Positions 1 through 64,000 of a DNA stretch of 64,000 nt are shown here, piece by piece. Source of the DNA: Caldalkalibacillus uzonensis. GTDB lineage: Bacteria; Bacillota; Bacilli; Caldalkalibacillales; Caldalkalibacillaceae. A program made the translations under genes and the position numbers. The DNA lies in assembly GCF_030814135.1 (NCBI RefSeq), contig NZ_JAUSUQ010000004.1, positions 62,001-126,000 of the forward strand, written 5' to 3'. Below the pieces are notes generated by a model. The model was not told the DNA's origin and ran no database searches. It saw only the letters and a list, made by a program, of their open reading frames with translations. Each line of letters opens with the position of its first letter. Positions within the stretch are counted from its first letter, which is position 1.

Positions 1-552
1 GCAAAAGAATACGACCGGTGCTTTTAACACAGAGGCCAAATTGAGGGCTTCGTGAAAATCCCCTTTCGAAGTAGCGCCATCTCCAAAATAGACCAGCGCC
101 ACCCGGCCGTCCTGCTTCAGTTTGGAAGCCCACGCTGCACCCACTGCCTGAGGAAGCTGGGTGGCAATCATAATGGAGATAGGGAACAAATTGTACCCCT
201 CCTCCAGTCTTCCCCCTTCCAGATGCCCCATGGTGTACAACAGAGCTGATGTGTAGGAAAGGCCGAAGTTAAAACAGGCGGCCAAATCCCGGTATGTAGG
301 AAACAACCAGTCCCCCTTTTCCAGCACATAAGAGCTGCCCACTTGGGCGGCCTCCTGTCCTTCTAAAGGTGCATAAGTGCCGATACGTCCCTGCCGCTGC
401 AGCCGCACAGCCCTCTGATCAAATAACCTGGCCCATTGCATCCGTCTGTACAGGTCTTTCAGCTGTGCGTCTGATAAATTTTGGGGTTGCTCTCCTACCA
501 CTCTTCCGTCTTCATTCAGCACCTGGACTAACCCCGCCTCACAAATTCCCAT
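1..552 (-). CDS. 2-oxoacid dehydrogenase E1 component, alpha subunit (partial, runs off left edge)
   Basis: The N-terminal 184 codons of a thiamine-diphosphate-dependent E1 alpha subunit of the pyruvate / branched-chain 2-oxoacid dehydrogenase family, which decarboxylates the 2-oxoacid and passes the acyl group to E2. The start is the ATG at 552, behind a GAGGGGG site. Visible marks are QGRIGTYAPLEGQEA, the PTYRD segment and the thiamine-binding GDGATSKGDF near residue 165. The C-terminal half lies outside the window, so PdhA, BkdAA and AcoA cannot be told apart. No partner gene is visible and it faces away from its neighbours. Confidence 0.88.
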   Translation of the reverse strand, partial: MGICEAGLVQVLNEDGRVVGEQPQNLSDAQLKDLYRRMQWARLFDQRAVRLQRQGRIGTYAPLEGQEAAQVGSSYVLEKGDWLFPTYRDLAACFNFGLSYTSALLYTMGHLEGGRLEEGYNLFPISIMIATQLPQAVGAAWASKLKQDGRVALVYFGDGATSKGDFHEALNLASVLKAPVVFFC

Positions 553-663
553 CCTTTCAACCCCCTCATACAAAATCAACATACCTTTATAAACCAGAAT
601 ACCCACGTTTAATGTTCCGTATTTTTAATATATCATAAATAATCTGAAACAAACAGCAATGTA

Positions 664-680
664 CTGCCCCAACGGAGCAG
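664..680 (-). terminator. possible terminator after the MATE gene
   Basis: A 7-bp stem with a 3-nt loop (arms 664-670 and 674-680) lies 37 nt downstream of the MATE stop. Read on the minus strand the stem contains one G-T wobble and is followed by a T-rich but not continuous run. A weak terminator is likely. Confidence 0.4.
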
Positions 681-716
681 CACATGTCAGGCAAATGGAA
701 GAATGTGGCCTTACAC

Positions 717-2150
717 TTAAGCGGAGGGCACCGAGGGCTTCTGAACAGTACCCTTGTGCAGATCGGCAGGGGACCCTTGATGTTGCAAATGACCTGCCGG
801 GGGCTCCTGATCCTGGTTAAAGAATAGATTTTTGTACCTGTAGAGGTAGAACAGCGCTAAACAGAAGGCCAACAAGTCAGCCAGAGGAAAGGCTAACCAT
901 ATGCCGGTCAAACCCCAGAAGGGCGGTAAGATAAACAGCAAGGGAATCAGAAACAGCACCTGGCGGGCCATGGATAAAATCAATGCGGCCCTGGCCTTGC
1001 CCAAAGCTTGGAAGACGCCTCCTGTTACCATCTGGATGCCAATTGTCATGCACAGGGCAAACATGAACCTGAGTGCAGTGGAACCCATCTCCAGCACTTC
1101 CGTATCATTGGTAAAAATCAATAAAAACAACTTGGGAAAAGCCATGACCAGGACAAAAATCACCAATCCCATCAATGTCGACACTTTATAGGCCAGCTTG
1201 ATCGTCTCGCTGACACGTTGATACAACTGGGCGCCGTAATTGTAACCCACGATGGGTGCAGTGCCTTGCATAATGCCCAGCATAGGCAGAATGGTAAACA
1301 TAATGATGCGGTGAACAATGCCAAACACGGCCACAGCCAAGTCACCGCCATGGCTGATCAGCATGTGGTTGGCCACAACGAACATGATGCTTCCCGCCAC
1401 CTGGTGCACAAAAGCAGATGACCCAATAGCCAAAATCTGTTTGAGAATAGTCAAGTTGGGACGCAAATAAGCCGGCTTGAAAGTAAGGCTGCTTTTTCCC
1501 GACTTGAAATAATAGACCAGGTAAACCGCCGTTATGGCTTGGGCTAAAACGGTTGCTCCTGCCGCTCCCCTGATGCCCCAACCGAAACCAAAAATAAACA
1601 GAGGGGTAAGCAGCATATTTAAGCCCGCAGAGATGACCATGGTCAACATCGCCATCTTGGCATTGCCTTCAGAGCGGATAATATTGTTCATAGAAAACCC
1701 AAAAGCAAAAAAGACTGTGCCGTATAAAATAATGCCCAGATAATCCCTGGCATAAGGCAAAATGGTCTCACTGGCACCAAAGGCATACAACAGCGGTTCA
1801 ATGAAACTTAAAGCGGCAATCACACCGATCCCACTAACGATTAATACAATACTGATCACATTGCCAAACACATGGTTGGCCTCATCCGATTCACCAGCGC
1901 CCAGCCGTCTGGAGATGACCGAAGCACCGCCAATACCAATCGCACCGGCTATGGCCATGACGATCATTTGGACGGGAAAGGCGATCGAAACAGCCGCTAC
2001 CCCTATCGTCCCTACACTTCTGGCAATAAAAATGGCATCTACCACGTTATATAAAGCCATGACAAACATGCCTACCATAGCCGGGATGGACAAACTGGCC
2101 AGCAATTTGGGGATGGGCTCCTTACCCAAACGCTCACTTTGTATTTTCAT
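717..2150 (-). CDS. MATE family multidrug efflux transporter
   Basis: A 477-residue integral membrane antiporter of the MATE (NorM/MepA-like) family, expected to expel cationic drugs using a sodium or proton gradient. About 12 hydrophobic segments form two similar halves, with typical motifs such as PAMVGMFVMALYNVVDAIFIAR near the N-terminus and RSEGNAK before the second half. The ATG at 2150 is chosen over a TTG three bases upstream because it is better spaced from GGGAGAGG. It follows the MarR gene by 21 nt and is surely its co-transcribed target. The substrate cannot be read from sequence. Confidence 0.9.
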   Translation of the reverse strand: MKIQSERLGKEPIPKLLASLSIPAMVGMFVMALYNVVDAIFIARSVGTIGVAAVSIAFPVQMIVMAIAGAIGIGGASVISRRLGAGESDEANHVFGNVISIVLIVSGIGVIAALSFIEPLLYAFGASETILPYARDYLGIILYGTVFFAFGFSMNNIIRSEGNAKMAMLTMVISAGLNMLLTPLFIFGFGWGIRGAAGATVLAQAITAVYLVYYFKSGKSSLTFKPAYLRPNLTILKQILAIGSSAFVHQVAGSIMFVVANHMLISHGGDLAVAVFGIVHRIIMFTILPMLGIMQGTAPIVGYNYGAQLYQRVSETIKLAYKVSTLMGLVIFVLVMAFPKLFLLIFTNDTEVLEMGSTALRFMFALCMTIGIQMVTGGVFQALGKARAALILSMARQVLFLIPLLFILPPFWGLTGIWLAFPLADLLAFCLALFYLYRYKNLFFNQDQEPPAGHLQHQGSPADLHKGTVQKPSVPSA

Positions 2151-2171
2151 CAATACCTCTCCCTTGTCCGT

Positions 2172-2612
2172 CTATTTGCACTTTTGATGAATGTAGTCAG
2201 CGGCATTTTCAGCCATCCGTATTAATGTATGTAACGTACGCTCTACTTCTTCTTCAGTCAGACCTTTACAAATAATTTCTGTCCATTCCTGCAAAATGGA
2301 GTACAGAGTGGGTTTAAAGCTTAGCCCTTGTTCGGTCAGAAACACTTTGTTGGAACGCCGGTCTTGTTCATTGGTTTTGCGAATGACGTAACCTGCCTTT
2401 TCCAACTTATCAATGGCGCGGGCTGTTGTCCCTTTATCCATATTTAAGTAGTGGGCCAATTTTTCCTGGGGCAGCCCGTCTTGGTGATACAAGGCCAACA
2501 GAAACAAAAACTGTCCTGTGCCAATATTGTATGGTTCCAGCTTTTTGGACACATAGATTTGACTGTAGCGGTACAGCAATGAAATCCATCTGCCAATTGA
2601 CTCTTTAGCCAT
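2172..2612 (-). CDS. MarR family transcriptional regulator
   Basis: A 146-residue winged-helix repressor. The recognition region LPQEKLAHYLNMDKGTTARAIDKLEKAGYV is at residues 50-80, followed by the wing KTNEQDRRSNKVFLTEQG. The start is the ATG at 2612, seven bases after GGAAGG; an upstream TTG at 2627 would place the binding site inside the gene. It heads a two-gene operon with the MATE exporter. Its own promoter and a palindromic operator are visible at 2635-2692, which suggests autoregulation relieved by ligand, as is usual for MarR-exporter pairs. Confidence 0.92.
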   Translation of the reverse strand: MAKESIGRWISLLYRYSQIYVSKKLEPYNIGTGQFLFLLALYHQDGLPQEKLAHYLNMDKGTTARAIDKLEKAGYVIRKTNEQDRRSNKVFLTEQGLSFKPTLYSILQEWTEIICKGLTEEEVERTLHTLIRMAENAADYIHQKCK

Positions 2613-2634
2613 GTTGATCCCTTCCAACCTATTA

Positions 2635-2692
2635 GTTGCAAATGCAACAATGACTCACAGCTATTATAACTTTACACTGGTTGACTGTGCAA
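2635..2692 (-). promoter_or_regulatory. MarR-MATE promoter with palindromic operator
   Basis: On the minus strand a -35 TTGCAC (2687-2692) and a consensus -10 TATAAT (2663-2668) are 18 nt apart. Just downstream, at 2635-2648, lies GTTGCA-AA-TGCAAC, a perfect 6-bp dyad in the position of a repressor site overlapping the transcript start. A related half site GTGCAAC overlaps the -35. The dyad is most simply the binding site for the MarR protein encoded next to it. Confidence 0.72.
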
Positions 2693-2705
2693 CGATAATT
2701 GTATT

Positions 2706-2740
2706 AAAAATCCCCCAAAAATACGTTTTTGGGGGATTTC
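2706..2740 (-). terminator. intrinsic terminator of the first sugar ABC operon
   Basis: AAATCCCCCAAAAA pairs with its complement across a short loop just beyond the ATPase stop codon. On the minus strand the stem is followed by TTTTTAAT. It separates the ABC operon from the upstream MarR promoter. Confidence 0.85.
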
Positions 2741-3877
2741 TCACACAGGGAGAACCACATTGCTTGCCGTTTCACTCTGATCACTAGCCAAGTGCTGCCT
2801 GCTGAGCGATGCTCCAGTCGAAGCATCAAACAAATGCAGGGCGTGTCTGTCAAAAGATATTTCCACTTTGCCTCTCAAACCTGCTATCAATTTTTTGTCA
2901 CTAAACAAGCGGAACAATGAGCTGCCAACCGTCACATTGACCAAGGTGGAATGACCCAGAGGCTCTAGCAGATTGACGGCCCCTGTTAATGAAATCTGAC
3001 CCTTTTTGCCCAGTTTTAAATCATGGGGCCGTACCCCCAGGTAGACATGTTGGCCGTCATGGACGTTAAATTCCTTGAGGCAGCGGCCCAAGTTGATCTT
3101 TGTGCCCTCTGCGGCAAACTGAAGCTGATCATCTTGCACAGATAAGCGGCCTTTCAAAAAGTTCATGGGCGGGCTGCCAATGAAATGGGCAACAAAATAG
3201 TTTTTGGGGTGATGATACAAATCAAGGGGCTTACTGTATTGGACTAATTCCCCATCTTTCATAATGGCAACCCGGTCTGCCATCGTTAAGGCTTCTTCCT
3301 GGTCGTGGGTGACCATGACAGTGGTTATCCCCAATTCCTGTTGAATCCGCTTAATCTCCTCTCTCATCTCAATCTTTAAGCGGGCATCCAGGTTTGAAAG
3401 GGGTTCATCCAACAGAAGCAATTTCGGTTCTTTCACAACAGCACGGGCCAGGGCGACCCGTTGCTGCTGGCCGCCGGACAGTTCGCTGGGCAGGCGGTCC
3501 AACAGGTGCTCCAGTTTGACCAGTGCTGCTGCTTCTTTGGCCCGTTCAATCCTTTCTTTCTTGGGCACTTTCATTTGTTTTAACGGGAACATAATGTTTT
3601 CCAGCACAGTCATGTGCGGGTATAAGGCGTAGCTCTGAAACAGCATCCCGATGTGCCGGTCTTTAGGCTCCACTTCATTGACAAGCTGACCGTCAAACAG
3701 AATGTCGCCCTCGGTTGGCTTATAAATCCCGGCCAGCATGAGCAAGGTGGTCGACTTGCCGCAGCCGCTTGGCCCCAGCAAAGCCACAAATTCACCGTCC
3801 TCTATCACCAAATTGAGATTCTCGATCACATGTGCTTTTTCAAAGCGTTTGTACACGTTTCTTAACTCTATTTTCAT
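2741..3877 (-). CDS. carbohydrate ABC transporter ATP-binding protein, MsmX/UgpC/MalK family
   Basis: A 378-residue ATPase that powers sugar import. The Walker A motif GPSGCGKST is near residue 36, the signature LSGGQQQRVALARA near 134, Walker B LLLLDEPLSNLD near 154, and the switch histidine in MVTHDQEE; a C-terminal OB/TOBE regulatory domain follows from about residue 235. The start ATG overlaps the permease stop by four bases (ATGA), so translation is coupled. It is the last gene of its operon. It is the only ATPase of this family in the window, and three other importers of the same class here lack one, so it may serve them too. Confidence 0.93.
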   Translation of the reverse strand: MKIELRNVYKRFEKAHVIENLNLVIEDGEFVALLGPSGCGKSTTLLMLAGIYKPTEGDILFDGQLVNEVEPKDRHIGMLFQSYALYPHMTVLENIMFPLKQMKVPKKERIERAKEAAALVKLEHLLDRLPSELSGGQQQRVALARAVVKEPKLLLLDEPLSNLDARLKIEMREEIKRIQQELGITTVMVTHDQEEALTMADRVAIMKDGELVQYSKPLDLYHHPKNYFVAHFIGSPPMNFLKGRLSVQDDQLQFAAEGTKINLGRCLKEFNVHDGQHVYLGVRPHDLKLGKKGQISLTGAVNLLEPLGHSTLVNVTVGSSLFRLFSDKKLIAGLRGKVEISFDRHALHLFDASTGASLSRQHLASDQSETASNVVLPV

Positions 3878-4773
3878 ACTCCCTTACCTCCTCCCGCATG
3901 AATCTGCATGAGCGATTTTTGGGTGAGAATGAAAAAGGCGATAACAGGCAGCATATAGAAGACCGAAACAGCTGTCAATAAACCATAGGGCACTACATTG
4001 GGATCGCTCAACAGCTTCTGCAAATAGGTGGCTAAAGTGATGTTGCTGTCACTGATGATAAAGGTGTATAGCAAGAGGAACTCCGACCAGCCGGACAAGA
4101 ATGAAAAGATACTTACAGCCGCAATCCCGGGCTTAACCAAGGGAAGAACAATGGTATACCACACCTTAAACCGGTTGCAGCCATCGATTAAGCCGGCCCA
4201 TTCCACATCCCAAGGCACATCATCGAAGAATCCTTTCATAATCCACGCCGTGAGCGGGATTTGCAGCGCTGTTTTCACCAGCACTACGCCCCATAACGTG
4301 TCAAACAGGCCCAAGAAGTTGAGGATATAGAAGACGGCAATCAGCAGGGCGATACTTGGAAAGGCATGTAAAATCAACGTTATCTTTAATAATCCTTGAC
4401 GGCCGGGAAACCTTAAGCGGGACAGGGCAAATCCGGCCATCACGCCAATGATGACCTCCAGGATGGTCAACACACCGGCAAAGACTAAAGAGTTCCATGT
4501 GGCCAGCCAAATACTCGGGTAAACCGAGCTGGCAATTTCCACGTTCGTCCACAAAAAACGCCAGTTGTCCAGGGTAAAGCCGACCGGTATAAAACCATGC
4601 TTCATCTGGCTGGAAAAGGAATTTAAAAGCAGCCACACATACATCAGAATGACGGGCAAGGTCGTGATGAACAAGATGGAGAAAGCTACTACATAGGGCA
4701 TGCGCCGTTTCCATCTTGACGTTTTGGCAAAGGAAACATTTCTTTCTGTTTCTGATCTGTACACAGCTTCCAT
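3874..4773 (-). CDS. sugar ABC transporter permease, MalG-like
   Basis: A 299-residue inner-membrane subunit of a CUT1 carbohydrate importer with about six membrane segments. The cytoplasmic coupling loop WAGLIDGCNRFKVWYTIVLPLVKPG (near residue 195) is the EAA motif that docks onto the ATPase. It has a long N-terminal cytoplasmic tail before the first segment. It lies 19 nt after the MalF-like gene and overlaps the ATPase gene by four bases. The sugar is unknown; the context offers no catabolic gene. Confidence 0.92.
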   Translation of the reverse strand: MEAVYRSETERNVSFAKTSRWKRRMPYVVAFSILFITTLPVILMYVWLLLNSFSSQMKHGFIPVGFTLDNWRFLWTNVEIASSVYPSIWLATWNSLVFAGVLTILEVIIGVMAGFALSRLRFPGRQGLLKITLILHAFPSIALLIAVFYILNFLGLFDTLWGVVLVKTALQIPLTAWIMKGFFDDVPWDVEWAGLIDGCNRFKVWYTIVLPLVKPGIAAVSIFSFLSGWSEFLLLYTFIISDSNITLATYLQKLLSDPNVVPYGLLTAVSVFYMLPVIAFFILTQKSLMQIHAGGGKGV

Positions 4774-4792
4774 GCCTCAACCCCCTTGATGC

Positions 4793-5707
4793 CTACTCTA
4801 TCCGCGTTCCTCTTTCCATCTTTTTCATACCGAACACTTTCCATAAGATCACAGTCAGGACAATGGCCACTGCGACAAGGACAACAGAAACTGCTGCCCC
4901 GTAACCAAACTCAAAATATTGAAAGGCTTTGTGATAAGAATAGAGGGCCAGCACCGTACTGTCAAAACCGGGTCCTCCATTGGTTAACAGCAAAATGTAT
5001 TCATAGGAGGTAAGCAATGACAAAAGCTGCCAAATGGTGACAAACATCACCGGCCAGCGCAAGGCAGGCAGGATAATGTCCTTGATGATCGACCAATGGC
5101 CGGCTCCGTCTACTTTGGCCGCTTTGAACAAATCCTGGGGAATCGACTTAATGGCGGATGAAAAAATAATCATGCCAAAAGAGGCGCCGATTAAGCCATT
5201 GGCCAAAATAATGGCTGTCATGGGATAATTGACCAGCCACATGGTGGGCGGCATCCCCATCAGTTCCCTGATGCTGTTTAAAACCCCGTAACTGCTGGGG
5301 TCAAAAAACCACAGCCATAATAAGACATAGACAACGGGTGGTGACATCCTGGGCAGCATCCAGATGGTTCTGAAGAATAATCCGATTGATTCTTTCTGAA
5401 TAAAGTAGGTGGTGAACAAGGCCAGGGCCAGGCCAAAGAGGACGTTAATGCCCAGGGTGAAAAAGACGTAGACAAACGTGTTGGTCAAGATGGCCGGAAG
5501 AGTGGGATCTTCAAGAAGGAATCTGTAATTTTGAAAACCAACAAAATCCCATCTCATCGCTGAGCCCATGCTGGTAAATGACAACACCACAATTAAAACA
5601 ACAGGTAAGAAGTAAAATATTGTAACCATGATAAAGAAAGGGCTGAGCATAAATGCAGGCAAGCCCCATTTTTGCATATTTACAGCGAACCGCTGCGCTT
5701 TATCCAT
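4793..5707 (-). CDS. sugar ABC transporter permease, MalF-like
   Basis: A 304-residue inner-membrane permease of the CUT1 family, partner of the downstream MalG-like protein. Six membrane segments are visible. The EAA coupling motif is KAAKVDGAGHWSIIKDIILPALRWP (near residue 195), and NGGPGFDSTVLALYSY in the C-terminal part is typical of MalF/UgpA-type subunits. The ATG at 5707 is preceded by GGAGGGAGAAGGGG. A stem-loop stands between this gene and the binding-protein gene upstream. Confidence 0.92.
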   Translation of the reverse strand: MDKAQRFAVNMQKWGLPAFMLSPFFIMVTIFYFLPVVLIVVLSFTSMGSAMRWDFVGFQNYRFLLEDPTLPAILTNTFVYVFFTLGINVLFGLALALFTTYFIQKESIGLFFRTIWMLPRMSPPVVYVLLWLWFFDPSSYGVLNSIRELMGMPPTMWLVNYPMTAIILANGLIGASFGMIIFSSAIKSIPQDLFKAAKVDGAGHWSIIKDIILPALRWPVMFVTIWQLLSLLTSYEYILLLTNGGPGFDSTVLALYSYHKAFQYFEFGYGAAVSVVLVAVAIVLTVILWKVFGMKKMERGTRIE

Positions 5708-5736
5708 AACCCCTTCTCCCTCCTCATTGTGAGGTT

Positions 5737-5758
5737 GCCCCCTGTTTGGACAGGGAGC
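5737..5758 (-). other. intercistronic stem-loop between binding protein and permease genes
   Basis: Arms 5737-5745 and 5750-5758 form nine pairs around a 4-nt loop. One pair is a wobble only in minus-strand RNA, which indicates that the minus transcript is what folds. There is no U-run, so this looks like an RNA 3'-end protector or partial terminator that lowers permease expression relative to the binding protein. Confidence 0.6.
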
Positions 5759-5783
5759 TTGTTGCTGCCTTTGCAGGAAGGAC

Positions 5784-7190
5784 TTACTCTACAATACTTA
5801 GTTGATCTCGCAAGTCATTCTTTAACTGGACTTCCAAAGCTTCCAGAGCCTCTTGGGGCGTTTGTCTGCCCAGCTGAACAGCTTCTATGGCCTTAAAGAC
5901 GGCATTGCTGTACGGCTCATATCCCTCATGATTAGGTAAGAAGGTGGTATATTGGGTCATATAGGCAATTTCACCCAGCGTGATATTCGCTTGATAATCT
6001 GGATGGTTGGCCGCGCTTTCTGTCACGGGCAAATGATAGGTTTCTACATTATGAGTGGTTTGCAGATCTGGATGGATGACATGCTCCAACAGCCGGATAA
6101 TCAGCTCTTTATGTTCTGCGTTGGCGGAGACGAAGTAGGCAAAGGGATGCGACAGTGTCAGGGCTTGTCCGCCTTCTTCAGCAGCGGGATACAGCATCAT
6201 CCCGAAGTTTTCCATCACCCATTCAGGGTCAACTTTACCCAATTCCTTGTGGAAATTATCTTCTCCCCAGTTGAAGATATTCCAAATGCCCCCAAAGTAG
6301 AAGAGCACCTCACCATTGACCACCATGGAATGGATATTGGACCATTCCATAGACAGCAATCCTTCGGGGATCAGTTTTTTCTGGGCGATTTCATGGAAAA
6401 AGCTCAGTTGCTTAAGAACAGCTTCTTTATCAAAGACGATCTTGTTTTCTTCGGGATCATACAATGTCCCACCAAAATTGTAGAGCATGACCTGAAAATC
6501 GGGGCCGTTAACGGGTCGGTGCACAATGCCATACTTGGCGGTCCCGCTTGAAACCGCCTCTTCAGCAACCTGAATCAAGTCATTAAGTGTAAACTCACCA
6601 ATTTTGACCTTTTCAGGCAGGCGCTCAATCTCTTCTTCACTCCAGCCCAATTCTCTTAAAATATTTTTGTTATAGAAGACGGGACGCGCTTCCGTGTCTT
6701 GGACCGCTCCCCAAACGTGTCCTTTGTAGGTGACCGCATCCCACAGGACTGGGTAAACATCGGCGTAGGCCTCAGATTCTTTTAGCTCGTCCAAAGGTTG
6801 AATGTAGCCACCGTCTGCCAGCCAGCCAGTATTGGGATGACTTGCGACATAGATGTCAGGTTCCTTACCAGACTGGAAGGCCAACATAAATTGTCTGGCG
6901 TAATCCTCCCAGCTGCCTTCAAACATTTGGGTTTCCACTTCTACCCGGATATTTTGCCCTTCTTTTTCCAATTCTTCATTTAACATCTCCGCTGCCCGGA
7001 CCAGATTATCCACCCGTGTGGTTTCAGGACTTGGAGCCTGTGCAGTGATTGTGACAACGTCAACCTCATCATTTTTCTGCACCTCTGGTTGATCTCCAGC
7101 CGCTGGTTCACTTGTTGAACATCCTGCTAAAGCGGTGAAAGTGAATCCTAAACAGAGAACAATGATCAACCAGTGTTGTAATTTCCCCAT
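5784..7190 (-). CDS. sugar ABC transporter substrate-binding lipoprotein
   Basis: A 468-residue extracellular solute-binding protein (family 1) anchored by a lipid. The signal peptide ends in the lipobox LAGC, with cysteine near residue 24, followed by an acidic linker. The mature part shows typical family segments such as FEGSWEDYARQFMLAFQSGKEPDIY and FYFGGIWNIFNWGEDNF. The start is the ATG at 7190, seven bases after GGAGGTGG; a TTG directly upstream is too close. It is the first gene of a complete importer. The ligand is not identifiable, and a long structured leader precedes it. Confidence 0.9.
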   Translation of the reverse strand: MGKLQHWLIIVLCLGFTFTALAGCSTSEPAAGDQPEVQKNDEVDVVTITAQAPSPETTRVDNLVRAAEMLNEELEKEGQNIRVEVETQMFEGSWEDYARQFMLAFQSGKEPDIYVASHPNTGWLADGGYIQPLDELKESEAYADVYPVLWDAVTYKGHVWGAVQDTEARPVFYNKNILRELGWSEEEIERLPEKVKIGEFTLNDLIQVAEEAVSSGTAKYGIVHRPVNGPDFQVMLYNFGGTLYDPEENKIVFDKEAVLKQLSFFHEIAQKKLIPEGLLSMEWSNIHSMVVNGEVLFYFGGIWNIFNWGEDNFHKELGKVDPEWVMENFGMMLYPAAEEGGQALTLSHPFAYFVSANAEHKELIIRLLEHVIHPDLQTTHNVETYHLPVTESAANHPDYQANITLGEIAYMTQYTTFLPNHEGYEPYSNAVFKAIEAVQLGRQTPQEALEALEVQLKNDLRDQLSIVE

Positions 7191-7193
7191 CAA

Positions 7194-7530
7194 AGATCCA
7201 CCTCCGCAAAATTTTAGGTTGTGAAAGAATCAAAGTATGAACCATGGTTTAAAACACTTTCAGTTTTGATCCATACTTTATCTTTTTCCTCACCTCCTGT
7301 AGCTGAGTAAACCCATATGCATGATTAGACAGATAGAAAGATGGGGGGCTCACTGCATTAAGTACTTTACCCCAATCGAATATTATAGCATATACGTTTT
7401 TCAATATAAATGGGGTTGAACTGTGGATATAATTGTATATATAGTTTTGTAAGAGTTTGGTCGCAGTTTAATTAAACAGGAGTGTAGTTTGTATCGTCAC
7501 TCAGCCTATCATTGCCCTTTCCAGTCCGCT
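7194..7530 (-). promoter_or_regulatory. leader and promoter region of the first sugar importer, with a dyad
   Basis: This 340-base stretch has no convincing gene. An 8-bp dyad, AAAGTATG at 7232-7239 and CATACTTT at 7272-7279, encloses a shorter one (GTTTT/AAAAC) and sits about 42 nt before the start codon of the binding lipoprotein, so it could be an operator or a folded leader. Further up, around 7384-7410, the minus strand reads TTTATA-17 nt-TATAAT, a fair vegetative promoter. The rest is AT-rich sequence without obvious structure. Confidence 0.4.
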
Positions 7531-7534
7531 TTAC

Positions 7535-7723
7535 GTGATTCTCATGGTGGCTGCAGTTGCAGCTTTGTATCTTCTGTTAACACTTTTCCCAGTTTTTATT
7601 CCATTGTTAGGCATCAGTGTGTTAAGCTACATGCTCATGTGGATAGCAATGCTAGCTTTTAACCGGCTTAATAAACAGGACAATAAGTACCTGAATCGAG
7701 AGCCACCGATCCATGTAACCTAA
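7535..7723 (+). CDS. possible small membrane protein (uncertain)
   Basis: An isolated plus-strand frame of 62 codons between two minus-strand operons. Its product would be almost entirely hydrophobic for 45 residues (two adjacent membrane spans) and end in a short charged tail. No Shine-Dalgarno sequence stands before the GTG at 7535; an AGGAG lies 55 nt upstream. I do not recognise the sequence. It is either a small membrane protein or the remnant of a larger one. Confidence 0.25.
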   Translation: MILMVAAVAALYLLLTLFPVFIPLLGISVLSYMLMWIAMLAFNRLNKQDNKYLNREPPIHVT

Positions 7724-7745
7724 GGTTCGAGGTTAAAACTCCATG

Positions 7746-7772
7746 TAAAAAAGGGAGCTGAATCGCTCCCTA
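7746..7772 (-). terminator. intrinsic terminator after the propeller gene
   Basis: A stem AGGGAGC (7752-7758) / GCTCCCT (7765-7771) with a 6-nt loop is followed on the minus strand by TTTTTTAC. It lies 24 nt beyond the stop codon of the 920-residue secreted protein and ends the operon that starts near 16.66 kb or a part of it. Confidence 0.85.
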
Positions 7773-7795
7773 TCTACTGAAACTTGCTACCTGAT

Positions 7796-10558
7796 CTACT
7801 CCCCTATTTGAAGTAAATGATCCACTTCTTGATTCAAATCTTCTTTGGCAGAGGTGGAAATAAACTTCTGCATCGATTCTTTATTGAGGTGCTCTTTGAA
7901 CTTCATTAAGCGATGTTCAAACTGCTCTAATCTCCCCGCTTTCTGATGATGCTTAGCTTGCTCAAGTGTTTTCTCCAACTGGGCGTATAGTGGCTTTTCC
8001 AATTTTCCGTTTTTGTAGTATAATTCTGTTTTGATTACCAGCGCATCAAAGCCCGTCATCTGTAAATCCGGGTGAGTATATTTCCACAAGTCACCCCCGT
8101 CAGCAAAATAAAAGTTTCCAAAGTCATCCTGTGCAATTCTGGACGCTCCACTTCCTTTTAGAACTGTCACCTCTTTACTTTGTGCATCAATTTTGAAAAA
8201 TCTGCCACGGATAGTCCCATATACATTTCCGTCACGGCCAATCTCCAGAAAGGCATCTCTCCAGACATGGCGATCGTAATCCAGAGTGAACTTTTCGTCA
8301 CTGTAAACGACCTTTCGTTCTTCTGGATCGAAGATAAACAAGGTCCCTTCTGCCATACCCCAAATGTTTCCATCTGGGCCGACAATTAAGTCAGTAATAG
8401 CCTTCATTCCAGGAACAGGCGTTGTTTCATATATTTTTTCTTCTATTTCTACGTCCCAGATGAAAAATTTTGCTTCGCTTTCTAGGGGATCATCTCCCAA
8501 TCCTCCCCAGATGGTTGTTCCACCGAAGACATGACCATCTTTATAAGCCAGGGAAACAACCCCTTGATTCTCTATGATGTTTTTCTCCACTCGGACATCC
8601 CCTGTTTCGACATTATAGATGGTCAAGGCACCCTGATGTTGACCGTAGGCAGGAACGGTGCCCAAAAATACTTTGTTTTCTTCCTCAACGGCCAGTACAG
8701 CCATCGGACGGTCCTGCCCCAAATCATAAAGACTAAACAATTGTCTCGGATTGGGCTCCTTTGCCGTTGCATCGCGCACCCACGGTTTGGTCGTATCGTA
8801 AGCATATATTTCCGCTCGCGGGTAGCCCCCTAGATAGAAGGTGTCGCCAAAAAGGTCCATTTTTTCTATCTGACCAATGCCGTCATACTGGTGTGTTTCT
8901 CCGGTCAGAGGATCATAATAACTAAGGCCTCCGGCGAGATATCCGTTGGTGTAAATCCGTCCGTCGGGTCCCTTGGCCATGGCCCAAATATCAGTGGGTT
9001 GGCCCGGCAGATCAAGATCAATAGTTTTCAGATGACCAGTCTCTAAATTATATTTAAACATCATTCCTCTGCGGACGAGAGCGACAAGTGTATAACCCGG
9101 TCCTTCCTCTTGCAGTTCAAGAAATTTAAATTTAAGCGGGTTGCCGTTAACATGGAGATCCAAATCTTTACTTTCATGTGTGTTGAGATCATATTTGTAC
9201 AGCTTTGCACCCAATGTATAATACACTTCTTCTCCGTAAGGAGATTGGGGTGAAACTGTAAATGAGTCAACCTTTTCTATTTCATTGACAACTTCGTCCG
9301 TTTTGGTATCGATCACAAGCGTTTTGTTGCCTTGTACCAGCTTGGCAAACAAATAATCATTCACCTTGGTGATATTGTCCACGAAAGTATAACCTTCTTT
9401 GTACTTGTCTGGTAAAATGTCTTTCTTCTCTCCAGTTTCGGGATTAAATTTAATAATATGCGGTGTGGATCCGATACCCAAATAAAATATATTCTGCTTG
9501 TCGTCATACACCACCGTTCGGACATATCTCTCTGTTTCGAGGATGCGGCCATAATCGGTGAACCCGCTGTCCGGATGATATTTGAAAAGTTTCGCTCCCG
9601 CAGTTGCACTGTATGTTCCACCGTAAACCTCGCCATTTGGTCCAGGTTCAAGGTTAAAAATATGGGTTTCCCCGACCGCTTTCCCCAAATCCTCTATTCC
9701 ATCCGACCCTGGAATATAACGATACAGGTGTCCGTTTGTATAAGTTCCTGCGTATACACTACCGTCAGATGCTACGGCAACTCCTCTCACCCCAGATGCC
9801 CCGGGTAGATCGAATATTTTTAGTATTTGTTCCGTTTCTACGTCAATTTTGATCAGTTTAGCCGGGTCTCCTACCACACCGGTATAGACCACATGGCGCC
9901 CGTTTTCATCAATACCAAAATCCGCGTAGTGATTGGTTACATTTCTGACCTGTGTACCCAGGTTTATAAACTCACCATCCTGGTTCATTTCTTCCATCTC
10001 CAAGGAGATGTCATCAAAATAAGCCGTAGAGATTTGTACCACATTTGAGTAAAGCAAAATAGCAGCCGATGCTGCATCCTCGGGAGCTGTAGCCGATACT
10101 TCAAGTTTGATCCATTCTTCCTTGGGGGAAGCAATGGAGGCAGACGTTTGCTCCAATTGCCGTCCCTCACTGTCATAAAAACGAAGATAAAGACTCAAAG
10201 TCCCCTGCTGAATATAAATATAACTAGATGCTCTGTACATCTTTTGCGCTTCAACCGGAACAGGGTCGCTAATGAGTCCTGCCGACCGCTCACTGCTTTC
10301 ATCCATTAATTTTAAACTGTAATCTCCGCTGTGACTGAGCTCATCAGTCACTACAAAATTATCGTCACTTCCATAAGCCACTCGCCAGCCTGGAATGGTG
10401 CCGTCAGCATTCAGTGATTCCTCAAATCCCGGGTTTTTAAGATCTATCATTTCGGAGGCAGCGTATGGTGCATCAGAGTCAGTCGTACCGAAAAAAATAA
10501 CAGTTCCCAGCAAAATGATAACGGCAACCGTAAATAAGAATTTTAATTTATTGACCAT
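7796..10558 (-). CDS. secreted CBM - beta-propeller - FIMAH-type protein
   Basis: A 920-residue exported protein. Residues 1-33 are a signal or membrane anchor. Residues 35-190 resemble a carbohydrate-binding module of the CBM4/9 type (NPGFEE, the GWRV strand, and a closing AYFDDISLE). From about 195 to 840 there are repeated blade motifs such as GSVYAGTYTNGHLYRY and PDGRIYTNGYLAGGLSYYDP, indicating a beta-propeller. The last 70 residues (LEQAKHHQKAGRLEQFEHRLMKF...) match the FIMAH-type helical domain found at the ends of secreted Bacillales enzymes. The ATG follows GGAGGAGAGG. It is a paralogue of the 753-residue protein at 28.8 kb. Propeller folds occur in polysaccharide lyases and glycan-binding proteins; the activity is unknown. 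Confidence 0.75.
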   Translation of the reverse strand: MVNKLKFLFTVAVIILLGTVIFFGTTDSDAPYAASEMIDLKNPGFEESLNADGTIPGWRVAYGSDDNFVVTDELSHSGDYSLKLMDESSERSAGLISDPVPVEAQKMYRASSYIYIQQGTLSLYLRFYDSEGRQLEQTSASIASPKEEWIKLEVSATAPEDAASAAILLYSNVVQISTAYFDDISLEMEEMNQDGEFINLGTQVRNVTNHYADFGIDENGRHVVYTGVVGDPAKLIKIDVETEQILKIFDLPGASGVRGVAVASDGSVYAGTYTNGHLYRYIPGSDGIEDLGKAVGETHIFNLEPGPNGEVYGGTYSATAGAKLFKYHPDSGFTDYGRILETERYVRTVVYDDKQNIFYLGIGSTPHIIKFNPETGEKKDILPDKYKEGYTFVDNITKVNDYLFAKLVQGNKTLVIDTKTDEVVNEIEKVDSFTVSPQSPYGEEVYYTLGAKLYKYDLNTHESKDLDLHVNGNPLKFKFLELQEEGPGYTLVALVRRGMMFKYNLETGHLKTIDLDLPGQPTDIWAMAKGPDGRIYTNGYLAGGLSYYDPLTGETHQYDGIGQIEKMDLFGDTFYLGGYPRAEIYAYDTTKPWVRDATAKEPNPRQLFSLYDLGQDRPMAVLAVEEENKVFLGTVPAYGQHQGALTIYNVETGDVRVEKNIIENQGVVSLAYKDGHVFGGTTIWGGLGDDPLESEAKFFIWDVEIEEKIYETTPVPGMKAITDLIVGPDGNIWGMAEGTLFIFDPEERKVVYSDEKFTLDYDRHVWRDAFLEIGRDGNVYGTIRGRFFKIDAQSKEVTVLKGSGASRIAQDDFGNFYFADGGDLWKYTHPDLQMTGFDALVIKTELYYKNGKLEKPLYAQLEKTLEQAKHHQKAGRLEQFEHRLMKFKEHLNKESMQKFISTSAKEDLNQEVDHLLQIGE

Positions 10559-10692
10559 TTAACCTCTCCTCCCCAAAAAATTAACACGATCCTGCCCAAC
10601 ATGCCGCAATGCATGAGATTTGGTGACACCCTGGTATTTGGACGGAAATAAATGTCTGTTTATCACCACCTTTATGGCAACATCTCTTTCGT

Positions 10693-11703
10693 TTAATGGG
10701 TTAACCCAAAGTCTATGAGCACCCCGAGCATGTTTTGAGGTTGATCCATCAGGGAACGGTAGATATGGGATAATTGATTGATAGACACGGTATGGGTAAC
10801 CAGAGATGCCACATTGATCCGCTTTTCGGCCAACAGACGTATATATTCTTGCATGTTCCTTCCTTCTGACCAGCGCACGAAAGAAGGTGGATAATCAAAA
10901 CCCTTTGTCTCATAGTCCGGATCATAGCGTCCGGGACCGGCTGCCCTGGAGATGAGAATCTCCGCTTCTTTACGAAACATTTGTGTGCGTGAGAATACTG
11001 GTTTGAGGTCACCGACAATGACCACATTTCCCCGGTCACGGATCCAAGTCAGAGCATGGTCTATCAAACCTTCGCTGTTTCCATTCGTACATAACAGGAC
11101 GCTGTCAACCCCCATATGCTGGGTTTTTATGTTTACCAGCTCTTGTACTTCTTCAAGGGTCTGGCCTACTGCATCTATACCGCAGTCTTTAAGCTTTTGA
11201 CAACGTTCTTCCAAAAGATCATAGCCGATGACTTTAAAGGCCGCACAATGCGCAATCTGGGCGATGAGCTGCCCCAATATACCCAAGCCAACGACTACTA
11301 CTGATTCACCAAACTTGAGCCCGGCCTGCCGTAATGCATGAATGGCAATGGCCCCCAGTCCGATCATCGAGGCCTCTTTCATATCAACTCCATCCGGTAC
11401 AGACACGACAAGGTTCTTAGGAACGAGCAGATATTCAGCGTGCTTGACATAAGGTCCACCGTAACAGGCCACTCTTTCCCCGATCCGGACATGATCAACA
11501 TTCCTGCCAGTCTCAATGACCAGGCCGCTGGCACTATAACCAAGCGGCATGGGTACTTGATGTTTTTTTCTGAGCAACATTAATTCAGTCCCTGGACTTA
11601 CGGCAGAATATTCCGTTTTAACAATGACATGGTTATCTTTAATCACCGGGGGAGGGAGGTCCATGATTTTAATCTCACCGTCGAGACTGGTTACTACCTT
11701 CAT
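10693..11703 (-). CDS. medium-chain dehydrogenase/reductase lacking zinc ligands
   Basis: A 336-residue NAD(P)-dependent oxidoreductase of the MDR superfamily. The N-terminal GroES-like domain has YSAVSPGTEL where zinc enzymes carry a cysteine, and GYSASG where they carry GHE, so the catalytic zinc is probably absent. The Rossmann motif VVVGLGILGQLIAQ lies near residue 150. The C-terminal part with GFDYPPSFVRWSEGRNMQEY is shared with MDR proteins found beside Gfo/Idh oxidoreductases. The ATG at 11703 follows GAGGAGG. It overlaps the coding end of the NagA-like gene and is likely to oxidise or reduce a sugar hydroxyl in the same pathway. Confidence 0.8.
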   Translation of the reverse strand: MKVVTSLDGEIKIMDLPPPVIKDNHVIVKTEYSAVSPGTELMLLRKKHQVPMPLGYSASGLVIETGRNVDHVRIGERVACYGGPYVKHAEYLLVPKNLVVSVPDGVDMKEASMIGLGAIAIHALRQAGLKFGESVVVVGLGILGQLIAQIAHCAAFKVIGYDLLEERCQKLKDCGIDAVGQTLEEVQELVNIKTQHMGVDSVLLCTNGNSEGLIDHALTWIRDRGNVVIVGDLKPVFSRTQMFRKEAEILISRAAGPGRYDPDYETKGFDYPPSFVRWSEGRNMQEYIRLLAEKRINVASLVTHTVSINQLSHIYRSLMDQPQNMLGVLIDFGLTH

Positions 11704-12937
11704 AAGTGACCTCCTCTCTGAATGAAATAACAATGCGCTCCTTATTTTCACCAGTAGAAGGATGTTCGTAAACCAATTCTCCGTTTTTATAGGTTTTGAC
11801 CACTCGATAAGTTCCTTTTTCTTCTTCCAGTAAGATAATGTCCGCAGGTGCTCCTATTTTCAAACCGTAAATGCCTGAAGGGTTCAAAAACTGGAAGGGC
11901 CGGACAGAACACATCTCCCAGGCTTCCTTGAGTGAAACCAATCCAAGGCGCACCATATGTTCCATTCCCTTTAGGAGCATTTGAACAGAGCCGGCCAATA
12001 AATTTGGGTCATGAACAAGATGTAACTTCCCCTCAGGGGTCAATACCACTTTTCCACCCACATGGGTTTCATACACCCCTGGAGGCATTCCGCTTAACGA
12101 TACTGAGTCACTTACCAGAATGGCTTTTGTGCCTTTCACCCTCAGCATTACTTTCAAAACCGAGTCAGGTAAGTGAAATCCGTCAGCAATCAAAGTACAC
12201 CAAAGGTCATCTTGAGCCAGTTGTTCCCAGATATAGTTCGGATGACGAGATAACTTTACATGAGCACCGTTTCCGAGGTGAGTTGACATAGTCGCACCAG
12301 CTGCAACAGCATAACGAATCTGTTCAGGTGTAGCAGCCGTATGTCCGATGGCAACTTTCACCCCATATTGAACACAGTTGCTGATAAAATCCGGGGCATT
12401 TTCCCACTCCGGAGATAAGGTAATGATTTTTATACGCCCTTGGGCAATGTTTTGCCAACGTAGGAAAAGTTGCCAATCCGGAGCCTTGACGTGTTTTCGG
12501 GGATGTGCCCCTCTTGGGCCGTCTTCTGGGGATATAAATGGCCCCTCTAAATGAATGCCCTGAATAGCCTGGTCCATGACCGGATCTCTGGTGCATGAAG
12601 CTAGAATGACTTTGAGTGCTTCTTCAATGGCCTCATTGCTGTTCGTAATGATTGTGGGGCAGTAGGAAGTGACACCTTCTCTCCATAATGATCTGGTGAA
12701 GTTCATCATCCGTTCCATTGACAATGGAACAGTGTTGAAATCAAATTGCCGGTAACCATTGATTTGCAGATCGACCAAACCAGGTCCAATCAAAGGCATA
12801 GGAGTTCTCTCGTCGGCTTCCGCAGGTCCTTTGCACTCAATTTGGTGAATTTTTCCCTTTCTGACATGTATGGAAATTTTCTTCTTCGTCCCATAATGCA
12901 GACCTTCTATCACACATCCTTCATGACTGGAAGCCAT
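11675..12937 (-). CDS. nagA: N-acetylglucosamine-6-phosphate deacetylase-like amidohydrolase
   Basis: A 420-residue metal-dependent hydrolase of the NagA family, which removes acetate from GlcNAc-6-phosphate in the cytoplasm. Visible marks are the GPGLVDLQINGYRQFDFN segment, HLEGPF, the metal-site histidine in IGHTAA, THLGNGAH and ILVSDSVSLSGMPPG with the catalytic aspartate. The ATG at 12937 follows GGGGAG and overlaps the NagB-like gene by 17 nt, so translation is coupled. Its end overlaps the next gene's start. The two neighbours argue for an amino-sugar substrate, but the true substrate could be a modified GlcNAc derivative. Confidence 0.87.
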   Translation of the reverse strand: MASSHEGCVIEGLHYGTKKKISIHVRKGKIHQIECKGPAEADERTPMPLIGPGLVDLQINGYRQFDFNTVPLSMERMMNFTRSLWREGVTSYCPTIITNSNEAIEEALKVILASCTRDPVMDQAIQGIHLEGPFISPEDGPRGAHPRKHVKAPDWQLFLRWQNIAQGRIKIITLSPEWENAPDFISNCVQYGVKVAIGHTAATPEQIRYAVAAGATMSTHLGNGAHVKLSRHPNYIWEQLAQDDLWCTLIADGFHLPDSVLKVMLRVKGTKAILVSDSVSLSGMPPGVYETHVGGKVVLTPEGKLHLVHDPNLLAGSVQMLLKGMEHMVRLGLVSLKEAWEMCSVRPFQFLNPSGIYGLKIGAPADIILLEEEKGTYRVVKTYKNGELVYEHPSTGENKERIVISFREEVTYEGSNQSRR

Positions 12938-13715
12938 TTCTGCTCCCCCCAAATGAATCAAAATCCAGATATAACGTACAATTGGGATGTCTTCTAAGAA
13001 TGGAAGCCGGACAACTGGTAGAAATTTCGCCGTATAATGTTTTTTGGACGGCCTCCTGTTTTCTTTTTCCGGGTACGATGCAATACAGATTTTTACCATC
13101 TAATAATGTCGGAATGGTTAGGGTCAAAGCTTTGTATGGTACATCTTCCAACCGGTCAAAACACCCGTCGTTCACTTGTTGCTGCCTGCAGACTTGATCC
13201 AGGGTGACAACTTTCATCACCTGTGGATCTTCAAAATCTGCAACCGGCGGGTCATTAAAGGCAAGATGACCGTTTTCCCCTATCCCAAAACAGACAATGT
13301 CAATGTCATCTTCCTTCAGCAAACGGGAGTAACGCTCACATTCTTTTTCAGGAGGTGCGCTGGTATCTATAAGGTGTACTCTTCCCGGGCTGACCAAATC
13401 AAACAGCTTTTGACGTAAAAAACGAGCGAAACTTTGTGGAGCACCCTGCGGCAAACCGATATACTCATCCATGTGAAATACGGTTACGCTCTGCCAATCA
13501 ATACCGTCCTCACCGGATAAGGCTGCTAAAAATTCATTTTGAGAAGGAGCTGCGGCAAAAACCATGCGTACTCTCCCTTTTTCGGCAATCATTTGCTTCA
13601 TTTTTCCGGCAACATCACGGGCGGCATCCTCTCCCATCTCTTGTCGATTCGCATAAACGTTCACAGTCAATAGATCGATACGTTTTTGTATAACTGCTGT
13701 CATACTCTTTCGCAT
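12921..13715 (-). CDS. nagB: glucosamine-6-phosphate deaminase-like protein
   Basis: A 264-residue member of the NagB / sugar-phosphate isomerase family, expected to convert glucosamine-6-phosphate to fructose-6-phosphate and ammonia. The catalytic aspartate pair is in VFHMDEYIG (near residue 83) and the ring-opening loop is GIGENGHLAFNDP, with asparagine in place of the E. coli aspartate, as in Bacillus homologues. The start is ATG at 13715 after AAAGGAG. The sequence is more divergent than housekeeping NagB, so a related aminohexose phosphate is possible. It pairs with the NagA-like gene. Confidence 0.83.
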   Translation of the reverse strand: MRKSMTAVIQKRIDLLTVNVYANRQEMGEDAARDVAGKMKQMIAEKGRVRMVFAAAPSQNEFLAALSGEDGIDWQSVTVFHMDEYIGLPQGAPQSFARFLRQKLFDLVSPGRVHLIDTSAPPEKECERYSRLLKEDDIDIVCFGIGENGHLAFNDPPVADFEDPQVMKVVTLDQVCRQQQVNDGCFDRLEDVPYKALTLTIPTLLDGKNLYCIVPGKRKQEAVQKTLYGEISTSCPASILRRHPNCTLYLDFDSFGGSRNGFQS

Positions 13716-13731
13716 TAAACCCACTCCTTTC

Positions 13732-14607
13732 CTATACCACTTCGGCTAAAAGTTGATCCAAACTTTGTACGCACTCTGTAGAAGCTTCATAACCACCCTC
13801 GGAAAAGCTGTTTCCTGAAGGCCGCTTAAGCTGTTCTTCGGTTAACTTGGACTTCAAGCGGTAATGCGTTTCTACGACAAGATACCCCTTATACCGATCA
13901 GCTTGGAGACGTTTAAACAACCCGCGATAATCAACCTCACCCTTTCCGATTGCCACCGCTTGAACTCCTTCTGGAGATTTGACGGCATCTTTCAAATGAA
14001 TGTGGCAAATCTTGTTTGCTAGATGCTCATACCCGTCCGGGAAGGGAATTTCCCCCTCCGGATCCCAAATATCATTTCCCGGATCATATAGTCCCTGTAT
14101 GTGCGGAGAATCTATGGAATCGATGATCTTTCTCACTTTACGGGCATTGTGGGCATAGACAGCTGGATCAAATTCTAAAGCCATAATCAAACCATATTTT
14201 TCAAGAACAGGCACGACCCGTTCAAAGTGCCTGATAATCCTGTCAAATGCCCTGGACCAATCCACTTCCTTCCGAGACCAGAAACTAAATCCTCTAATGA
14301 TCCGGGCTTGCAAATGTTGGGCAATTTCAGCTATACGGTGTAACATCTCCAGATGTTCCCCTACTTCCTTTTCACTCAGTTCACATTTGAACAGAGGGGT
14401 AGATAGTGCACAAATACGCAGTCCAGCCGCCTTCACCTGTTGGTCAATCCTATCAATCTCCTCGTGGGTCAACTGATGAATGACCTTATCATTGACCGAC
14501 CTTAATTCAAGCGCATCAAGGTCAAATTTTCGGGCAAACTGAATAACCTCTTGCAAATCTTGCGATACTTCATCGGAAATTATCCCTAGCGGAAATGGCC
14601 GTTTCAT
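13732..14607 (-). CDS. sugar isomerase/epimerase, AP-endonuclease-2-like TIM barrel
   Basis: A 291-residue TIM-barrel protein of the xylose-isomerase-like superfamily. It begins MKRPFPLGIISDEVSQDLQEV and carries the expected acidic and histidine metal ligands in ALEFDPAVYA, GLYDPGNDIWD, HIHLKDAV and VVETHY. Such proteins isomerise, epimerise or dehydrate keto-sugars, and some members act on 3-keto-glycosides. It lies 16 nt before the NagB-like gene and after the two Gfo-type oxidoreductases, which would supply a keto-sugar. The exact reaction is not readable. Confidence 0.83.
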   Translation of the reverse strand: MKRPFPLGIISDEVSQDLQEVIQFARKFDLDALELRSVNDKVIHQLTHEEIDRIDQQVKAAGLRICALSTPLFKCELSEKEVGEHLEMLHRIAEIAQHLQARIIRGFSFWSRKEVDWSRAFDRIIRHFERVVPVLEKYGLIMALEFDPAVYAHNARKVRKIIDSIDSPHIQGLYDPGNDIWDPEGEIPFPDGYEHLANKICHIHLKDAVKSPEGVQAVAIGKGEVDYRGLFKRLQADRYKGYLVVETHYRLKSKLTEEQLKRPSGNSFSEGGYEASTECVQSLDQLLAEVV

Positions 14608-14654
14608 ATTACAAACTCCCCCTCCCTCTCCAACATCCTCATTAGGCCATCACT

Positions 14655-15563
14655 TTATGATAAAACTACAGGGAAACGCGACTGGCGACTTTGATTGGCT
14701 GCTTCTATAAACCGAATAATCTGTAAAGTCTCTTTTATTTCGATAATAGGATTTCGGGAAGTAAACATCTGCATAATTTTTTCCAATAAACTGGCGTAAT
14801 AAGGTTTTACATCGGCAGAGATATCTACCCATTGGCTTCCCTGTTCAAAATGAATCATCGCTCCGAATTGCCTGTTTCCCATCCTGTTTCCCCGCACCGT
14901 TCCGATACGGCCGTCCTCCCACTCACCAATGACAAGGTCATGGTCTTGATTGGCGATGGCCTGCACTTTGACACACGAATGGCCCAGTACTGCAAAAAGC
15001 ATTTCAACACTGTGAATACCGTACCAGAACAAACCGGGTTGTGTCGGTTCAAGTGTCATCGGACCATAACAATCTGCCCCGATCACGTTCCCTTTACTCT
15101 TTTCCTTAAGAACGTTTGTCAACCCCTGTGCAAAACGCAGAGCAGACGAACTCATCAGCGGAACATTGTATTGGGAAGCCATTTCACAAATTTCGCATGC
15201 CTCTTTATATGTAGTGGCCAGAGGTTTGTCAATGAACACTGGTTTTTGGAATGGTGCCAGCTGACGAAACTGTTCCAAATGTACTCTCCCATCAACAGAT
15301 TCCAACAGGATTGCATCTGTGTGTTTGGCTACTTCTGTAATAGAATCAACGATTTGTACACCGTAGTCTTGCTGTAAAGTTTTTTTATATCCTTCTACTC
15401 TCGAAATACTCAATTCAAAATCGGGAGAGCCTCCCGGGTAAGCCATTGTGACGCGTCCACCGGGAATGTGATATTCATGGTCAGAATCGTTGAGCAACTG
15501 TGTAAAAGCGACTACATGGGAAGTATCCAAACCAACAATTCCGATTCTAATCTCCCCTGACAT
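14655..15563 (-). CDS. Gfo/Idh/MocA family oxidoreductase (atypical)
   Basis: A 302-residue cytoplasmic NAD(P)-dependent oxidoreductase. The N-terminal Rossmann motif is GIVGLDTSH, the family lysine is in VFIDKPLATT near residue 115, and the substrate-domain motif GLFWYGIHSVEML carries the expected histidine. The GLDTSHV start and the PGGSPDFELS insert mark a subfamily distinct from its neighbour. The ATG at 15563 is preferred because GGAAGGTG is then five bases upstream. Some members of this fold are NAD-dependent glycosidases (GH109), so it may cleave as well as oxidise. Confidence 0.82.
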   Translation of the reverse strand: MSGEIRIGIVGLDTSHVVAFTQLLNDSDHEYHIPGGRVTMAYPGGSPDFELSISRVEGYKKTLQQDYGVQIVDSITEVAKHTDAILLESVDGRVHLEQFRQLAPFQKPVFIDKPLATTYKEACEICEMASQYNVPLMSSSALRFAQGLTNVLKEKSKGNVIGADCYGPMTLEPTQPGLFWYGIHSVEMLFAVLGHSCVKVQAIANQDHDLVIGEWEDGRIGTVRGNRMGNRQFGAMIHFEQGSQWVDISADVKPYYASLLEKIMQMFTSRNPIIEIKETLQIIRFIEAANQSRQSRFPVVLS

Positions 15564-15630
15564 CATTTCACCTTCCATTTTTTAGATTACTGATTTCCCT
15601 TCTACTTTAATTGTCCTCACATGTTCAGCA

Positions 15631-16662
15631 TCAAGTAAATACTTTAACCTCTTTGCCGGAACGTGCAGATTCATAGATGGCCAGTATTAAATCAACAGCT
15701 TTACGTGCTTCTTCCCCCGGGATCATCGGTTCCCGATCATATTTAACGGCCTGGATCATATCCTCCACAATGATGTAATGGCCGGATTGGGAAAGCTTAC
15801 GCGGGTCACTTTTAGCGCTAATATCCCTCTCAACAGAAGGAATCTCTTCCTCCCCATGACGGAATGACCATTGCTTGATACCGCTGTCCCCAAAAACGAT
15901 GGTGCCGTTTTCACCATGGATTTCAAAACGTGTTTCCTGGCCGGGATAGACCGACGTTGTGCCCTGGATAACACCATAGGCCCCGTTCTTGTATTTCACG
16001 AGTGCAACCGCGGTATCTTCTACTTCTATGTCTCTCACTAGTGTGCCGGTATATGCAGTCACGGACTCTACTTCACCGACCATCCATTGTATCAGGTCGA
16101 TTCCGTGAACTCCCTGGTTCATAAGTGCACCACCTCCATCAAATGCCCATGTTCCCCTCCAATCTGCACTCTGGTAGTATTCTTTGCTACGGAAATACTT
16201 CAGATAAGCATCTCCCAATACCAGTTTGCCTAGTTTTCCTTCCTGTATGGCCTGACGAGTCAGCCTGGCGGCTGGAAGTGTCCGGCGTTGAAATACACAT
16301 CCCAGTTTTACTTTGTGACGCCGACACGCTTCAATCATTTTGGTCATTTTCTCGGCATTAATTTCCAGAGGCTTTTCACATAAGACATGAATACCCGACT
16401 CTGCTGCAGCAATGGTCACCTCCGCATGCAACCCGCTAGGCGTACAAACGGATACTACATCCAGATCTTCCAGTCTGAACATGTCCGTATAATCCCTATA
16501 AACCCTTGCCACTTTATATTCTTTGGCAAAAGCCTCCGCTTTTTCTTTGTTAATGTCAGCTACAGCTACCAACTCTGCCTGAGAACTTTGAGCAATAGCT
16601 TTAGCATGAAGTGGGGCTATTACCCCGGTACCAACAAGGCCAAACTTAAGTTTGGTTGACAT
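15631..16662 (-). CDS. Gfo/Idh/MocA family oxidoreductase
   Basis: A 343-residue oxidoreductase with all family hallmarks: GLVGTGVIAPLHA for NAD(P), HVLCEKPLEIN with the catalytic lysine near residue 96, and ADWRGTWAFDGGGALMNQGVHGIDLIQW with the catalytic histidine. It is the first gene of the minus-strand catabolic cluster and starts 131 bases from the divergent GntR-type regulator, which probably controls it. Close relatives oxidise sugars or inositols at a ring hydroxyl. The substrate is likely the sugar brought in by the importer at 18-21 kb. Confidence 0.87.
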   Translation of the reverse strand: MSTKLKFGLVGTGVIAPLHAKAIAQSSQAELVAVADINKEKAEAFAKEYKVARVYRDYTDMFRLEDLDVVSVCTPSGLHAEVTIAAAESGIHVLCEKPLEINAEKMTKMIEACRRHKVKLGCVFQRRTLPAARLTRQAIQEGKLGKLVLGDAYLKYFRSKEYYQSADWRGTWAFDGGGALMNQGVHGIDLIQWMVGEVESVTAYTGTLVRDIEVEDTAVALVKYKNGAYGVIQGTTSVYPGQETRFEIHGENGTIVFGDSGIKQWSFRHGEEEIPSVERDISAKSDPRKLSQSGHYIIVEDMIQAVKYDREPMIPGEEARKAVDLILAIYESARSGKEVKVFT

Positions 16663-16792
16663 TTTTCTTTCCTCCTTGATCAGAATATGATCTTGTGGTT
16701 TATTTGTGGTTTATATCTACTTTTTATGATATAATGACAATCATCCTCAATGATCATCCTCACCTATCAAAAAAATTAAAAGGAGAACCGTT
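16663..16792 (+). promoter_or_regulatory. divergent regulatory region with tandem 11-bp repeats
   Basis: The gap between the Gfo-type gene and the GntR-type regulator holds two perfect, directly adjacent copies of TTGTGGTTTAT (16693-16703 and 16704-16714). A consensus -10 TATAAT for the plus strand is at 16730-16735. A second direct repeat, TCATCCTCA, occurs at 16741-16749 and 16754-16762, followed by AAAAGGAG before the regulator. The tandem repeat is a plausible operator for the fused regulator. Confidence 0.5.
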
Positions 16793-18208
16793 ATGTCTAG
16801 AATGAGCCGTTCTACCTTTCAGGCCAGAATGAATGCATTTGTTGAAGAATTGCGAAACGAAATTATTACCGGCAAGCGGGCTCCCGGTGAGTTTCTGCCT
16901 TCTGAGCTTGAACTGTCAAAACAATTCAGGCTGAGTAAAAATTCTGTTAGAAAAGGGTTGGATATCCTCTTGGCAGAAGGTCTTATCACCAAAAAACCGC
17001 GTGTGGGAACCATTGTCAGTCAGCCTTCTGTCAAACAAATAACTACTATTACATTTGGTTATCACCCTTCAGTTGAAAAAGAAGCTCAATTAGAACAATT
17101 AATTTCTGATTTTGAAGCTGCATACCCGAACATTCGTGTGCAAACAGTCTCATCCATGCCATACTATGGCAACTATCACCAAACGGTAGCTGCATATATG
17201 GAAAATAAACTCTTGGATGTCGTTACCGTGAATTACACCAATTATCGCGACCTCATTGACCACAATGTCATAGATCTGTTGGAAGAAGTAACAGCCCACG
17301 AAGAGACATATCCATTTTTGAACGATACATTTACCCACAATGGAAAACAGTATGTGCAGCCATTAATTTTTTCTCCAGTCATTCTTTGTTACAATAAAAA
17401 GCATTTTCGAGAAGCTGGATTAATGGAACCGGACAGCAGCTGGACATGGGAGAAGGTTATACAGGCTTCATCCATCTTGATGAAACAACATGGAAATAAA
17501 CGCATCGGCTTCTATTTTCACCCCTTGTCTCTCAACCGTTGGCCTGTGTTCTTACTACAGAGCGGACATGCATTTGAAACAGATGATAAGGGGCGTATCA
17601 AGATTTGCAATACTCCTGTCGTAAAAAGTATTGAGGTATACAAAGAGCTCCTTCAGTCACAAATCATTAAAGCCAATTATTTATCGGAGACGGACGCAGA
17701 TGCAGAAAAGCTTTTCGCAATGGAGAAAGTCTCCATGATCATGACCACTTATTTCAGTTTAAACCACTTACAAGATGTCTCCTTTGACTATGACATCGCA
17801 CCACTTCCTTATTTGTATGAACCCAGCACACTTTTGCTGGTCATCGGACTGGGCATCAACAAATATTCTGCTCACAAGGAAGCTGCCAAAACGTTTGTTA
17901 ATTATATGATCAGCCGGCAAACCCAATTAAAGATCAAGCAGAACACCCTGAGTATTCCGGCTAACAAAATAGCAGCGGAGTCAACACAAAGCAATGTCTA
18001 CCGTCCTTTCCGTTACTATCTGTTTCGTGAGATTTTCCCCACATTTAGAAAATACACGGATCTAAACGTGGGGACGAAAGATCTGGAGATTATCAGATCC
18101 GAACTACAGCTGTATCTGGCGGGGATGGAAGATATTAATGACATCTGCCAGAAGCTTGAAGATCTGTTTCGCAGCCCATCAGTTTCCCTCATAAAAGTTA
18201 AGTCTTGA
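16793..18208 (+). CDS. GntR-type regulator fused to an ABC solute-binding domain
   Basis: A 471-residue cytoplasmic protein without a signal peptide. Residues 10-75 are a GntR winged helix (RNEIITGKRAPGEFLPSELE, then LSKNSVRKGLDILLAEGLI). From about 80 onward it is a family-1 solute-binding fold, with ITFGYHPSVEKEAQLEQLI at its start and an interlobe region resembling sugar-binding lipoproteins. The binding domain presumably senses the imported sugar or a derivative. It is divergent to the catabolic operon and its stop overlaps the end of the permease gene of the importer by 11 bases. The ATG follows AAAAGGAG. Confidence 0.85.
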   Translation: MSRMSRSTFQARMNAFVEELRNEIITGKRAPGEFLPSELELSKQFRLSKNSVRKGLDILLAEGLITKKPRVGTIVSQPSVKQITTITFGYHPSVEKEAQLEQLISDFEAAYPNIRVQTVSSMPYYGNYHQTVAAYMENKLLDVVTVNYTNYRDLIDHNVIDLLEEVTAHEETYPFLNDTFTHNGKQYVQPLIFSPVILCYNKKHFREAGLMEPDSSWTWEKVIQASSILMKQHGNKRIGFYFHPLSLNRWPVFLLQSGHAFETDDKGRIKICNTPVVKSIEVYKELLQSQIIKANYLSETDADAEKLFAMEKVSMIMTTYFSLNHLQDVSFDYDIAPLPYLYEPSTLLLVIGLGINKYSAHKEAAKTFVNYMISRQTQLKIKQNTLSIPANKIAAESTQSNVYRPFRYYLFREIFPTFRKYTDLNVGTKDLEIIRSELQLYLAGMEDINDICQKLEDLFRSPSVSLIKVKS

Positions 18209-19031
18209 TTCCGGACAGGGAAATCCCTTCCGTGAAATACTTTTGAAAGAATAGGAAAATCAAAAATGATGGTATAAAGGAGACCGTGGCCACTGCCATC
18301 TGAACCCCAAAACTTCCTTCTCTGTCCAATAATGAGGCCATACCGACCGTCAAAGGAAACATGTGCTCTTGTGTCGTAAAAATGAGTGGGGTAAAGAAGT
18401 CATTCCAGTTACTGATAAATGCAAACGTCCCCACGACCGCCATGGCCGGAGCAGACAAAGGCATGATGATGGAAAAAAAGATACGAAAATCTCCGGCCCC
18501 ATCCATATAAGCTGCCTCTTCCAATTCTCTTGGTATGGACTGCATATATTGCCTCAATAGGAAGACCCCCATAATGCCCCATAATTCAGGCACAATCATA
18601 GGATAGAGCGTATTGATCCAGTTAAACCAGCTGTACAAGATATAGTTCGGAATAATTAAAAGCTGTTTAGGAACCATGACCATGGCCATCATGAGCCAAA
18701 AAATCACCTCTTTTCCTTTGAATCTTTTTTTAGCAAAAATATAGCCTAGCAAAGTGCAAAGAAATACTTGTGTCAGGACCGGGATGACGGTGATGATCAT
18801 CGAATTCATGAACCAACGTAGAACCGGTCCGCGTGTGAAAATGTATATATAATTGTCCAGAGATAAATTTGTTGGTAACAAAAAATTTGGATGTAAGTAA
18901 AACGTACTCATCGGCCGGAATGAACCGACAATCATAATTAAAAAGGGGCCGAAGAACACAACAGAGAGTAAAACGAACAAGATATATATCATGATTCTTT
19001 TATACCATCTCATTTCTTTAAATTTGCGCAT
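18198..19031 (-). CDS. sugar ABC transporter permease, MalG-like
   Basis: A 277-residue CUT1 permease with six membrane segments. The coupling EAA motif EAAYMDGAGDFRIFFSIIMPLSAPA is near residue 180. The C-terminus NYF..GISLSGIKT is typical of the MalG/AraQ group. It is the third gene of the importer (binding protein, MalF, MalG) with no ATPase downstream. Its stop codon lies inside the 3' end of the convergent regulator gene, leaving no room for separate terminators. Confidence 0.92.
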   Translation of the reverse strand: MRKFKEMRWYKRIMIYILFVLLSVVFFGPFLIMIVGSFRPMSTFYLHPNFLLPTNLSLDNYIYIFTRGPVLRWFMNSMIITVIPVLTQVFLCTLLGYIFAKKRFKGKEVIFWLMMAMVMVPKQLLIIPNYILYSWFNWINTLYPMIVPELWGIMGVFLLRQYMQSIPRELEEAAYMDGAGDFRIFFSIIMPLSAPAMAVVGTFAFISNWNDFFTPLIFTTQEHMFPLTVGMASLLDREGSFGVQMAVATVSFIPSFLIFLFFQKYFTEGISLSGIKT

Positions 19032-19048
19032 ATTCTTCCCCTCTTGAC

Positions 19049-20017
19049 TTAATAGTAATTAATTTCCTTGCCCAGGTATTTCCTCTGGATCAGGGTGAGC
19101 GTTAAAATAATCGCAAACAGCATATACGACAGCACACTGGCATAGCCTAAGCGCAAGCCTGTAAAACCAACTTCATATAAATAAAAAACGAGAGTCGTTG
19201 TTGAATAACTGGGACCTCCAGATGTTAAAATAAAAGCTGAATCAAAGATTTGGAACGACCCTATCGTCGTGATGATCGCTACATAGAAATGGATCGGCTT
19301 TAACATCGGAAAGGTGATCGACCAAAAACATTGCCATCCTGACGCACCATCAATCTTTGCTGCCTCATACAAATGAGATGGGATAGACTTCAGTCCGGCA
19401 AAATAATAAACCATGATGCTACCAGACACCTTAAATATACTGAGCAGGGCGAGTACCGGAAGCGCTAACCGTGGATCCTGAAAATAGGCCTGTGGAGGAA
19501 TCCCAAAAAAGCCGATTACTTGATTAATCAACCCAGTATCAGAACTGCGGAACAGCCAACCCCATATACCACAAATGACCACAAACGAGGTCACTACAGG
19601 AAGAAAATAAATTCCTTTAAAAAGTCCAGAGGCTTTTGCTCCAGAATTGATCAACAAGGCCAATATCAGTCCTAACGCCATCGTAGGAAGAATGTAGTAC
19701 AGCGAAAACAGCGTTGTGTTCCATAAAGCCCTCCACGCCATTTGATCCTGCAACAAATTCTTCCAATTCTGCAACCCGACAAACTTTGGCGTTCCGATAA
19801 TAGGCCAGTTCATGAAACTTAATATAAAACTAAACAATAAAGGGAATAACTGAAAGATCAAAAAATGAATAAGTACCGGTGTAAGCACAATGTATACGAT
19901 TTTGTTCTCCTGCCAGGATCTCTTTAATCTTTGCACGAACGTGCCCTTTTTTTCTTTTGTTTTTAACTCTCCCACACGGACATCCTTTTGTATGGATTTC
20001 TGTGACATAGGGTTCAA
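19049..20017 (-). CDS. sugar ABC transporter permease, MalF-like
   Basis: A 322-residue CUT1 permease. A charged N-terminal tail of about 35 residues precedes the first membrane segment. The EAA motif EAAKIDGASGWQCFWSITFPMLKPI is near residue 215 and TSGGPSYSTTTLVFYLYE in the last third is characteristic. The TTG at 20017 is chosen because a perfect AGGAGGTGA lies eight bases before it; the ATG nine bases later is too far away. It is separated from the binding-protein gene by a long stem-loop. Confidence 0.9.
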   Translation of the reverse strand: MNPMSQKSIQKDVRVGELKTKEKKGTFVQRLKRSWQENKIVYIVLTPVLIHFLIFQLFPLLFSFILSFMNWPIIGTPKFVGLQNWKNLLQDQMAWRALWNTTLFSLYYILPTMALGLILALLINSGAKASGLFKGIYFLPVVTSFVVICGIWGWLFRSSDTGLINQVIGFFGIPPQAYFQDPRLALPVLALLSIFKVSGSIMVYYFAGLKSIPSHLYEAAKIDGASGWQCFWSITFPMLKPIHFYVAIITTIGSFQIFDSAFILTSGGPSYSTTTLVFYLYEVGFTGLRLGYASVLSYMLFAIILTLTLIQRKYLGKEINYY

Positions 20018-20045
20018 TCAACTATTCACCTCCTGGAAAATGTGA

Positions 20046-20090
20046 GGTGGGAGAAGAGAGGCAACAGTTGAAAACTGCTACCTGCCCACC
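20046..20090 (-). other. intercistronic stem-loop between binding protein and permease genes
   Basis: The inner stem has arms 20059-20069 and 20073-20083 with a 3-nt loop. In minus-strand RNA all eleven positions pair, two as wobbles, whereas the plus strand would have two mismatches. An outer stem GGTGGG/CCCACC (20046-20051, 20085-20090) extends it. No U-run follows, so a stabilising or attenuating element is more likely than a full terminator. Confidence 0.65.
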
Positions 20091-20108
20091 ACACATATTG
20101 TTCACCCG

Positions 20109-21398
20109 TTATTGTATGTTTGCCCTCTCTTCTTCAATCTTCTTGGCTATATGTTCCGCTGCTTCCTCAGGTGTGAAATCTCCGTTCAACATGGATTGAA
20201 TCGCTGCCGTTACATGAGGAATGATTAAACGTCCCACAGGGTCTTTTACTCCAGGAAGGGTAAATTCGGATTGTTCAACTACAATCTCCATCAGCTGATG
20301 TCCGTCATAAATATCTGCCGCTGCCGGACGAGAAGGAATATAGGACGTTGCCTTATTGAACAAGCGCTGATTATCTTCATTTGTCATGAATTTTACGAAT
20401 TCAACCGCCGCATCCTTATTGTCGCTATTGGAAGGCACAGCGAACATCCCTACAGCGGAATATGTGGCTTTCCGCTTATTTTCAAGCAGCGGACCAACCG
20501 TCCATTCAAAGTCAACTTTATCGATACCAGCTTCCTGATTAGCAATGAATATGTTACTGGTAAAATTGACCATCACTTGTCCGTTTAGAAATGCTTCATT
20601 CTGGGCATCTTGAGACACATCCGGATGAATCCATCCTTCCTGAAAGGCTGTGTTAATGAAATGTAGAGCTTCCATAGCTTCGGGCTCAGTCACAATCACA
20701 TTTCCATTGTCATCAATAATATCGCCTCCTGCTTGCCAAATCCATGGATAAAATCCCATATTGACGGCTCCATCAGCAACCCGGAATGTAAAAGCATAGT
20801 AACCTTTCTCTTTCGCTTTTTGTGCCCATTCTTTAAATTCATCCCATGTCGCAGGCAAGTTATTTGGATCTTCTCCTATCTCCTTTACTATGTCTAAATT
20901 GTAATAAGGTGAAACAACCGTCCCTAGTATGGTCAAACCATAAAGTTCTCCCTGGTATCTGGCGGCATTCAATGAAGCTTCATTGAATTCGCTCATAAAC
21001 GCTTCATCTACATATTTGCTTATTGGTTCGAGAATACCCTGCTGTGCAAAAAGCGGTGTCTGGTCTGGAAGAAGATAAAAAACATCTGGTCCCTGATTTG
21101 CTGCAAGCGCTGTAAGCAACTTCTGTTCCCTGTTTTGCCATGGAATTTCTTCAATCACAATCTCCACATTGGGATGCTGTTCCTCAAAAGTATTCTTCAT
21201 TTCTTCCCACACCGGATTCATTAACTGTGGATCAGCATAAGGGTGAACCCAAACAAGGACTCTTCCGGAAAGCCCATTATCACCAACAGATGTTTCGTTA
21301 TCTTCACTTTCACTGGTTCCAACATTCTCTCCACTGCAACCAATCAAAGCCAAACCTAACACTAGGAAAATAACAATCCATCCCGCTTTGAACTTCAC
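20109..21398 (-). CDS. sugar ABC transporter substrate-binding lipoprotein
   Basis: A 429-residue family-1 solute-binding lipoprotein with lipobox LIGC near residue 20, an acidic linker, and mature sequence VLVWVHPYADPQLMNPVWEEM. Segments GPDVFYLLPDQTPLFA and VNFTSNIFIANQEAG are typical of the fold. The start is the GTG at 21398, eight bases after AAGGAGG; an ATG six bases upstream is too close to that site. It is the first gene of the importer and probably the extracellular receptor for the sugar degraded by the 10.7-16.7 kb and 22-25.5 kb genes. Confidence 0.9.
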   Translation of the reverse strand: MKFKAGWIVIFLVLGLALIGCSGENVGTSESEDNETSVGDNGLSGRVLVWVHPYADPQLMNPVWEEMKNTFEEQHPNVEIVIEEIPWQNREQKLLTALAANQGPDVFYLLPDQTPLFAQQGILEPISKYVDEAFMSEFNEASLNAARYQGELYGLTILGTVVSPYYNLDIVKEIGEDPNNLPATWDEFKEWAQKAKEKGYYAFTFRVADGAVNMGFYPWIWQAGGDIIDDNGNVIVTEPEAMEALHFINTAFQEGWIHPDVSQDAQNEAFLNGQVMVNFTSNIFIANQEAGIDKVDFEWTVGPLLENKRKATYSAVGMFAVPSNSDNKDAAVEFVKFMTNEDNQRLFNKATSYIPSRPAAADIYDGHQLMEIVVEQSEFTLPGVKDPVGRLIIPHVTAAIQSMLNGDFTPEEAAEHIAKKIEEERANIQ

Positions 21399-21960
21399 GT
21401 GCATTCCCTCCTTATTGTCTTCATTCATTAAACATACATGCCAAAATCTCAACTTACGGTTTTGTAACCGTACACTACGACTTATCTCGATATAATACCC
21501 CCTTTTGCTTTTATTTAATAAATAATATAAATTTAAAAACTATAATAAATAATGTAATTATTACAAAAAATAAATCCAAAATCACTCTCATTATTTAGAC
21601 ACATCTCCCCTAGATCTCCGTACAGTATGTATCGTTTTTGTTAAAGAGCGCATGTATATATGTGATCAAGACCAGTTTTTTGCCACCTAAAAACTACAGG
21701 TATACAACAAAGGGATGTATAACACTTCACTTCACAACGCCATCTAGTCTATTTCTAGTATATATTTTCTTTTTCTCTGTTTTTCGCTTAAAAAGGGAAT
21801 TTAATCTCATGTCATTAATAATACTATGTGTTATAAGGGCAAAAAACAAGGTCTTTTTTTTGTCTAAAATTTCTGATCGTTACTTTCGATCTTCATATTT
21901 GTGTTAATATGAACCAGATTTAAACCACTGAATCTTTCCTTTATATAGAACATCCAATAC
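21399..21960 (-). promoter_or_regulatory. AT-rich promoter region of the second importer with a dyad
   Basis: About 560 bases without a supported gene. A dyad TACGGTT-TTGT-AACCGTA lies at 21455-21472, 57 bases before the start codon, in a fit place for an operator. The minus strand has TATTATATCG about 30 bases further upstream. The rest (21500-21960) is very AT-rich. A plus-strand frame at 21638-21907 has no ribosome site and unnatural composition, so I leave it out. Confidence 0.45.
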
Positions 21961-21971
21961 CAGACCTACAT

Positions 21972-22009
21972 AAAAAGCCGCATCCTCTTCCACAATTAAG
22001 GATGCGGTC
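21972..22009 (-). terminator. intrinsic terminator after the AGE epimerase gene
   Basis: Arms CCGCATCCT (21978-21986) and AGGATGCGG (21999-22007) form a 9-bp stem with a 12-nt loop, followed on the minus strand by CTTTTTATG. It lies 33 nt past the epimerase stop and closes the three-gene operon that starts at 25464. Confidence 0.88.
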
Positions 22010-22041
22010 AGTAATTTAACGTATTAAAGATTAATCGTATT

Positions 22042-23316
22042 TCAAATTTGTTTTGATAAAAGTTCTATGATCAACAAAAAGTTCCTTATAATGTGATACG
22101 GATCCTTGACAGGAAGGGCAACCACCTTTTCTACAGGGTGACCTTTGCGGTTTCGGATTTGAATCCATTCTCCACCAGGTTGATTCTCGTTCGGGAATGT
22201 ATCAAATACATATCGTTTGGTTTGTTTGTACAGTCGCAAGAATTCATTGTCTCTGGTATAAGCATAAGCGAGCAGTGTAGCGTACAACGCTTCAGAATGT
22301 GGCCACCACAATTTAGTATCCCACGTATCAAGAATGAGAGTTTCAAAGGGGTTACCGTTGGTCACACCTTTCGGCGGTCCTCCTTCTTTGTCAACAAAGC
22401 GAAGCAGTCCGCCGTGAAGTTCATCCCAGCCAAGCTCAAAGGCCTTTTTGATGGCTATACATACCTTATGAATATAATCCTCCCGTTCCAACTCTTCCGC
22501 TGTCGTCATGACGAACCACATGCTTTCGATCGCATGTCCTGGATTCATATGCCGCGTCAACAGTTCATCTTCGTTTTTTTCTGGATCTTGCGCGATTATT
22601 TCGGCTATACTGCCATCCGCACGATAAAATTCTTCCATAACAATACACATATACCTGCCACTAGCCTCTAACAGTTCCTCCCTTCGTTCGTGTCGAAAAG
22701 TTTTCAATACCCGCCCTAATTCCTGCGTAACATTGAGCATAATCATTGCTACCGCATGAGCTTTGTAGCCTTCTGGAATGGGGTAGGGTTCTGTCCTGTA
22801 ATCACCACGCCTTAACCTCTCACTGAGATGGTCGTATAGACGAAGGGCTTCGTCCAATACTTGTTCATCCCGACTAACACCGGCATATTCAGTAAAACCC
22901 AGGATGACGAAACAGTCCGCGTAAATACTTATGTCCATTCCTTTCCCGGGGATACTTTCTTTTTTTTCCCCTTCTTCCGAAAGCAAAAAAGCACAGTTTC
23001 CATTTTCCAAAAAAGCATTATGCTGTAAAAAACGCACAGTCTGATATGCTTGATCTAAAAAAAGGCTTCCATCACCGTCGATGATTCCTTCTTGCATGAG
23101 ACGGCCCAGCCTGGACCAGATCCAGATTAGTCTTCCTTGTGACCAGACGTATTTGTCTTTACTGACAAGTTCTGTACCTGCATTATTATAGCAGGTATAA
23201 ATGCCTCCGTGCTTGTGATCGAAAGCTTTCGTCCAGAAGGGCATAATCACATTTTGCAGATGTGATTTGTAAAACTCCAACTCCTCATTACGGCAGGTTG
23301 ACATAACAAACTTCAT
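22042..23316 (-). CDS. AGE family epimerase/isomerase (N-acylglucosamine 2-epimerase fold)
   Basis: A 424-residue (alpha/alpha)6-barrel protein of the AGE superfamily, whose members interconvert N-acylglucosamine and N-acylmannosamine, epimerise cellobiose, or isomerise aldoses and ketoses. WSQGRLIWIWSRLG near residue 58, the catalytic histidine in NPGHAIESMW and the second histidine in WWPHSEALYA are visible. The ATG follows AAGGGG. It lies downstream of the DapA-like gene and before a terminator. Given the NagA/NagB-like genes nearby, a GlcNAc/ManNAc-type reaction is a reasonable guess. Confidence 0.83.
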   Translation of the reverse strand: MKFVMSTCRNEELEFYKSHLQNVIMPFWTKAFDHKHGGIYTCYNNAGTELVSKDKYVWSQGRLIWIWSRLGRLMQEGIIDGDGSLFLDQAYQTVRFLQHNAFLENGNCAFLLSEEGEKKESIPGKGMDISIYADCFVILGFTEYAGVSRDEQVLDEALRLYDHLSERLRRGDYRTEPYPIPEGYKAHAVAMIMLNVTQELGRVLKTFRHERREELLEASGRYMCIVMEEFYRADGSIAEIIAQDPEKNEDELLTRHMNPGHAIESMWFVMTTAEELEREDYIHKVCIAIKKAFELGWDELHGGLLRFVDKEGGPPKGVTNGNPFETLILDTWDTKLWWPHSEALYATLLAYAYTRDNEFLRLYKQTKRYVFDTFPNENQPGGEWIQIRNRKGHPVEKVVALPVKDPYHIIRNFLLIIELLSKQI

Positions 23317-23370
23317 CGAATCGCCCCTTTAGTTAGAATCAACCTGTAGTTAAAATCAACCTGTTGTGAA

Positions 23371-24444
23371 TTATGACCCGGCTAACCAATGATCAAGATT
23401 TTTCCGGACAAAATCATCATCATGTAAATGGGGGTATTCCCTGTATATCCGCTCAATTTCCTCCTTTTGACCTGGTGACAATGTCTCTTTTGGATTCAGA
23501 CACCATATTCCTTCTAATAAACCTTGTCTTCTCAATACTTCGTGAATGCCAGCAATACAGCCTTTAAACTGATTGGCAGCATCAAATAACGCAGCATTGG
23601 CATCTGTTATTTCCACGGCACGTTGCAACAATGCGGCAGGAATCTGCTTATGGGCATTGCGAATGTTCTTGATTTCTTGAAATAGCTCAACGGCTTTTTT
23701 CGTCCAAACAGCCCAATGTCCCAATAGACCGCCAACGATTTGCTTTTCCACCGTTTTGCCATTGACCTGAAAGCGATAAGTTGTTAGCAAATCGATAACA
23801 ATATTGTCATCATTGCCAGTATATAAGGCAATTTCATCCCTTCTTGAAGAGTGGCAAACAGCTCTCACCACATCAATGGTTTGATACCTATTAAATGGTG
23901 CTATTTTTATAGCCATAACACCCGGAATTTCGACAAATTTTTGCCAGAAATCATAACTGAAAACCCTTCCTCCTACGGAAGGCTGCAGGTAAAACCCGAA
24001 CACCGGTATCACTTCAGCAACTGACTCTGTCCTTTTCAACAGATCTTCTTCCGATAAATGTTCAAGCCCTCCCATGCTCAACAGCCCAAGGTCATAACCC
24101 AGACTTGCAGCTAAAGCAGCCTCCTTTAACGCCTGTTTTGTTGGACCACAGATTCCGGCCACTTTGATAAATGGTCTTGACAAGTTTGCCTCGTTTACTT
24201 CTTCGGCAGCCAGCCGCAGAACATCTTCAAACAGATTAATTTTTGAGTCCCTAATTTCGAACTGTGTCGTATGCACACCAATGGCAATCCCTCCTGCCCC
24301 TGATGCGATATAATAACGGGTCAGTGCCCGTTGCCGACGTTCATCCAGCTCCCTCCATTCATTAAGTGCTAAAGGGTGAGCAGGGATCACTGTCCCTTCG
24401 TGCAATAATTTTCTGGTCTTCGGGTTTATCTGCACACTCCCCAT
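23371..24444 (-). CDS. dihydrodipicolinate synthase (DapA) family aldolase/dehydratase
   Basis: A 357-residue class I aldolase-fold protein. The Schiff-base lysine is in VMAIKIAPFNRY near residue 190 and the catalytic tyrosine in FGFYLQPSVGGR near 152. It is longer than DapA (about 290) with an extra C-terminal helical part. Family members cleave N-acetylneuraminate or 2-keto-3-deoxy sugar acids, or dehydrate keto-deoxyglucarate. It follows the SDR-fold gene by three bases, so the two are translationally coupled. A role in breaking a keto-deoxy intermediate is plausible but unproven. Confidence 0.82.
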   Translation of the reverse strand: MGSVQINPKTRKLLHEGTVIPAHPLALNEWRELDERRQRALTRYYIASGAGGIAIGVHTTQFEIRDSKINLFEDVLRLAAEEVNEANLSRPFIKVAGICGPTKQALKEAALAASLGYDLGLLSMGGLEHLSEEDLLKRTESVAEVIPVFGFYLQPSVGGRVFSYDFWQKFVEIPGVMAIKIAPFNRYQTIDVVRAVCHSSRRDEIALYTGNDDNIVIDLLTTYRFQVNGKTVEKQIVGGLLGHWAVWTKKAVELFQEIKNIRNAHKQIPAALLQRAVEITDANAALFDAANQFKGCIAGIHEVLRRQGLLEGIWCLNPKETLSPGQKEEIERIYREYPHLHDDDFVRKNLDHWLAGS

Positions 24445-24447
24445 GGA

Positions 24448-25464
24448 TCAAAACACCCCTTCTCTCTCTTGGAAATTTGTCATTTTATTATAGATCTCAC
24501 CGTCGGCATGCACCCATTCGGCTGTCCATTCCATCATTTGTCTTAATGAGACACGAGGATAGCCAAAAATACGGTGGGCCTTGGATGCATTACTTAACAA
24601 AGCTGTATCAGCTTCCTCGTTTACAAATTCCGGACGGACACCAAACATTTCTCCGAACCGTTCCGCTAACCAGCGGATTGACACCAGTTCAGGTCCTGTA
24701 ACATTCAGGACGGTCGGTGGAGAAGTGCAAATTTTTAGTGCACGTAAGGCCATCTCATTTGCATCTCCTTGCCATATGACATTGACATGGCCCATGGTCA
24801 GATCAATGGGTTTTTGTTCATACACGGATTTAGCAATTTCAAGTAAAACCCCATAACGCATATCAATAGCATAGTTAAGACGAAACTGTACAATCGGAAT
24901 GTTATATTTATGGGAAAAATATTCAAAAACCCTTTCTCTTCCTAAACAAGATTGTGCATACTCACCTATGGGGCCTGGCAGATGTTCTTCCGATGCCCCT
25001 CCCAATCGAACCTGTGTTAAAGGATATACATTACCTGATGAAAAAGATACGATGCGAGAATGCTTGAATTTTTCCGCTACCCGGCCTGGCAAATAGACGT
25101 TCATGGCCCAAGTGTAAAACTCTCTTCCTAATGTTCCAAATTTATTACCTGCCATGTAAATAACGTTCTTCACTTCAGGAAGAAGTTGCAACTGTTCATC
25201 ATCTAACAAATCAATAGCAATGGTCTCTATACCGTGATTTTCCAAATCTTTTTGCAGTTCCTTGGAAGAGAAACGTGAAACTCCAATGACTTTTTTGTTT
25301 ATGCCAGCTTTTCTTATGGCATTTTGAGCCAATTTAGCCAGACTGGGACCCATTTTCCCTCCCACTCCGAGGATGATGATATCCCCTTCTATCTCTGCCA
25401 TATCCTGTACCAAACGGGGGGATGGGTCAGCCAATTTTTTTTCTAGCTCTTGAATCGTTTTCAT
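24448..25464 (-). CDS. NAD-dependent epimerase/dehydratase family protein with altered active site
   Basis: A 338-residue extended-SDR protein. A nucleotide-binding loop IILGVGGKMGPSLAK begins near residue 30, preceded by an unusual 28-residue N-terminal helix. VSFSSGNVYPL carries the serine/threonine position, but the YxxxK catalytic pair reads YAQSC, so the lysine is missing. The C-terminal part resembles sugar epimerases (VLNVTGPELVSIRWLAERFGEMF). It is the first gene of the operon with the aldolase and AGE epimerase; the ATG follows AAAGGAGG. The function is unknown. Confidence 0.8.
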   Translation of the reverse strand: MKTIQELEKKLADPSPRLVQDMAEIEGDIIILGVGGKMGPSLAKLAQNAIRKAGINKKVIGVSRFSSKELQKDLENHGIETIAIDLLDDEQLQLLPEVKNVIYMAGNKFGTLGREFYTWAMNVYLPGRVAEKFKHSRIVSFSSGNVYPLTQVRLGGASEEHLPGPIGEYAQSCLGRERVFEYFSHKYNIPIVQFRLNYAIDMRYGVLLEIAKSVYEQKPIDLTMGHVNVIWQGDANEMALRALKICTSPPTVLNVTGPELVSIRWLAERFGEMFGVRPEFVNEEADTALLSNASKAHRIFGYPRVSLRQMMEWTAEWVHADGEIYNKMTNFQEREGVF

Positions 25465-26000
25465 GGAAAAGATCCTCCTTTTACATTTATTTATTCCAAA
25501 CCTATGGTGTAACCCTTGAATATTGCAGCAACCACTCCATACCGGTATTCATGAAAGACGACAAGTACAGAGAAACAGTGGAAAATCGGATGTCAAAATC
25601 ATTGATATTGACAATTCCGACATTTCCTCTTCCAATCGATTTTCCAAACACATTGTACGATGTTTATCTCTTATATTAATTTTCAAAATATTGTGATTAT
25701 ATACATCGGCAATTTCCAGAGAATGTTTATCCGTATATCAAAAGTATCAAAGCCCAGTAATCCTGCTACAACAACATCAAATAATGTCAATTACACCACG
25801 GTATTTCATGACCACTCTCTCCGGCTTTACGAACTTCCACATGCCGCTCCCTACTTTGCAAGAGTGCAACCTATCGTTTACCCTATCTGCTTAGAATCAA
25901 TTTAATTTGGTAAAACATTTATTGATGCTTTACTTACCATCATATAGTGACGTATAATAAAAGACAAGTCTTTTAATTGTCTTTAATTTGGCGAGTGTGA
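25465..26000 (+). promoter_or_regulatory. divergent intergenic region with promoter and palindrome before the regulator
   Basis: 536 bases between the divergent SDR-fold gene and the regulator at 26 kb. For the plus strand, a -35-like TTACTT (25930-25935) and a consensus TATAAT (25953-25958) are 17 bases apart. Immediately after the -10 lies AAAAGAC-AA-GTCTTTT (25959-25974), a perfect 7-bp dyad that would cover the transcript start and may be an autoregulatory site. I see no gene in the remaining AT-rich part. Confidence 0.5.
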
Positions 26001-26015
26001 ATGGGAGGAATGCGT

Positions 26016-27413
26016 GTGTGTTCAGATGCCGTTCAAACTAACGCCTTGCATCAGGATAAAGACGGGATTGCTATCGGCGTGATTGGGCCTGCTGAGATCA
26101 TTCGCCTAATACGTGATGCCCTGAAGGCTTTTCCTTCATTTATTCCCGTGTTCCGGGAATATGAAAACGAATCGGAGGTACCACAAAAAACAAAAGATAT
26201 TATTGATCACGTAGAAGTGTTGTTATTTTCTGATTATCCTGCCTACAAACATGCTACAGAAGCAATGCAGCTCAAGATTCCTGCTCATTATATTCCACTT
26301 ATGGGAACCGGTCTTTACCGATCCATCTATCGCATCAAAAACTGCTATGATCTGAAAAGCCTTTCTGTCGATTCTCTGACAGAACAATATGTGCAACAAA
26401 TTCTGAAAGAATTAGGGGAGTCAGTAACTGCTTTGCATTTTTACGGCCATTCTATCCAACTGTCCACTGACGAAGTTATTGCATTTCATAAAGAAAATTA
26501 CGAAAATGAAAAATGTTCCGTTTGCCTGACAGGCATCAAAACGGTTGCCGAAGGCTTAACACGGCTCGGTATTCCTAATGAATGGGTTTTGCCTACCCGT
26601 CAGGATATCATCGTTTCACTTGAACGGGCATTATTGTCCACCGAGACTCGACGTAATAAAGAGTCGCAAATTGTTGTCGGCATCATCCACATAGATGAAT
26701 ACCGAAAGCTGATGGATCAAAGCACTTCGCAACATGAAGCTCAGACATTAAAATTAGAAATATATCGTATTCTCTTAGATTATGTCAAACAATTGGACGG
26801 CCACCTTATTCAATTGGATGGAGAGGAATTTTTATTTTTTACTACTAGAGGTGTCTTTGAAAGGGAAACACGCGGGTATAAATTTATCCCGTTATTGAAT
26901 GATACACAAAAACTGTTAGGTCATTCCCTGAGTATCGGAATTGGTTTTGGACGGACTGCCACCGATGCAGGGATGCACGCGAGAATGGCTTTGCGTCAAT
27001 CGAAGGATACAGGGGGCAATGTTTGTTTTATTGTCAGGGAAGATAGAAGCGTCATCGGACCAGTGGAGATGACCGATCCGATGATTTATGAACTTTCTGT
27101 CACTGACAACCATTTACTTGAAAAAGCAAAAAAAGCCGGTATGTCAGCAACCTATATGAGCCGGTTGATGGCCCAAGTAACCCGATATGGCAAAATCGAT
27201 TATACACCGCAGGAACTCGCATCCGTTCTCGGAATCACTGTGAGAAGTACACATCGTATCCTCGTTCAATGGATGGATGCCGGACTTGTAGAGATTGTCG
27301 GAGAAGAAAAATTTTCTCATCGGGGACGCCCGCGACAAATATACCGATTCACCTTCATGGATGAACAAAGAAACAGAAAACACAAGGACAAATATAATTT
27401 TGAAGACAGATAG
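26016..27413 (+). CDS. transcriptional regulator: sensor region, degenerate GGDEF-like domain and winged helix
   Basis: About 465 residues, on the plus strand amid minus-strand genes. Residues 15-215 form an alpha/beta domain of unknown type (IAIGVIGPAEIIRLIRDAL). Residues 220-350 resemble a nucleotidyl-cyclase/GGDEF fold, with VVGIIHIDEYRKLM, LDGEEFLFF in the place of the GGDEF turn, and SIGIGFGRTATDAGMHARMAL. The final 110 residues hold a winged helix (YTPQELASVLGITVRSTHRILVQWMDAGLV). The GTG at 26016 is preferred since GGGAGG stands seven bases before it. An ATG at 26001 is the alternative. The ligand and targets are unknown; the divergent sugar operon is the likely target. Confidence 0.68.
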   Translation: MCSDAVQTNALHQDKDGIAIGVIGPAEIIRLIRDALKAFPSFIPVFREYENESEVPQKTKDIIDHVEVLLFSDYPAYKHATEAMQLKIPAHYIPLMGTGLYRSIYRIKNCYDLKSLSVDSLTEQYVQQILKELGESVTALHFYGHSIQLSTDEVIAFHKENYENEKCSVCLTGIKTVAEGLTRLGIPNEWVLPTRQDIIVSLERALLSTETRRNKESQIVVGIIHIDEYRKLMDQSTSQHEAQTLKLEIYRILLDYVKQLDGHLIQLDGEEFLFFTTRGVFERETRGYKFIPLLNDTQKLLGHSLSIGIGFGRTATDAGMHARMALRQSKDTGGNVCFIVREDRSVIGPVEMTDPMIYELSVTDNHLLEKAKKAGMSATYMSRLMAQVTRYGKIDYTPQELASVLGITVRSTHRILVQWMDAGLVEIVGEEKFSHRGRPRQIYRFTFMDEQRNRKHKDKYNFEDR

Positions 27414-27480
27414 GAGAAGTGGGTGCCCCCATATTCTTAAATCACAAGCTTTTTCAATTTTCAGTTATTCTATTAATCTA

Positions 27481-28734
27481 CTAGAAGAATAAATTTTTGA
27501 TCGTGTTTCCTGCTAAAACTAAAAGCACCAACAGCCCTATGATTCCAATAACATTTTTAAAAGTTGAATTTCTAAGATCTCCCATAATCTCTTTATCATT
27601 AGCTACTACATAAAGACTGATCCCGATTAAAGGCACAACAACAATCGTAATAGCTTGAGCAAATAAAATGAGTTGAATAGGTAAACCTTGAAAAAAGATC
27701 GCTACTCCTGCTCCAATGACCATAACGGCGATAATACAATAGCGAACGCCTTTATCACTCAGTTTACGGCCTAGCCCTAAAGCATCGGCTAACAACGCTC
27801 CACCAATGGTGGCATTAGCAGTAAGTGAAGAAAAAGCAGCTCCCCATAGACCAAGCATGAAGATAACCGTTGACCAACTTCCATAAAGTGGCCCAATGGT
27901 TTTTCCCAAATCAACCACTGAATTAACTGTAATTCCTTGAGGAAGTAGGACTTTTGCAGCACAAACCATTACCATACCTGAGATTAAACCTAGAATCAAT
28001 ATGCCTGAATAACTTTCTATAATCCCGTCTTTGGCGTTTTTCCTGTCCCAACCTCTTTCTTGCACAAAATAAGACTGATAAAACGCTCCAACAACTGAAA
28101 ACGTTGTCGCAAACAATGCAATTATGAGCAACATCGAACCATGCGGAATATTCGGAACAAAACCTCGAAATAAGGATGATAGGTTTGGTTTTACTACAAA
28201 CAAGGTAATCAGAAATGACATTAGCATAAGCGCGACCAGCACGAGCATCAGTTTCTCTAAGACTTTATACAAGTTCTTCACAAATAGCAAAACAATGGCC
28301 AGTAATGTAAATATTAGCGTCCAGATGATCGACGATGTATTTGTTAATACGCCAAATGCCGCACCCGATCCTATAGCATTTCCAGCTTGAAACGATGCAG
28401 TTACCAGAAATGCCCCTATACCGATAATAGACGTAACGGTTTGCCCCCACTTGTCACGAATGGTAGATAACAAGGTCTGATCAGTAGCCATTCCAATCCT
28501 GGCACTCATTTCAGTAAAAACCATCATGAAGATCGTAGCAATTACAAGCACCCAAATTAATTGGTACCCATGAAGGGCTCCAATGTTTGTAGAAACTGTC
28601 AAGCTTCCAGGGCCTAACACTAACGCAGCTGTGATAACTGCAGGCCCCAACGAATGTAACCAGTGAGCAAAAACTGAGTGTGTAGGTTGTGTGTCAACAC
28701 CTTCTTTGACAGTATGTTTTTCAGTACTAGCCAT
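27481..28734 (-). CDS. Nramp-fold transporter without the canonical metal-binding motifs
   Basis: A 417-residue membrane protein with about 11 segments that aligns with the Nramp family (APC fold), including IWTLIF and the conserved EMSARIG after segment 2. The segment-1 DPGN motif reads GPGS (residues 41-44), and the segment-6 metal-binding AxxMPH region reads ATTFSVV (209-215), so neither the aspartate nor the methionine ligand is present. It is therefore probably not a manganese or iron importer. It follows a secreted propeller protein gene in the same direction and ends tail-to-tail with the regulator. The substrate may be an organic solute. Confidence 0.78.
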   Translation of the reverse strand: MASTEKHTVKEGVDTQPTHSVFAHWLHSLGPAVITAALVLGPGSLTVSTNIGALHGYQLIWVLVIATIFMMVFTEMSARIGMATDQTLLSTIRDKWGQTVTSIIGIGAFLVTASFQAGNAIGSGAAFGVLTNTSSIIWTLIFTLLAIVLLFVKNLYKVLEKLMLVLVALMLMSFLITLFVVKPNLSSLFRGFVPNIPHGSMLLIIALFATTFSVVGAFYQSYFVQERGWDRKNAKDGIIESYSGILILGLISGMVMVCAAKVLLPQGITVNSVVDLGKTIGPLYGSWSTVIFMLGLWGAAFSSLTANATIGGALLADALGLGRKLSDKGVRYCIIAVMVIGAGVAIFFQGLPIQLILFAQAITIVVVPLIGISLYVVANDKEIMGDLRNSTFKNVIGIIGLLVLLVLAGNTIKNLFF

Positions 28735-28790
28735 ATCTTTTCCTCCTATCTCTTAATCTCCTCCTCGATTAACCCAAAACAACTGATGAG

Positions 28791-28827
28791 ACGACTGTCC
28801 GTTTGCGTGGAGCAGGCGGACAGTCGT
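28791..28827 (-). other. stem-loop between propeller and Nramp-fold genes
   Basis: A perfect 11-bp dyad (arms 28791-28801 and 28817-28827, 15-nt loop) begins five bases past the propeller stop codon. On the minus strand the 3' side lacks a T-run, so it may be a processing or attenuation element between the two genes. On the plus strand it is followed by TTCTTT, but no plus-strand gene precedes it. Confidence 0.55.
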
Positions 28828-28831
28828 TTCT

Positions 28832-31093
28832 TTATCTATTTTCCCACTCCTGCAGTAGTGTTTCCCCGGTCATATTCAGGGTATCTTTCGCATCTTGGGA
28901 AACATATTTGTCTAAGGCCGGGTTATTCAAATGATTAAGGAATCTACGCAAATGTTTAATAGCCTGTGTAACTCTCCCTTCTTTCTCATGATACATGGAT
29001 TGCTTGATACTGTTTTTCAGTTGAGTGTATAAAGGGGGTTCCAAGTTACCGGTCTTCTTATAAAGCTCAACAAGTTGCATAACCGTTTCAGAGCTTACCG
29101 GTTCATCTTCATACTTCAGCTTATAGACGTACAATTGTGTAGCAATTTGAGAGAAATAAATGTCACCCATGTAATCTTGGGCAAAATACGATGCACCATC
29201 CACTAGTGTTTCCACTTCCCAAGTTTCCGGATCAAGTTTAAAGATGTTGTTGACCGCTCTTCCGTACAAATAACCGTCCTTATGGAAATTGAGGTACCCT
29301 CCTGCCCAGAACGTAGTGCCCCATTCATACGGATATAATTCTTTTAACTGCACAACTTCTCTCGTCTCTGGATTAAATTTGAAAATGTATCCATAGGTCA
29401 GTCCCCACAACATTCCGTTCTCATCAAAGGCCAATGCCGAAATTGCTTGTTCGCCAGGGATAAGCGAACCCTCCCATACTTTCTCTTTCTTCTCAACATC
29501 CCAAATAAATAGCTTTCCTTCTGTTTCCACAGGATTAATGCCAATCCCACCGTATATGGATGTCCCTCCATAAATAAGCCCGTCTTTGTAAGCTAACGAA
29601 ATCACACTATGATTTTCAACAACATTACGAAAGACTTCTGTTTCACCTGTTTCTGGGTCGTAAAAACTTAAAGCTCCTTCCAGACTTCCTCCCTTGGGAA
29701 CCGTCCCTATAGCCAGATAGTTACCTGCATCCGCAAAAGCGAAAGGTCGATCCTGGCCGTTACTGCTTAACTCTGCGACTTGTTTAGGATTCTTTCCATA
29801 ATTCCACGGTTCAGAGGGGTCATATTCCCAAATTTGTCCGTCTGGATAATTTCCGGTGTACAACTTTCCTTGATAGGTAGCCATCGCTTCGATTTGTCCG
29901 GGACCGTATAACATTTCAATTTGTTTTGTACTCGTATCGATCCTCGCCATAGCACCAGGTGATAAGTATCCGCCAACATAAATATTACCGTCTGGACCTA
30001 AATGGATCGAGCGAATATCTACGGGTGACCCAAGAACGTCTCCCTGTATAATCTTGTTGTTCCCGGTTTCCGGATTGTAAATATAGTAGCGACCTCTTAA
30101 ATTAGTACTCACTAAACTGAGTCCCGGAAAATTATCGTCATCTATTTTGTACCATCCATAGCTGCGGTCCGTTCCAGATATAGAGAATCCTGTCGGACCT
30201 GACTCTTTTGTCACGACGTCAAAGTAATAAAGTTTATTATCAACTTTAAAATACGTTTTATTACTAGGTCCTAACGGAGAAGCATCCCAGCCGTTAGCAT
30301 TTTTGAATGCATCGATCCATTCTCTTGTTTTCGTATCGTAGACCAGCATTGTGCTGCTGGGTGTCACACGTGCAAAAAGAAATCCTTCCACATAAGACAT
30401 GTCATATACCTCTGTATCACTACTGTACTCTTCCGGCAAGGGTATAATTTCTTTTTCCCCTGTTTCTACATCCAATTCGACTAAGTGTGCTTGCCTGTTA
30501 CCCGTACCAGCGTAAATTTTTCCATTACCGTAAGCTACGCTACGAACATACCATTCAGATTGAACCATTTGCCCGTAATCCCTGAACTGATTTGTTTCAG
30601 GGTCATATTGAAACACCTTACCATTGGGGTAGGTGCCTCCATAAATTTTTCCTTTATCATCCGCTACTAATCTCCAAAGGTGTGTCTCTGAACTGATTGG
30701 CCTCCCTAAGTTTTCTATGTTATCCATGCCCGGGATATAGCGATATAAATTACCGTTCCTCTGCGAACCAATATACAGTGTACCATCCGGGGCCACGGTT
30801 AATCCCCAGGAAGTGTGTGCTCCTTCCAATGGGAAATTGTCTACCCTTTCTCCAGTTTCAACGCCAATAATGTTGAGATTGGGAGGGGAACCGTTAGCAA
30901 CGACATACATCCAGTTTTCACCATTAGGCCCTTTCCCGTAAGCAGCATGGGGAATCACAACAGAGTTTATAGCTGTGCCTAAGTGTTCAATCCGTTCTTC
31001 AATATCTTCTGCAACCGTCTTATTATAAAATCCGAAACTCACAATCATAATCATAATTGTCATAACAACTTTTCTTAACCAACAACTTTTCAT
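28832..31093 (-). CDS. secreted beta-propeller - FIMAH-type protein
   Basis: A 753-residue exported protein, paralogous to the one at 7.8-10.6 kb but lacking the N-terminal carbohydrate-binding module. A signal peptide occupies residues 1-28 (cleavage near VAEDI). Blade repeats run from about 35 to 675, such as GTLYIGSQRNGNLYRYIPG, KIYGGTYPNGKVFQYDP and LYTGNYPDGQIWEYDP. The last 70 residues (KNSIKQSMYHEKEGRVTQAI...) match the FIMAH-type domain. The ATG follows AAAGGGGTGAT. It heads a unit with the Nramp-fold gene. The role is probably outside the cell on a polysaccharide, as lyase or binder; this is inference from the fold and the sugar context. Confidence 0.75.
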   Translation of the reverse strand: MKSCWLRKVVMTIMIMIVSFGFYNKTVAEDIEERIEHLGTAINSVVIPHAAYGKGPNGENWMYVVANGSPPNLNIIGVETGERVDNFPLEGAHTSWGLTVAPDGTLYIGSQRNGNLYRYIPGMDNIENLGRPISSETHLWRLVADDKGKIYGGTYPNGKVFQYDPETNQFRDYGQMVQSEWYVRSVAYGNGKIYAGTGNRQAHLVELDVETGEKEIIPLPEEYSSDTEVYDMSYVEGFLFARVTPSSTMLVYDTKTREWIDAFKNANGWDASPLGPSNKTYFKVDNKLYYFDVVTKESGPTGFSISGTDRSYGWYKIDDDNFPGLSLVSTNLRGRYYIYNPETGNNKIIQGDVLGSPVDIRSIHLGPDGNIYVGGYLSPGAMARIDTSTKQIEMLYGPGQIEAMATYQGKLYTGNYPDGQIWEYDPSEPWNYGKNPKQVAELSSNGQDRPFAFADAGNYLAIGTVPKGGSLEGALSFYDPETGETEVFRNVVENHSVISLAYKDGLIYGGTSIYGGIGINPVETEGKLFIWDVEKKEKVWEGSLIPGEQAISALAFDENGMLWGLTYGYIFKFNPETREVVQLKELYPYEWGTTFWAGGYLNFHKDGYLYGRAVNNIFKLDPETWEVETLVDGASYFAQDYMGDIYFSQIATQLYVYKLKYEDEPVSSETVMQLVELYKKTGNLEPPLYTQLKNSIKQSMYHEKEGRVTQAIKHLRRFLNHLNNPALDKYVSQDAKDTLNMTGETLLQEWENR

Positions 31094-31111
31094 ACTATCA
31101 CCCCTTTACAA

Positions 31112-31292
31112 TTATAGATCCAAGTCAAAAAAAGTGGTCACTTCTTCAGCAACACCATCAAGGTCATCAGGCCAAGGGTAATCTTGGGTTGTTGTCCCTT
31201 TCGGATGATTACCTCCCGCGCAGTTAATCAAAATATCACATGATCCTAAATGAGTATGAATCTCCTCTCTCGCTGCCATTAAGGCACGTTTG
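31112..31292 (-). pseudogene. uxuB: remnant of SDR-type fructuronate reductase (uxuB), internal fragment
   Basis: Minus-strand reading gives about 60 codons of the SDR D-mannonate oxidoreductase that follows uxuA in Bacillales, including CDILINCAGGNHPKGTTTQ, the NAG-type motif. The first ~70 codons and everything after TTFFDLDL are missing; a stop codon follows directly. Its start is fused in another frame to the end of the uxuA remnant. It cannot encode an active enzyme. It corresponds to the very segment that is deleted in the second uxuB copy at 63.3 kb. Confidence 0.72.
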
Positions 31293-31918
31293 TCTCTCCT
31301 GTAATCCTAATGTTCCGGCAGTAGGCAAAGTGAGTGCGTCCCTTTTTGCCAAAGTATCTGATCATCTCTGGAAGATTATTGTCAGGATCTGCTCCTAATG
31401 AACCTGTACAAAACGTTAACCCGTGGTTGGAACTATCGACCAGGCTGAATAAACGTTCTAAATTTGCTTGGTTGGTGATAATGCGGGGCAAACCGAAAAT
31501 GGACCATGGCGGGTCATCAGGGTGAATAGCCATTTTAACACCTACTTCATCAGCCGTGGCTATAATTTGTTTTAAGAAATATTGCAGGTGATGCCATAAG
31601 TCTTCTTCTGATACGCCTTGATATTGATCAATTAATACTTTTAACTCGTCTTTTCTGTAACTGACATCCCATCCCGGAAGTTCTAAATCCCCCACCAGCG
31701 GGTTCATCTTTTGTATGGTTTCATCCTCGTAAACCAGGGTGGTTAAACCATTAGGCATTTGGTACTCTAAATGGGAGCGTGTCCAGTCAAAGACAGGGCA
31801 TAAAGTTGTAACAAACAACCTTAATTCCCGCTTTGGCCAGATTTCGCTATGTCGCTTGGTAGTTGGCAATATACTTATCTCTGGTGGGTAAACCAAGTTT
31901 AATATCACATGTACATTA
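31280..31918 (-). pseudogene. uxuA: remnant of mannonate dehydratase (uxuA), central part
   Basis: Clear mannonate dehydratase sequence: CPVFDWTRSHLEYQMPNG, GWDVSYRKDELKVLI, MAIHPDDPPWSIFGLPRIIT and LTFCTGSLGADPDNNLPEMIRYFG. About 75 N-terminal and 90 C-terminal codons are absent. The upstream part DIKLGLPTRDKYIANYQAT is in another frame and is cut by a TAG, with a further frameshift before VFDWTRS. The C-terminus is truncated and fused to the uxuB remnant. The gene is broken. Confidence 0.82.
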
Positions 31919-32540
31919 TTATTTTACTGATTTAACCGAACATTCCTTTAGGAGTGAATTCTAATTGCCTCTACTGTCAAGACTAAAAAATAATATAATT
32001 CATATTATTTTTAATAGTTAATCTATTTAGATCCCCTTGTTCCTCTTACCCGTTGGCTACTCCAAATTGAAATAATTGTTCGCACTCTGCAGAAAAATGG
32101 CCTGACCATTTTATTGCTTTAATATTATTAATTATTATTTAAATATTTACGGTATCTTGCATCTAAAAAGAAATTTAATATTTATTTAATTTTAGTTTAT
32201 GACCCACTATTAGCTTAAAGCAAGACTATAAAATGTCTATTAAATGTCTCTAAATTGTCTATAAATCAGTGTTTTAGACAAGGAAACGGGGACCATGTTT
32301 CCCTTTTAATTTTTCCTCATCATGGTAAAACCCCTGAACGTTTTGATTCAAAAAAGAGGCTTTTTCAACCAAGATCCCATCCTTCAAAAACGAGGATGGG
32401 ATCTATTGAATAACGTATTAAATTGAAAAATGGCAGCGCTTATTCCAGTTCCTTTGCTGTATTGGTTGAGAAGACTGCACAGCAAATCAAAGCGGACCGG
32501 CCGGTAATAATTGTTTTCATCGTATGTTCCATCAGAAAGT
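31919..32540. other. AT-rich gap between uxuA remnant and alpha-xylosidase gene
   Basis: No supportable gene in 620 bases. Positions 31920-32330 are AT-rich and featureless. A hairpin at 32372-32404 is listed separately. On the minus strand 32395-32530 an open stretch without a start codon reads LSDGTYDENNYYRPVRFD and continues; it looks protein-like and could be a gene remnant, but I do not recognise it. Confidence 0.4.
32372..32404 (-). terminator. stem-loop, possible terminator of the alpha-xylosidase operon
   Basis: A perfect 12-bp stem, AGATCCCATCCT and its complement (arms 32372-32383, 32393-32404, 9-nt loop). On the minus strand it is followed after 8 bases by GAAAAAGCCTCTTTTTT. It lies 137 nt beyond the GH31 stop, the first strong terminator-like structure there. 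Confidence 0.6.
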
Positions 32541-34862
32541 TTAACTTATCTTAACGGTCACTTCCTTATTTATTTCATGTGGTGACACATAGATTCCCAT
32601 GGGCCGCTTCTCCCATCTGCCGTTATCCACCGCTTCTACTCCTGCGATGTTAACTAATAGTACATGCCATGGTTTGGTTGCTCCTTGCACAGCAATTTTT
32701 ATCGTAGAACCTTCTCTCTTTGCTGTCACTTCAAGCTCTTTTTTGCCCTTGGTGTTATAAACCGTTGCAGAAGCAGTCTGACCATTTTGTAATTCATAAA
32801 TTTGAAAAGTAATATGATCGGCATAGTCATAGTCTGCTGCAGACACACTGTTACCTATGGGCAAAATCGTGTTTTCACGAACAAACAGGGGCAAGCTCAT
32901 ATAATCATAGGTTTCCCTTAACCACCGCCCTCCGGCCATTTTTTTGCCAGACAGAAGATGAGTCCACGTTCCCTCAGGCAAGTAATAGGAAACTTCTCCG
33001 TCTTCACTAAAAATGGGGGCTGCCAAAATCGCATCACCCAGCATGTATTGACGGTCCAAATAGTCACATGCACGGTCATCCGGAAACTCTAACATCATGG
33101 GGCGCATCATGGGGATACCCCTTTCCGCCGCCTGGCAGGCCACCGCGTACAAATAAGGCATGAGCCGGTATTTCAGGTGAGTAAAGTACCTCATCACATC
33201 TACAGCCTCTTCATCAAACAGCCATGGCACCCTGTAGGAGGAGTTGCCATGCAGCCGGCTGTGACTCGAAAGTAAGCCAAATACCGTCCAGCGTTTGTAC
33301 AAATCTGGCGTTGCCTTTTGTTCAAAGCCACCAATATCATGGCTCCAAAAGCCAAATCCAGTTAACGCCAAAGAAAGGCCACCGCGTAAACTTTCTGCCA
33401 TTGATTCATATGTGGCCTCGCAATCCCCTCCCCAATGGACAGGAAACTTTTGGCTTCCGGCTGTAGCAGAACGGGCAAAGACAACCGCTTCCCCTTCACC
33501 TTTCTTCTCTTGCAAAACTTCGAAGACGACTTTGTTGTAAAGATAGGTATAATAGTTGTGCATTTTCTGTGGATCAGAGCCGTCATGGTAGACCACATCT
33601 ACAGGGATTCTTTCCCCGAAATCCGTTTTAAAACAATCGACACCCATATCCACAAGTTTACGGAGTTTATCGGCATACCAGTTACAGGCATCGGGATTCG
33701 TAAAATCAACAATCCCCATCCCGGCTTGCCAGAGGTCCCACTGCCAGACATCCCCGTTTGGACGCTTCAACAGATAGCCTTTTTCCATGGCCTCGTCGAA
33801 CAACTTTGACTTCTGGGCAATGTAGGGATTGATCCAAACACAAATCTTCATTCCTTTGTCTTTTAACCTTTTTAACATCGCTTCGGGTTCAGGAAAGGCC
33901 TCCTTATCCCATTCAAAATTACACCACTCGAACTCTTTCATCCAAAAACAATCAAAATGAAACACCTGAAGCGGAATATCGCGTTCCAGCATCCCATCGA
34001 CAAAATGTGTCACCGTTTCTTCTTTATAATCAGTAGTAAAGGATGTTGTCAGCCATAGCCCAAACGACCAGGCTGGTGGCAACGCCGGCCTGCCGGTCAG
34101 CGCTGTGTACTTTTCCAAAACCTCTTTCGGCTCCTGGCCACCTATGATGAAATAATCCAGATATTCCCCCTGGACGCTAAACTGAACTTTGGACACATGT
34201 TCCGAACCAACTTCAAATGAAACACATTCCGGATGATTGACAAAGACGCCGTATCCCCTGTTTGTCAAATAAAAAGGGACGTTTTTGTATGCTTGTTCTG
34301 TGCTGGTACCCCCATCCTCATTCCAGATGTCAACTTGCTGGCCATTCTTGACAAAATGTGTGAAGCGTTCACCCAAGCCATACACACATTCACCTACGCT
34401 TAAGCTTAGTTGTTCTCTCATGAAAGTCTCTTTGTCATCGCTGACGATATATCCGAGGTGTCTATAACCGCTTCTGGTCAAAAGCTTATCGCGCCAGTAA
34501 AAATTCACAGACCATTTATCTTTCTTAGGGATTTTGAGCATTAAATCTCCGCTTTTTAAAGAAAGTACCTCCTCATCTTCAAGAATATCAACCGGTACCT
34601 CCTCAGGATTGATAAAACCCTCAGGTCTGCGCTTCCTTTCTCCTTTAAAATGGTATTGCTGCACACGAATTACACCAGGCATGGGAGAAGAATAACGAAT
34701 TGTTAACATCGGAATATTTAGCGTATCCCCCCTATGCCGGACAGCTTTGCAGGGCGCATAAACGATTAAAGATTTGCTGTCTTTTTGCCAATCATGTAAC
34801 GATTCAGGGTTGTGGATCGTATATCCTTCGCGAATCAGCCAATAACCGTTGGTAAATTTCAT
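32541..34862 (-). CDS. yicI: alpha-xylosidase, GH31 (YicI-like)
   Basis: A 773-residue cytoplasmic enzyme that releases alpha-linked xylose from xyloglucan oligosaccharides such as isoprimeverose. Length and start (MKFTNGYWLI) fit E. coli YicI (772). The nucleophile aspartate is in DCFKTDFGERIPVD near residue 415 and the acid/base in HWGGDCEATYESM near 480. FFW-type sugar pocket residues lie in LTGFGFWSHDIGGFE. The ATG at 34862 follows AGGAGG; upstream in-frame codons lack a site. It is the last gene after an importer, so it probably degrades what that importer brings in. Confidence 0.93.
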   Translation of the reverse strand: MKFTNGYWLIREGYTIHNPESLHDWQKDSKSLIVYAPCKAVRHRGDTLNIPMLTIRYSSPMPGVIRVQQYHFKGERKRRPEGFINPEEVPVDILEDEEVLSLKSGDLMLKIPKKDKWSVNFYWRDKLLTRSGYRHLGYIVSDDKETFMREQLSLSVGECVYGLGERFTHFVKNGQQVDIWNEDGGTSTEQAYKNVPFYLTNRGYGVFVNHPECVSFEVGSEHVSKVQFSVQGEYLDYFIIGGQEPKEVLEKYTALTGRPALPPAWSFGLWLTTSFTTDYKEETVTHFVDGMLERDIPLQVFHFDCFWMKEFEWCNFEWDKEAFPEPEAMLKRLKDKGMKICVWINPYIAQKSKLFDEAMEKGYLLKRPNGDVWQWDLWQAGMGIVDFTNPDACNWYADKLRKLVDMGVDCFKTDFGERIPVDVVYHDGSDPQKMHNYYTYLYNKVVFEVLQEKKGEGEAVVFARSATAGSQKFPVHWGGDCEATYESMAESLRGGLSLALTGFGFWSHDIGGFEQKATPDLYKRWTVFGLLSSHSRLHGNSSYRVPWLFDEEAVDVMRYFTHLKYRLMPYLYAVACQAAERGIPMMRPMMLEFPDDRACDYLDRQYMLGDAILAAPIFSEDGEVSYYLPEGTWTHLLSGKKMAGGRWLRETYDYMSLPLFVRENTILPIGNSVSAADYDYADHITFQIYELQNGQTASATVYNTKGKKELEVTAKREGSTIKIAVQGATKPWHVLLVNIAGVEAVDNGRWEKRPMGIYVSPHEINKEVTVKIS

Positions 34863-34919
34863 CAATACCAGCCTCCTGATCTGCGATTTCATATCATTTA
34901 CTTTCAAAATACAATCTGG

Positions 34920-35738
34920 TTATTTAATCGCCCCTGCCGTCAATCCTTTGACAATTTGCTTTTGAAGTAAGATAAAGAGAATCAGTACCGGAAGCACGGT
35001 AATAGTCGCAAATGCCATGAGGCTGTTCCATTGAATGCCGTAACGCCCGATTGCATTGTAAATACTGGCGGTCAAGGGCCACAACGCCTGATCGCGGTTG
35101 AATGTTAAGCTGTAGATCAGATCACCCCATGAAAACAAAAAAGAGATAGCAGCACTGACAATAATACCTGGGAACGCGATAGGAAGTATAATTCTGACAA
35201 AAGAGAAAATACGGCTACACCCGTCGATTTGTGCCGCTTCCTCAAGCTCCTTGGGAATGCCCAGGAAATAAGTTCTGAGAACCAAAACTGAAAAGGGGAT
35301 GCCTAATGTAGCCGTTGCTAATATGGGTCCTAGGTAGGAATTCAAAATCCCAAGTTTGCTAAATACGATAAACAGCGGTGTCAAAATCACGGTTGGAGGT
35401 AACATTTGGGTTACCAGAAAAAACAGAATAAAAAGTTTCATCCCGGAAACACGAAACCGTGCCAATCCATAAGCAGCCGGAACGGATAAAACTATGACGA
35501 TGATCATTGAAAAAAATGAAATCAACAAACTGTTGAAAAGATTGCGGTATACTCCAGAGGAAAAAATGTCGGCATAACCCTTCCCATCTATATGATGAGG
35601 CCAATAAGTTGGTGGAAACTGAAAGATTTCACTCTGCGTTTTGATCGAAGTGATAAACATCCAATAAACCGGGAACAAAAACACTAGAACAATGAGTATG
35701 GCAACCAGGTTTAACGTCAACTGTTTGTGCCGTGACAA
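34920..35738 (-). CDS. sugar ABC transporter permease, MalG-like
   Basis: A 272-residue CUT1 permease with six membrane segments and the EAA loop EAAQIDGCSRIFSFVRIILPIAFPG near residue 180. It starts with TTG at 35738, six bases after GAGGTGA, just past the stop of the MalF-like gene, so the two are translationally coupled. It lies 57 bases before the alpha-xylosidase gene. The likely cargo is an alpha-xylosyl-containing or other plant oligosaccharide. Confidence 0.92.
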   Translation of the reverse strand: MSRHKQLTLNLVAILIVLVFLFPVYWMFITSIKTQSEIFQFPPTYWPHHIDGKGYADIFSSGVYRNLFNSLLISFFSMIIVIVLSVPAAYGLARFRVSGMKLFILFFLVTQMLPPTVILTPLFIVFSKLGILNSYLGPILATATLGIPFSVLVLRTYFLGIPKELEEAAQIDGCSRIFSFVRIILPIAFPGIIVSAAISFLFSWGDLIYSLTFNRDQALWPLTASIYNAIGRYGIQWNSLMAFATITVLPVLILFILLQKQIVKGLTAGAIK

Positions 35739-35739
35739 A

Positions 35740-36624
35740 TCACATCACCTCATCCTTCTGGATCATCCATAGATAGATCAAACTAATGATTAACAAAATA
35801 AGAAATAAGATATTTGCCACAGCGGCACCAAGGCCAAAGTTAAAGTGGTCGAAGGATAACGTATATGCATAGGTAGAGAGCACTTCAGTTGAATTGACCG
35901 GTCCTCCGCCCGTCATGACATACACGAGATCAAACACTTTAAATGTATAAATAAAACCTAGAACCATGACCACCATAATGACCGGCCGTAATAAAGGAAT
36001 TGTGATGTAAAAAAACTTTTGCAAGGCGTTCGCTCCGTCCAGACTAGCGCTTTCATACACATCTTCAGGCAATGAGCTCAAGCCGGTTGATAACAGAATC
36101 ATGTTAAACGGAACACCAACCCAAATATTAGCTATAATAACGCCCCACAAGGCCATTTTCGGATTCGTCAGCCACTCGATCGGCTGTTGAATGATTCCTA
36201 GTGATAAAAAGATATGATTAACAACCCCTGTTTCGCCTCCCATCATGAATTTAAATAAAAGAGCTGTAATGGTCATCGGAATGAGCCAGCTCACCATCAC
36301 AATGCCCCGGAGAAGAGAAGCCAAGCGGAATTTCAAATTAAAAAACAGTGCGAGTAAAAAACCGATCACAAATTGGAAAAACACGCTGGCCACCGTATAG
36401 ATAAAGGTATTTTTCAGGGAAATTCTAAAAACTTCACTATTAATAACTTCCCTGTAGTTCCTCCAGCCAACAAAATGACTGTCCGCAGTCGCCAAATTCA
36501 TGAGGTTGGAATCTTTAAAGCTCAGGATAATATTGTAGATCAATGGATAACCGATTAATAGCAACATATAAATAATGGCGGGAAGAATAAACAGATAGCC
36601 GATACGATTTCTTGTTCCGGACAT
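35740..36624 (-). CDS. sugar ABC transporter permease, MalF-like
   Basis: A 294-residue CUT1 permease, with six membrane segments, EAA motif ESASLDGANALQKFFYITIPLLRPV near residue 190 and TGGGPVNSTEVLSTYAYTLSF near the C-terminus. The ATG follows GGGAGAT. The binding protein lies upstream, with a stem-loop in the gap, and the MalG-like partner immediately downstream. No ATPase gene belongs to this operon. Confidence 0.92.
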   Translation of the reverse strand: MSGTRNRIGYLFILPAIIYMLLLIGYPLIYNIILSFKDSNLMNLATADSHFVGWRNYREVINSEVFRISLKNTFIYTVASVFFQFVIGFLLALFFNLKFRLASLLRGIVMVSWLIPMTITALLFKFMMGGETGVVNHIFLSLGIIQQPIEWLTNPKMALWGVIIANIWVGVPFNMILLSTGLSSLPEDVYESASLDGANALQKFFYITIPLLRPVIMVVMVLGFIYTFKVFDLVYVMTGGGPVNSTEVLSTYAYTLSFDHFNFGLGAAVANILFLILLIISLIYLWMIQKDEVM

Positions 36625-36665
36625 ATGAATATCTCCCTTATTACTATAAATATGTTGTGGGGAAG

Positions 36666-36691
36666 GGTCTTCCCATTGCGACAGGAAGACC
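36666..36691 (-). other. intercistronic stem-loop between binding protein and permease genes
   Basis: Perfect 8-bp stem GGTCTTCC/GGAAGACC (arms 36666-36673, 36684-36691) with a 10-nt loop. It occupies the 78-base gap between the binding protein stop and the permease start. The minus strand continues CTTCCCC, not a T-run, so a stabiliser or weak attenuator is likely. Confidence 0.55.
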
Positions 36692-36702
36692 GCTGTTGTT
36701 TG

Positions 36703-37944
36703 TTATTTGCCAATAATACTATCAATGATCACTGCTGCTTCATCGAAAGCCTCTTGTGGAGATTGGGATTCAGTCAAAACTTGCTGAATGGCCACTTGTA
36801 TTGCCGAAGATATCTCCGGCCACTCAGGAGAAGGTCCACGTGGCACTGCAACATCCATAATTGGAATGAATTCACTCAGATATTGGTCTCCCTTCCAATA
36901 TTCAGATGTTTCTAATACATCTTTTCTTGGAGGGAAAATATTAGTGCTTGAGGCAAAGGGCTCCAACTGTTTTGGATCTTGCAGCCATTTTAAAAATTCC
37001 CAAGCCTCGTCGACATTTTTTCCTTTAACAATGGTTAGGTTGCCACCTCCGAGTACGGAAGCGCTTTTGACATCCTTCGGGATCATAGCGATACCGAAAT
37101 TCAAATCAGGAGCGTCTTCTTTAATACGTGTAATATTCCATGGCCCGTTTATCATCATCGCTACTCTTCCAGCTGCAAATTGCTTGGCTATATCATCCTG
37201 GGTTGCGTTGACAACATCTTTGCTCATAGAACCATCTTTCAAGAGATCCTCAAACAGTGTGATGGCTTTAACAGCCTCCGGTGAATTTATGTTCTGGTAG
37301 TCTCCTCCAGCAGAGATTAAGAAAGGATAAAACTGAAACGTTGATTCTTCCGATCTTACGGCAGAAATTGCAAAACCGTAATGTTCATTGTCCGTTAATT
37401 TCTTTGCAGTCTCCCTTAATTCTTCCCAAGTTGCAGGAGGTTCTTCAATACCTGCTTTTTCAAACATATCCTTGTTGTAAAACAAAGCGAGAGTGTTACT
37501 CTCATAGGGCAGGCCATAATAGCGGCCATTATATTTTGTCGAATTCAGAGGCCCTTCATAATAATTTTCTGCTTGTCCCCATTCTTGAATGCGATCGGTT
37601 AAATCCTCAAGAACTCCTATGGCTGCAAAAGAAGCGTTATCGACACCATCCATAAAGACAATATCGGGCAACGTTTCTCCAGCAACCCCAATGGAAAGCT
37701 GCTTCTTCGTTTCATCAAAAGGCACATATTCCATAACAACTTTCACTTTATCCTGAAGTTTGTTGTACTCTTCTGCCAGTTTTTCAAACTCTGTTTGCTG
37801 TTTTCCTGTAAAGTAATGCCACACCTTAATTTCCGTGCTGTCTCCATTGCTGGTTTCGCCAGAGGATGAGTCGGTGTCCTGTCCACATGCCGTTAACAAC
37901 AACAATAAAATTAACGCTAAGCCAAATATTTTCCCTATTTTCAA
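36703..37944 (-). CDS. sugar ABC transporter substrate-binding lipoprotein
   Basis: A 413-residue family-1 solute-binding lipoprotein. The signal peptide MKIGKIFGLALILLLLLTAC ends at the lipid cysteine, residue 20, followed by a serine-rich acidic linker. Characteristic parts are KVWHYFTGKQQTEFEKLAEEYN and RVAMMINGPWNITRIKEDAP. The TTG at 37944 is chosen since GGGGTG lies six bases upstream; a GTG nine bases earlier is the alternative. It is the first gene of the GH31-linked importer, behind a strong promoter carrying an operator-like site. Confidence 0.9.
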   Translation of the reverse strand: MKIGKIFGLALILLLLLTACGQDTDSSSGETSNGDSTEIKVWHYFTGKQQTEFEKLAEEYNKLQDKVKVVMEYVPFDETKKQLSIGVAGETLPDIVFMDGVDNASFAAIGVLEDLTDRIQEWGQAENYYEGPLNSTKYNGRYYGLPYESNTLALFYNKDMFEKAGIEEPPATWEELRETAKKLTDNEHYGFAISAVRSEESTFQFYPFLISAGGDYQNINSPEAVKAITLFEDLLKDGSMSKDVVNATQDDIAKQFAAGRVAMMINGPWNITRIKEDAPDLNFGIAMIPKDVKSASVLGGGNLTIVKGKNVDEAWEFLKWLQDPKQLEPFASSTNIFPPRKDVLETSEYWKGDQYLSEFIPIMDVAVPRGPSPEWPEISSAIQVAIQQVLTESQSPQEAFDEAAVIIDSIIGK

Positions 37945-38092
37945 GTTCAACACCCCGACTATTTAGTATACTTTTTGATTCGAAACCCTACCAGCATATT
38001 GAAGTAAAAAATAGATTCAAGATGAAGAAAATGTCATCGTTTTCATTTCATTTTTAACCTTTCTTTATTTACACCTCCCTACACCTATTTAG

Positions 38093-38207
38093 TTAGTTTA
38101 TTGGATGAATTAAGTATAACTGCATTTAGATTGAATTGTCAATAAATTAATTAGAAAACACTTTAGTATTTTGCTGCTAATATGTTATTATGTTTATTGG
38201 ATAAACA
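38093..38207. promoter_or_regulatory. divergent promoter region with two GTTTATTGGAT-type operators
   Basis: For the minus-strand importer: -35 TTGACA (38137-38142) and -10 TATACT (38113-38118) are 18 bases apart. Directly downstream is operator 1, with core GTTTATTGGAT at 38096-38106. Operator 2, with the same core at 38192-38202, is a perfect dyad TGTTTAT-TGG-ATAAACA (38191-38207) and lies before the plus-strand ROK gene. Both sites are where the ROK protein would repress its target and itself. Confidence 0.75.
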
Positions 38208-38320
38208 AATTTAATTGAATACTAGCACCATTCTCAAAAAATCTTCTTGCATAAGGCAGGATTCTATAAAAGAGAATAGATTCCCTTTTTACATATCATC
38301 AATAACAAGGAGAATAGCTC

Positions 38321-39499
38321 ATGAAAACTGGAGATCAAAATTTAGTCAAAAAAATCAACAAGTGCATCGTTTTGCACACCATTCAAACCAAAAGTCCCAT
38401 CTCACGATCACAAATTTCCCAAGCAACTGGTTTGAATAAAGCGACTGTCTCCTCTCTAGTCACTGAATTAATCAAAGAACATTTGGTACATGAAATAGGC
38501 ACCGGACAATCTTACGGTGGCCGCAAACCCGTTATGTTATATTTTAATCAAAATGCCGGATACTCGATCGGCATCGATTTAGGAGTAAATTACATTCTTG
38601 GCGTATTAACCGACTTGAAAGGTCATATCATTGAAAAGATTTTTGTGTCATTGAACAAGCAAGATTATCCTTATGTCATTAATGAGGTTATAAAAATTAT
38701 CCATAAATTATTCAGACAGACACCAAAGAGTCCATATGGCATTATCGGAATTGGGATTGGCGTTCCTGGGATTGTAAACAGAGAAGGAACGATCTTGTTT
38801 GCGCCTAACTTAAATTGGAGAAATATAAATATTAAAGAGGAGATTAAGAAAGAATTTGATTTGCCGGTCATTGTTGAAAACGATGCCAATTCGGGTGCAC
38901 ACGGAGAACATATATACGGGGCCGGAAAAAATATATCCAATCTTGTGTATGTAAACATTGGAATCGGCATTGGAACAGGCATTATTATTGACAACAAGTT
39001 ATTTAAAGGTGCAACCGGCATTTCTGGAGAGATGGGGCATCAAACTATTGATTTAAAAGGAATGAAATGCCGATGTGGAAATAAAGGTTGCTGGGAATTA
39101 TATGCCTCTGAAAGTGCCTTGCGTAAGCTTGCAAAACAAATACCCGTTTTTCGGAATGCTGAAAACATCGGCATTGAGGATCTCATTGAGAAAGCTAACC
39201 AAGGTAACAGAGATGTGATTAGTTTGTTTGACAGATTAGGAGAATATATTGGCATTGGATTAATTAATGTTATCAATACCTTTAACCCACATTTGGTCAT
39301 CATCGGTAACCGCTTCTCTCTACTAAAGAACTGGATTTTGAACCCTATTAACCGGGTGTTAGAACAAAGATTGCCGCCATTCCAGCGTGAAGCCTGCTCT
39401 GTTACATTTTCCGAACTTGGCATTTATTCCTGTGCCTTGGGCTCAGCCGCTTTTGCCGTTTCCAGTTTCTTCGACAAAGAAAAAGTCATTGTGGAATAA
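38321..39499 (+). CDS. ROK family transcriptional regulator, XylR-like
   Basis: A 392-residue repressor. The N-terminal winged helix (residues 25-65, ISRSQISQATGLNKATVSSLVTELI) is followed by a ROK sugar-sensing domain starting GIDLGVNYILGVL, with the zinc motif CRCGNKGCWELY near residue 250. It is a close paralogue of the XylR at 62 kb. The ATG is preceded by AAGGAG. It is divergent from the GH31 importer and probably controls it through the two GTTTATTGGAT sites. The inducer may be xylose or a xylosyl oligosaccharide. Confidence 0.88.
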   Translation: MKTGDQNLVKKINKCIVLHTIQTKSPISRSQISQATGLNKATVSSLVTELIKEHLVHEIGTGQSYGGRKPVMLYFNQNAGYSIGIDLGVNYILGVLTDLKGHIIEKIFVSLNKQDYPYVINEVIKIIHKLFRQTPKSPYGIIGIGIGVPGIVNREGTILFAPNLNWRNINIKEEIKKEFDLPVIVENDANSGAHGEHIYGAGKNISNLVYVNIGIGIGTGIIIDNKLFKGATGISGEMGHQTIDLKGMKCRCGNKGCWELYASESALRKLAKQIPVFRNAENIGIEDLIEKANQGNRDVISLFDRLGEYIGIGLINVINTFNPHLVIIGNRFSLLKNWILNPINRVLEQRLPPFQREACSVTFSELGIYSCALGSAAFAVSSFFDKEKVIVE

Positions 39500-39533
39500 G
39501 GACGCTTGAACGAAGCTGTTAAATTAATTAAAA

Positions 39534-39582
39534 ATGGGCCAGGTTAAAGCAAACGGCTCCAACCCGTGCCCTTTTTCCTGAG
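39534..39582 (+). terminator. probable terminator of the ROK regulator gene
   Basis: GGGCCAGGTT pairs imperfectly with AACCCGTGCCC (about 39536-39576) and is followed by TTTTTCC on the plus strand, 35 bases past the ROK stop codon. Confidence 0.5.
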
Positions 39583-39619
39583 GTTGATTCATGTACCTTT
39601 ACCCCTTACCGTCAACTTC

Positions 39620-40171
39620 TCAAGGTTGATTTGCCAGAAATCTCATTACCTCCAGCACATATTCTTGATTTTGATAAGTAAAGGGTAGTATGGCCAGCCA
39701 ACTTTCCCAAGTTTCAATTTTTGCCGTTTTGAACCAATGGTGTTCCCCATCAATAGGCAGAGCCAACAATTCAGCTGCTCCTGTTTCTGCGTTAAAACGT
39801 ACATAATCACCTAAATGCTGGGGTATGTCACTATTGGGGAATAACTCATTCAAGGGAGCTACCCCCAGCTCGTCAAGCAACGGATGCCAGAATTCATAGG
39901 GTACGAGGTAAACATCTGCTTCTGCAGCCACCATATGGGTGGTCACTAATGCCTCGGCAAATGGAAACACCTTCACTTGAACGGGGACAGCTTCAATTTG
40001 TGCTGCTAATACCTTTGTTAATGGTTCTTCCCAATCGGCGACGATTTCGGAATAGATATAAATGTGAACCTGCTCCCTTTCCTTGTGCACAAGCCCAGTA
40101 CATGAGGCCAGCAACAACACGGCTAGTAGTATCAGCACGAATTTAAAGAATGCTATTCTCCCTATCATCAT
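39620..40171 (-). CDS. small lipoprotein of unknown function, possibly half of a solute-binding fold
   Basis: A 183-residue predicted lipoprotein with a signal peptide ending LLLASC (lipid cysteine near residue 24). The mature part (VHIYIYSEIVADWEEPLTKVL, then AEADVYLVPYEFWHPLLDELG) looks like one lobe of a periplasmic-binding fold, but it is far shorter than a binding protein. It starts 11 bases after the GH8 stop; GGAG is 14 bases before the ATG, which is a long spacing. It is the last gene of the xylo-oligosaccharide operon. I do not recognise a family. Confidence 0.6.
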   Translation of the reverse strand: MMIGRIAFFKFVLILLAVLLLASCTGLVHKEREQVHIYIYSEIVADWEEPLTKVLAAQIEAVPVQVKVFPFAEALVTTHMVAAEADVYLVPYEFWHPLLDELGVAPLNELFPNSDIPQHLGDYVRFNAETGAAELLALPIDGEHHWFKTAKIETWESWLAILPFTYQNQEYVLEVMRFLANQP

Positions 40172-40182
40172 CAGCCAGTATG

Positions 40183-41361
40183 TTACTCCTTTCCTGGCGT
40201 ATGGTGGCTATCATTGGGCCCGTCGTGACCTCCAGGAAACCAAATTTTGTACCGGCCGCTTAAGGCTAACAGGCTGAACATATACAAACAATTGTCATAA
40301 TAGCGCCTGTTTCCTGTTCTAAGCGGTGTGTTCCAAAACAGGTCAACCATCTTCCTGGCATGGGGCTCGTCAGCGGCAAGGGAGGCCATGGCATTGGTGG
40401 CCAGCAAGCCGACCGGGTGCAACGCCTTTTCTTCAAAAGGCTCGCCTGCGATGGTGTACCGGCGGTAATCTTCTGGGTCCTTATCTGCAAAGAATGCCTG
40501 AATCTTATTGGCAATCTCCACCTGCTGAGGATCTTTGCCAAACCAGGCATAATCCAGGCCGATATTGGCTGCCACTCGGTACGAATCACTGAAGAAATGT
40601 CCGTATCCCCGCTCGTTGTTCGGTGTGCCGTCATAAAAGGCATACTCGGGGGCCAAGCCTGTTTCAGGATGGCAAGCCAAATGGAGGTATTGGCGGCTCG
40701 CTTCAGCCGCTTCCTTCCAAAACGGCCGGTCTTCCTCATTGGCCCATAAGGCAAACAATTCATAGAAATGGGGCAAGTGGTAAGAGGGATCGGTAAACTC
40801 ACATTCCGGTATAAACTTAATCAATTTGTTCTCCCGGTTCCACATGGGGTAGCCCCGCCCATTTTCCCCCTGGTGCAAGCAGGTGTGAAGCAATGTCCTG
40901 GCCTGGCGGCTGTAGTCATACGGCTCCGGCCCGTCCCCCCAGCGGTGCGAGGCAAAAAAGAGGGCCATGGCAAAATACTCTTCACCATCTGGGGCAGGGC
41001 CATAGGCACGTTTGCTTCCGTCAGGATTGCATGACCAGGCAAAATAACCGGCGTGTTCTCCCTCGTTTAAATACATATAGGTTTTGGCCCAATTCCACAA
41101 TCGGTTGAACACGTCTTGGCGATCCATTTGGACAGCCATCATCATGCCATAGGACATGCCTTCTGTCCTGACATCCAAATTGCCCGTATCCAGTATATAG
41201 GCAAGATCAGCACCGGTTTCATAATAGATTTTTGTCTCATCATCACCATATAGCAGCGCCTGCCAGGTTTCTTCCAGTTTTGTTTCAATCTCGCTCTCCG
41301 GGTAGCCATATGCCTTAAAAAGATTGGGATAAACACCCGTATAAAAGGCTCCTTTCCCCAT
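40183..41361 (-). CDS. reducing-end xylose-releasing exo-oligoxylanase, GH8 (Rex)
   Basis: A 392-residue cytoplasmic enzyme that removes xylose from the reducing end of xylo-oligosaccharides with inversion. It matches B. halodurans Rex closely over its length: TGNLDVRTEGMSYGMMMAVQMDR with the general acid Glu near residue 67, GYFAWSC, PDGEEYFAMALFFASHRWGDG, and HFFSDSYRVAANI with the catalytic aspartate. There is no signal peptide. The ATG at 41361 follows GGGAGAGG; an ATG eight codons upstream has no site. With the GH39 enzyme it degrades oligosaccharides from both ends inside the cell. Confidence 0.93.
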   Translation of the reverse strand: MGKGAFYTGVYPNLFKAYGYPESEIETKLEETWQALLYGDDETKIYYETGADLAYILDTGNLDVRTEGMSYGMMMAVQMDRQDVFNRLWNWAKTYMYLNEGEHAGYFAWSCNPDGSKRAYGPAPDGEEYFAMALFFASHRWGDGPEPYDYSRQARTLLHTCLHQGENGRGYPMWNRENKLIKFIPECEFTDPSYHLPHFYELFALWANEEDRPFWKEAAEASRQYLHLACHPETGLAPEYAFYDGTPNNERGYGHFFSDSYRVAANIGLDYAWFGKDPQQVEIANKIQAFFADKDPEDYRRYTIAGEPFEEKALHPVGLLATNAMASLAADEPHARKMVDLFWNTPLRTGNRRYYDNCLYMFSLLALSGRYKIWFPGGHDGPNDSHHTPGKE

Positions 41362-41412
41362 GGTCACAGCCTCTCCCTTCATCATTTCCGTTCAAAAAAC
41401 AAATGCTAAAAG

Positions 41413-42924
41413 TCAGTTGTGCTCAGAAATAATCAAACGGTCATCCAATCCGGCGTAGGTGGGTGTTTCATCTTTGACAGGCATCACTTCAATGAAGGTG
41501 ACCTCATTCTTCGTCAGCGTAAAGGATAGGAGCAGCCAGCCTTGCAGACCCTCCCTTTTCTCCGTGCGCAGCAGAGGAATGGCCGCCTCCTTGAGCGTGT
41601 CCACTTGCGCCGGCTTGGGAAAACGGGGCCGTCCCATCTGTTGCCACACCCGCCAGGGATTGGCGTGTTGTTCATCTACCGTTTGACGCTTAATAAACAC
41701 CTCCTTAGCATCGATGGCTAGTTTCAGATTGATTTGTTGCTCAAACCCGTCCCCTTCCTCCATCACCACATTCCAGGCAACCAAAGCGATGGACCCATCG
41801 TCTCTCTTGGTCACAATCAGCCGGTCATCCCGGTATAAGCATGTTTCACCCAGTTGGTTAAAGAATGAAAATAAATGAAAGGTGGGTTTGGGAATGCCAT
41901 GTAAAGCCACCAGACCAAATCCGCCATGGAAGATGGCTTTAGGGATGTCTGCCTCCTCGAAAACATCGCTAAATGTCCAGTAGGAAAACAAATCGACGCT
42001 ATCCCCTGCTTCACTCAGAATACGGGCCAGGTAAACCGCATTAAGGGGAGTGTCATGCACGGGATTGACCGGACTGTAGGAAGTGTTGTACTCCGTGATA
42101 TAAAAAGGCAAATCAGGAAATGGTGACTGATTGATCAGTTCACGCACAGACCTGAATTGATGAAGCATGTCTTCCGGTTGTTCCAGCTTTTGATAATAAT
42201 ACTCAAAAGTTGTCTTATGGGGTTTGGCTGATGTGTAGGCATGCCTGCTGACAAAATCAACGGGCACGTTTTCCCGCTCACAAAAGTGAAGGAAGTCCGT
42301 AATCCAATGATCCGATCCTCCACATATGGCTGGACCGCCCACTTTCAGTTCCGGATGCACCGCTTTGATCGCTTCAGCTGTCACTTGATACAATTTGAAA
42401 TATTCCGCTCGGTCCGCATTCTTCCAGAAATTTACAAGATTCGGTTCGTTCCAGATCTCAAACGGCCATTGTTTCACTTCTTCCAAACCATAACGTTCAA
42501 TAAAATGACGGACTGTGACTTTAATTAGCGTTTCCCATTGCTTATAATCTTTCGGGGGCGTGACGTTACCTTCCCAATAGAAAATGGTTTGCGTTCCTGA
42601 AGCCAATGCTTTGGGCATAAAGCCGATTTCCACAAGGGGCCGGATGTTGTGGGCCAGAAAAGCATCGAATATGCGGTCAATATAGGTAAAGTTGTAAAAA
42701 GGCTGCTTCTTTCCTTCTATCTCCACTTCCCGGTAAATGCCCACATCATCATGCAACAAGCCATGGCCTCTGATGTAGGCAAAACCGATTTTTTCCTGCA
42801 CCAGCTTCAAGTGATCCAAATACTCTTTTTGCAACGCTAACCCCAATCTCCCAGTGCCTACACACAGCTTAAACTTTTTTTCAAACTTTGTTGTTTTTTC
42901 TCCACTGATGACAATCTGACTCAT
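41413..42924 (-). CDS. xynB: beta-xylosidase, GH39 (XynB-like)
   Basis: A 503-residue retaining beta-xylosidase without signal peptide, length as in Geobacillus XynB1 (about 504). The acid/base Glu160 is in FEIWNEPN and the nucleophile Glu278 in FYITEYN, exactly the residue numbers known for the family. Other marks are [14 protein letters not shown] and [12 protein letters not shown]. It cleaves xylose from the non-reducing end of xylo-oligosaccharides. It lies between the DUF624 gene and GH8 gene in the importer operon. Confidence 0.94.
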
Positions 42925-42988
42925 CTCATTGCCACCCTTTGTTCAGATTTTTTTAAAAGCAAGGTCCATCAAGCTTCACTCTACCTCA

Positions 42989-43642
42989 TCATGGATGATC
43001 CTGGGCCTGTTGCTGCTCAACCTTTTGGAAAGCATGTGCGGCAACTTTCATGATCCACACGGCTGGGACACTCATACTAAATACCACAAGGAGACCTGGC
43101 AGCCAGGTGAAAATGACAATGAAAACAAGGAGACCTGCAACCATCAGCAGCGTATGGAGCGGAAAGGCCAGGCTGACGGCCATTGCAGAGCGTACATACT
43201 GCCAAATTTTTAACTGGTAATGGACCAGAACCGGAAACAGATAGAACAAGGAGACAGCGCTAAGCATCAACATGAACAAAGACACGATCCACAGGAAATG
43301 GGTCATTAAAGTGGACTGGGTATTGTAGTACTGAATGTTGTTATAAAGCAAAACAATAAACAACCCGTAACCCCAGCCCAGCACATTTGCCTTCATAAAT
43401 TCCCGTTTATAAGCCAGCCAAAATGTACGCCAGACCGCAAAGTCTTGTTGCCCCAGTATCCATTTGCGTATGACGCTGAAAAGAGCAGCCGTAGCCGGGG
43501 CAAAGCCCAGTACACATATGCCAAGAAGTGTGAACAGGATCCATAAGGTGTTAACATATACCAATCTGGTAATCCACAAGCAGGCCACATAAAAGACACC
43601 AGTGAGGCTGTTTCTTTCCAAAGCCCTCACGTCCGGATTCAT
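42989..43642 (-). CDS. DUF624 family membrane protein (YesL-like)
   Basis: A 217-residue membrane protein with five or so hydrophobic segments, of the DUF624/YesL family that almost always accompanies LplABC-type importers and YesMN regulators. It starts with ATGA overlap on the permease stop codon, so translation is coupled. The function of the family is not established; a role in transporter assembly or signalling to the sensor kinase is only a guess from gene order. Confidence 0.85.
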   Translation of the reverse strand: MNPDVRALERNSLTGVFYVACLWITRLVYVNTLWILFTLLGICVLGFAPATAALFSVIRKWILGQQDFAVWRTFWLAYKREFMKANVLGWGYGLFIVLLYNNIQYYNTQSTLMTHFLWIVSLFMLMLSAVSLFYLFPVLVHYQLKIWQYVRSAMAVSLAFPLHTLLMVAGLLVFIVIFTWLPGLLVVFSMSVPAVWIMKVAAHAFQKVEQQQAQDHP

Positions 43643-44589
43643 TCTTTCACCCCTCCCAGCGTCATCCCTTTAACAAAATACTTTTGCAGGAAAGGATACA
43701 CCAATATGATCGGCACACTCACAATAATGGTCATTGTTGCCCGGATGGACATGGGGGTGACCACATTGCCGCCTTGCGCTTCGCTGCCGGCAAAGGCATC
43801 CACTGCACTGCGTTGAGCCAATGCTGCATTAGTATTCTGTAAAATTTTCATCAATTCGTACTGTAAGGTCGTTAAGTGGGGATGGGAAGAGTTATACAGG
43901 AACACATCAAACCAGCTGTTCCATTGCCACACGGCCACGAACAAGGAAACTGTGGCCAATACAGGCAAGCTGAGCGGCATCACAATGCGTAAAAAGATCG
44001 TAAACTCGCCAGCCCCATCGATCCTGGCCGACTCGATAAAACTGTTTGGCAAACCATCAATGAAGGAGCGGATCACAATCAGGTTAAAAACACCAATGAT
44101 ATTGGGAATAATATACACCCAAAAACTGCCGATTAAACCCAATTCCCTGATTAATAAATAGGTGGGGATCAAACCGCCGTGAAAATACATGGTCAAGACA
44201 AAGAGAATCGTGGCAGGCTTGCGCAGCACAAACTCCTGCCGGCTTAAGGTGTAAGCCACCATCGCCGTACAGAATACAGAAATGACCGTACCTATCAGGG
44301 TGCGGGCAACTGATATAAATAAAGCCTGCAAAATGTGCGCTTCTCCCAGGACATGCTGGTAGTTTTGCAAAGTAAATTCCCGGGGCCACAAGTAAATGCC
44401 TCCTCTGATGGAGTCAGTCGCATCATTAAGGGAAATCGCCAACTGGTTCAACATGGGGTATAGCATGACTATGATCAACAAAATCATAAACAGATAGTTG
44501 CATGTGTCAAAGATGATATCCTCAGTGGTCAGCTTCCTTTTAGAAATCTTTTTCTTTAAGCGGAATGGCAGTGCTTTTGTTTTAATCAT
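43639..44589 (-). CDS. xylo-oligosaccharide ABC permease, LplC/YtcP/XynG-like
   Basis: A 316-residue permease of the LplC group with six membrane segments and EAA motif ESARIDGAGEFTIFLRIVMPLSLPV near residue 205. It ends FVKGMTLGGVKE, the standard C-terminus of this group. The ATG at 44589 follows GAGGAGG; the upstream in-frame start at 44604 has none. The gene order (binding protein, LplB, LplC, DUF624, GH39, GH8) resembles the Geobacillus xynEFG importer, whose cargo is xylotriose and related oligosaccharides. Confidence 0.91.
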   Translation of the reverse strand: MIKTKALPFRLKKKISKRKLTTEDIIFDTCNYLFMILLIIVMLYPMLNQLAISLNDATDSIRGGIYLWPREFTLQNYQHVLGEAHILQALFISVARTLIGTVISVFCTAMVAYTLSRQEFVLRKPATILFVLTMYFHGGLIPTYLLIRELGLIGSFWVYIIPNIIGVFNLIVIRSFIDGLPNSFIESARIDGAGEFTIFLRIVMPLSLPVLATVSLFVAVWQWNSWFDVFLYNSSHPHLTTLQYELMKILQNTNAALAQRSAVDAFAGSEAQGGNVVTPMSIRATMTIIVSVPIILVYPFLQKYFVKGMTLGGVKE

Positions 44590-44600
44590 GCTGCTCCTCC

Positions 44601-45584
44601 TCAAAACAGTCTTGCTTGTCCCAGCCGTTTAGCCATATGATTCGCTGCAAAGAGGAATATGAAGCTGATAACCGTTTTAAATATTCCCGCTGCAGTGGCT
44701 AATGAAAAGTTCCCCATCGATATCCCATATCGTAAGACAAATATATCCAGGTTTTCTGAATAGTGAATGTTCATCGGATTACCCAACAAATACTGAGGCT
44801 CAAAGCCTGACTCCAAAATATAACCCATGTTCATGATCAGCAAAATGACAATGACAGGTTTCATGCCAGGCAAGGTGATATACCATATGCGCTGCAACCT
44901 TCCCGCTCCATCTATCTCTGCCGCTTCATACAGCTGCGGATTGATCATGGCGATGGCGGCCAAATAGATAATGGCATTCCAACCTACATTTTTCCATACC
45001 TCGGCAGCCCCAATAATGCCCCAAAAATAATGACCGACACCCAGCCACAGAATGGGCTCCTGGATAATCCCCAATTTTAATAAAACAGTGTTAATGATCC
45101 CATACTCAAGGGACAATGCGTGAGAAACGATGCTTGCTGCCACAACCCAGGATAAAAAATGGGGCATGTAACTGATGGTCTGGGCCACACGTTTAAAGGG
45201 CATATTGCGGATTTCATTAAACAGAATGGCCAAGCTGATGGCCGTGACAAAACCCAGGACCATATTGATAATACTCATGGCCAGCGTGTTTCTTAGCACA
45301 CGGTAAAATTCAGGAGCGGTAAACAGAAATTTAAAATGCTCCCACCCCACCCACTCCTGCTCGAAAATGCCACGGGCCGGCTTGAAGTCCTGAAAGGCAA
45401 TGACCCATCCCCAGATGGGCAAGTATTTGAAAATAATCAGCCATATGATGAAGGGCACGCACATCAGCAGCAACGTTTTTTGCTGTTTCAATTGATAGAG
45501 GAATTCCTTGATTCCAGTACGTTTTCGCTTGGAAATTGGCTGTTTGTTGACGTTGCGTTCAATCGTTGGCATTTCTATTCTCAT
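44601..45584 (-). CDS. xylo-oligosaccharide ABC permease, LplB/YteP/XynF-like
   Basis: A 327-residue permease of the LplB group: WVGWEHFKFLFTAPEFYRVLRNTL, EAA motif EAAEIDGAGRLQRIWYITLPGMKPV near residue 225, and YISYMPHFLSWV-type sequence before segment 3. The group-typical EPQYLLGNPMNIHYSENLDIFVLRYGI is present. It precedes the LplC-like gene by 11 bases. No ATPase is in this operon, as usual for the group. Confidence 0.91.
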   Translation of the reverse strand: MRIEMPTIERNVNKQPISKRKRTGIKEFLYQLKQQKTLLLMCVPFIIWLIIFKYLPIWGWVIAFQDFKPARGIFEQEWVGWEHFKFLFTAPEFYRVLRNTLAMSIINMVLGFVTAISLAILFNEIRNMPFKRVAQTISYMPHFLSWVVAASIVSHALSLEYGIINTVLLKLGIIQEPILWLGVGHYFWGIIGAAEVWKNVGWNAIIYLAAIAMINPQLYEAAEIDGAGRLQRIWYITLPGMKPVIVILLIMNMGYILESGFEPQYLLGNPMNIHYSENLDIFVLRYGISMGNFSLATAAGIFKTVISFIFLFAANHMAKRLGQARLF

Positions 45585-45643
45585 CAGGCTGGGGAACCCC
45601 CTTTATCCATGCTGTTTAATGTTCACAGGGTGATCAAAAAGAG

Positions 45644-45683
45644 AGGAGACCGAACAACCTGACTGCTCGGATTTCGGTCTCCT
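45644..45683 (-). terminator. attenuating terminator between binding protein and permease genes
   Basis: A perfect 11-bp stem AGGAGACCGAA/TTCGGTCTCCT (arms 45644-45654, 45673-45683) followed on the minus strand by CTCTTTTTGATC. Its place between the binding-protein gene and the permease gene suggests partial termination, giving excess binding protein. Confidence 0.78.
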
Positions 45684-45710
45684 TCTATTCATACCAAATC
45701 TCAGACCCGC

Positions 45711-47399
45711 TTAACGGCTTTGAAGCAGGACTCTTTCTTTAACCCCTTCTATTATGGTTTGTTCATAGGCCTCAACATCTAGTTTTCTATATTCAGTCAC
45801 GAATTCATCCCACAATGAATCAAATTGATCTGGGGAGGCCAACACGAGTTGCGGGAAATACTGACGCTGCAAATCTTCGCTCCGTTGTTGGAAAATTTGA
45901 GCCGGTGAACCCTGTTCAATGTTAACGCTCCAGGCAGGGAACCACGGTCGCTCATCAGGAGCAGAGAACAAGTCAGCATAAACTTCCAATCCGTAAGCAT
46001 CCAAAAACTCCAAGTCTATCTCTGTATAAGACATGCGGGCGACCTCCGGCTGGCGTCTCGGCTCCCAGGCATTGCCGTCAGGGAAGGTGCCATTGCCCCG
46101 GGGCCAGTGCCATTCAAAGTAAGCAAAGCCAAACTCTTCACGGAACGTTTGATCAGTCGTCAGTTGAATTTGTTCAGGCGTCCGGTAGTATCTTCCGTTG
46201 TCATCCACTTCATATGTTTCGCCTTCAATCCCCCACATGATCAACTTCTGATTCTCAATTTTGGCCATATTGTCAATGTACTTGATAATCCTGACCGGAT
46301 CCTCAGCACTGACGGTAATGCCAATACCACGGTTCGTGACGAACCCAGGGGGGTCAAGATATTGGTCTTTAATTTCTTCATCAAATACGATCGGCAGGGG
46401 CACATATTGTCTGTATTCCCTGTCTAAACCGGCGCTTTCAATGGCGTTGAAAGCTTGGCCCACTTGCCAGCCATAGTCAAAGAAACCGAGCACCCGGCCG
46501 GAGCTTAGTTTGGCCAAATACTCGTCATAGTTGGCGACAAAGGCCTCTTGGTCAAACAAGCCCAGCTGGTTCATCTCATTCAACTTTTTGAGCCAGCGTT
46601 TGGTGATTTCTTTGTCCGCGTAAACCTCGGCTTCATAGGTGTCCATGTCTACAATGACACCGCCATCATTGGGGTATCCCGCCAAATGATTGGGCTGATT
46701 GGTAAAGGCAAAGAAACGCCAGTCGTATGTTAATGCGGTAAAGCCGACCGTTTTGCTGCCGTTGATTTCAGGATATTTTTCTGCATAACGAATGATCAGA
46801 TCAAAATATTCGTCTAAAGTTTTCACTTCAGGATAGCCAAATTCCCTTAACACATCCTGCTGGATCCAAAAGGCGCCCTGGTCAATATCGGGATTGGGCA
46901 TATAATCGTGGGTGGCACCAAACGGAATCCAGTAAATGTTGCCGTCGGGCTGCTTCATCATTTCCAAATAGGGTTCATATAATTGCTTCAGATTAGGCGC
47001 ATGTTCTTCAATCAAATCATTTAATGGTATGAAGGCACCGGCATCCAATAGCTGGTCAATGGCGGCATCAGGGACAATCACATCAGGATATTCTCCGCTG
47101 GCAATCATGACACCGATCTTGGTATTGATATCCCCAACGAGATATTCCATTTTCCAGTTTACACCTGTTTGTTCTTCAAAAATTTGCCCGATTCTTGTTT
47201 GGTTGGCTTCAATGTCTTTTAAGGAGGTGCCGGCATTAAAATAGGTAAAGGTGACCGGTTCCAAGGATTCTTCGGTTTGTTCCGAATCCTTGTTGTCCTC
47301 ACTTGGTTCCTGGCTTGCTTCTTCACTTGGCGAGCAGGCTGCCATGGCCGTCATCAGCAGCAAAGCCAGGACCAGAATCAAAATTTTCTTGATTCTCAT
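45711..47399 (-). CDS. xylo-oligosaccharide-binding lipoprotein, LplA/YtcQ/XynE-like
   Basis: A 562-residue solute-binding lipoprotein, longer than family-1 members and typical of the LplA group. The lipobox MAAC ends the signal peptide near residue 22, then an acidic linker follows. Marks include MIASGEYPDVIVPDAAID, PDGNIYWIPFGATHDYMPNPDID and GFVTNRGIGITVSAEDPVRIIKYID. It is the first gene of the operon, 125 bases after the sensor kinase gene, and presumably induced by the two-component system. Confidence 0.92.
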   Translation of the reverse strand: MRIKKILILVLALLLMTAMAACSPSEEASQEPSEDNKDSEQTEESLEPVTFTYFNAGTSLKDIEANQTRIGQIFEEQTGVNWKMEYLVGDINTKIGVMIASGEYPDVIVPDAAIDQLLDAGAFIPLNDLIEEHAPNLKQLYEPYLEMMKQPDGNIYWIPFGATHDYMPNPDIDQGAFWIQQDVLREFGYPEVKTLDEYFDLIIRYAEKYPEINGSKTVGFTALTYDWRFFAFTNQPNHLAGYPNDGGVIVDMDTYEAEVYADKEITKRWLKKLNEMNQLGLFDQEAFVANYDEYLAKLSSGRVLGFFDYGWQVGQAFNAIESAGLDREYRQYVPLPIVFDEEIKDQYLDPPGFVTNRGIGITVSAEDPVRIIKYIDNMAKIENQKLIMWGIEGETYEVDDNGRYYRTPEQIQLTTDQTFREEFGFAYFEWHWPRGNGTFPDGNAWEPRRQPEVARMSYTEIDLEFLDAYGLEVYADLFSAPDERPWFPAWSVNIEQGSPAQIFQQRSEDLQRQYFPQLVLASPDQFDSLWDEFVTEYRKLDVEAYEQTIIEGVKERVLLQSR

Positions 47400-47523
47400 C
47401 CATTTTTGACCCCTTTCTCCTGATTTTTTTATTCAATTGTATTTTCATTATAAGAGGTCACCTCACCGGTTGTTGACCATGCAAACTTTAGCATTTACTG
47501 AGAAAACTTTATATCCCCTCTTC

Positions 47524-49269
47524 TTATCCTCTGGCTGGAATGGACAGATGGACTGCAGTCCCTTGTCCAACCTGACTGTGGATGTCTAGATTAAACTGCT
47601 GTCCATAGTGCATGTTTAAGCGCATAAAGACATTCTTAATGCCCACACTCTCACCCATCTCTTCATCCGCCATTAACGACTGCTTGATTTGATTCAGCTT
47701 ATCCGGTGCGATGCCTACCCCATTATCTTCAATACCTACCTGCAACCACCCGGACACCACTTGGACTTTGATCCAGATGGTCCCTCCTTGTTTGGACGGT
47801 TTAATGCCGTGCAAGCAAGCATTTTCCACAAAGGGCAATAAGATCATGTTAGGTATCAAGCAAGGATAAGCGGAGGGATGAACGTCAACTTCATAATTTA
47901 ATTGCTGTTCAAAACGGTATTGCTGGATTTCCAGAAAGGAAAGGATGAGGTCCATCTCTTCCTGCAAGGTGACCCAATCTCTTCCCCAGATGAACGATTT
48001 CTTTAAAATTCTAGCCAGATTGGCTATCATCTCGGCTGTTTCCGCTTCATCCTTAATCATGCTTCTCATGCGGATCGTTTCCAAGGCGTTAAAGATAAAG
48101 TGAGGATTGATCTGGCTTTGCAAGGCATTCAATTGGGCTTGCTTTTTTTTCAGTTCCAGATCCTTTTTCTGTATGCTGGCCACATACACCTCATTGATCA
48201 GTTTGTTAATTTGCCGGGTCATGCGGTTAAACTCCCGCGTAATCTCGCCAATTTCATCCCTGTATTCCTCATGCCGGTCGATGGTGTCAAATTGTTGATT
48301 TTTTACTTTCCTTATATACTGGACAATAAGGGCCAGGCGCGCATGCAGGGACCGGCTGATTAGAACAATGATGAAGGTCGGAATCAGCAGATTGGCAGCA
48401 GCCATGTAAAAAATGAAACGTCCGCTTTTTCTCACTTCATCCAACAACACCGCTTCTTGAATAACCCCAACGATTTTCCAATTCTGAAAATAATTTCTGT
48501 TATTTAATGACTCGGTTAAAACAATCATATCTGGTGAAAGTTGCCGGGATGAAAATATGATCTCTCCGCTGTGCCAATCAACGCCAGGATCGGTACTGTA
48601 CTGAATTCTTCCACTGTCATCCAAGAGGTAAATGTAGCCGGGAAAAGTGACATTTGAAAAAATATGTCTTATGGTGTCCATGTTGAGGTCTATTTTGAGA
48701 ATTTTCTCCCATTTGTCATAAGCTTTGTAATAATTAAGGAGACGGATGACGCTGAAGGTATCTCCACCATCATAAGGGGTGCGTATAAAGAGGGGAATTG
48801 AATAACGGGACCGGTTAAGTTCTTGATACCAATCACTTTGCTTGACCTCGTCCGTAAGGTTGTTAACCCCGCCTGAATAGGACAGCGTTGGATTATCGGA
48901 ATAAAGGGTAATGGCGTATACAGAGTGATAGATTGGCCCGTATTTGTTTAAGAGTCCTCGCAGATATTGATCGTAGACAGCGATATAATCGGCCAACCGG
49001 GCATATTCCCGATCCAGGTAGTCATACAGCCGGACATCGGTATACAGGACAGTTGTACTTCCGACTGCTTCATCTACCACCTGGCTAAAATCACTTTGAA
49101 TTTGCTTAAATGTTAAGGTCACATCTTCCATTTTTTGTTCATAGACCCGTTTCGTAATCACTTGATAAAAAAATAAATTAGTCAACAAAATGGGAATAAA
49201 CACAGCACAAAGGTAGAGAATCAAAAATTTATTTCTCAATTTCAAATTGTGAAAGCTTAACCGCTTCAT
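47524..49269 (-). CDS. sensor histidine kinase, YesM/XynD-like
   Basis: A 581-residue membrane kinase. Membrane segments at about 15-35 and 280-300 flank an extracellular sensing region; a HAMP linker follows. The phosphoacceptor histidine is in SQINPHFIFNALETIRM near residue 392, the N box in PFVENACLHGIKPS, and the G box in GIEDNGVGI. It starts eight bases after the response regulator gene. Together they resemble Geobacillus XynDC, which induces the xylotriose importer. The signal may be extracellular xylo-oligosaccharide, perhaps presented by the binding protein. Confidence 0.92.
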   Translation of the reverse strand: MKRLSFHNLKLRNKFLILYLCAVFIPILLTNLFFYQVITKRVYEQKMEDVTLTFKQIQSDFSQVVDEAVGSTTVLYTDVRLYDYLDREYARLADYIAVYDQYLRGLLNKYGPIYHSVYAITLYSDNPTLSYSGGVNNLTDEVKQSDWYQELNRSRYSIPLFIRTPYDGGDTFSVIRLLNYYKAYDKWEKILKIDLNMDTIRHIFSNVTFPGYIYLLDDSGRIQYSTDPGVDWHSGEIIFSSRQLSPDMIVLTESLNNRNYFQNWKIVGVIQEAVLLDEVRKSGRFIFYMAAANLLIPTFIIVLISRSLHARLALIVQYIRKVKNQQFDTIDRHEEYRDEIGEITREFNRMTRQINKLINEVYVASIQKKDLELKKKQAQLNALQSQINPHFIFNALETIRMRSMIKDEAETAEMIANLARILKKSFIWGRDWVTLQEEMDLILSFLEIQQYRFEQQLNYEVDVHPSAYPCLIPNMILLPFVENACLHGIKPSKQGGTIWIKVQVVSGWLQVGIEDNGVGIAPDKLNQIKQSLMADEEMGESVGIKNVFMRLNMHYGQQFNLDIHSQVGQGTAVHLSIPARG

Positions 49270-49277
49270 GGTATCGC

Positions 49278-50411
49278 CTACTTTGCTGTCTGCACCCGTT
49301 TTGACCTGCCGAGCAGGCGGTTCCGGTAAGCCGTTGGGGTCATTCCTTCCCGCTCCTCAAATTTGGTTACAAAATAATCTACACTTTTAAACCCCACTTT
49401 TTCAGCAATTTCGTAGACACGCAAATCTGACTGACGCAACAATCTTTTCGCCTCATTAATGCGAATCTGTAACAAATATTCCTTAAAGTAAACGTCGTAT
49501 GTCTTCTTAAATAATTGGCCAAGGTAAATGGGATTGAGATAGAACTTATTGGCAATATGCTTTAAACTGATATGCTGATGGTAATTTAAGTCAATATATC
49601 TTTTGATTTTTTCAATCTCTCCCCGATGCTTGTTCTGGCGCAATTGATCGATCACCTGCACCGCTTCCTGGACAAAGACCAGGAACAACCGGCGCAGTTC
49701 TGTTAACGTGACCTGGCAATCAAGGGACCGCATCAACTGGGATAAAGTTTTCATATTCTGTTCATCCCCGTCCATCGAACGGATGACATTTAACACCCTT
49801 TGAATACTGCGCCATAATGATACCCGGACGGCTTCAGGGGCCAGTCGTTGTACTTGAAATTCCCGAAACATCCTGGTAATCGTTTGCTGAGCTTCCTCAA
49901 GTCTGTTTTCCTCAATTTGTTCTAACAAGATGGTGTCCCATGAAGTGTCCAACTCTCCATCATTTGATGCATCATGCCGGACATCCTGGAGAAGATCCAA
50001 CCATTGCTGATGGGTGAGGCAGGTATTCTTTTCTTGCTCCAAGATCTTTGACAGTCTTTCCAAAGCTTGTGTTAATTCTCCTTGTTCAATGGGTTTGAGG
50101 AGAAAGTCGTGGACGCCAAAACGGACGGCTTGCTGGGCATATTTAAACTCTCCGTACCCGCTAATGATGATGAATTTGCATGGGTAAACCTGTGACTCTT
50201 TTATTCTTTTGATTAAGTTGATGCCATCCATAACGGGCATACAAATATCCGTAATGACCACATCCGGATTTGTGTCCTGTATCATTTGCCAGGCCTGTTC
50301 GCCATCTTCCGCCTCGCCACTGATTTTAAAATCATAAGTTTCCCAGTTAATCATCTTTTTCAGGCCCTGTCTAATATAAAATTCATCATCCACCAAGACC
50401 ACTGTGTGCAT
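49278..50411 (-). CDS. response regulator with AraC-type DNA-binding domain, YesN/XynC-like
   Basis: A 377-residue regulator. The receiver domain (residues 1-120, MHTVVLVDDEFYIRQG) has the phosphoacceptor aspartate in VVITDICMPVMDG near residue 55. The AraC domain fills the last 100 residues with helices HISLKHIANKFYLNPIYLGQLFKK and RVYEIAEKVGFKSVDYFVTKFEE. The ATG at 50411 follows GGGGG by seven bases; the earlier in-frame start has no site. It is the first gene of the operon and probably activates the importer at 47.4 kb. Confidence 0.92.
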   Translation of the reverse strand: MHTVVLVDDEFYIRQGLKKMINWETYDFKISGEAEDGEQAWQMIQDTNPDVVITDICMPVMDGINLIKRIKESQVYPCKFIIISGYGEFKYAQQAVRFGVHDFLLKPIEQGELTQALERLSKILEQEKNTCLTHQQWLDLLQDVRHDASNDGELDTSWDTILLEQIEENRLEEAQQTITRMFREFQVQRLAPEAVRVSLWRSIQRVLNVIRSMDGDEQNMKTLSQLMRSLDCQVTLTELRRLFLVFVQEAVQVIDQLRQNKHRGEIEKIKRYIDLNYHQHISLKHIANKFYLNPIYLGQLFKKTYDVYFKEYLLQIRINEAKRLLRQSDLRVYEIAEKVGFKSVDYFVTKFEEREGMTPTAYRNRLLGRSKRVQTAK

Positions 50412-50647
50412 GCCTGATCCCCCTTTCACGCCTCTCCTCTTAAGCAAGCGTTTTCATTTTTCAAGACAACCTGTTTTTAGAGCAGATTTTTTGCACTGAC
50501 AAAGATCACGGTCTTGAGTTCACTATGAAACCGTTCACATGTCGCATGATCATGATATGCGAAGGACCAGATAAAATAGCTGTGAATAGGTGTTGTTACA
50601 AATCTTATAAAGCCTCGCACATCGGTCATGATTCAAATGTTGTTACT
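50412..50647 (-). promoter_or_regulatory. region upstream of the response regulator with a cre-like site
   Basis: At 50443-50456 the minus strand reads TGAAAACGCTTGCT, which differs from the CcpA cre consensus only at the last base, so catabolite repression of the two-component genes is likely. A 6-bp dyad TCGCAT/ATGCGA lies at 50542-50562. No terminator with a T-run is visible after xylH in this 236-base gap. Confidence 0.5.
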
Positions 50648-51829
50648 CTAACCCCTTCTCTTCTTCGTTGTGACGTCAACCCAAACGGCAAGAATTAAAA
50701 TCAAGCCTTTAACGATATATTGCCAGAAGGCTTCAACGTTCATCATACTCATGCCGTTATCCAGACTAGCCATAATCAATGCTCCAATGACTGCCCCGAT
50801 AATCGTACCAGTACCACCCATTAAGCTCGTCCCGCCTATGACGGCTGCAGCAATTGCATCAAGTTCTAACATTTGTCCCGCTGAAGAAGTGGCTGCATTC
50901 AAACGAGCAGTTAAAACAACCCCGGCCACTGAAGCCATAAAGCCGCTAAGAATAAAGACGGCCATCACACGCCGACGAATATTAATACCGGAAAGACGCG
51001 CCGCTTCAGGGTTTCCGCCAATGGCATAAATTTGGCGGCCAAAGGAAGTGTTTTTTGCAATAAACGTGAAAATGAGACCTAGTACTAGTACCAGCATGAT
51101 CGGCATCGGGATGCCGGCATAGGCGTTCATCGTACCCACAAATAAGATAATGAGCATGCTGATCCCAGCCACTTTTAACAATTCAATCGAATAAGGAGCA
51201 ACCTCAAAGCCATATTTTATACGTGAACGTCTTTTGTTCAATGTAAAGAGGATAACGGCAACAATTGCCATAGCAGCTAATATCCACCCGAGACTGACCG
51301 ATAGATATGATTGACCGATGGTTCTAAAACCTTCTGACAATGGTGCAATCGTATTACCCTTGGTGATGCCAAGCAAAATACCCCGAAAGATGAGCATCCC
51401 ACCTAACGTTACAATAAAAGAAGGTACTGACATGTATGCAACCCAAAACCCTTGCCATATCCCGATAAGTATCCCGAGCCCAATCGCAACAGCTATGCTA
51501 AGAAACGGATCAAGGCCGACCCATACGTTTAATACAGCTGCCACACCGCCCGTTAATCCGGCAACCGAACCGACAGATAAATCAATCTGCCCAGATACGA
51601 TGACCAAAACAACACCGATCGCTAAGATCGCGGTCACAGACATTTGTCTGAATAAATTAGATAGGTTTCGTTCAGATAAAAAAGCTCCATCTGTTAATAT
51701 TGCAAAAAATAACCATATAGCAACGAGGGCAAAAATCATTGCGTAAGCTCTAATATCCATTTTCATAAAAAACGAAAGTTTGCTGCCGGTCTCTTTATTA
51801 ACATTGTTTTGTTTAAGCGGCAAGTTCAT
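50648..51829 (-). CDS. xylH: D-xylose ABC transporter permease
   Basis: A 393-residue CUT2-family permease with about ten membrane segments, longer than ribose permeases as XylH is. NLFRQMSVTAILAIGVVLVIVSGQIDLSVGS near residue 45 and FVGTMNAYAGIPMPIM in the second half are typical of XylH. The segment GRQIYAIGGNPEAARLSGINI is the coupling loop. The ATG overlaps the end of xylG and follows GGGAGGGG. It is the last gene of xylFGH. Confidence 0.92.
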   Translation of the reverse strand: MNLPLKQNNVNKETGSKLSFFMKMDIRAYAMIFALVAIWLFFAILTDGAFLSERNLSNLFRQMSVTAILAIGVVLVIVSGQIDLSVGSVAGLTGGVAAVLNVWVGLDPFLSIAVAIGLGILIGIWQGFWVAYMSVPSFIVTLGGMLIFRGILLGITKGNTIAPLSEGFRTIGQSYLSVSLGWILAAMAIVAVILFTLNKRRSRIKYGFEVAPYSIELLKVAGISMLIILFVGTMNAYAGIPMPIMLVLVLGLIFTFIAKNTSFGRQIYAIGGNPEAARLSGINIRRRVMAVFILSGFMASVAGVVLTARLNAATSSAGQMLELDAIAAAVIGGTSLMGGTGTIIGAVIGALIMASLDNGMSMMNVEAFWQYIVKGLILILAVWVDVTTKKRRG

Positions 51830-51830
51830 T

Positions 51831-53342
51831 TCATTCCCCTCCCGTTGCTGCCTTCATAATTTTTTCTTGCGTGGCCTCATGCTTGGATAATTCTTTAACG
51901 ATTCTGCCTTCGTTCATCACGAGGATTCGATCACTCATTCCCAATATTTCCGGTAGCTCAGACGAAATCATGATCACAGCGACTCCCTCGTCAACAAGCC
52001 GATGCATAATGTTATATATTTCATATTTGGCCCCGATATCGATGCCTCGCGTCGGTTCATCCAGAATGAGCACTTTCGGCCTTGTCATCAACCACTTGCC
52101 AAATACTACTTTTTGTTGATTTCCTCCACTTAAGTTGCGCACCTTCGTCTCCAAAGATGGTATCTTGATGCGAAGAGCATCTTTGTAATGTTCACTCGAT
52201 TTAATTTCCTCATTAAAATTCAACATGAACCAATTTGTAATATTTTTCAAGCTGGATAGCATTATATTTTGTTTAACATCCATATCTAACACTAATCCAT
52301 AACGCTTTCTATCTTCTGATACGAGTGCCAATCCTTTATTTATCGCATCGTATGGATTTTTGATTTTGACTTCTTTCCCGTCAATTTTAACTTTGCCTTC
52401 CCACTTTCCGTGATATCCCCCAAATAAAGCCATCGCCACTTCGGTCCGACCGGCACCCATCAAACCTGAAATACCTAATATTTCACCTTTCCTAGCTTGA
52501 AAAGACACGCCTTTGACTACTTCGGTTCCATCCGGCTGGAAAACTCTTAAATTTTCCACTTCTAATACGGTTTCGCCCGGTTCATGTTTTACAGAAGGAA
52601 ACCGCTCCGTTAATTCACGTCCGACCATCTGAGCAATGACAGTGTCCTCATCTGTTTCCGATATAGGAGTTGTCGAAATTGATTTGCCGTCCCTTAATAC
52701 AGTAACGGTATCACAGATTTGAAACACTTCATTCAATTTATGTGAAATATAAATACAAGTAACACCTTCTTTGCGCAAATTGTTCAAAATGTCCATCAGT
52801 ATTTCAACTTCACCTTCAGTTAAAGCTGCCGTGGGTTCATCGAGTATGAGGATTTTAGCTTTTTTGGACAACGCTTTCGCTATCTCTACCAATTGCTGTT
52901 GTCCTATACCTAAGTCATCCACTTTCGTCATCGGATTGATTTTTAAACCGACGCGGGCCAACCACTTTTTGGTTTCGGAATAAAGTTCATCCCAATTGAT
53001 AAGCCCATACTTCCCAGGTTCAACACCCAGAAATATATTCTCACCAACGGTCATCTGTTTGACTAAGGCTAATTCCTGATAGATGATTGCAATTCCCGCC
53101 TCTTCTGCTTCACGAATGTTTTTAAACTTCTGTTCTATACCATCTATTAATATTTGACCCTTATAGATACCTTCAGGGTATAAACCACTTAACACTTTCA
53201 TTAGTGTAGATTTTCCAGCTCCGTTTTCTCCACATAAAGCATGAATCTCCCCTTTTTTCACTTTAAAGCTGACATTATCCAACGCTTTAACGCCGGGAAA
53301 CTCTTTCGTAATATTGCGCATCTCTAGTACGTATTCAGCCAT
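51831..53342 (-). CDS. xylG: D-xylose ABC transporter ATP-binding protein
   Basis: A 503-residue double ATPase of the CUT2 family. The first half has Walker A GENGAGKST near residue 38, GIGQQQLVEIAKAL as signature and LILDEPTAALTE as Walker B. The second half has degenerate Walker A GLMGAGRTE, LSGGNQQKVVFGKWL and LILDEPTRGIDIG. XylG-type YPEGIYKGQILIDG is present. The start is the ATG at 53342, behind GGGAGG. It is preceded by a long stem-loop that separates it from xylF. Confidence 0.93.
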   Translation of the reverse strand: MAEYVLEMRNITKEFPGVKALDNVSFKVKKGEIHALCGENGAGKSTLMKVLSGLYPEGIYKGQILIDGIEQKFKNIREAEEAGIAIIYQELALVKQMTVGENIFLGVEPGKYGLINWDELYSETKKWLARVGLKINPMTKVDDLGIGQQQLVEIAKALSKKAKILILDEPTAALTEGEVEILMDILNNLRKEGVTCIYISHKLNEVFQICDTVTVLRDGKSISTTPISETDEDTVIAQMVGRELTERFPSVKHEPGETVLEVENLRVFQPDGTEVVKGVSFQARKGEILGISGLMGAGRTEVAMALFGGYHGKWEGKVKIDGKEVKIKNPYDAINKGLALVSEDRKRYGLVLDMDVKQNIMLSSLKNITNWFMLNFNEEIKSSEHYKDALRIKIPSLETKVRNLSGGNQQKVVFGKWLMTRPKVLILDEPTRGIDIGAKYEIYNIMHRLVDEGVAVIMISSELPEILGMSDRILVMNEGRIVKELSKHEATQEKIMKAATGGE

Positions 53343-53379
53343 AGCATCCTCCCCACCCAGCCACAAGATACTCAAGTCA

Positions 53380-53412
53380 GAGGATCACAAGAGGGATCCT
53401 CTTGTAATCCTC
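53380..53412 (-). other. intercistronic stem-loop between xylF and xylG
   Basis: Arms 53380-53394 and 53398-53412 form a 15-bp stem with a 3-nt loop. The only mismatch on the plus strand becomes a G-U wobble in minus-strand RNA. It begins 11 bases past the xylF stop and has no T-run, so it resembles the stabilising hairpins known after binding-protein genes. Confidence 0.72.
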
Positions 53413-53422
53413 CATTTTTCAG

Positions 53423-54508
53423 TTAGTCTGTAGGCCATTGCTCTCTCGGAACGTTACGATATACATCTTCTAAACTGTGAAAACCAGATTTAACGATAAC
53501 TTCATATACGTTATCAGCATCAACAACTATAGGTTCCAACAAAATGGAAGGGACATCAATTTTTCCGTTATTTATTGTCGTATCATATTCAAGCTCTTCA
53601 CCTTTAGCTAAAGCGATAGCGACCTCAGCTGCATGATGAGCCAATAGATTCAGAGGCTTGTAGACCGTCATCGATTGTGTTCCTTCAACAATACGTTGAA
53701 CAGCAGATAATTCGGCATCTTGACCGGAAATCGGCACTTTACCGGCTAACCCTTGAGCCTCCAAGGCTTGGATTGCACCTCCGGCTGTTCCGTCATTGGA
53801 AGCAATAACTGCATCGACATTGTTGTTGTTAGCTGTCAAAGCATTTTCCATAATGTTTAATGCGTTTTCTGGTTGCCAGTTATCAGCCCACTCATCATGA
53901 ACAATCTTGATAGCCCCACTGTCAATAAAAGGTTGCAATACGTCCATTTGCCCATCTCTGAATAAATGTGCATTATTATCTGTTGGTGCTCCGCCGATAA
54001 GGACATAGTTTCCTTCAGGAACTAAATTCGTAATGTATTCGGCTTGCATTTGTCCAACTCTAAAGTTGTCAAACGACATGTATACCGTAACATCGGAGTT
54101 GTTAATCATACGGTCATATGCAATAACCGGAACTCCGGCTTCATTAGCGGAATCAACGATCGCTGCAGCTGTATCTGCATTAATTGGAACAACGACTAAT
54201 ACGTCCACACCTTGTGTTAATAAATTTTCTGCTTGCGAAATTTGTGTGGCTTCATCAAGGTTGGCCGACTGAACAAGCACTTCGGCTCCTAACTCTTCTG
54301 CACGCTCTACGAAGCTGTCACGATCACGTTGCCATCTTTCTTCTTGCAATGTTGCTAAAGATAAACCAATCTTAATGGTATCGCTGTCAGCTGAACTTCC
54401 TTCAGACGAACCAGTAGGCTCTGAACCAGCAGGCTCTTCTGTCGTACACCCGACGAGTGCAACTAACAACAAACCAGCTACAACCATAAACAACAGCAAC
54501 CGTTTCAA
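53423..54508 (-). CDS. xylF: D-xylose-binding lipoprotein
   Basis: A 361-residue periplasmic-binding protein of the CUT2 sugar class, anchored as a lipoprotein (lipobox LVGC near residue 21, then a serine-glycine linker). The mature part KIGLSLATLQEERWQRDRDSFVERAEELGAEV, followed by YDRMINNSDVTVYMSFDNFRVGQMQAEY and SNDGTAGGAIQALEAQGL, is diagnostic for XylF. The TTG at 54508 lies six bases after GGGGGAG; a GTG three bases earlier is an alternative. It is the first gene of xylFGH. Confidence 0.92.
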   Translation of the reverse strand: MKRLLLFMVVAGLLLVALVGCTTEEPAGSEPTGSSEGSSADSDTIKIGLSLATLQEERWQRDRDSFVERAEELGAEVLVQSANLDEATQISQAENLLTQGVDVLVVVPINADTAAAIVDSANEAGVPVIAYDRMINNSDVTVYMSFDNFRVGQMQAEYITNLVPEGNYVLIGGAPTDNNAHLFRDGQMDVLQPFIDSGAIKIVHDEWADNWQPENALNIMENALTANNNNVDAVIASNDGTAGGAIQALEAQGLAGKVPISGQDAELSAVQRIVEGTQSMTVYKPLNLLAHHAAEVAIALAKGEELEYDTTINNGKIDVPSILLEPIVVDADNVYEVIVKSGFHSLEDVYRNVPREQWPTD

Positions 54509-54845
54509 CACATTCTCCCCCTTTTAAATATTTAGATTATTTAGATTAAAAGCATACACACACAGCATCTGGTTAGCACACTTTTGGTAGGCATCGCCCC
54601 CTTCAGCGTTTGATGAGCTTTATAATCATTCAGATCAATCAAGATAAACACCGCTTTTATTTGAAGCGTTTTCAAATGATCTCAGCTGCTCGGTCCGTTT
54701 AGGGGGGCTGCTCAAACGGATATGTTTGTATAACAATGGCTTTGGCCATTTCAACTGGATAATGGTACTCAAACCCGTTAATCGTTATCAGAAGTTTGTT
54801 GGAGAAATGAACAAAGCTATTGCGGGCAGTGCGAGTCTAATGACG
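54509..54845 (-). promoter_or_regulatory. xylF upstream region with a cre-like element
   Basis: 337 bases without a gene. At 54659-54676 a near-dyad TTTGAAGCGTTTTCAAAT matches 12 of 14 cre positions, about 155 bases before xylF, so CcpA control is plausible. I do not find the TTTGT-type xyl operator here. No clear terminator follows the oxidoreductase gene at 54846, so read-through from the xylA operon is possible. Confidence 0.45.
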
Positions 54846-55820
54846 TTAACGGTTTTGTTTTTGCATTGAGTTGTACACCGCATCAATTACTTTCATGTTA
54901 TTGAATGTATCCTCACCAGTGTAAGCCGGTTCTTGCCCGTGAAGTACACAATTTGAAAAATGTTCAACTTCATTGAAATATTGATCCGCTTCCAGTGTGT
55001 AAACTGTCTTCTCCTGCCCAACAGTTACCTCTACGACACCTATTCCACCATTTTCATCAGGGCGATAAGCTTGGGGCACTCTAATTATGCCTTTCGTGCC
55101 GATCACTTCATATTCATTCCGCTTGGCCATACGGAAACTACAATCAAATAAAGCATCGATCCCTCCAGCAAAGCGGAGCAGTCCGTAAGCCGTTGTGTCT
55201 ACTCCTTGTTCAAACTCACCGTAGGCAAACACTTGTGTCGGTTCCGCATCTAAAATACACCGAATGGCATTAATACAATATCCTCCGATATCGTAGACAG
55301 CCCCACCGCCCAAGTCTGGATTTAGGCGAATATTTCCTTTCCCGTCTCCAATGTCAAAAGAGAAGCTGGCTTTCATCAGTTTCACGTCGCCGATCGTCCC
55401 TTCATTAATCAGGGAACGCACCTTTTCATGTTGGGGATGAAAACGATACATGTATGCTTCCATAAACTGAACACCGTACTTATGGCAGGCATCCAGCATT
55501 TTTTGTACTTGAGCAGCTGTTAATGCGGCAGGCTTTTCACACAACACGTGCTTTTCCCTTTCAGCTGCTTTAATTGTCCATTCATAGTGCATACTGTTCG
55601 GTAACGGTATGTAGACCGCATCAATATCTGGGTCATTCAACAAAGCTTCGTATGACGAATAATGACGAGGAATGCCTAACGATTCAGCTACCTCTTTTGC
55701 TTTTCCGCTGCTGCTTGCGATGGCATATACTTCCCCATTTTTTAACCGTTGTAGAGCCGGAATAACGGTAGTAACTGCAATGTTCGCCGTGCTTAATACG
55801 CCCCACTTCACTTTTTTCAT
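54846..55820 (-). CDS. Gfo/Idh/MocA family sugar oxidoreductase
   Basis: A 324-residue NAD(P)-dependent oxidoreductase. GVLSTANIAVTTVIPAL is the coenzyme loop, HVLCEKPAALT holds the catalytic lysine near residue 95, and DLGGGAVYDIGGYCINAIR holds the substrate-side residues. This profile fits the group of D-xylose 1-dehydrogenase and deoxyfructose or anhydrofructose reductases. The ATG at 55820 is properly spaced from AAAGGAG, while an ATG six bases upstream is too near. It is the last gene of the xylA operon; a side reaction on xylose or a related pentose is likely. Confidence 0.85.
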   Translation of the reverse strand: MKKVKWGVLSTANIAVTTVIPALQRLKNGEVYAIASSSGKAKEVAESLGIPRHYSSYEALLNDPDIDAVYIPLPNSMHYEWTIKAAEREKHVLCEKPAALTAAQVQKMLDACHKYGVQFMEAYMYRFHPQHEKVRSLINEGTIGDVKLMKASFSFDIGDGKGNIRLNPDLGGGAVYDIGGYCINAIRCILDAEPTQVFAYGEFEQGVDTTAYGLLRFAGGIDALFDCSFRMAKRNEYEVIGTKGIIRVPQAYRPDENGGIGVVEVTVGQEKTVYTLEADQYFNEVEHFSNCVLHGQEPAYTGEDTFNNMKVIDAVYNSMQKQNR

Positions 55821-55918
55821 TGCCATTCTCCTTTAATTATTTTTTATTCATCGAGTATTTCTCCGTCTCACTATATGAGCGTTGCTCTTACATACGTAAT
55901 CGCACCCTTCAGTTATGA

Positions 55919-56464
<546 letters not shown>

Positions 56465-56527
56465 TTAAATGTGAACACGTAGTTCTGTTGTCATGGATGT
56501 ACACCTATCCTTTTCCTTTTTACAGAT

Positions 56528-58876
56528 TCATTTGACTGTCACTTCTGTCATAAATTTTTTATTTGTAACAACCGTCTTTTCACCACTGATCTCAAATTGC
56601 CCTTCAACCCTGATATCTTCAGAGGAGCTGCCCACCATCACATCAATTTTGCCTGGTTCCACCACAAAATTCATATGTTCATCGTAAAATCCCAGCTGAG
56701 CAACAGCCAATGTGAACACGACCGTTTTCGTTTCACTTGGTTTAAGGGTAATCCGTTTAAACCCCTTCAGCTCTTTAACTGGTCTGGTGACATTTTCAGC
56801 CTGGACATGGACGTACAACTGAACCACTTCATCCCCTTCAAGTTGACCCGTATTGGTCACATCAACTTGGATGTGAACCGTCCCGTCCACACCAACTTTT
56901 TCAGGGGTGATTTGCAAATGGCTGTATTCAAAGGTGGTGTAACTTAATCCATACCCGAATGGGTAGAGGGGTTTTGTACTACACTCCACATAATCACTCA
57001 ACCAGTGGGAACGTCCTCCTGAGGGCTTGTGGGCATAGTAGACAGGCACTTGACCAACCGTTCTGGGAAAGGTGATGGGCAACTTGCCACCTGGATTGAC
57101 ATCACCAAACAAGACATCCGCTACGGCCCTTGCTCCCTCTTCTCCCGGCAGCCATGCCTCCACTATAGCTGGAACATGTTCGTCAAGCCAATTGATTGAG
57201 AGCGGCCGTGCATTGACCAAAACAACCACTACCGGTGTTCCAGTAGCGTAAACCGCCTTGATGAGCTCCTCTTGTTTTCCTGTTAAGTTCAAGTCGGCCC
57301 TGTCTCTGGCTTCACCAGACGTGCAGTCAGGAACCAAACCGGATTTATCCCCAACAACAACAATGGCCACATCCGCTTTCTGAGCTGCCTCAACCGCCTC
57401 TCTAAACCCGTCTGTTGCCTCTCCTGTCACTTCGCAGCCTTTGGCATAGTAGACTTTGGTATGCGCAGACACTTTTGCTTTGATTCCATCCACAATGCTG
57501 ATCATCGGCACAAACTGTTCCACCCCGGTGGGATCCAAATGGTCCGGTTTTGCCGTATCAAAGGCATCGTTCATCAGGGCTAACGATTCAATATGACAAG
57601 GGTAAGCATAATCACCGATCATATGGCGTGTGTTATGGGCATTGGGGCCGATGACAGCAATGGCGTTGATATCTTTGTTCAAAGGCAAAAGCTGATTTTC
57701 GTTTTTCAACAGCACGATTGATTTTTGTGCAATCTGGCAGGCCAGCTTGCGCTGCTCAGGAATATCAAACACTTCTTTTGTTTTGGCCGGTTCAACATAG
57801 GGCTGTTCAAACAGTCCTAATTGAAACTTATGTGCGAGTATCCGGGCCACCACACGGTCAATCATCGCTTCGGAAACAAGGCCTTCTTCCACAGCCATTT
57901 TTAAAGGTGAACCATAACAATCCGTGCTGGGCAGTTCAATATCCACTCCGGCTTCCAGCGCTTTTTGGGCCGCCAGCTTTTTATCCGGATAAAGCTTATG
58001 ATATTCGTACAGCATGTTGATGGCAAAATAATCAGAGACGACCAAACCGTTAAAACCCCATTCGTCGCGCAAAATCTCTGTGAGTAACTTTTTCGAACTG
58101 TGGCAGGGCACGCCATCCAGCTCATGGTAGGCTGGCATGATAGAAGCAATACGCGCTTCTTTGACAGCGGCCTCAAATGGGTATAGATAAACTTCACGCA
58201 GCTCCCGCTCAGGAATGTGGGCAGGGGCCCAGTTCATCCCCCCCTCAGAAATGCCATAACCCACAAGATGTTTTCCGGTTGCCAGAATACCATTATGGGG
58301 CCCTTCCCCTTGCAAGCCTTGAATATAGGCTACACCCATCCGGGCCACCAAATAGGGGTCTTCACCAAATGTTTCTTCCGTCCTGCCCCATCTGGGATCC
58401 CGGGTGACATCCATCAGCGGGGCCAGGGCCTGATGGGCTCCAGCCGCCTTCATCTGTGTCTTAATCACTGCTCCCATAGCCTTAACCAGTTCCGGGTCCC
58501 ATGTACTGGCCAGGCCAATGGCTTGCGGAAAACAAGTCGCGCCTTTAGCCATAAAACCGCTGCAAGACTCCTCATGGACAATGGCAGGAATGCCGAGACG
58601 GGTGTTTTCGATTAAATAGCGCTGAATCTCATTGGCTATTTGGGCGCAAGATTCGGGGTCAAGGTTGCTGGCCCCGGCAATCCGGGTGATCTGACCGATG
58701 CCGTGGCCCATTTTTGCAGCTGCTTTTTCTGCTGAAAAATGCGAATCATCTAACACCTCGTAAACCCAAATGCCACTGAGTTGGGCTATCTTTTCGTCCA
58801 AGGTCATGCGTGAAAGCAGATCTTCAACCCGTTTCTGAAGAGGCTGCTCCTTGTCCTGATACAATAATGTTGCCAT
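56528..58876 (-). CDS. GH3 family beta-glycosidase (beta-xylosidase or beta-glucosidase)
   Basis: A 782-residue intracellular GH3 enzyme with no signal peptide. It has an N-terminal barrel (VDIELPSTDCYG, PLMDVTRDPRWGRTEETFGEDP), the nucleophile aspartate in GLVVSDYFAI near residue 285, a second alpha/beta domain (AIVVVGDKSGLVPD), and a C-terminal fibronectin-III-like domain (VDVTNTGQLEGDEVVQLYVHV). The ATG at 58876 follows AAAGGAG. Between xylB and the lyxose isomerase gene in the xylose operon, beta-xylosidase activity is the best guess; GH3 specificity cannot be read safely from sequence. Confidence 0.88.
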   Translation of the reverse strand: MATLLYQDKEQPLQKRVEDLLSRMTLDEKIAQLSGIWVYEVLDDSHFSAEKAAAKMGHGIGQITRIAGASNLDPESCAQIANEIQRYLIENTRLGIPAIVHEESCSGFMAKGATCFPQAIGLASTWDPELVKAMGAVIKTQMKAAGAHQALAPLMDVTRDPRWGRTEETFGEDPYLVARMGVAYIQGLQGEGPHNGILATGKHLVGYGISEGGMNWAPAHIPERELREVYLYPFEAAVKEARIASIMPAYHELDGVPCHSSKKLLTEILRDEWGFNGLVVSDYFAINMLYEYHKLYPDKKLAAQKALEAGVDIELPSTDCYGSPLKMAVEEGLVSEAMIDRVVARILAHKFQLGLFEQPYVEPAKTKEVFDIPEQRKLACQIAQKSIVLLKNENQLLPLNKDINAIAVIGPNAHNTRHMIGDYAYPCHIESLALMNDAFDTAKPDHLDPTGVEQFVPMISIVDGIKAKVSAHTKVYYAKGCEVTGEATDGFREAVEAAQKADVAIVVVGDKSGLVPDCTSGEARDRADLNLTGKQEELIKAVYATGTPVVVVLVNARPLSINWLDEHVPAIVEAWLPGEEGARAVADVLFGDVNPGGKLPITFPRTVGQVPVYYAHKPSGGRSHWLSDYVECSTKPLYPFGYGLSYTTFEYSHLQITPEKVGVDGTVHIQVDVTNTGQLEGDEVVQLYVHVQAENVTRPVKELKGFKRITLKPSETKTVVFTLAVAQLGFYDEHMNFVVEPGKIDVMVGSSSEDIRVEGQFEISGEKTVVTNKKFMTEVTVK

Positions 58877-58920
58877 GGATATTCTCCTTTCCTGAATTTC
58901 CTGTTCACCCCACACAGGGC

Positions 58921-60411
58921 TTATCTGAAAGGCAGCAAAGCCTGATTTAAGGCTCTGGTCTGGGCATAAACCTGCTGGTAAATCTTAAACAGCTCTTCGT
59001 ATTTGTGCACGTTTTCAGGTATCGGGGTAAACTGCGCTTCATACTGAACAAACTGCTGGCTGCACTCATCTAGCGACGAAAACCAGCCACATCCAACTGC
59101 AGCCAACATGGCCGCCCCAAAAGCCGGCCCTTGGTCATGATTCAGCTTCACGACGGTGGCATCAAACACATCGGCCTGCATTTGGAGCCATACATCACTT
59201 TTGGCCCCGCCGCCTATGGAGACAACCGTATGAACCCTCTTCCCTGCCTGCCTGAATAACTGTATAGACTCCTGCAGAGAAAATGTAACCCCTTCCAACA
59301 CCGCCCGGACAAAATCCTGCCGGGTATGGGAACCATCGATACCGATAAAGCTGGCCCGGATAACGGCATCAGCATGGGGCGTCCGTTCCCCTACTAAATA
59401 CGGGGTAAACACCAATCCGCGTGAACCGGGGGGGACTTGCTCAACACCTCGTAACAGGGTGTCAAAGCTTTCCTGGTGGGCAAAGGTTTTCCTGAACCAG
59501 CTTAAACTGTATCCGGCAGCCAAGGTGACACCCATCGTGTAATAGGCATCAGGCTTAGCATGGTTGAAAAAGTGGATTTTCCCTCCAAAATCCCGATCCT
59601 GATCCTCATAACTCAAAATAACCCCGGAGGTGCCAATGCTGCACAGGGTGACCCCCGGTGTTAAGATGCCCGCACCAACCGCTCCGCAAGCATTGTCCGC
59701 ACCGCCGGCAAAGACTTTGGTAGTGGTTTTAAGCCCTGTCTGCCCAGCTATTTCAGGTAACAGGGTTCCGACACACTGATGTGACTGAACCAAAGGAGGA
59801 CAGAATGACCGGTCAAGACCAAAAGCCGCACAGACATCTTGGCTCCATTCCTGGCCAATAACATCCAGGAGCAGCGTACCCGCTGCATCGGAGAGTTCCA
59901 TGTGAACCTCACCCGTTAAGCGAAACCGCAAATAGTCTTTAGGTAACAGGAAGAAACGGGCCTGCTCAAACAGGTGTGGTTCATGTTTCTTGACCCACAA
60001 CAACTTTGGCAGTGTAAATCCCTCTAGGGCATCATTTTTCGTAATGTCAAGCAACCTAGGCCCCAGCTTGTTTCGAATCTCCTGACACTCTTCTGTCGTA
60101 CGGGTATCATTCCAAAGTATTGCAGGGCGCAACACCTGGAAATGTTGGTCCAGCAATACAAGACCATGCATTTGTCCAGAAAAACTGAGGCCTTCTATCT
60201 CCTCCGGATCCACTTGGCTGTGCGTGGTCAATTCCTGTAAAACGGATATGGTTTGCTGCACCCATTGCTCTGGGTCCTGTTCGCTAAACCCGGGCCGGGG
60301 CTGAAGCAACGGGTAGGGTCTCGTGGCTTCAGCCACCACCCTTCCTGCTTGATTCACCAATAAGGCCTTCACAGAACTGGTCCCAAGATCAATACCGATG
60401 ACATAAGGCAT
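58921..60411 (-). CDS. xylB: xylulokinase
   Basis: A 496-residue FGGY-family kinase that phosphorylates D-xylulose to D-xylulose-5-phosphate. Marks are YVIGIDLGTSSVKALLV at the N-terminus, LSFSGQMHGLVLLD near residue 75 (the XylB MHG motif), ILWNDTRT, the catalytic aspartate region GGADNACGAVGAGI near 240, and SIGGGAKSDVWLQMQADVF. The ATG at 60411 follows AGGAGG. It is the second gene of the operon after xylA. Confidence 0.95.
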   Translation of the reverse strand: MPYVIGIDLGTSSVKALLVNQAGRVVAEATRPYPLLQPRPGFSEQDPEQWVQQTISVLQELTTHSQVDPEEIEGLSFSGQMHGLVLLDQHFQVLRPAILWNDTRTTEECQEIRNKLGPRLLDITKNDALEGFTLPKLLWVKKHEPHLFEQARFFLLPKDYLRFRLTGEVHMELSDAAGTLLLDVIGQEWSQDVCAAFGLDRSFCPPLVQSHQCVGTLLPEIAGQTGLKTTTKVFAGGADNACGAVGAGILTPGVTLCSIGTSGVILSYEDQDRDFGGKIHFFNHAKPDAYYTMGVTLAAGYSLSWFRKTFAHQESFDTLLRGVEQVPPGSRGLVFTPYLVGERTPHADAVIRASFIGIDGSHTRQDFVRAVLEGVTFSLQESIQLFRQAGKRVHTVVSIGGGAKSDVWLQMQADVFDATVVKLNHDQGPAFGAAMLAAVGCGWFSSLDECSQQFVQYEAQFTPIPENVHKYEELFKIYQQVYAQTRALNQALLPFR

Positions 60412-60501
60412 AGAAATCCTCCTAAATCCCGCCCAAAGTAAATTTGTGCTCCTCAATCGCGTCCTTATTACTTTTGTTCAAGCTTGGGCTGTGTTGTCAT
60501 A

Positions 60502-61815
60502 TCAATACCGGAATATATACTCATTAAGGAGTGCTTTAATCCTTTCCTGCTTGCCAGATTGGTTGCGGATGACAGGGTTCTGCAACGCATGTTGTTCTAA
60601 GGTATGAAAATTGGCCTTGCCGCTGACAATCTCCAGTCCGATCCCGCTTTTGAAGCTGCTGTAACGTTCCTCGATAAACCGGTCTAAAACCCTGTCTTCA
60701 ATCAGCTTAGCAGCCACCTTTAATCCTCTGGCATAAGTATCCATACCGGCGATATGGGCATAAAATAAATCTTCCGGCTCAAAGGAACCCCTTCTCACTT
60801 TGGCGTCAAAGTTGATACCGCCTGTGGTAAATCCGCCGGCTTTCAAAATTTCATACATGGCCAAGGTAACCGAATATAAATCTGTTGGAAACTCATCGGT
60901 ATCCCAGCCTAGCAACAAATCTCCCTGGTTGGCATCAATGGATCCCAACATGCCGTGAATGCTGGCTACCCTCAATTCATGTTCAAAGGTGTGTCCGGCC
61001 AATGTGGCGTGATTCGCTTCGATGTTCAATTTGAAATGCTCTTTTAATCCATAGCTTTGCAAAAAGGCAATGGTGGTGGCGGCGTCGAAATCGTACTGAT
61101 GTTTCGTCGGTTCTTTCGGTTTGGGCTCGATCAACAGCTGGCCTTTAAAGCCAATTTCTTTAGTGTAATCAACGGCCATTTGCAAAAACCGGGCCAAATT
61201 GTCCAATTCCAGCTTCATATCCGTGTTTAACAGCGTTTCGTAACCTTCCCTCCCTCCCCAAAAGACATAATTTTCTGCCCCGAGTTCTACTGCAATTTCC
61301 AACCCTTTTTTGACTTGGGCCGCCGCATAGGCAAAGACATCTGCATGACATGATGTGGCGGCGCCATGGACATATCTGGGATGGGTAAACAGGTTGGCGG
61401 TATTCCATAACAGCTTCACCTTGCTGGTCTTCATGTACTCTTTAATCATGGCGACGATTTCATCTAAATTTTTGTATGTTTCCCTCAAATTGTCCCCTTC
61501 AGGGGCAATATCACGGTCATGAAAACAAAAATACGGAACGTTTAACTTTTCAAAAAATTCAAAGGCAGCTTCTACTCTGGCTTTGGCCAAATCCATGCCC
61601 GTATACTGGTCCCAAGGACGGATCATGTTCGGTTCGCCAAAAGGATCGGCACCGCTGCCCGTGAAGGTGTGCCAGTAGGCCACAGCAAATCTGAGATGCT
61701 CCTCCATTGTTTTCCCGGCAACCATTTCAGTGGGATTATAGTGCTTAAAAGCCAGAAGGTTGTTCGAATCACGCCCTTCATATGTAATAGGCTTAATGTG
61801 TTCGAAGTAAGCCAT
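60502..61815 (-). CDS. xylA: xylose isomerase
   Basis: A 437-residue class II xylose isomerase converting D-xylose to D-xylulose with two divalent metals. The catalytic histidine pair is in [12 protein letters not shown] near residue 100. Metal ligands are in [18 protein letters not shown] and [37 protein letters not shown] is conserved. The ATG at 61815 follows AAAGGAG; upstream in-frame codons overlap the operator. It is the first gene of xylA-xylB-GH3-lyxose isomerase-oxidoreductase and is repressed through the operator at 61833-61853. Confidence 0.96.
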
Positions 61816-61832
61816 CCCGGATGCTCCTTTCA

Positions 61833-61900
61833 TTTGTTTGTTTAACATACAAATTATCTTCTTCAATTTATAATATAGTTAATTATTAGATAAGAGTCAA
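61833..61900 (-). promoter_or_regulatory. xylA promoter and XylR operator
   Basis: On the minus strand -35 TTGACT (61895-61900) and -10 TATATT (61872-61877) are 17 bases apart. Downstream, at 61833-61853, is a 21-base dyad with half sites TTTGTTTGTT and AACATACAAA, related to the known Bacillus xyl operator (TTTGTT-type half sites). It covers the early transcribed region, a usual repressor position. The divergent xylR starts at 62077, with a possible plus-strand promoter TTGAAT-15-TATTAT (61980-62006). Confidence 0.85.
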
Positions 61901-62076
61901 TCAAAATTTCAAAGATGTAAACCGCCAAGATTTCCAATCCCCAAAATCCTTTAATTGTGATTTTACCGTCAAATTGGTGTTGAATTTTAGAACTATTTCA
62001 TATTATGATAGGTGGTGTATTAGTTTCGGTAGTAAACTTTCTAAGTGTATATTATTTTTGTTTGGAGTGGTACTTC

Positions 62077-63282
62077 ATGATTCAAAAACCACAAACAGGA
62101 GACCAAGAATATGTCAGGCGCTTAAACCGTTCCATTGTTTTGAATCATATCAAAGAATACGGGCCGATCTCCAGAGCTGAAATTGCCAAAGATACCTCCT
62201 TGAATAAAGCAACCGTTTCTTCCCTTGTAGAACAACTGATTAATGAAAATTTGGTCAAAGAGATTGGGGCGGGCCATTCCTCCGGTGGAAGACGTCCTGT
62301 TTTGCTTCTCTTTAATGCTGAAGCCGGCTCTGTTATCGGTGTCGACCTGGGCGTCAATTATATCCTGGTTGTCTTAACAAATTTGAGTTCCCACATTAAA
62401 TGGTCCAAAAAAGTCTTCCTGTCTCCTGCAGAGGATTTTCAATCCGTACTGGATAAACTGTACAAGCTTATTGGGGAAGCGATTGAACACGCCCCCCAAA
62501 CGCCCCACGGCATACTGGGGATTGGGGTAGGCATACCGGCGATTACGGATCATCAACGCGGCATTGTCCTTTTTGCCCCTAATCTGCAGTGGAAAGATGT
62601 GAACTTAAAGGATCTGCTGGAACAGCGTTTTTCCCTTCCCGTTGTGATTGACAACGAGGCCAATATGGGTGCTTTAGGAGAAAAAATGTTTGGCAACGGT
62701 GCCGGTTACCAACACATTGCCTATATCAGCGTTGGCATCGGCATTGGCGTGGGCCTGGTCTTGGATAACCAAGTGTACCGGGGAGCCAATGGGTTTGCCG
62801 GTGAAATGGGGCACATGATCATAGAGAAAAATGGGTTAAAATGTTCATGTGGTAACCGTGGCTGTTGGGAAATGTATGCATCTGAAAAATCGCTGTATAT
62901 GCGCATGGAAGAGATCCAATTTCCGTTATCTTCCACAGATCCTCTGCAAAGCATTTTACAAGCAGCTGAAACCGGCCATCACCAAGTGATTGCCAGTTTA
63001 CACGACATTGGTGAGTATCTTGGCATTGGCATCTCCAATATTATTAATGCCTTTAATCCTGATTGCGTCATTATTGGCAATACACTGTCCCAAGCCGACC
63101 GCTGGATCATTGCCCCTATTGAAAAAGTGATTAACAGCAGAACACTGCCCTTTTCCAGACAACACGTCCAGGTTAAACTGTCCAACCTGGGTGACAAAGC
63201 ATGTGTGATCGGTGCAGTGTCCAGTATCTTAACCCAACACTTTTCCTTCAATGGCACCCAAATGGCCGTCCCTAACCCCTGA
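62077..63282 (+). CDS. xylR: xylose-responsive ROK family repressor
   Basis: A 401-residue repressor, divergent from xylA. An N-terminal winged helix (ISRAEIAKDTSLNKATVSSLVEQLI, residues 30-60) precedes the ROK domain, starting GVDLGVNYILVVL, with zinc motif CSCGNRGCWEMY near residue 255. The ATG at 62077 follows GGAGTGG; the longer frame from 62005 has a hydrophobic, unlikely leader. It is a paralogue of the regulator at 38.3 kb, but the operator beside it differs. Xylose would release it from the xylA operator. Confidence 0.92.
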   Translation: MIQKPQTGDQEYVRRLNRSIVLNHIKEYGPISRAEIAKDTSLNKATVSSLVEQLINENLVKEIGAGHSSGGRRPVLLLFNAEAGSVIGVDLGVNYILVVLTNLSSHIKWSKKVFLSPAEDFQSVLDKLYKLIGEAIEHAPQTPHGILGIGVGIPAITDHQRGIVLFAPNLQWKDVNLKDLLEQRFSLPVVIDNEANMGALGEKMFGNGAGYQHIAYISVGIGIGVGLVLDNQVYRGANGFAGEMGHMIIEKNGLKCSCGNRGCWEMYASEKSLYMRMEEIQFPLSSTDPLQSILQAAETGHHQVIASLHDIGEYLGIGISNIINAFNPDCVIIGNTLSQADRWIIAPIEKVINSRTLPFSRQHVQVKLSNLGDKACVIGAVSSILTQHFSFNGTQMAVPNP

Positions 63283-63309
63283 AAGGAAAACATGTTGACC
63301 AATGGAAAA

Positions 63310-63657
63310 TATATAAGCCTCAGCAAAATAAACGGCCAGCCATTATGTAAAGTTTTCCACAGCTGCTTTAGCAGCACTATAGGCAGGCACTTTGGTCATG
63401 GGAGAGGGGGCACTCATGGAGGATATATTGAATAATGACAGCCCCTTTTCTCCCGATCATCCTTTTGGCAAAGATTTGGGTGGGGAGAACGGTGCCCAGC
63501 AGATTGAGGTCAAACACCTGGCCAAACCCTTCGATGTCCAGACCGGCCTGCTCCACACTTTGCCGGTCCAGCACGTGGCCATTGCCCCGCAAAGCACACC
63601 GCTACCGCCTGTCACCACAGCTACTTTTCCTCGCAGATTCTCAATGATTGGCAGCAT
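63310..63657 (-). pseudogene. uxuB: decayed SDR-type fructuronate reductase (uxuB)
   Basis: The minus strand starts like an intact gene, [27 protein letters not shown], with ATG at 63657. It then jumps, after a deletion of about 60 codons, to [10 protein letters not shown], and after a second deletion to [37 protein letters not shown] frameshift precedes [22 protein letters not shown], which carries the catalytic YxxxK. A TAA interrupts the sequence before WLAVYFAE and the C-terminus is missing. It ends 28 bases from the xylR stop. Clearly non-functional. Confidence 0.85.
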
Positions 63658-63666
63658 CTCTCTCCC

Positions 63667-63882
63667 TCACTTCCGCATTTTTTCTCGTTCCAAAGTATCC
63701 CAAATACCCCACAAATACATAATCCCAAGCGCCCTGTCATATAAGCCGTATCCGGGGCGGCATTGTTCATCCCAAATATGCCGGCCATGGTCCGGCCGGA
63801 CGTAACCTATATAGCCAATATCGTGATAAGCTTTGACGATGCCATAAATATCTAAAGATCCGAGTTGGACAACTGGTATCAC
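63667..63882 (-). pseudogene. uxuA: C-terminal remnant of mannonate dehydratase (uxuA)
   Basis: About 70 codons match only the last fifth of Uxu[56 protein letters not shown]. The rest of uxuA is absent; upstream sequence in another frame belongs to something else. It stands nine bases before the uxuB remnant start, as in an intact uxuA-uxuB operon. No ribosome site precedes it. Non-functional. Confidence 0.82.
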
Positions 63883-64000
63883 GATGATGGCAACTGGACA
63901 AAGTCAACAAAATTCCGGCAGAGCAACTTGTCGATGTCACGCCTGATATCGGCAGCGGTCTGCTGCCATCCCCGCTCAAGCAAGGCCTGATAGTTTTTTA
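63879..64000 (-). pseudogene. unidentified gene end at the right edge, abutting the uxuA remnant
   Basis: The minus strand is open from the window edge to a TGA at 63879, reading NYQALLERGWQQTAADIRRD and on to [12 protein letters not shown]. It is helical, charged and protein-like, but I cannot assign a family. It ends four bases inside the uxuA remnant, so a deletion has probably joined the two. The upstream part is outside the window. Confidence 0.4.

Follow-up and report, generated by a model that had tools for sequence, protein, structure and literature searches.

Nramp-related proteins share the fold and the Pfam family of the canonical Nramp metal importers, with the DPGN and MPH metal-binding motifs and the proton-path residues all absent (PMC12873925). 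In a tree rooted with neurotransmitter-sodium symporters, they are paraphyletic to the canonical Nramps (PMC12873925). Genetic evidence connects some of them with manganese. Overexpression of YcsG, encoded in the pxp operon of B. subtilis, raised cellular Mn, and the protein was renamed MntG (PMC10448178), while A. baumannii needs MumT, encoded in a urea operon, to accumulate Mn (PMC5050338). C. glutamicum does not grow on 5-oxoproline without PxpT, although the authors of that study allow for metal transport as well (PMC13274462). Oxidised chitin (N-acetylglucosaminate) is handled by the ong cluster, which has an SSS-family protein as its inner-membrane carrier (PMC9537276). The literature that we searched held no description of the conserved catabolic operon reported below, and we found no work treating Nramp proteins in polysaccharide utilisation loci.

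The permease analyzed here is encoded in a 64,000-nucleotide stretch of DNA from Caldalkalibacillus uzonensis, called the window below (Table 1). It is probably an Nramp-related inner-membrane secondary carrier that imports a small sugar-derived solute, likeliest a carboxylate, for a pathway involving an epimerase-like protein and an aldolase. The clade to which it belongs differs from the described Nramp-related proteins in having motifs of its own and a conserved catabolic operon, and is a new, operon-linked variant inside a known but poorly understood group.

Table 1. Features of the window around the permease gene, with positions counted from the first nucleotide of the window.
Feature	Position	Strand	Remarks
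N-acylglucosamine 2-epimerase family protein	22042-23316	-	54 bp after the aldolase gene; not conserved in other loci
N-acetylneuraminate-lyase-like aldolase (partner 2)	23371-24444	-	357 aa; Lys180 and Tyr152 invariant
Extended-SDR epimerase-like protein (partner 1)	24448-25464	-	338 aa; Cys173 replaces the catalytic Lys of YxxxK
GGDEF/HTH-type regulator	26001-27413	+	Conserved beside the enzyme pair in Bacilli
Nramp-fold permease, intact	27481-28734	-	417 aa, ATG start; Pfam, predicted model, fold matches
TM6 break motif TTFSVV	28090-28107	-	Residues 210-215, in place of ATxMPH; alignment, helix break in model
TM3 motif FQAGN	28378-28392	-	Residues 115-119; alignment
TM1 break motif GPGS	28603-28614	-	Residues 41-44, in place of DPGN; alignment, helix break in model
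19-pair hairpin between propeller and permease	28788-28830		Possible terminator
Secreted beta-propeller, C-terminal FIMAH domain	28832-31093	-	Homologues in six to seven related loci
D-mannonate dehydratase (UxuA) gene, broken	31100-32000	-	Matching pieces in different frames
Short SDR-like fragment	31112-31279		After the broken UxuA pieces

The permease matches the Pfam Nramp family PF01566 with an E-value of 1.4e-78. It passes the general Nramp_1 model (100 against a cut-off of 50) and falls far under the cut-offs of two MntH-type NCBIfam models (122 against 430 bits and 57.5 against 272.5). The AlphaFold model (pLDDT 86.9) shows an Nramp fold whose helices break at residues 40-41 and 212-213. 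The solved structures closest to it are EleNRMT and DraNramp, with TM-scores of 0.83-0.87, and amino-acid carriers of the same superfamily are more distant fold matches. Gene decay was considered and rejected, as the reading frame is intact, unlike that of the neighboring mannonate dehydratase.

Although the fold is retained in the predicted model, the residues that define the canonical SLC11 family are not. The GPGS segment of TM1 aligns with the DPGN of MntH and with the DAGG segment of EleNRMT, so that the canonical DxxN is missing, and G and S/K stand at its ends in every clade member having the segment. In TM6, where A/CxxM(PH) is expected, Ser213 occupies the position of the metal-binding Met230 of DraNramp, and Val214-Val215 stand at the expected Pro-His. 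Ser, Ala, or Val fills the Met position in 27 of 31 aligned clade sequences; Met is outside the three commonest residues there, and it is absent from the listed motifs of the relatives. The Asp and Glu of the TM3 proton path are likewise replaced, Asp109 of E. coli MntH by Gln116 and Glu112 by Asn119, with Asn at the Glu position in all 31 aligned clade sequences. As judged from these residues, the permease has no canonical proton path.

A genome scan yielded 37 relatives with about 39-58% identity, mostly from Bacteroidota and some from Bacilli. Their motifs read GP[GS][SK] in TM1, FQxGN in TM3, and TxF[SAV]xxxxYQxY in TM6. The replacements are common to all 38 aligned relatives, and none of the 37 has the Asp, Asn, or Met at the metal sites, the fragment L036 lacking the TM1 segment. 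Seven clade members besides the window protein were found among 301 Bacilli genomes, again without these residues, and a clear score gap separates the clade (1e-157) from the next Nramp-type proteins (1e-74). The pattern is not due to chance, because all fetched relatives show the same replacements, and recent motif loss in a single gene was rejected because the pattern is common to them all. The alignment of all relatives thus bears out the first-pass annotation of this DNA, which had reported GPGS in place of DPGN and no metal-binding Met in the sixth segment.

We placed the clade in a tree of 88 proteins, built with no outgroup root. MntH (100/100), NRMT-like proteins (100/99), and the pxp-adjacent GPGF proteins (100/100) form separate groups, and a branch with support 99/95 splits 54 sequences with a Gly-rich TM1 loop, the clade included, from NRMT and MntH. 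A group supported at 100/99 unites the clade with two haloarchaeal proteins and two outliers; by itself, the clade is not one resolved group in this tree and reaches 0.999 in a faster one. A DHDPS-family gene adjoins the genes of the outlying relatives L072 and L189.

EleNRMT is the best match to the permease in the PDB in both sequence and fold, and it too has an altered binding site. NRMTs differ, however, in retaining the TM1 Asp, the TM3 Glu, and the signature DxxG-TxxA/T. The permease lacks the TM1 Asp, reads TxxS in TM6, and falls outside the NRMT group, and NRMT membership was rejected on both motif and tree. PxpT and YcsG resemble the permease in being Nramp-related proteins in an organic-acid operon, and the pxp-adjacent proteins read IGPGF or GPAF, likewise without D, N, and M. 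They sit on a separate branch with a different TM6 sequence, their partners are pxpABC and not the epimerase-like/aldolase pair, and no pxp genes were found in the window or among the neighbors of the clade loci. What the permease does share, with its PF01566 match and its lack of canonical metal and proton motifs, is the definition of the Nramp-related group. Four to five further sublineages in our trees and alignments also lack the metal motifs. The earlier statement that the protein has lost both motifs is therefore misleading. Absence is the rule in the Nramp-related group, and since the rooted published tree makes that group paraphyletic to the metal importers (PMC12873925), published work points the other way on the direction of change, and "does not have" is the better wording.

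The sugar cluster and the secreted propeller protein beside the permease, both noted in the first-pass annotation, are confirmed by ORF and Pfam evidence. The propeller, whose FIMAH tail gave the only useful match in a sequence search of the PDB, is weak ground for a substrate when taken alone, and it may not share one transcript with the permease, given the hairpin between them. The real partner of the permease is the enzyme pair at 23371-25464, which had not been named. In most of the 37 loci, clustering of the neighbors placed two genes after the permease, one for an epimerase-like protein (about 338 residues) and one for a DHDPS-superfamily protein (about 352); the pair was absent beside the permease in 8 of these 37 first loci. 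In the window, a regulator on the opposite strand separates the permease from the pair. This regulator has a degenerate GGDEF-like domain and an HTH and lies beside the pair in more than 12 Bacilli loci.

The linkage is close. Across 35 loci from Bacilli and Bacteroidota with both the permease and the epimerase-like gene (34 distinct loci, as L017 and L134 are apparently from the same genome), the two genes lie on one strand in 35/35. They are directly adjacent in 26/35, where a median of 15 bp separates them, and have one gene between them in 9/35. The epimerase-like and aldolase genes are themselves adjacent in 53 of 53 loci. Among the 301 Bacilli genomes, the epimerase-like gene occurs in 27 overall and in all eight that carry the permease clade, a co-occurrence with a hypergeometric probability of 1.5e-9, calculated with relatedness ignored. 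In one genome with the permease (G286), the epimerase-like gene is apparently split by a frameshift (L108, L109).

Both partners depart from their families at the active site. In partner 1, the YxxxK motif of the extended SDR proteins is replaced by YxQSC, with Cys in 24 of 26 sequences and Lys in none. In partner 2, the Schiff-base Lys and the Tyr of the lyases are present, but the GSTGE carboxylate-binding loop is not, GVHTTQF standing where the lyase has GGSTGE. By alignment to DHDPS, Val157 lies at the position of the substrate-binding Arg. The predicted structure of the aldolase most resembles that of N-acetylneuraminate lyase (about 20% identity), and the protein bears a C-terminal extension. 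A sialic acid lyase operon proper, suggested by the lyase-like aldolase and the epimerase at 22042, was rejected, given the changed carboxylate loop and the N-acylglucosamine 2-epimerase family gene that is not conserved elsewhere. Both partners may run chemistry unlike that of their families, and the linkage points to a catabolic pathway, with two altered active sites, that is apparently undescribed.

Loci that hold the pair without a nearby permease provide a further clue. There are 18 of these; 13 carry carbohydrate ABC permeases, and two others carry an AbgT-like transporter and an MFS-like protein, respectively, with the families read from sequence only. Such replacement would be expected of a permease that takes up the substrate of the pathway. 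The pattern is not clean, as the window and a few other permease loci have an ABC sugar importer in the cluster too, and there the permease is not the sole route of uptake. These importers would also suit a permease that releases a pathway product, as an exporter or overflow valve. That role is very improbable, since importers substitute where the permease is missing, and the Bacteroidota permease accompanies SusC/SusD, whose partner step is import across the inner membrane. That the permease would carry an organic solute and not a metal is well supported by the conserved gene order, the replacing transporters, and the organic operons of its relatives. The earlier proposal of an organic solute, made from gene order with the propeller, gains its support from these other grounds. 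PxpT, as a candidate 5-oxoproline carrier, serves as a precedent.

The Mn results for YcsG/MntG and MumT, both Nramp-related and both in metabolic (nitrogen) operons, mean that the absent D, N, and M do not by themselves exclude a metal role. The permease could still import Mn or Mg, through a site unlike DPGN/MPH, to feed metal-dependent enzymes of the operon. EleNRMT moves Mg and Mn with an altered site, and a genome-wide search found the permease to be the sole Nramp of its genome. We nevertheless consider a metal importer unlikely. NRMTs retain the TM1 Asp and TM3 Glu, and the clade has neither; organic-solute transporters occupy the loci without the permease; and for the pxp-linked clade there is also evidence on 5-oxoproline. 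To our knowledge, neither core partner enzyme comes from a metal-requiring family, which also counts against a metal role. Elsewhere, the genome encodes two ZnuA-type binding proteins and an MntR/DtxR-type protein, and with these binding proteins it need not depend on the permease for Mn. The first-pass annotation had taken Mn or Mg transport by a close homologue with the same motifs as the finding that would overturn an organic solute. The genetic evidence for YcsG/MntG and MumT goes part of the way, from elsewhere in the group, but by gene context YcsG belongs to a different clade from the permease.

For the organic solute, the neighboring genes favor an N-acetylated amino-sugar acid as the candidate substrate class. 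In the Bacteroidota loci with the permease and both enzymes, SusC and SusD occur in 17 loci each, a PQQ-type aldose dehydrogenase-cytochrome c fusion (GSDH) in 11, and a NagX-type acetyltransferase in 5. Further neighbors there include GH20, homologues of NagP and NagB, a NagA-type amidohydrolase, and M20 deacylases. Among Bacilli, an M20 deacylase occurs in several loci, both subunits of a serine-dehydratase-type ammonia-lyase (SDH alpha/beta) in three, and GH20C enzymes in others. These family names were assigned from one tested member per cluster. No more than about half of the Bacteroidota loci have amino-sugar genes, and GH20 is a common family in this phylum.

There is a sizeable, though lesser, chance that the substrate is instead a hexuronate or other sugar acid, a nonulosonic acid, or an oligosaccharide breakdown product. 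The broken mannonate dehydratase gene in the window, the heparinase II/III, sulfatase, and Gfo/Idh/MocA genes adjoining the haloarchaeal relatives, and the closeness of the aldolase fold to N-acetylneuraminate lyase would all agree with such a compound. The recurrence near the core genes of M20 deacylases, the ammonia-lyase, GH20, and Nag genes speaks for the amino-sugar acid. The two possibilities are divisions of the favored organic-solute reading, and neither contradicts it.

With an N-acetyl-amino-sugar acid as substrate, uptake and breakdown could proceed as follows. The permease would retain the LeuT fold with its TM1 and TM6 breaks, and the GPGS loop would be similar to the G-x-G loop with which amino-acid carriers of the same superfamily bind carboxylates. 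In some loci, the M20 deacylase would then remove acetate and the serine-dehydratase-type ammonia-lyase would remove ammonia before aldol cleavage. The neighboring genes would suit a pathway in which an N-acetyl-amino-sugar acid is deacetylated, deaminated, and finally split by aldol cleavage. In outline, some loci resemble the ong cluster, where hexosaminidase, deacetylase, and deaminase lead to a 2-keto-3-deoxy acid. They differ from it in the carrier, which is of the SSS family in ong, and in the enzymes, which in ong come from other families (PMC9537276).

The database name for such proteins is "Nramp family divalent metal transporter", a label also borne by the relatives that we inspected in plasmid records. 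Should members of the clade carry sugar-derived acids, many annotations and metabolic models would have to be corrected. The clade would also open to testing the long-standing question of how an organic-solute carrier of the APC superfamily gave rise to a metal carrier. Tentatively, Nramp-related proteins with a Gly-rich TM1 loop (GPGS, GPGT, GPGF, GAGD) might as a class be carriers of organic acids, amino acids, or sugar acids, with metal transport arising within them when the loop became DPGN. Were this so, thousands of divalent-metal-transporter annotations would be wrong. The GPGF/GPAF proteins lie beside 5-oxoprolinase genes in 5 of 5 cases, and in our alignment this pxpABC-adjacent clade also lacks D, N, and M.

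Other Nramp-related genes with a Gly-rich loop likewise lie among genes of organic metabolism. Seven of the GPGT genes fetched from Bacilli (L066, L068, L070, L071, L073, L079, and L081) lie beside a gene for an arginase-family ureohydrolase, with the family confirmed for one, and a guanidino compound could be a candidate substrate of these proteins. Three GAGD genes (L176, L177, and L178) all lie between cysteine synthase/cystathionine-type genes and peptide ABC genes, with the families again confirmed for one. On a plasmid of Haloferax mediterranei, a GPGT gene (L192) directly precedes hydantoinase/oxoprolinase A and B genes.
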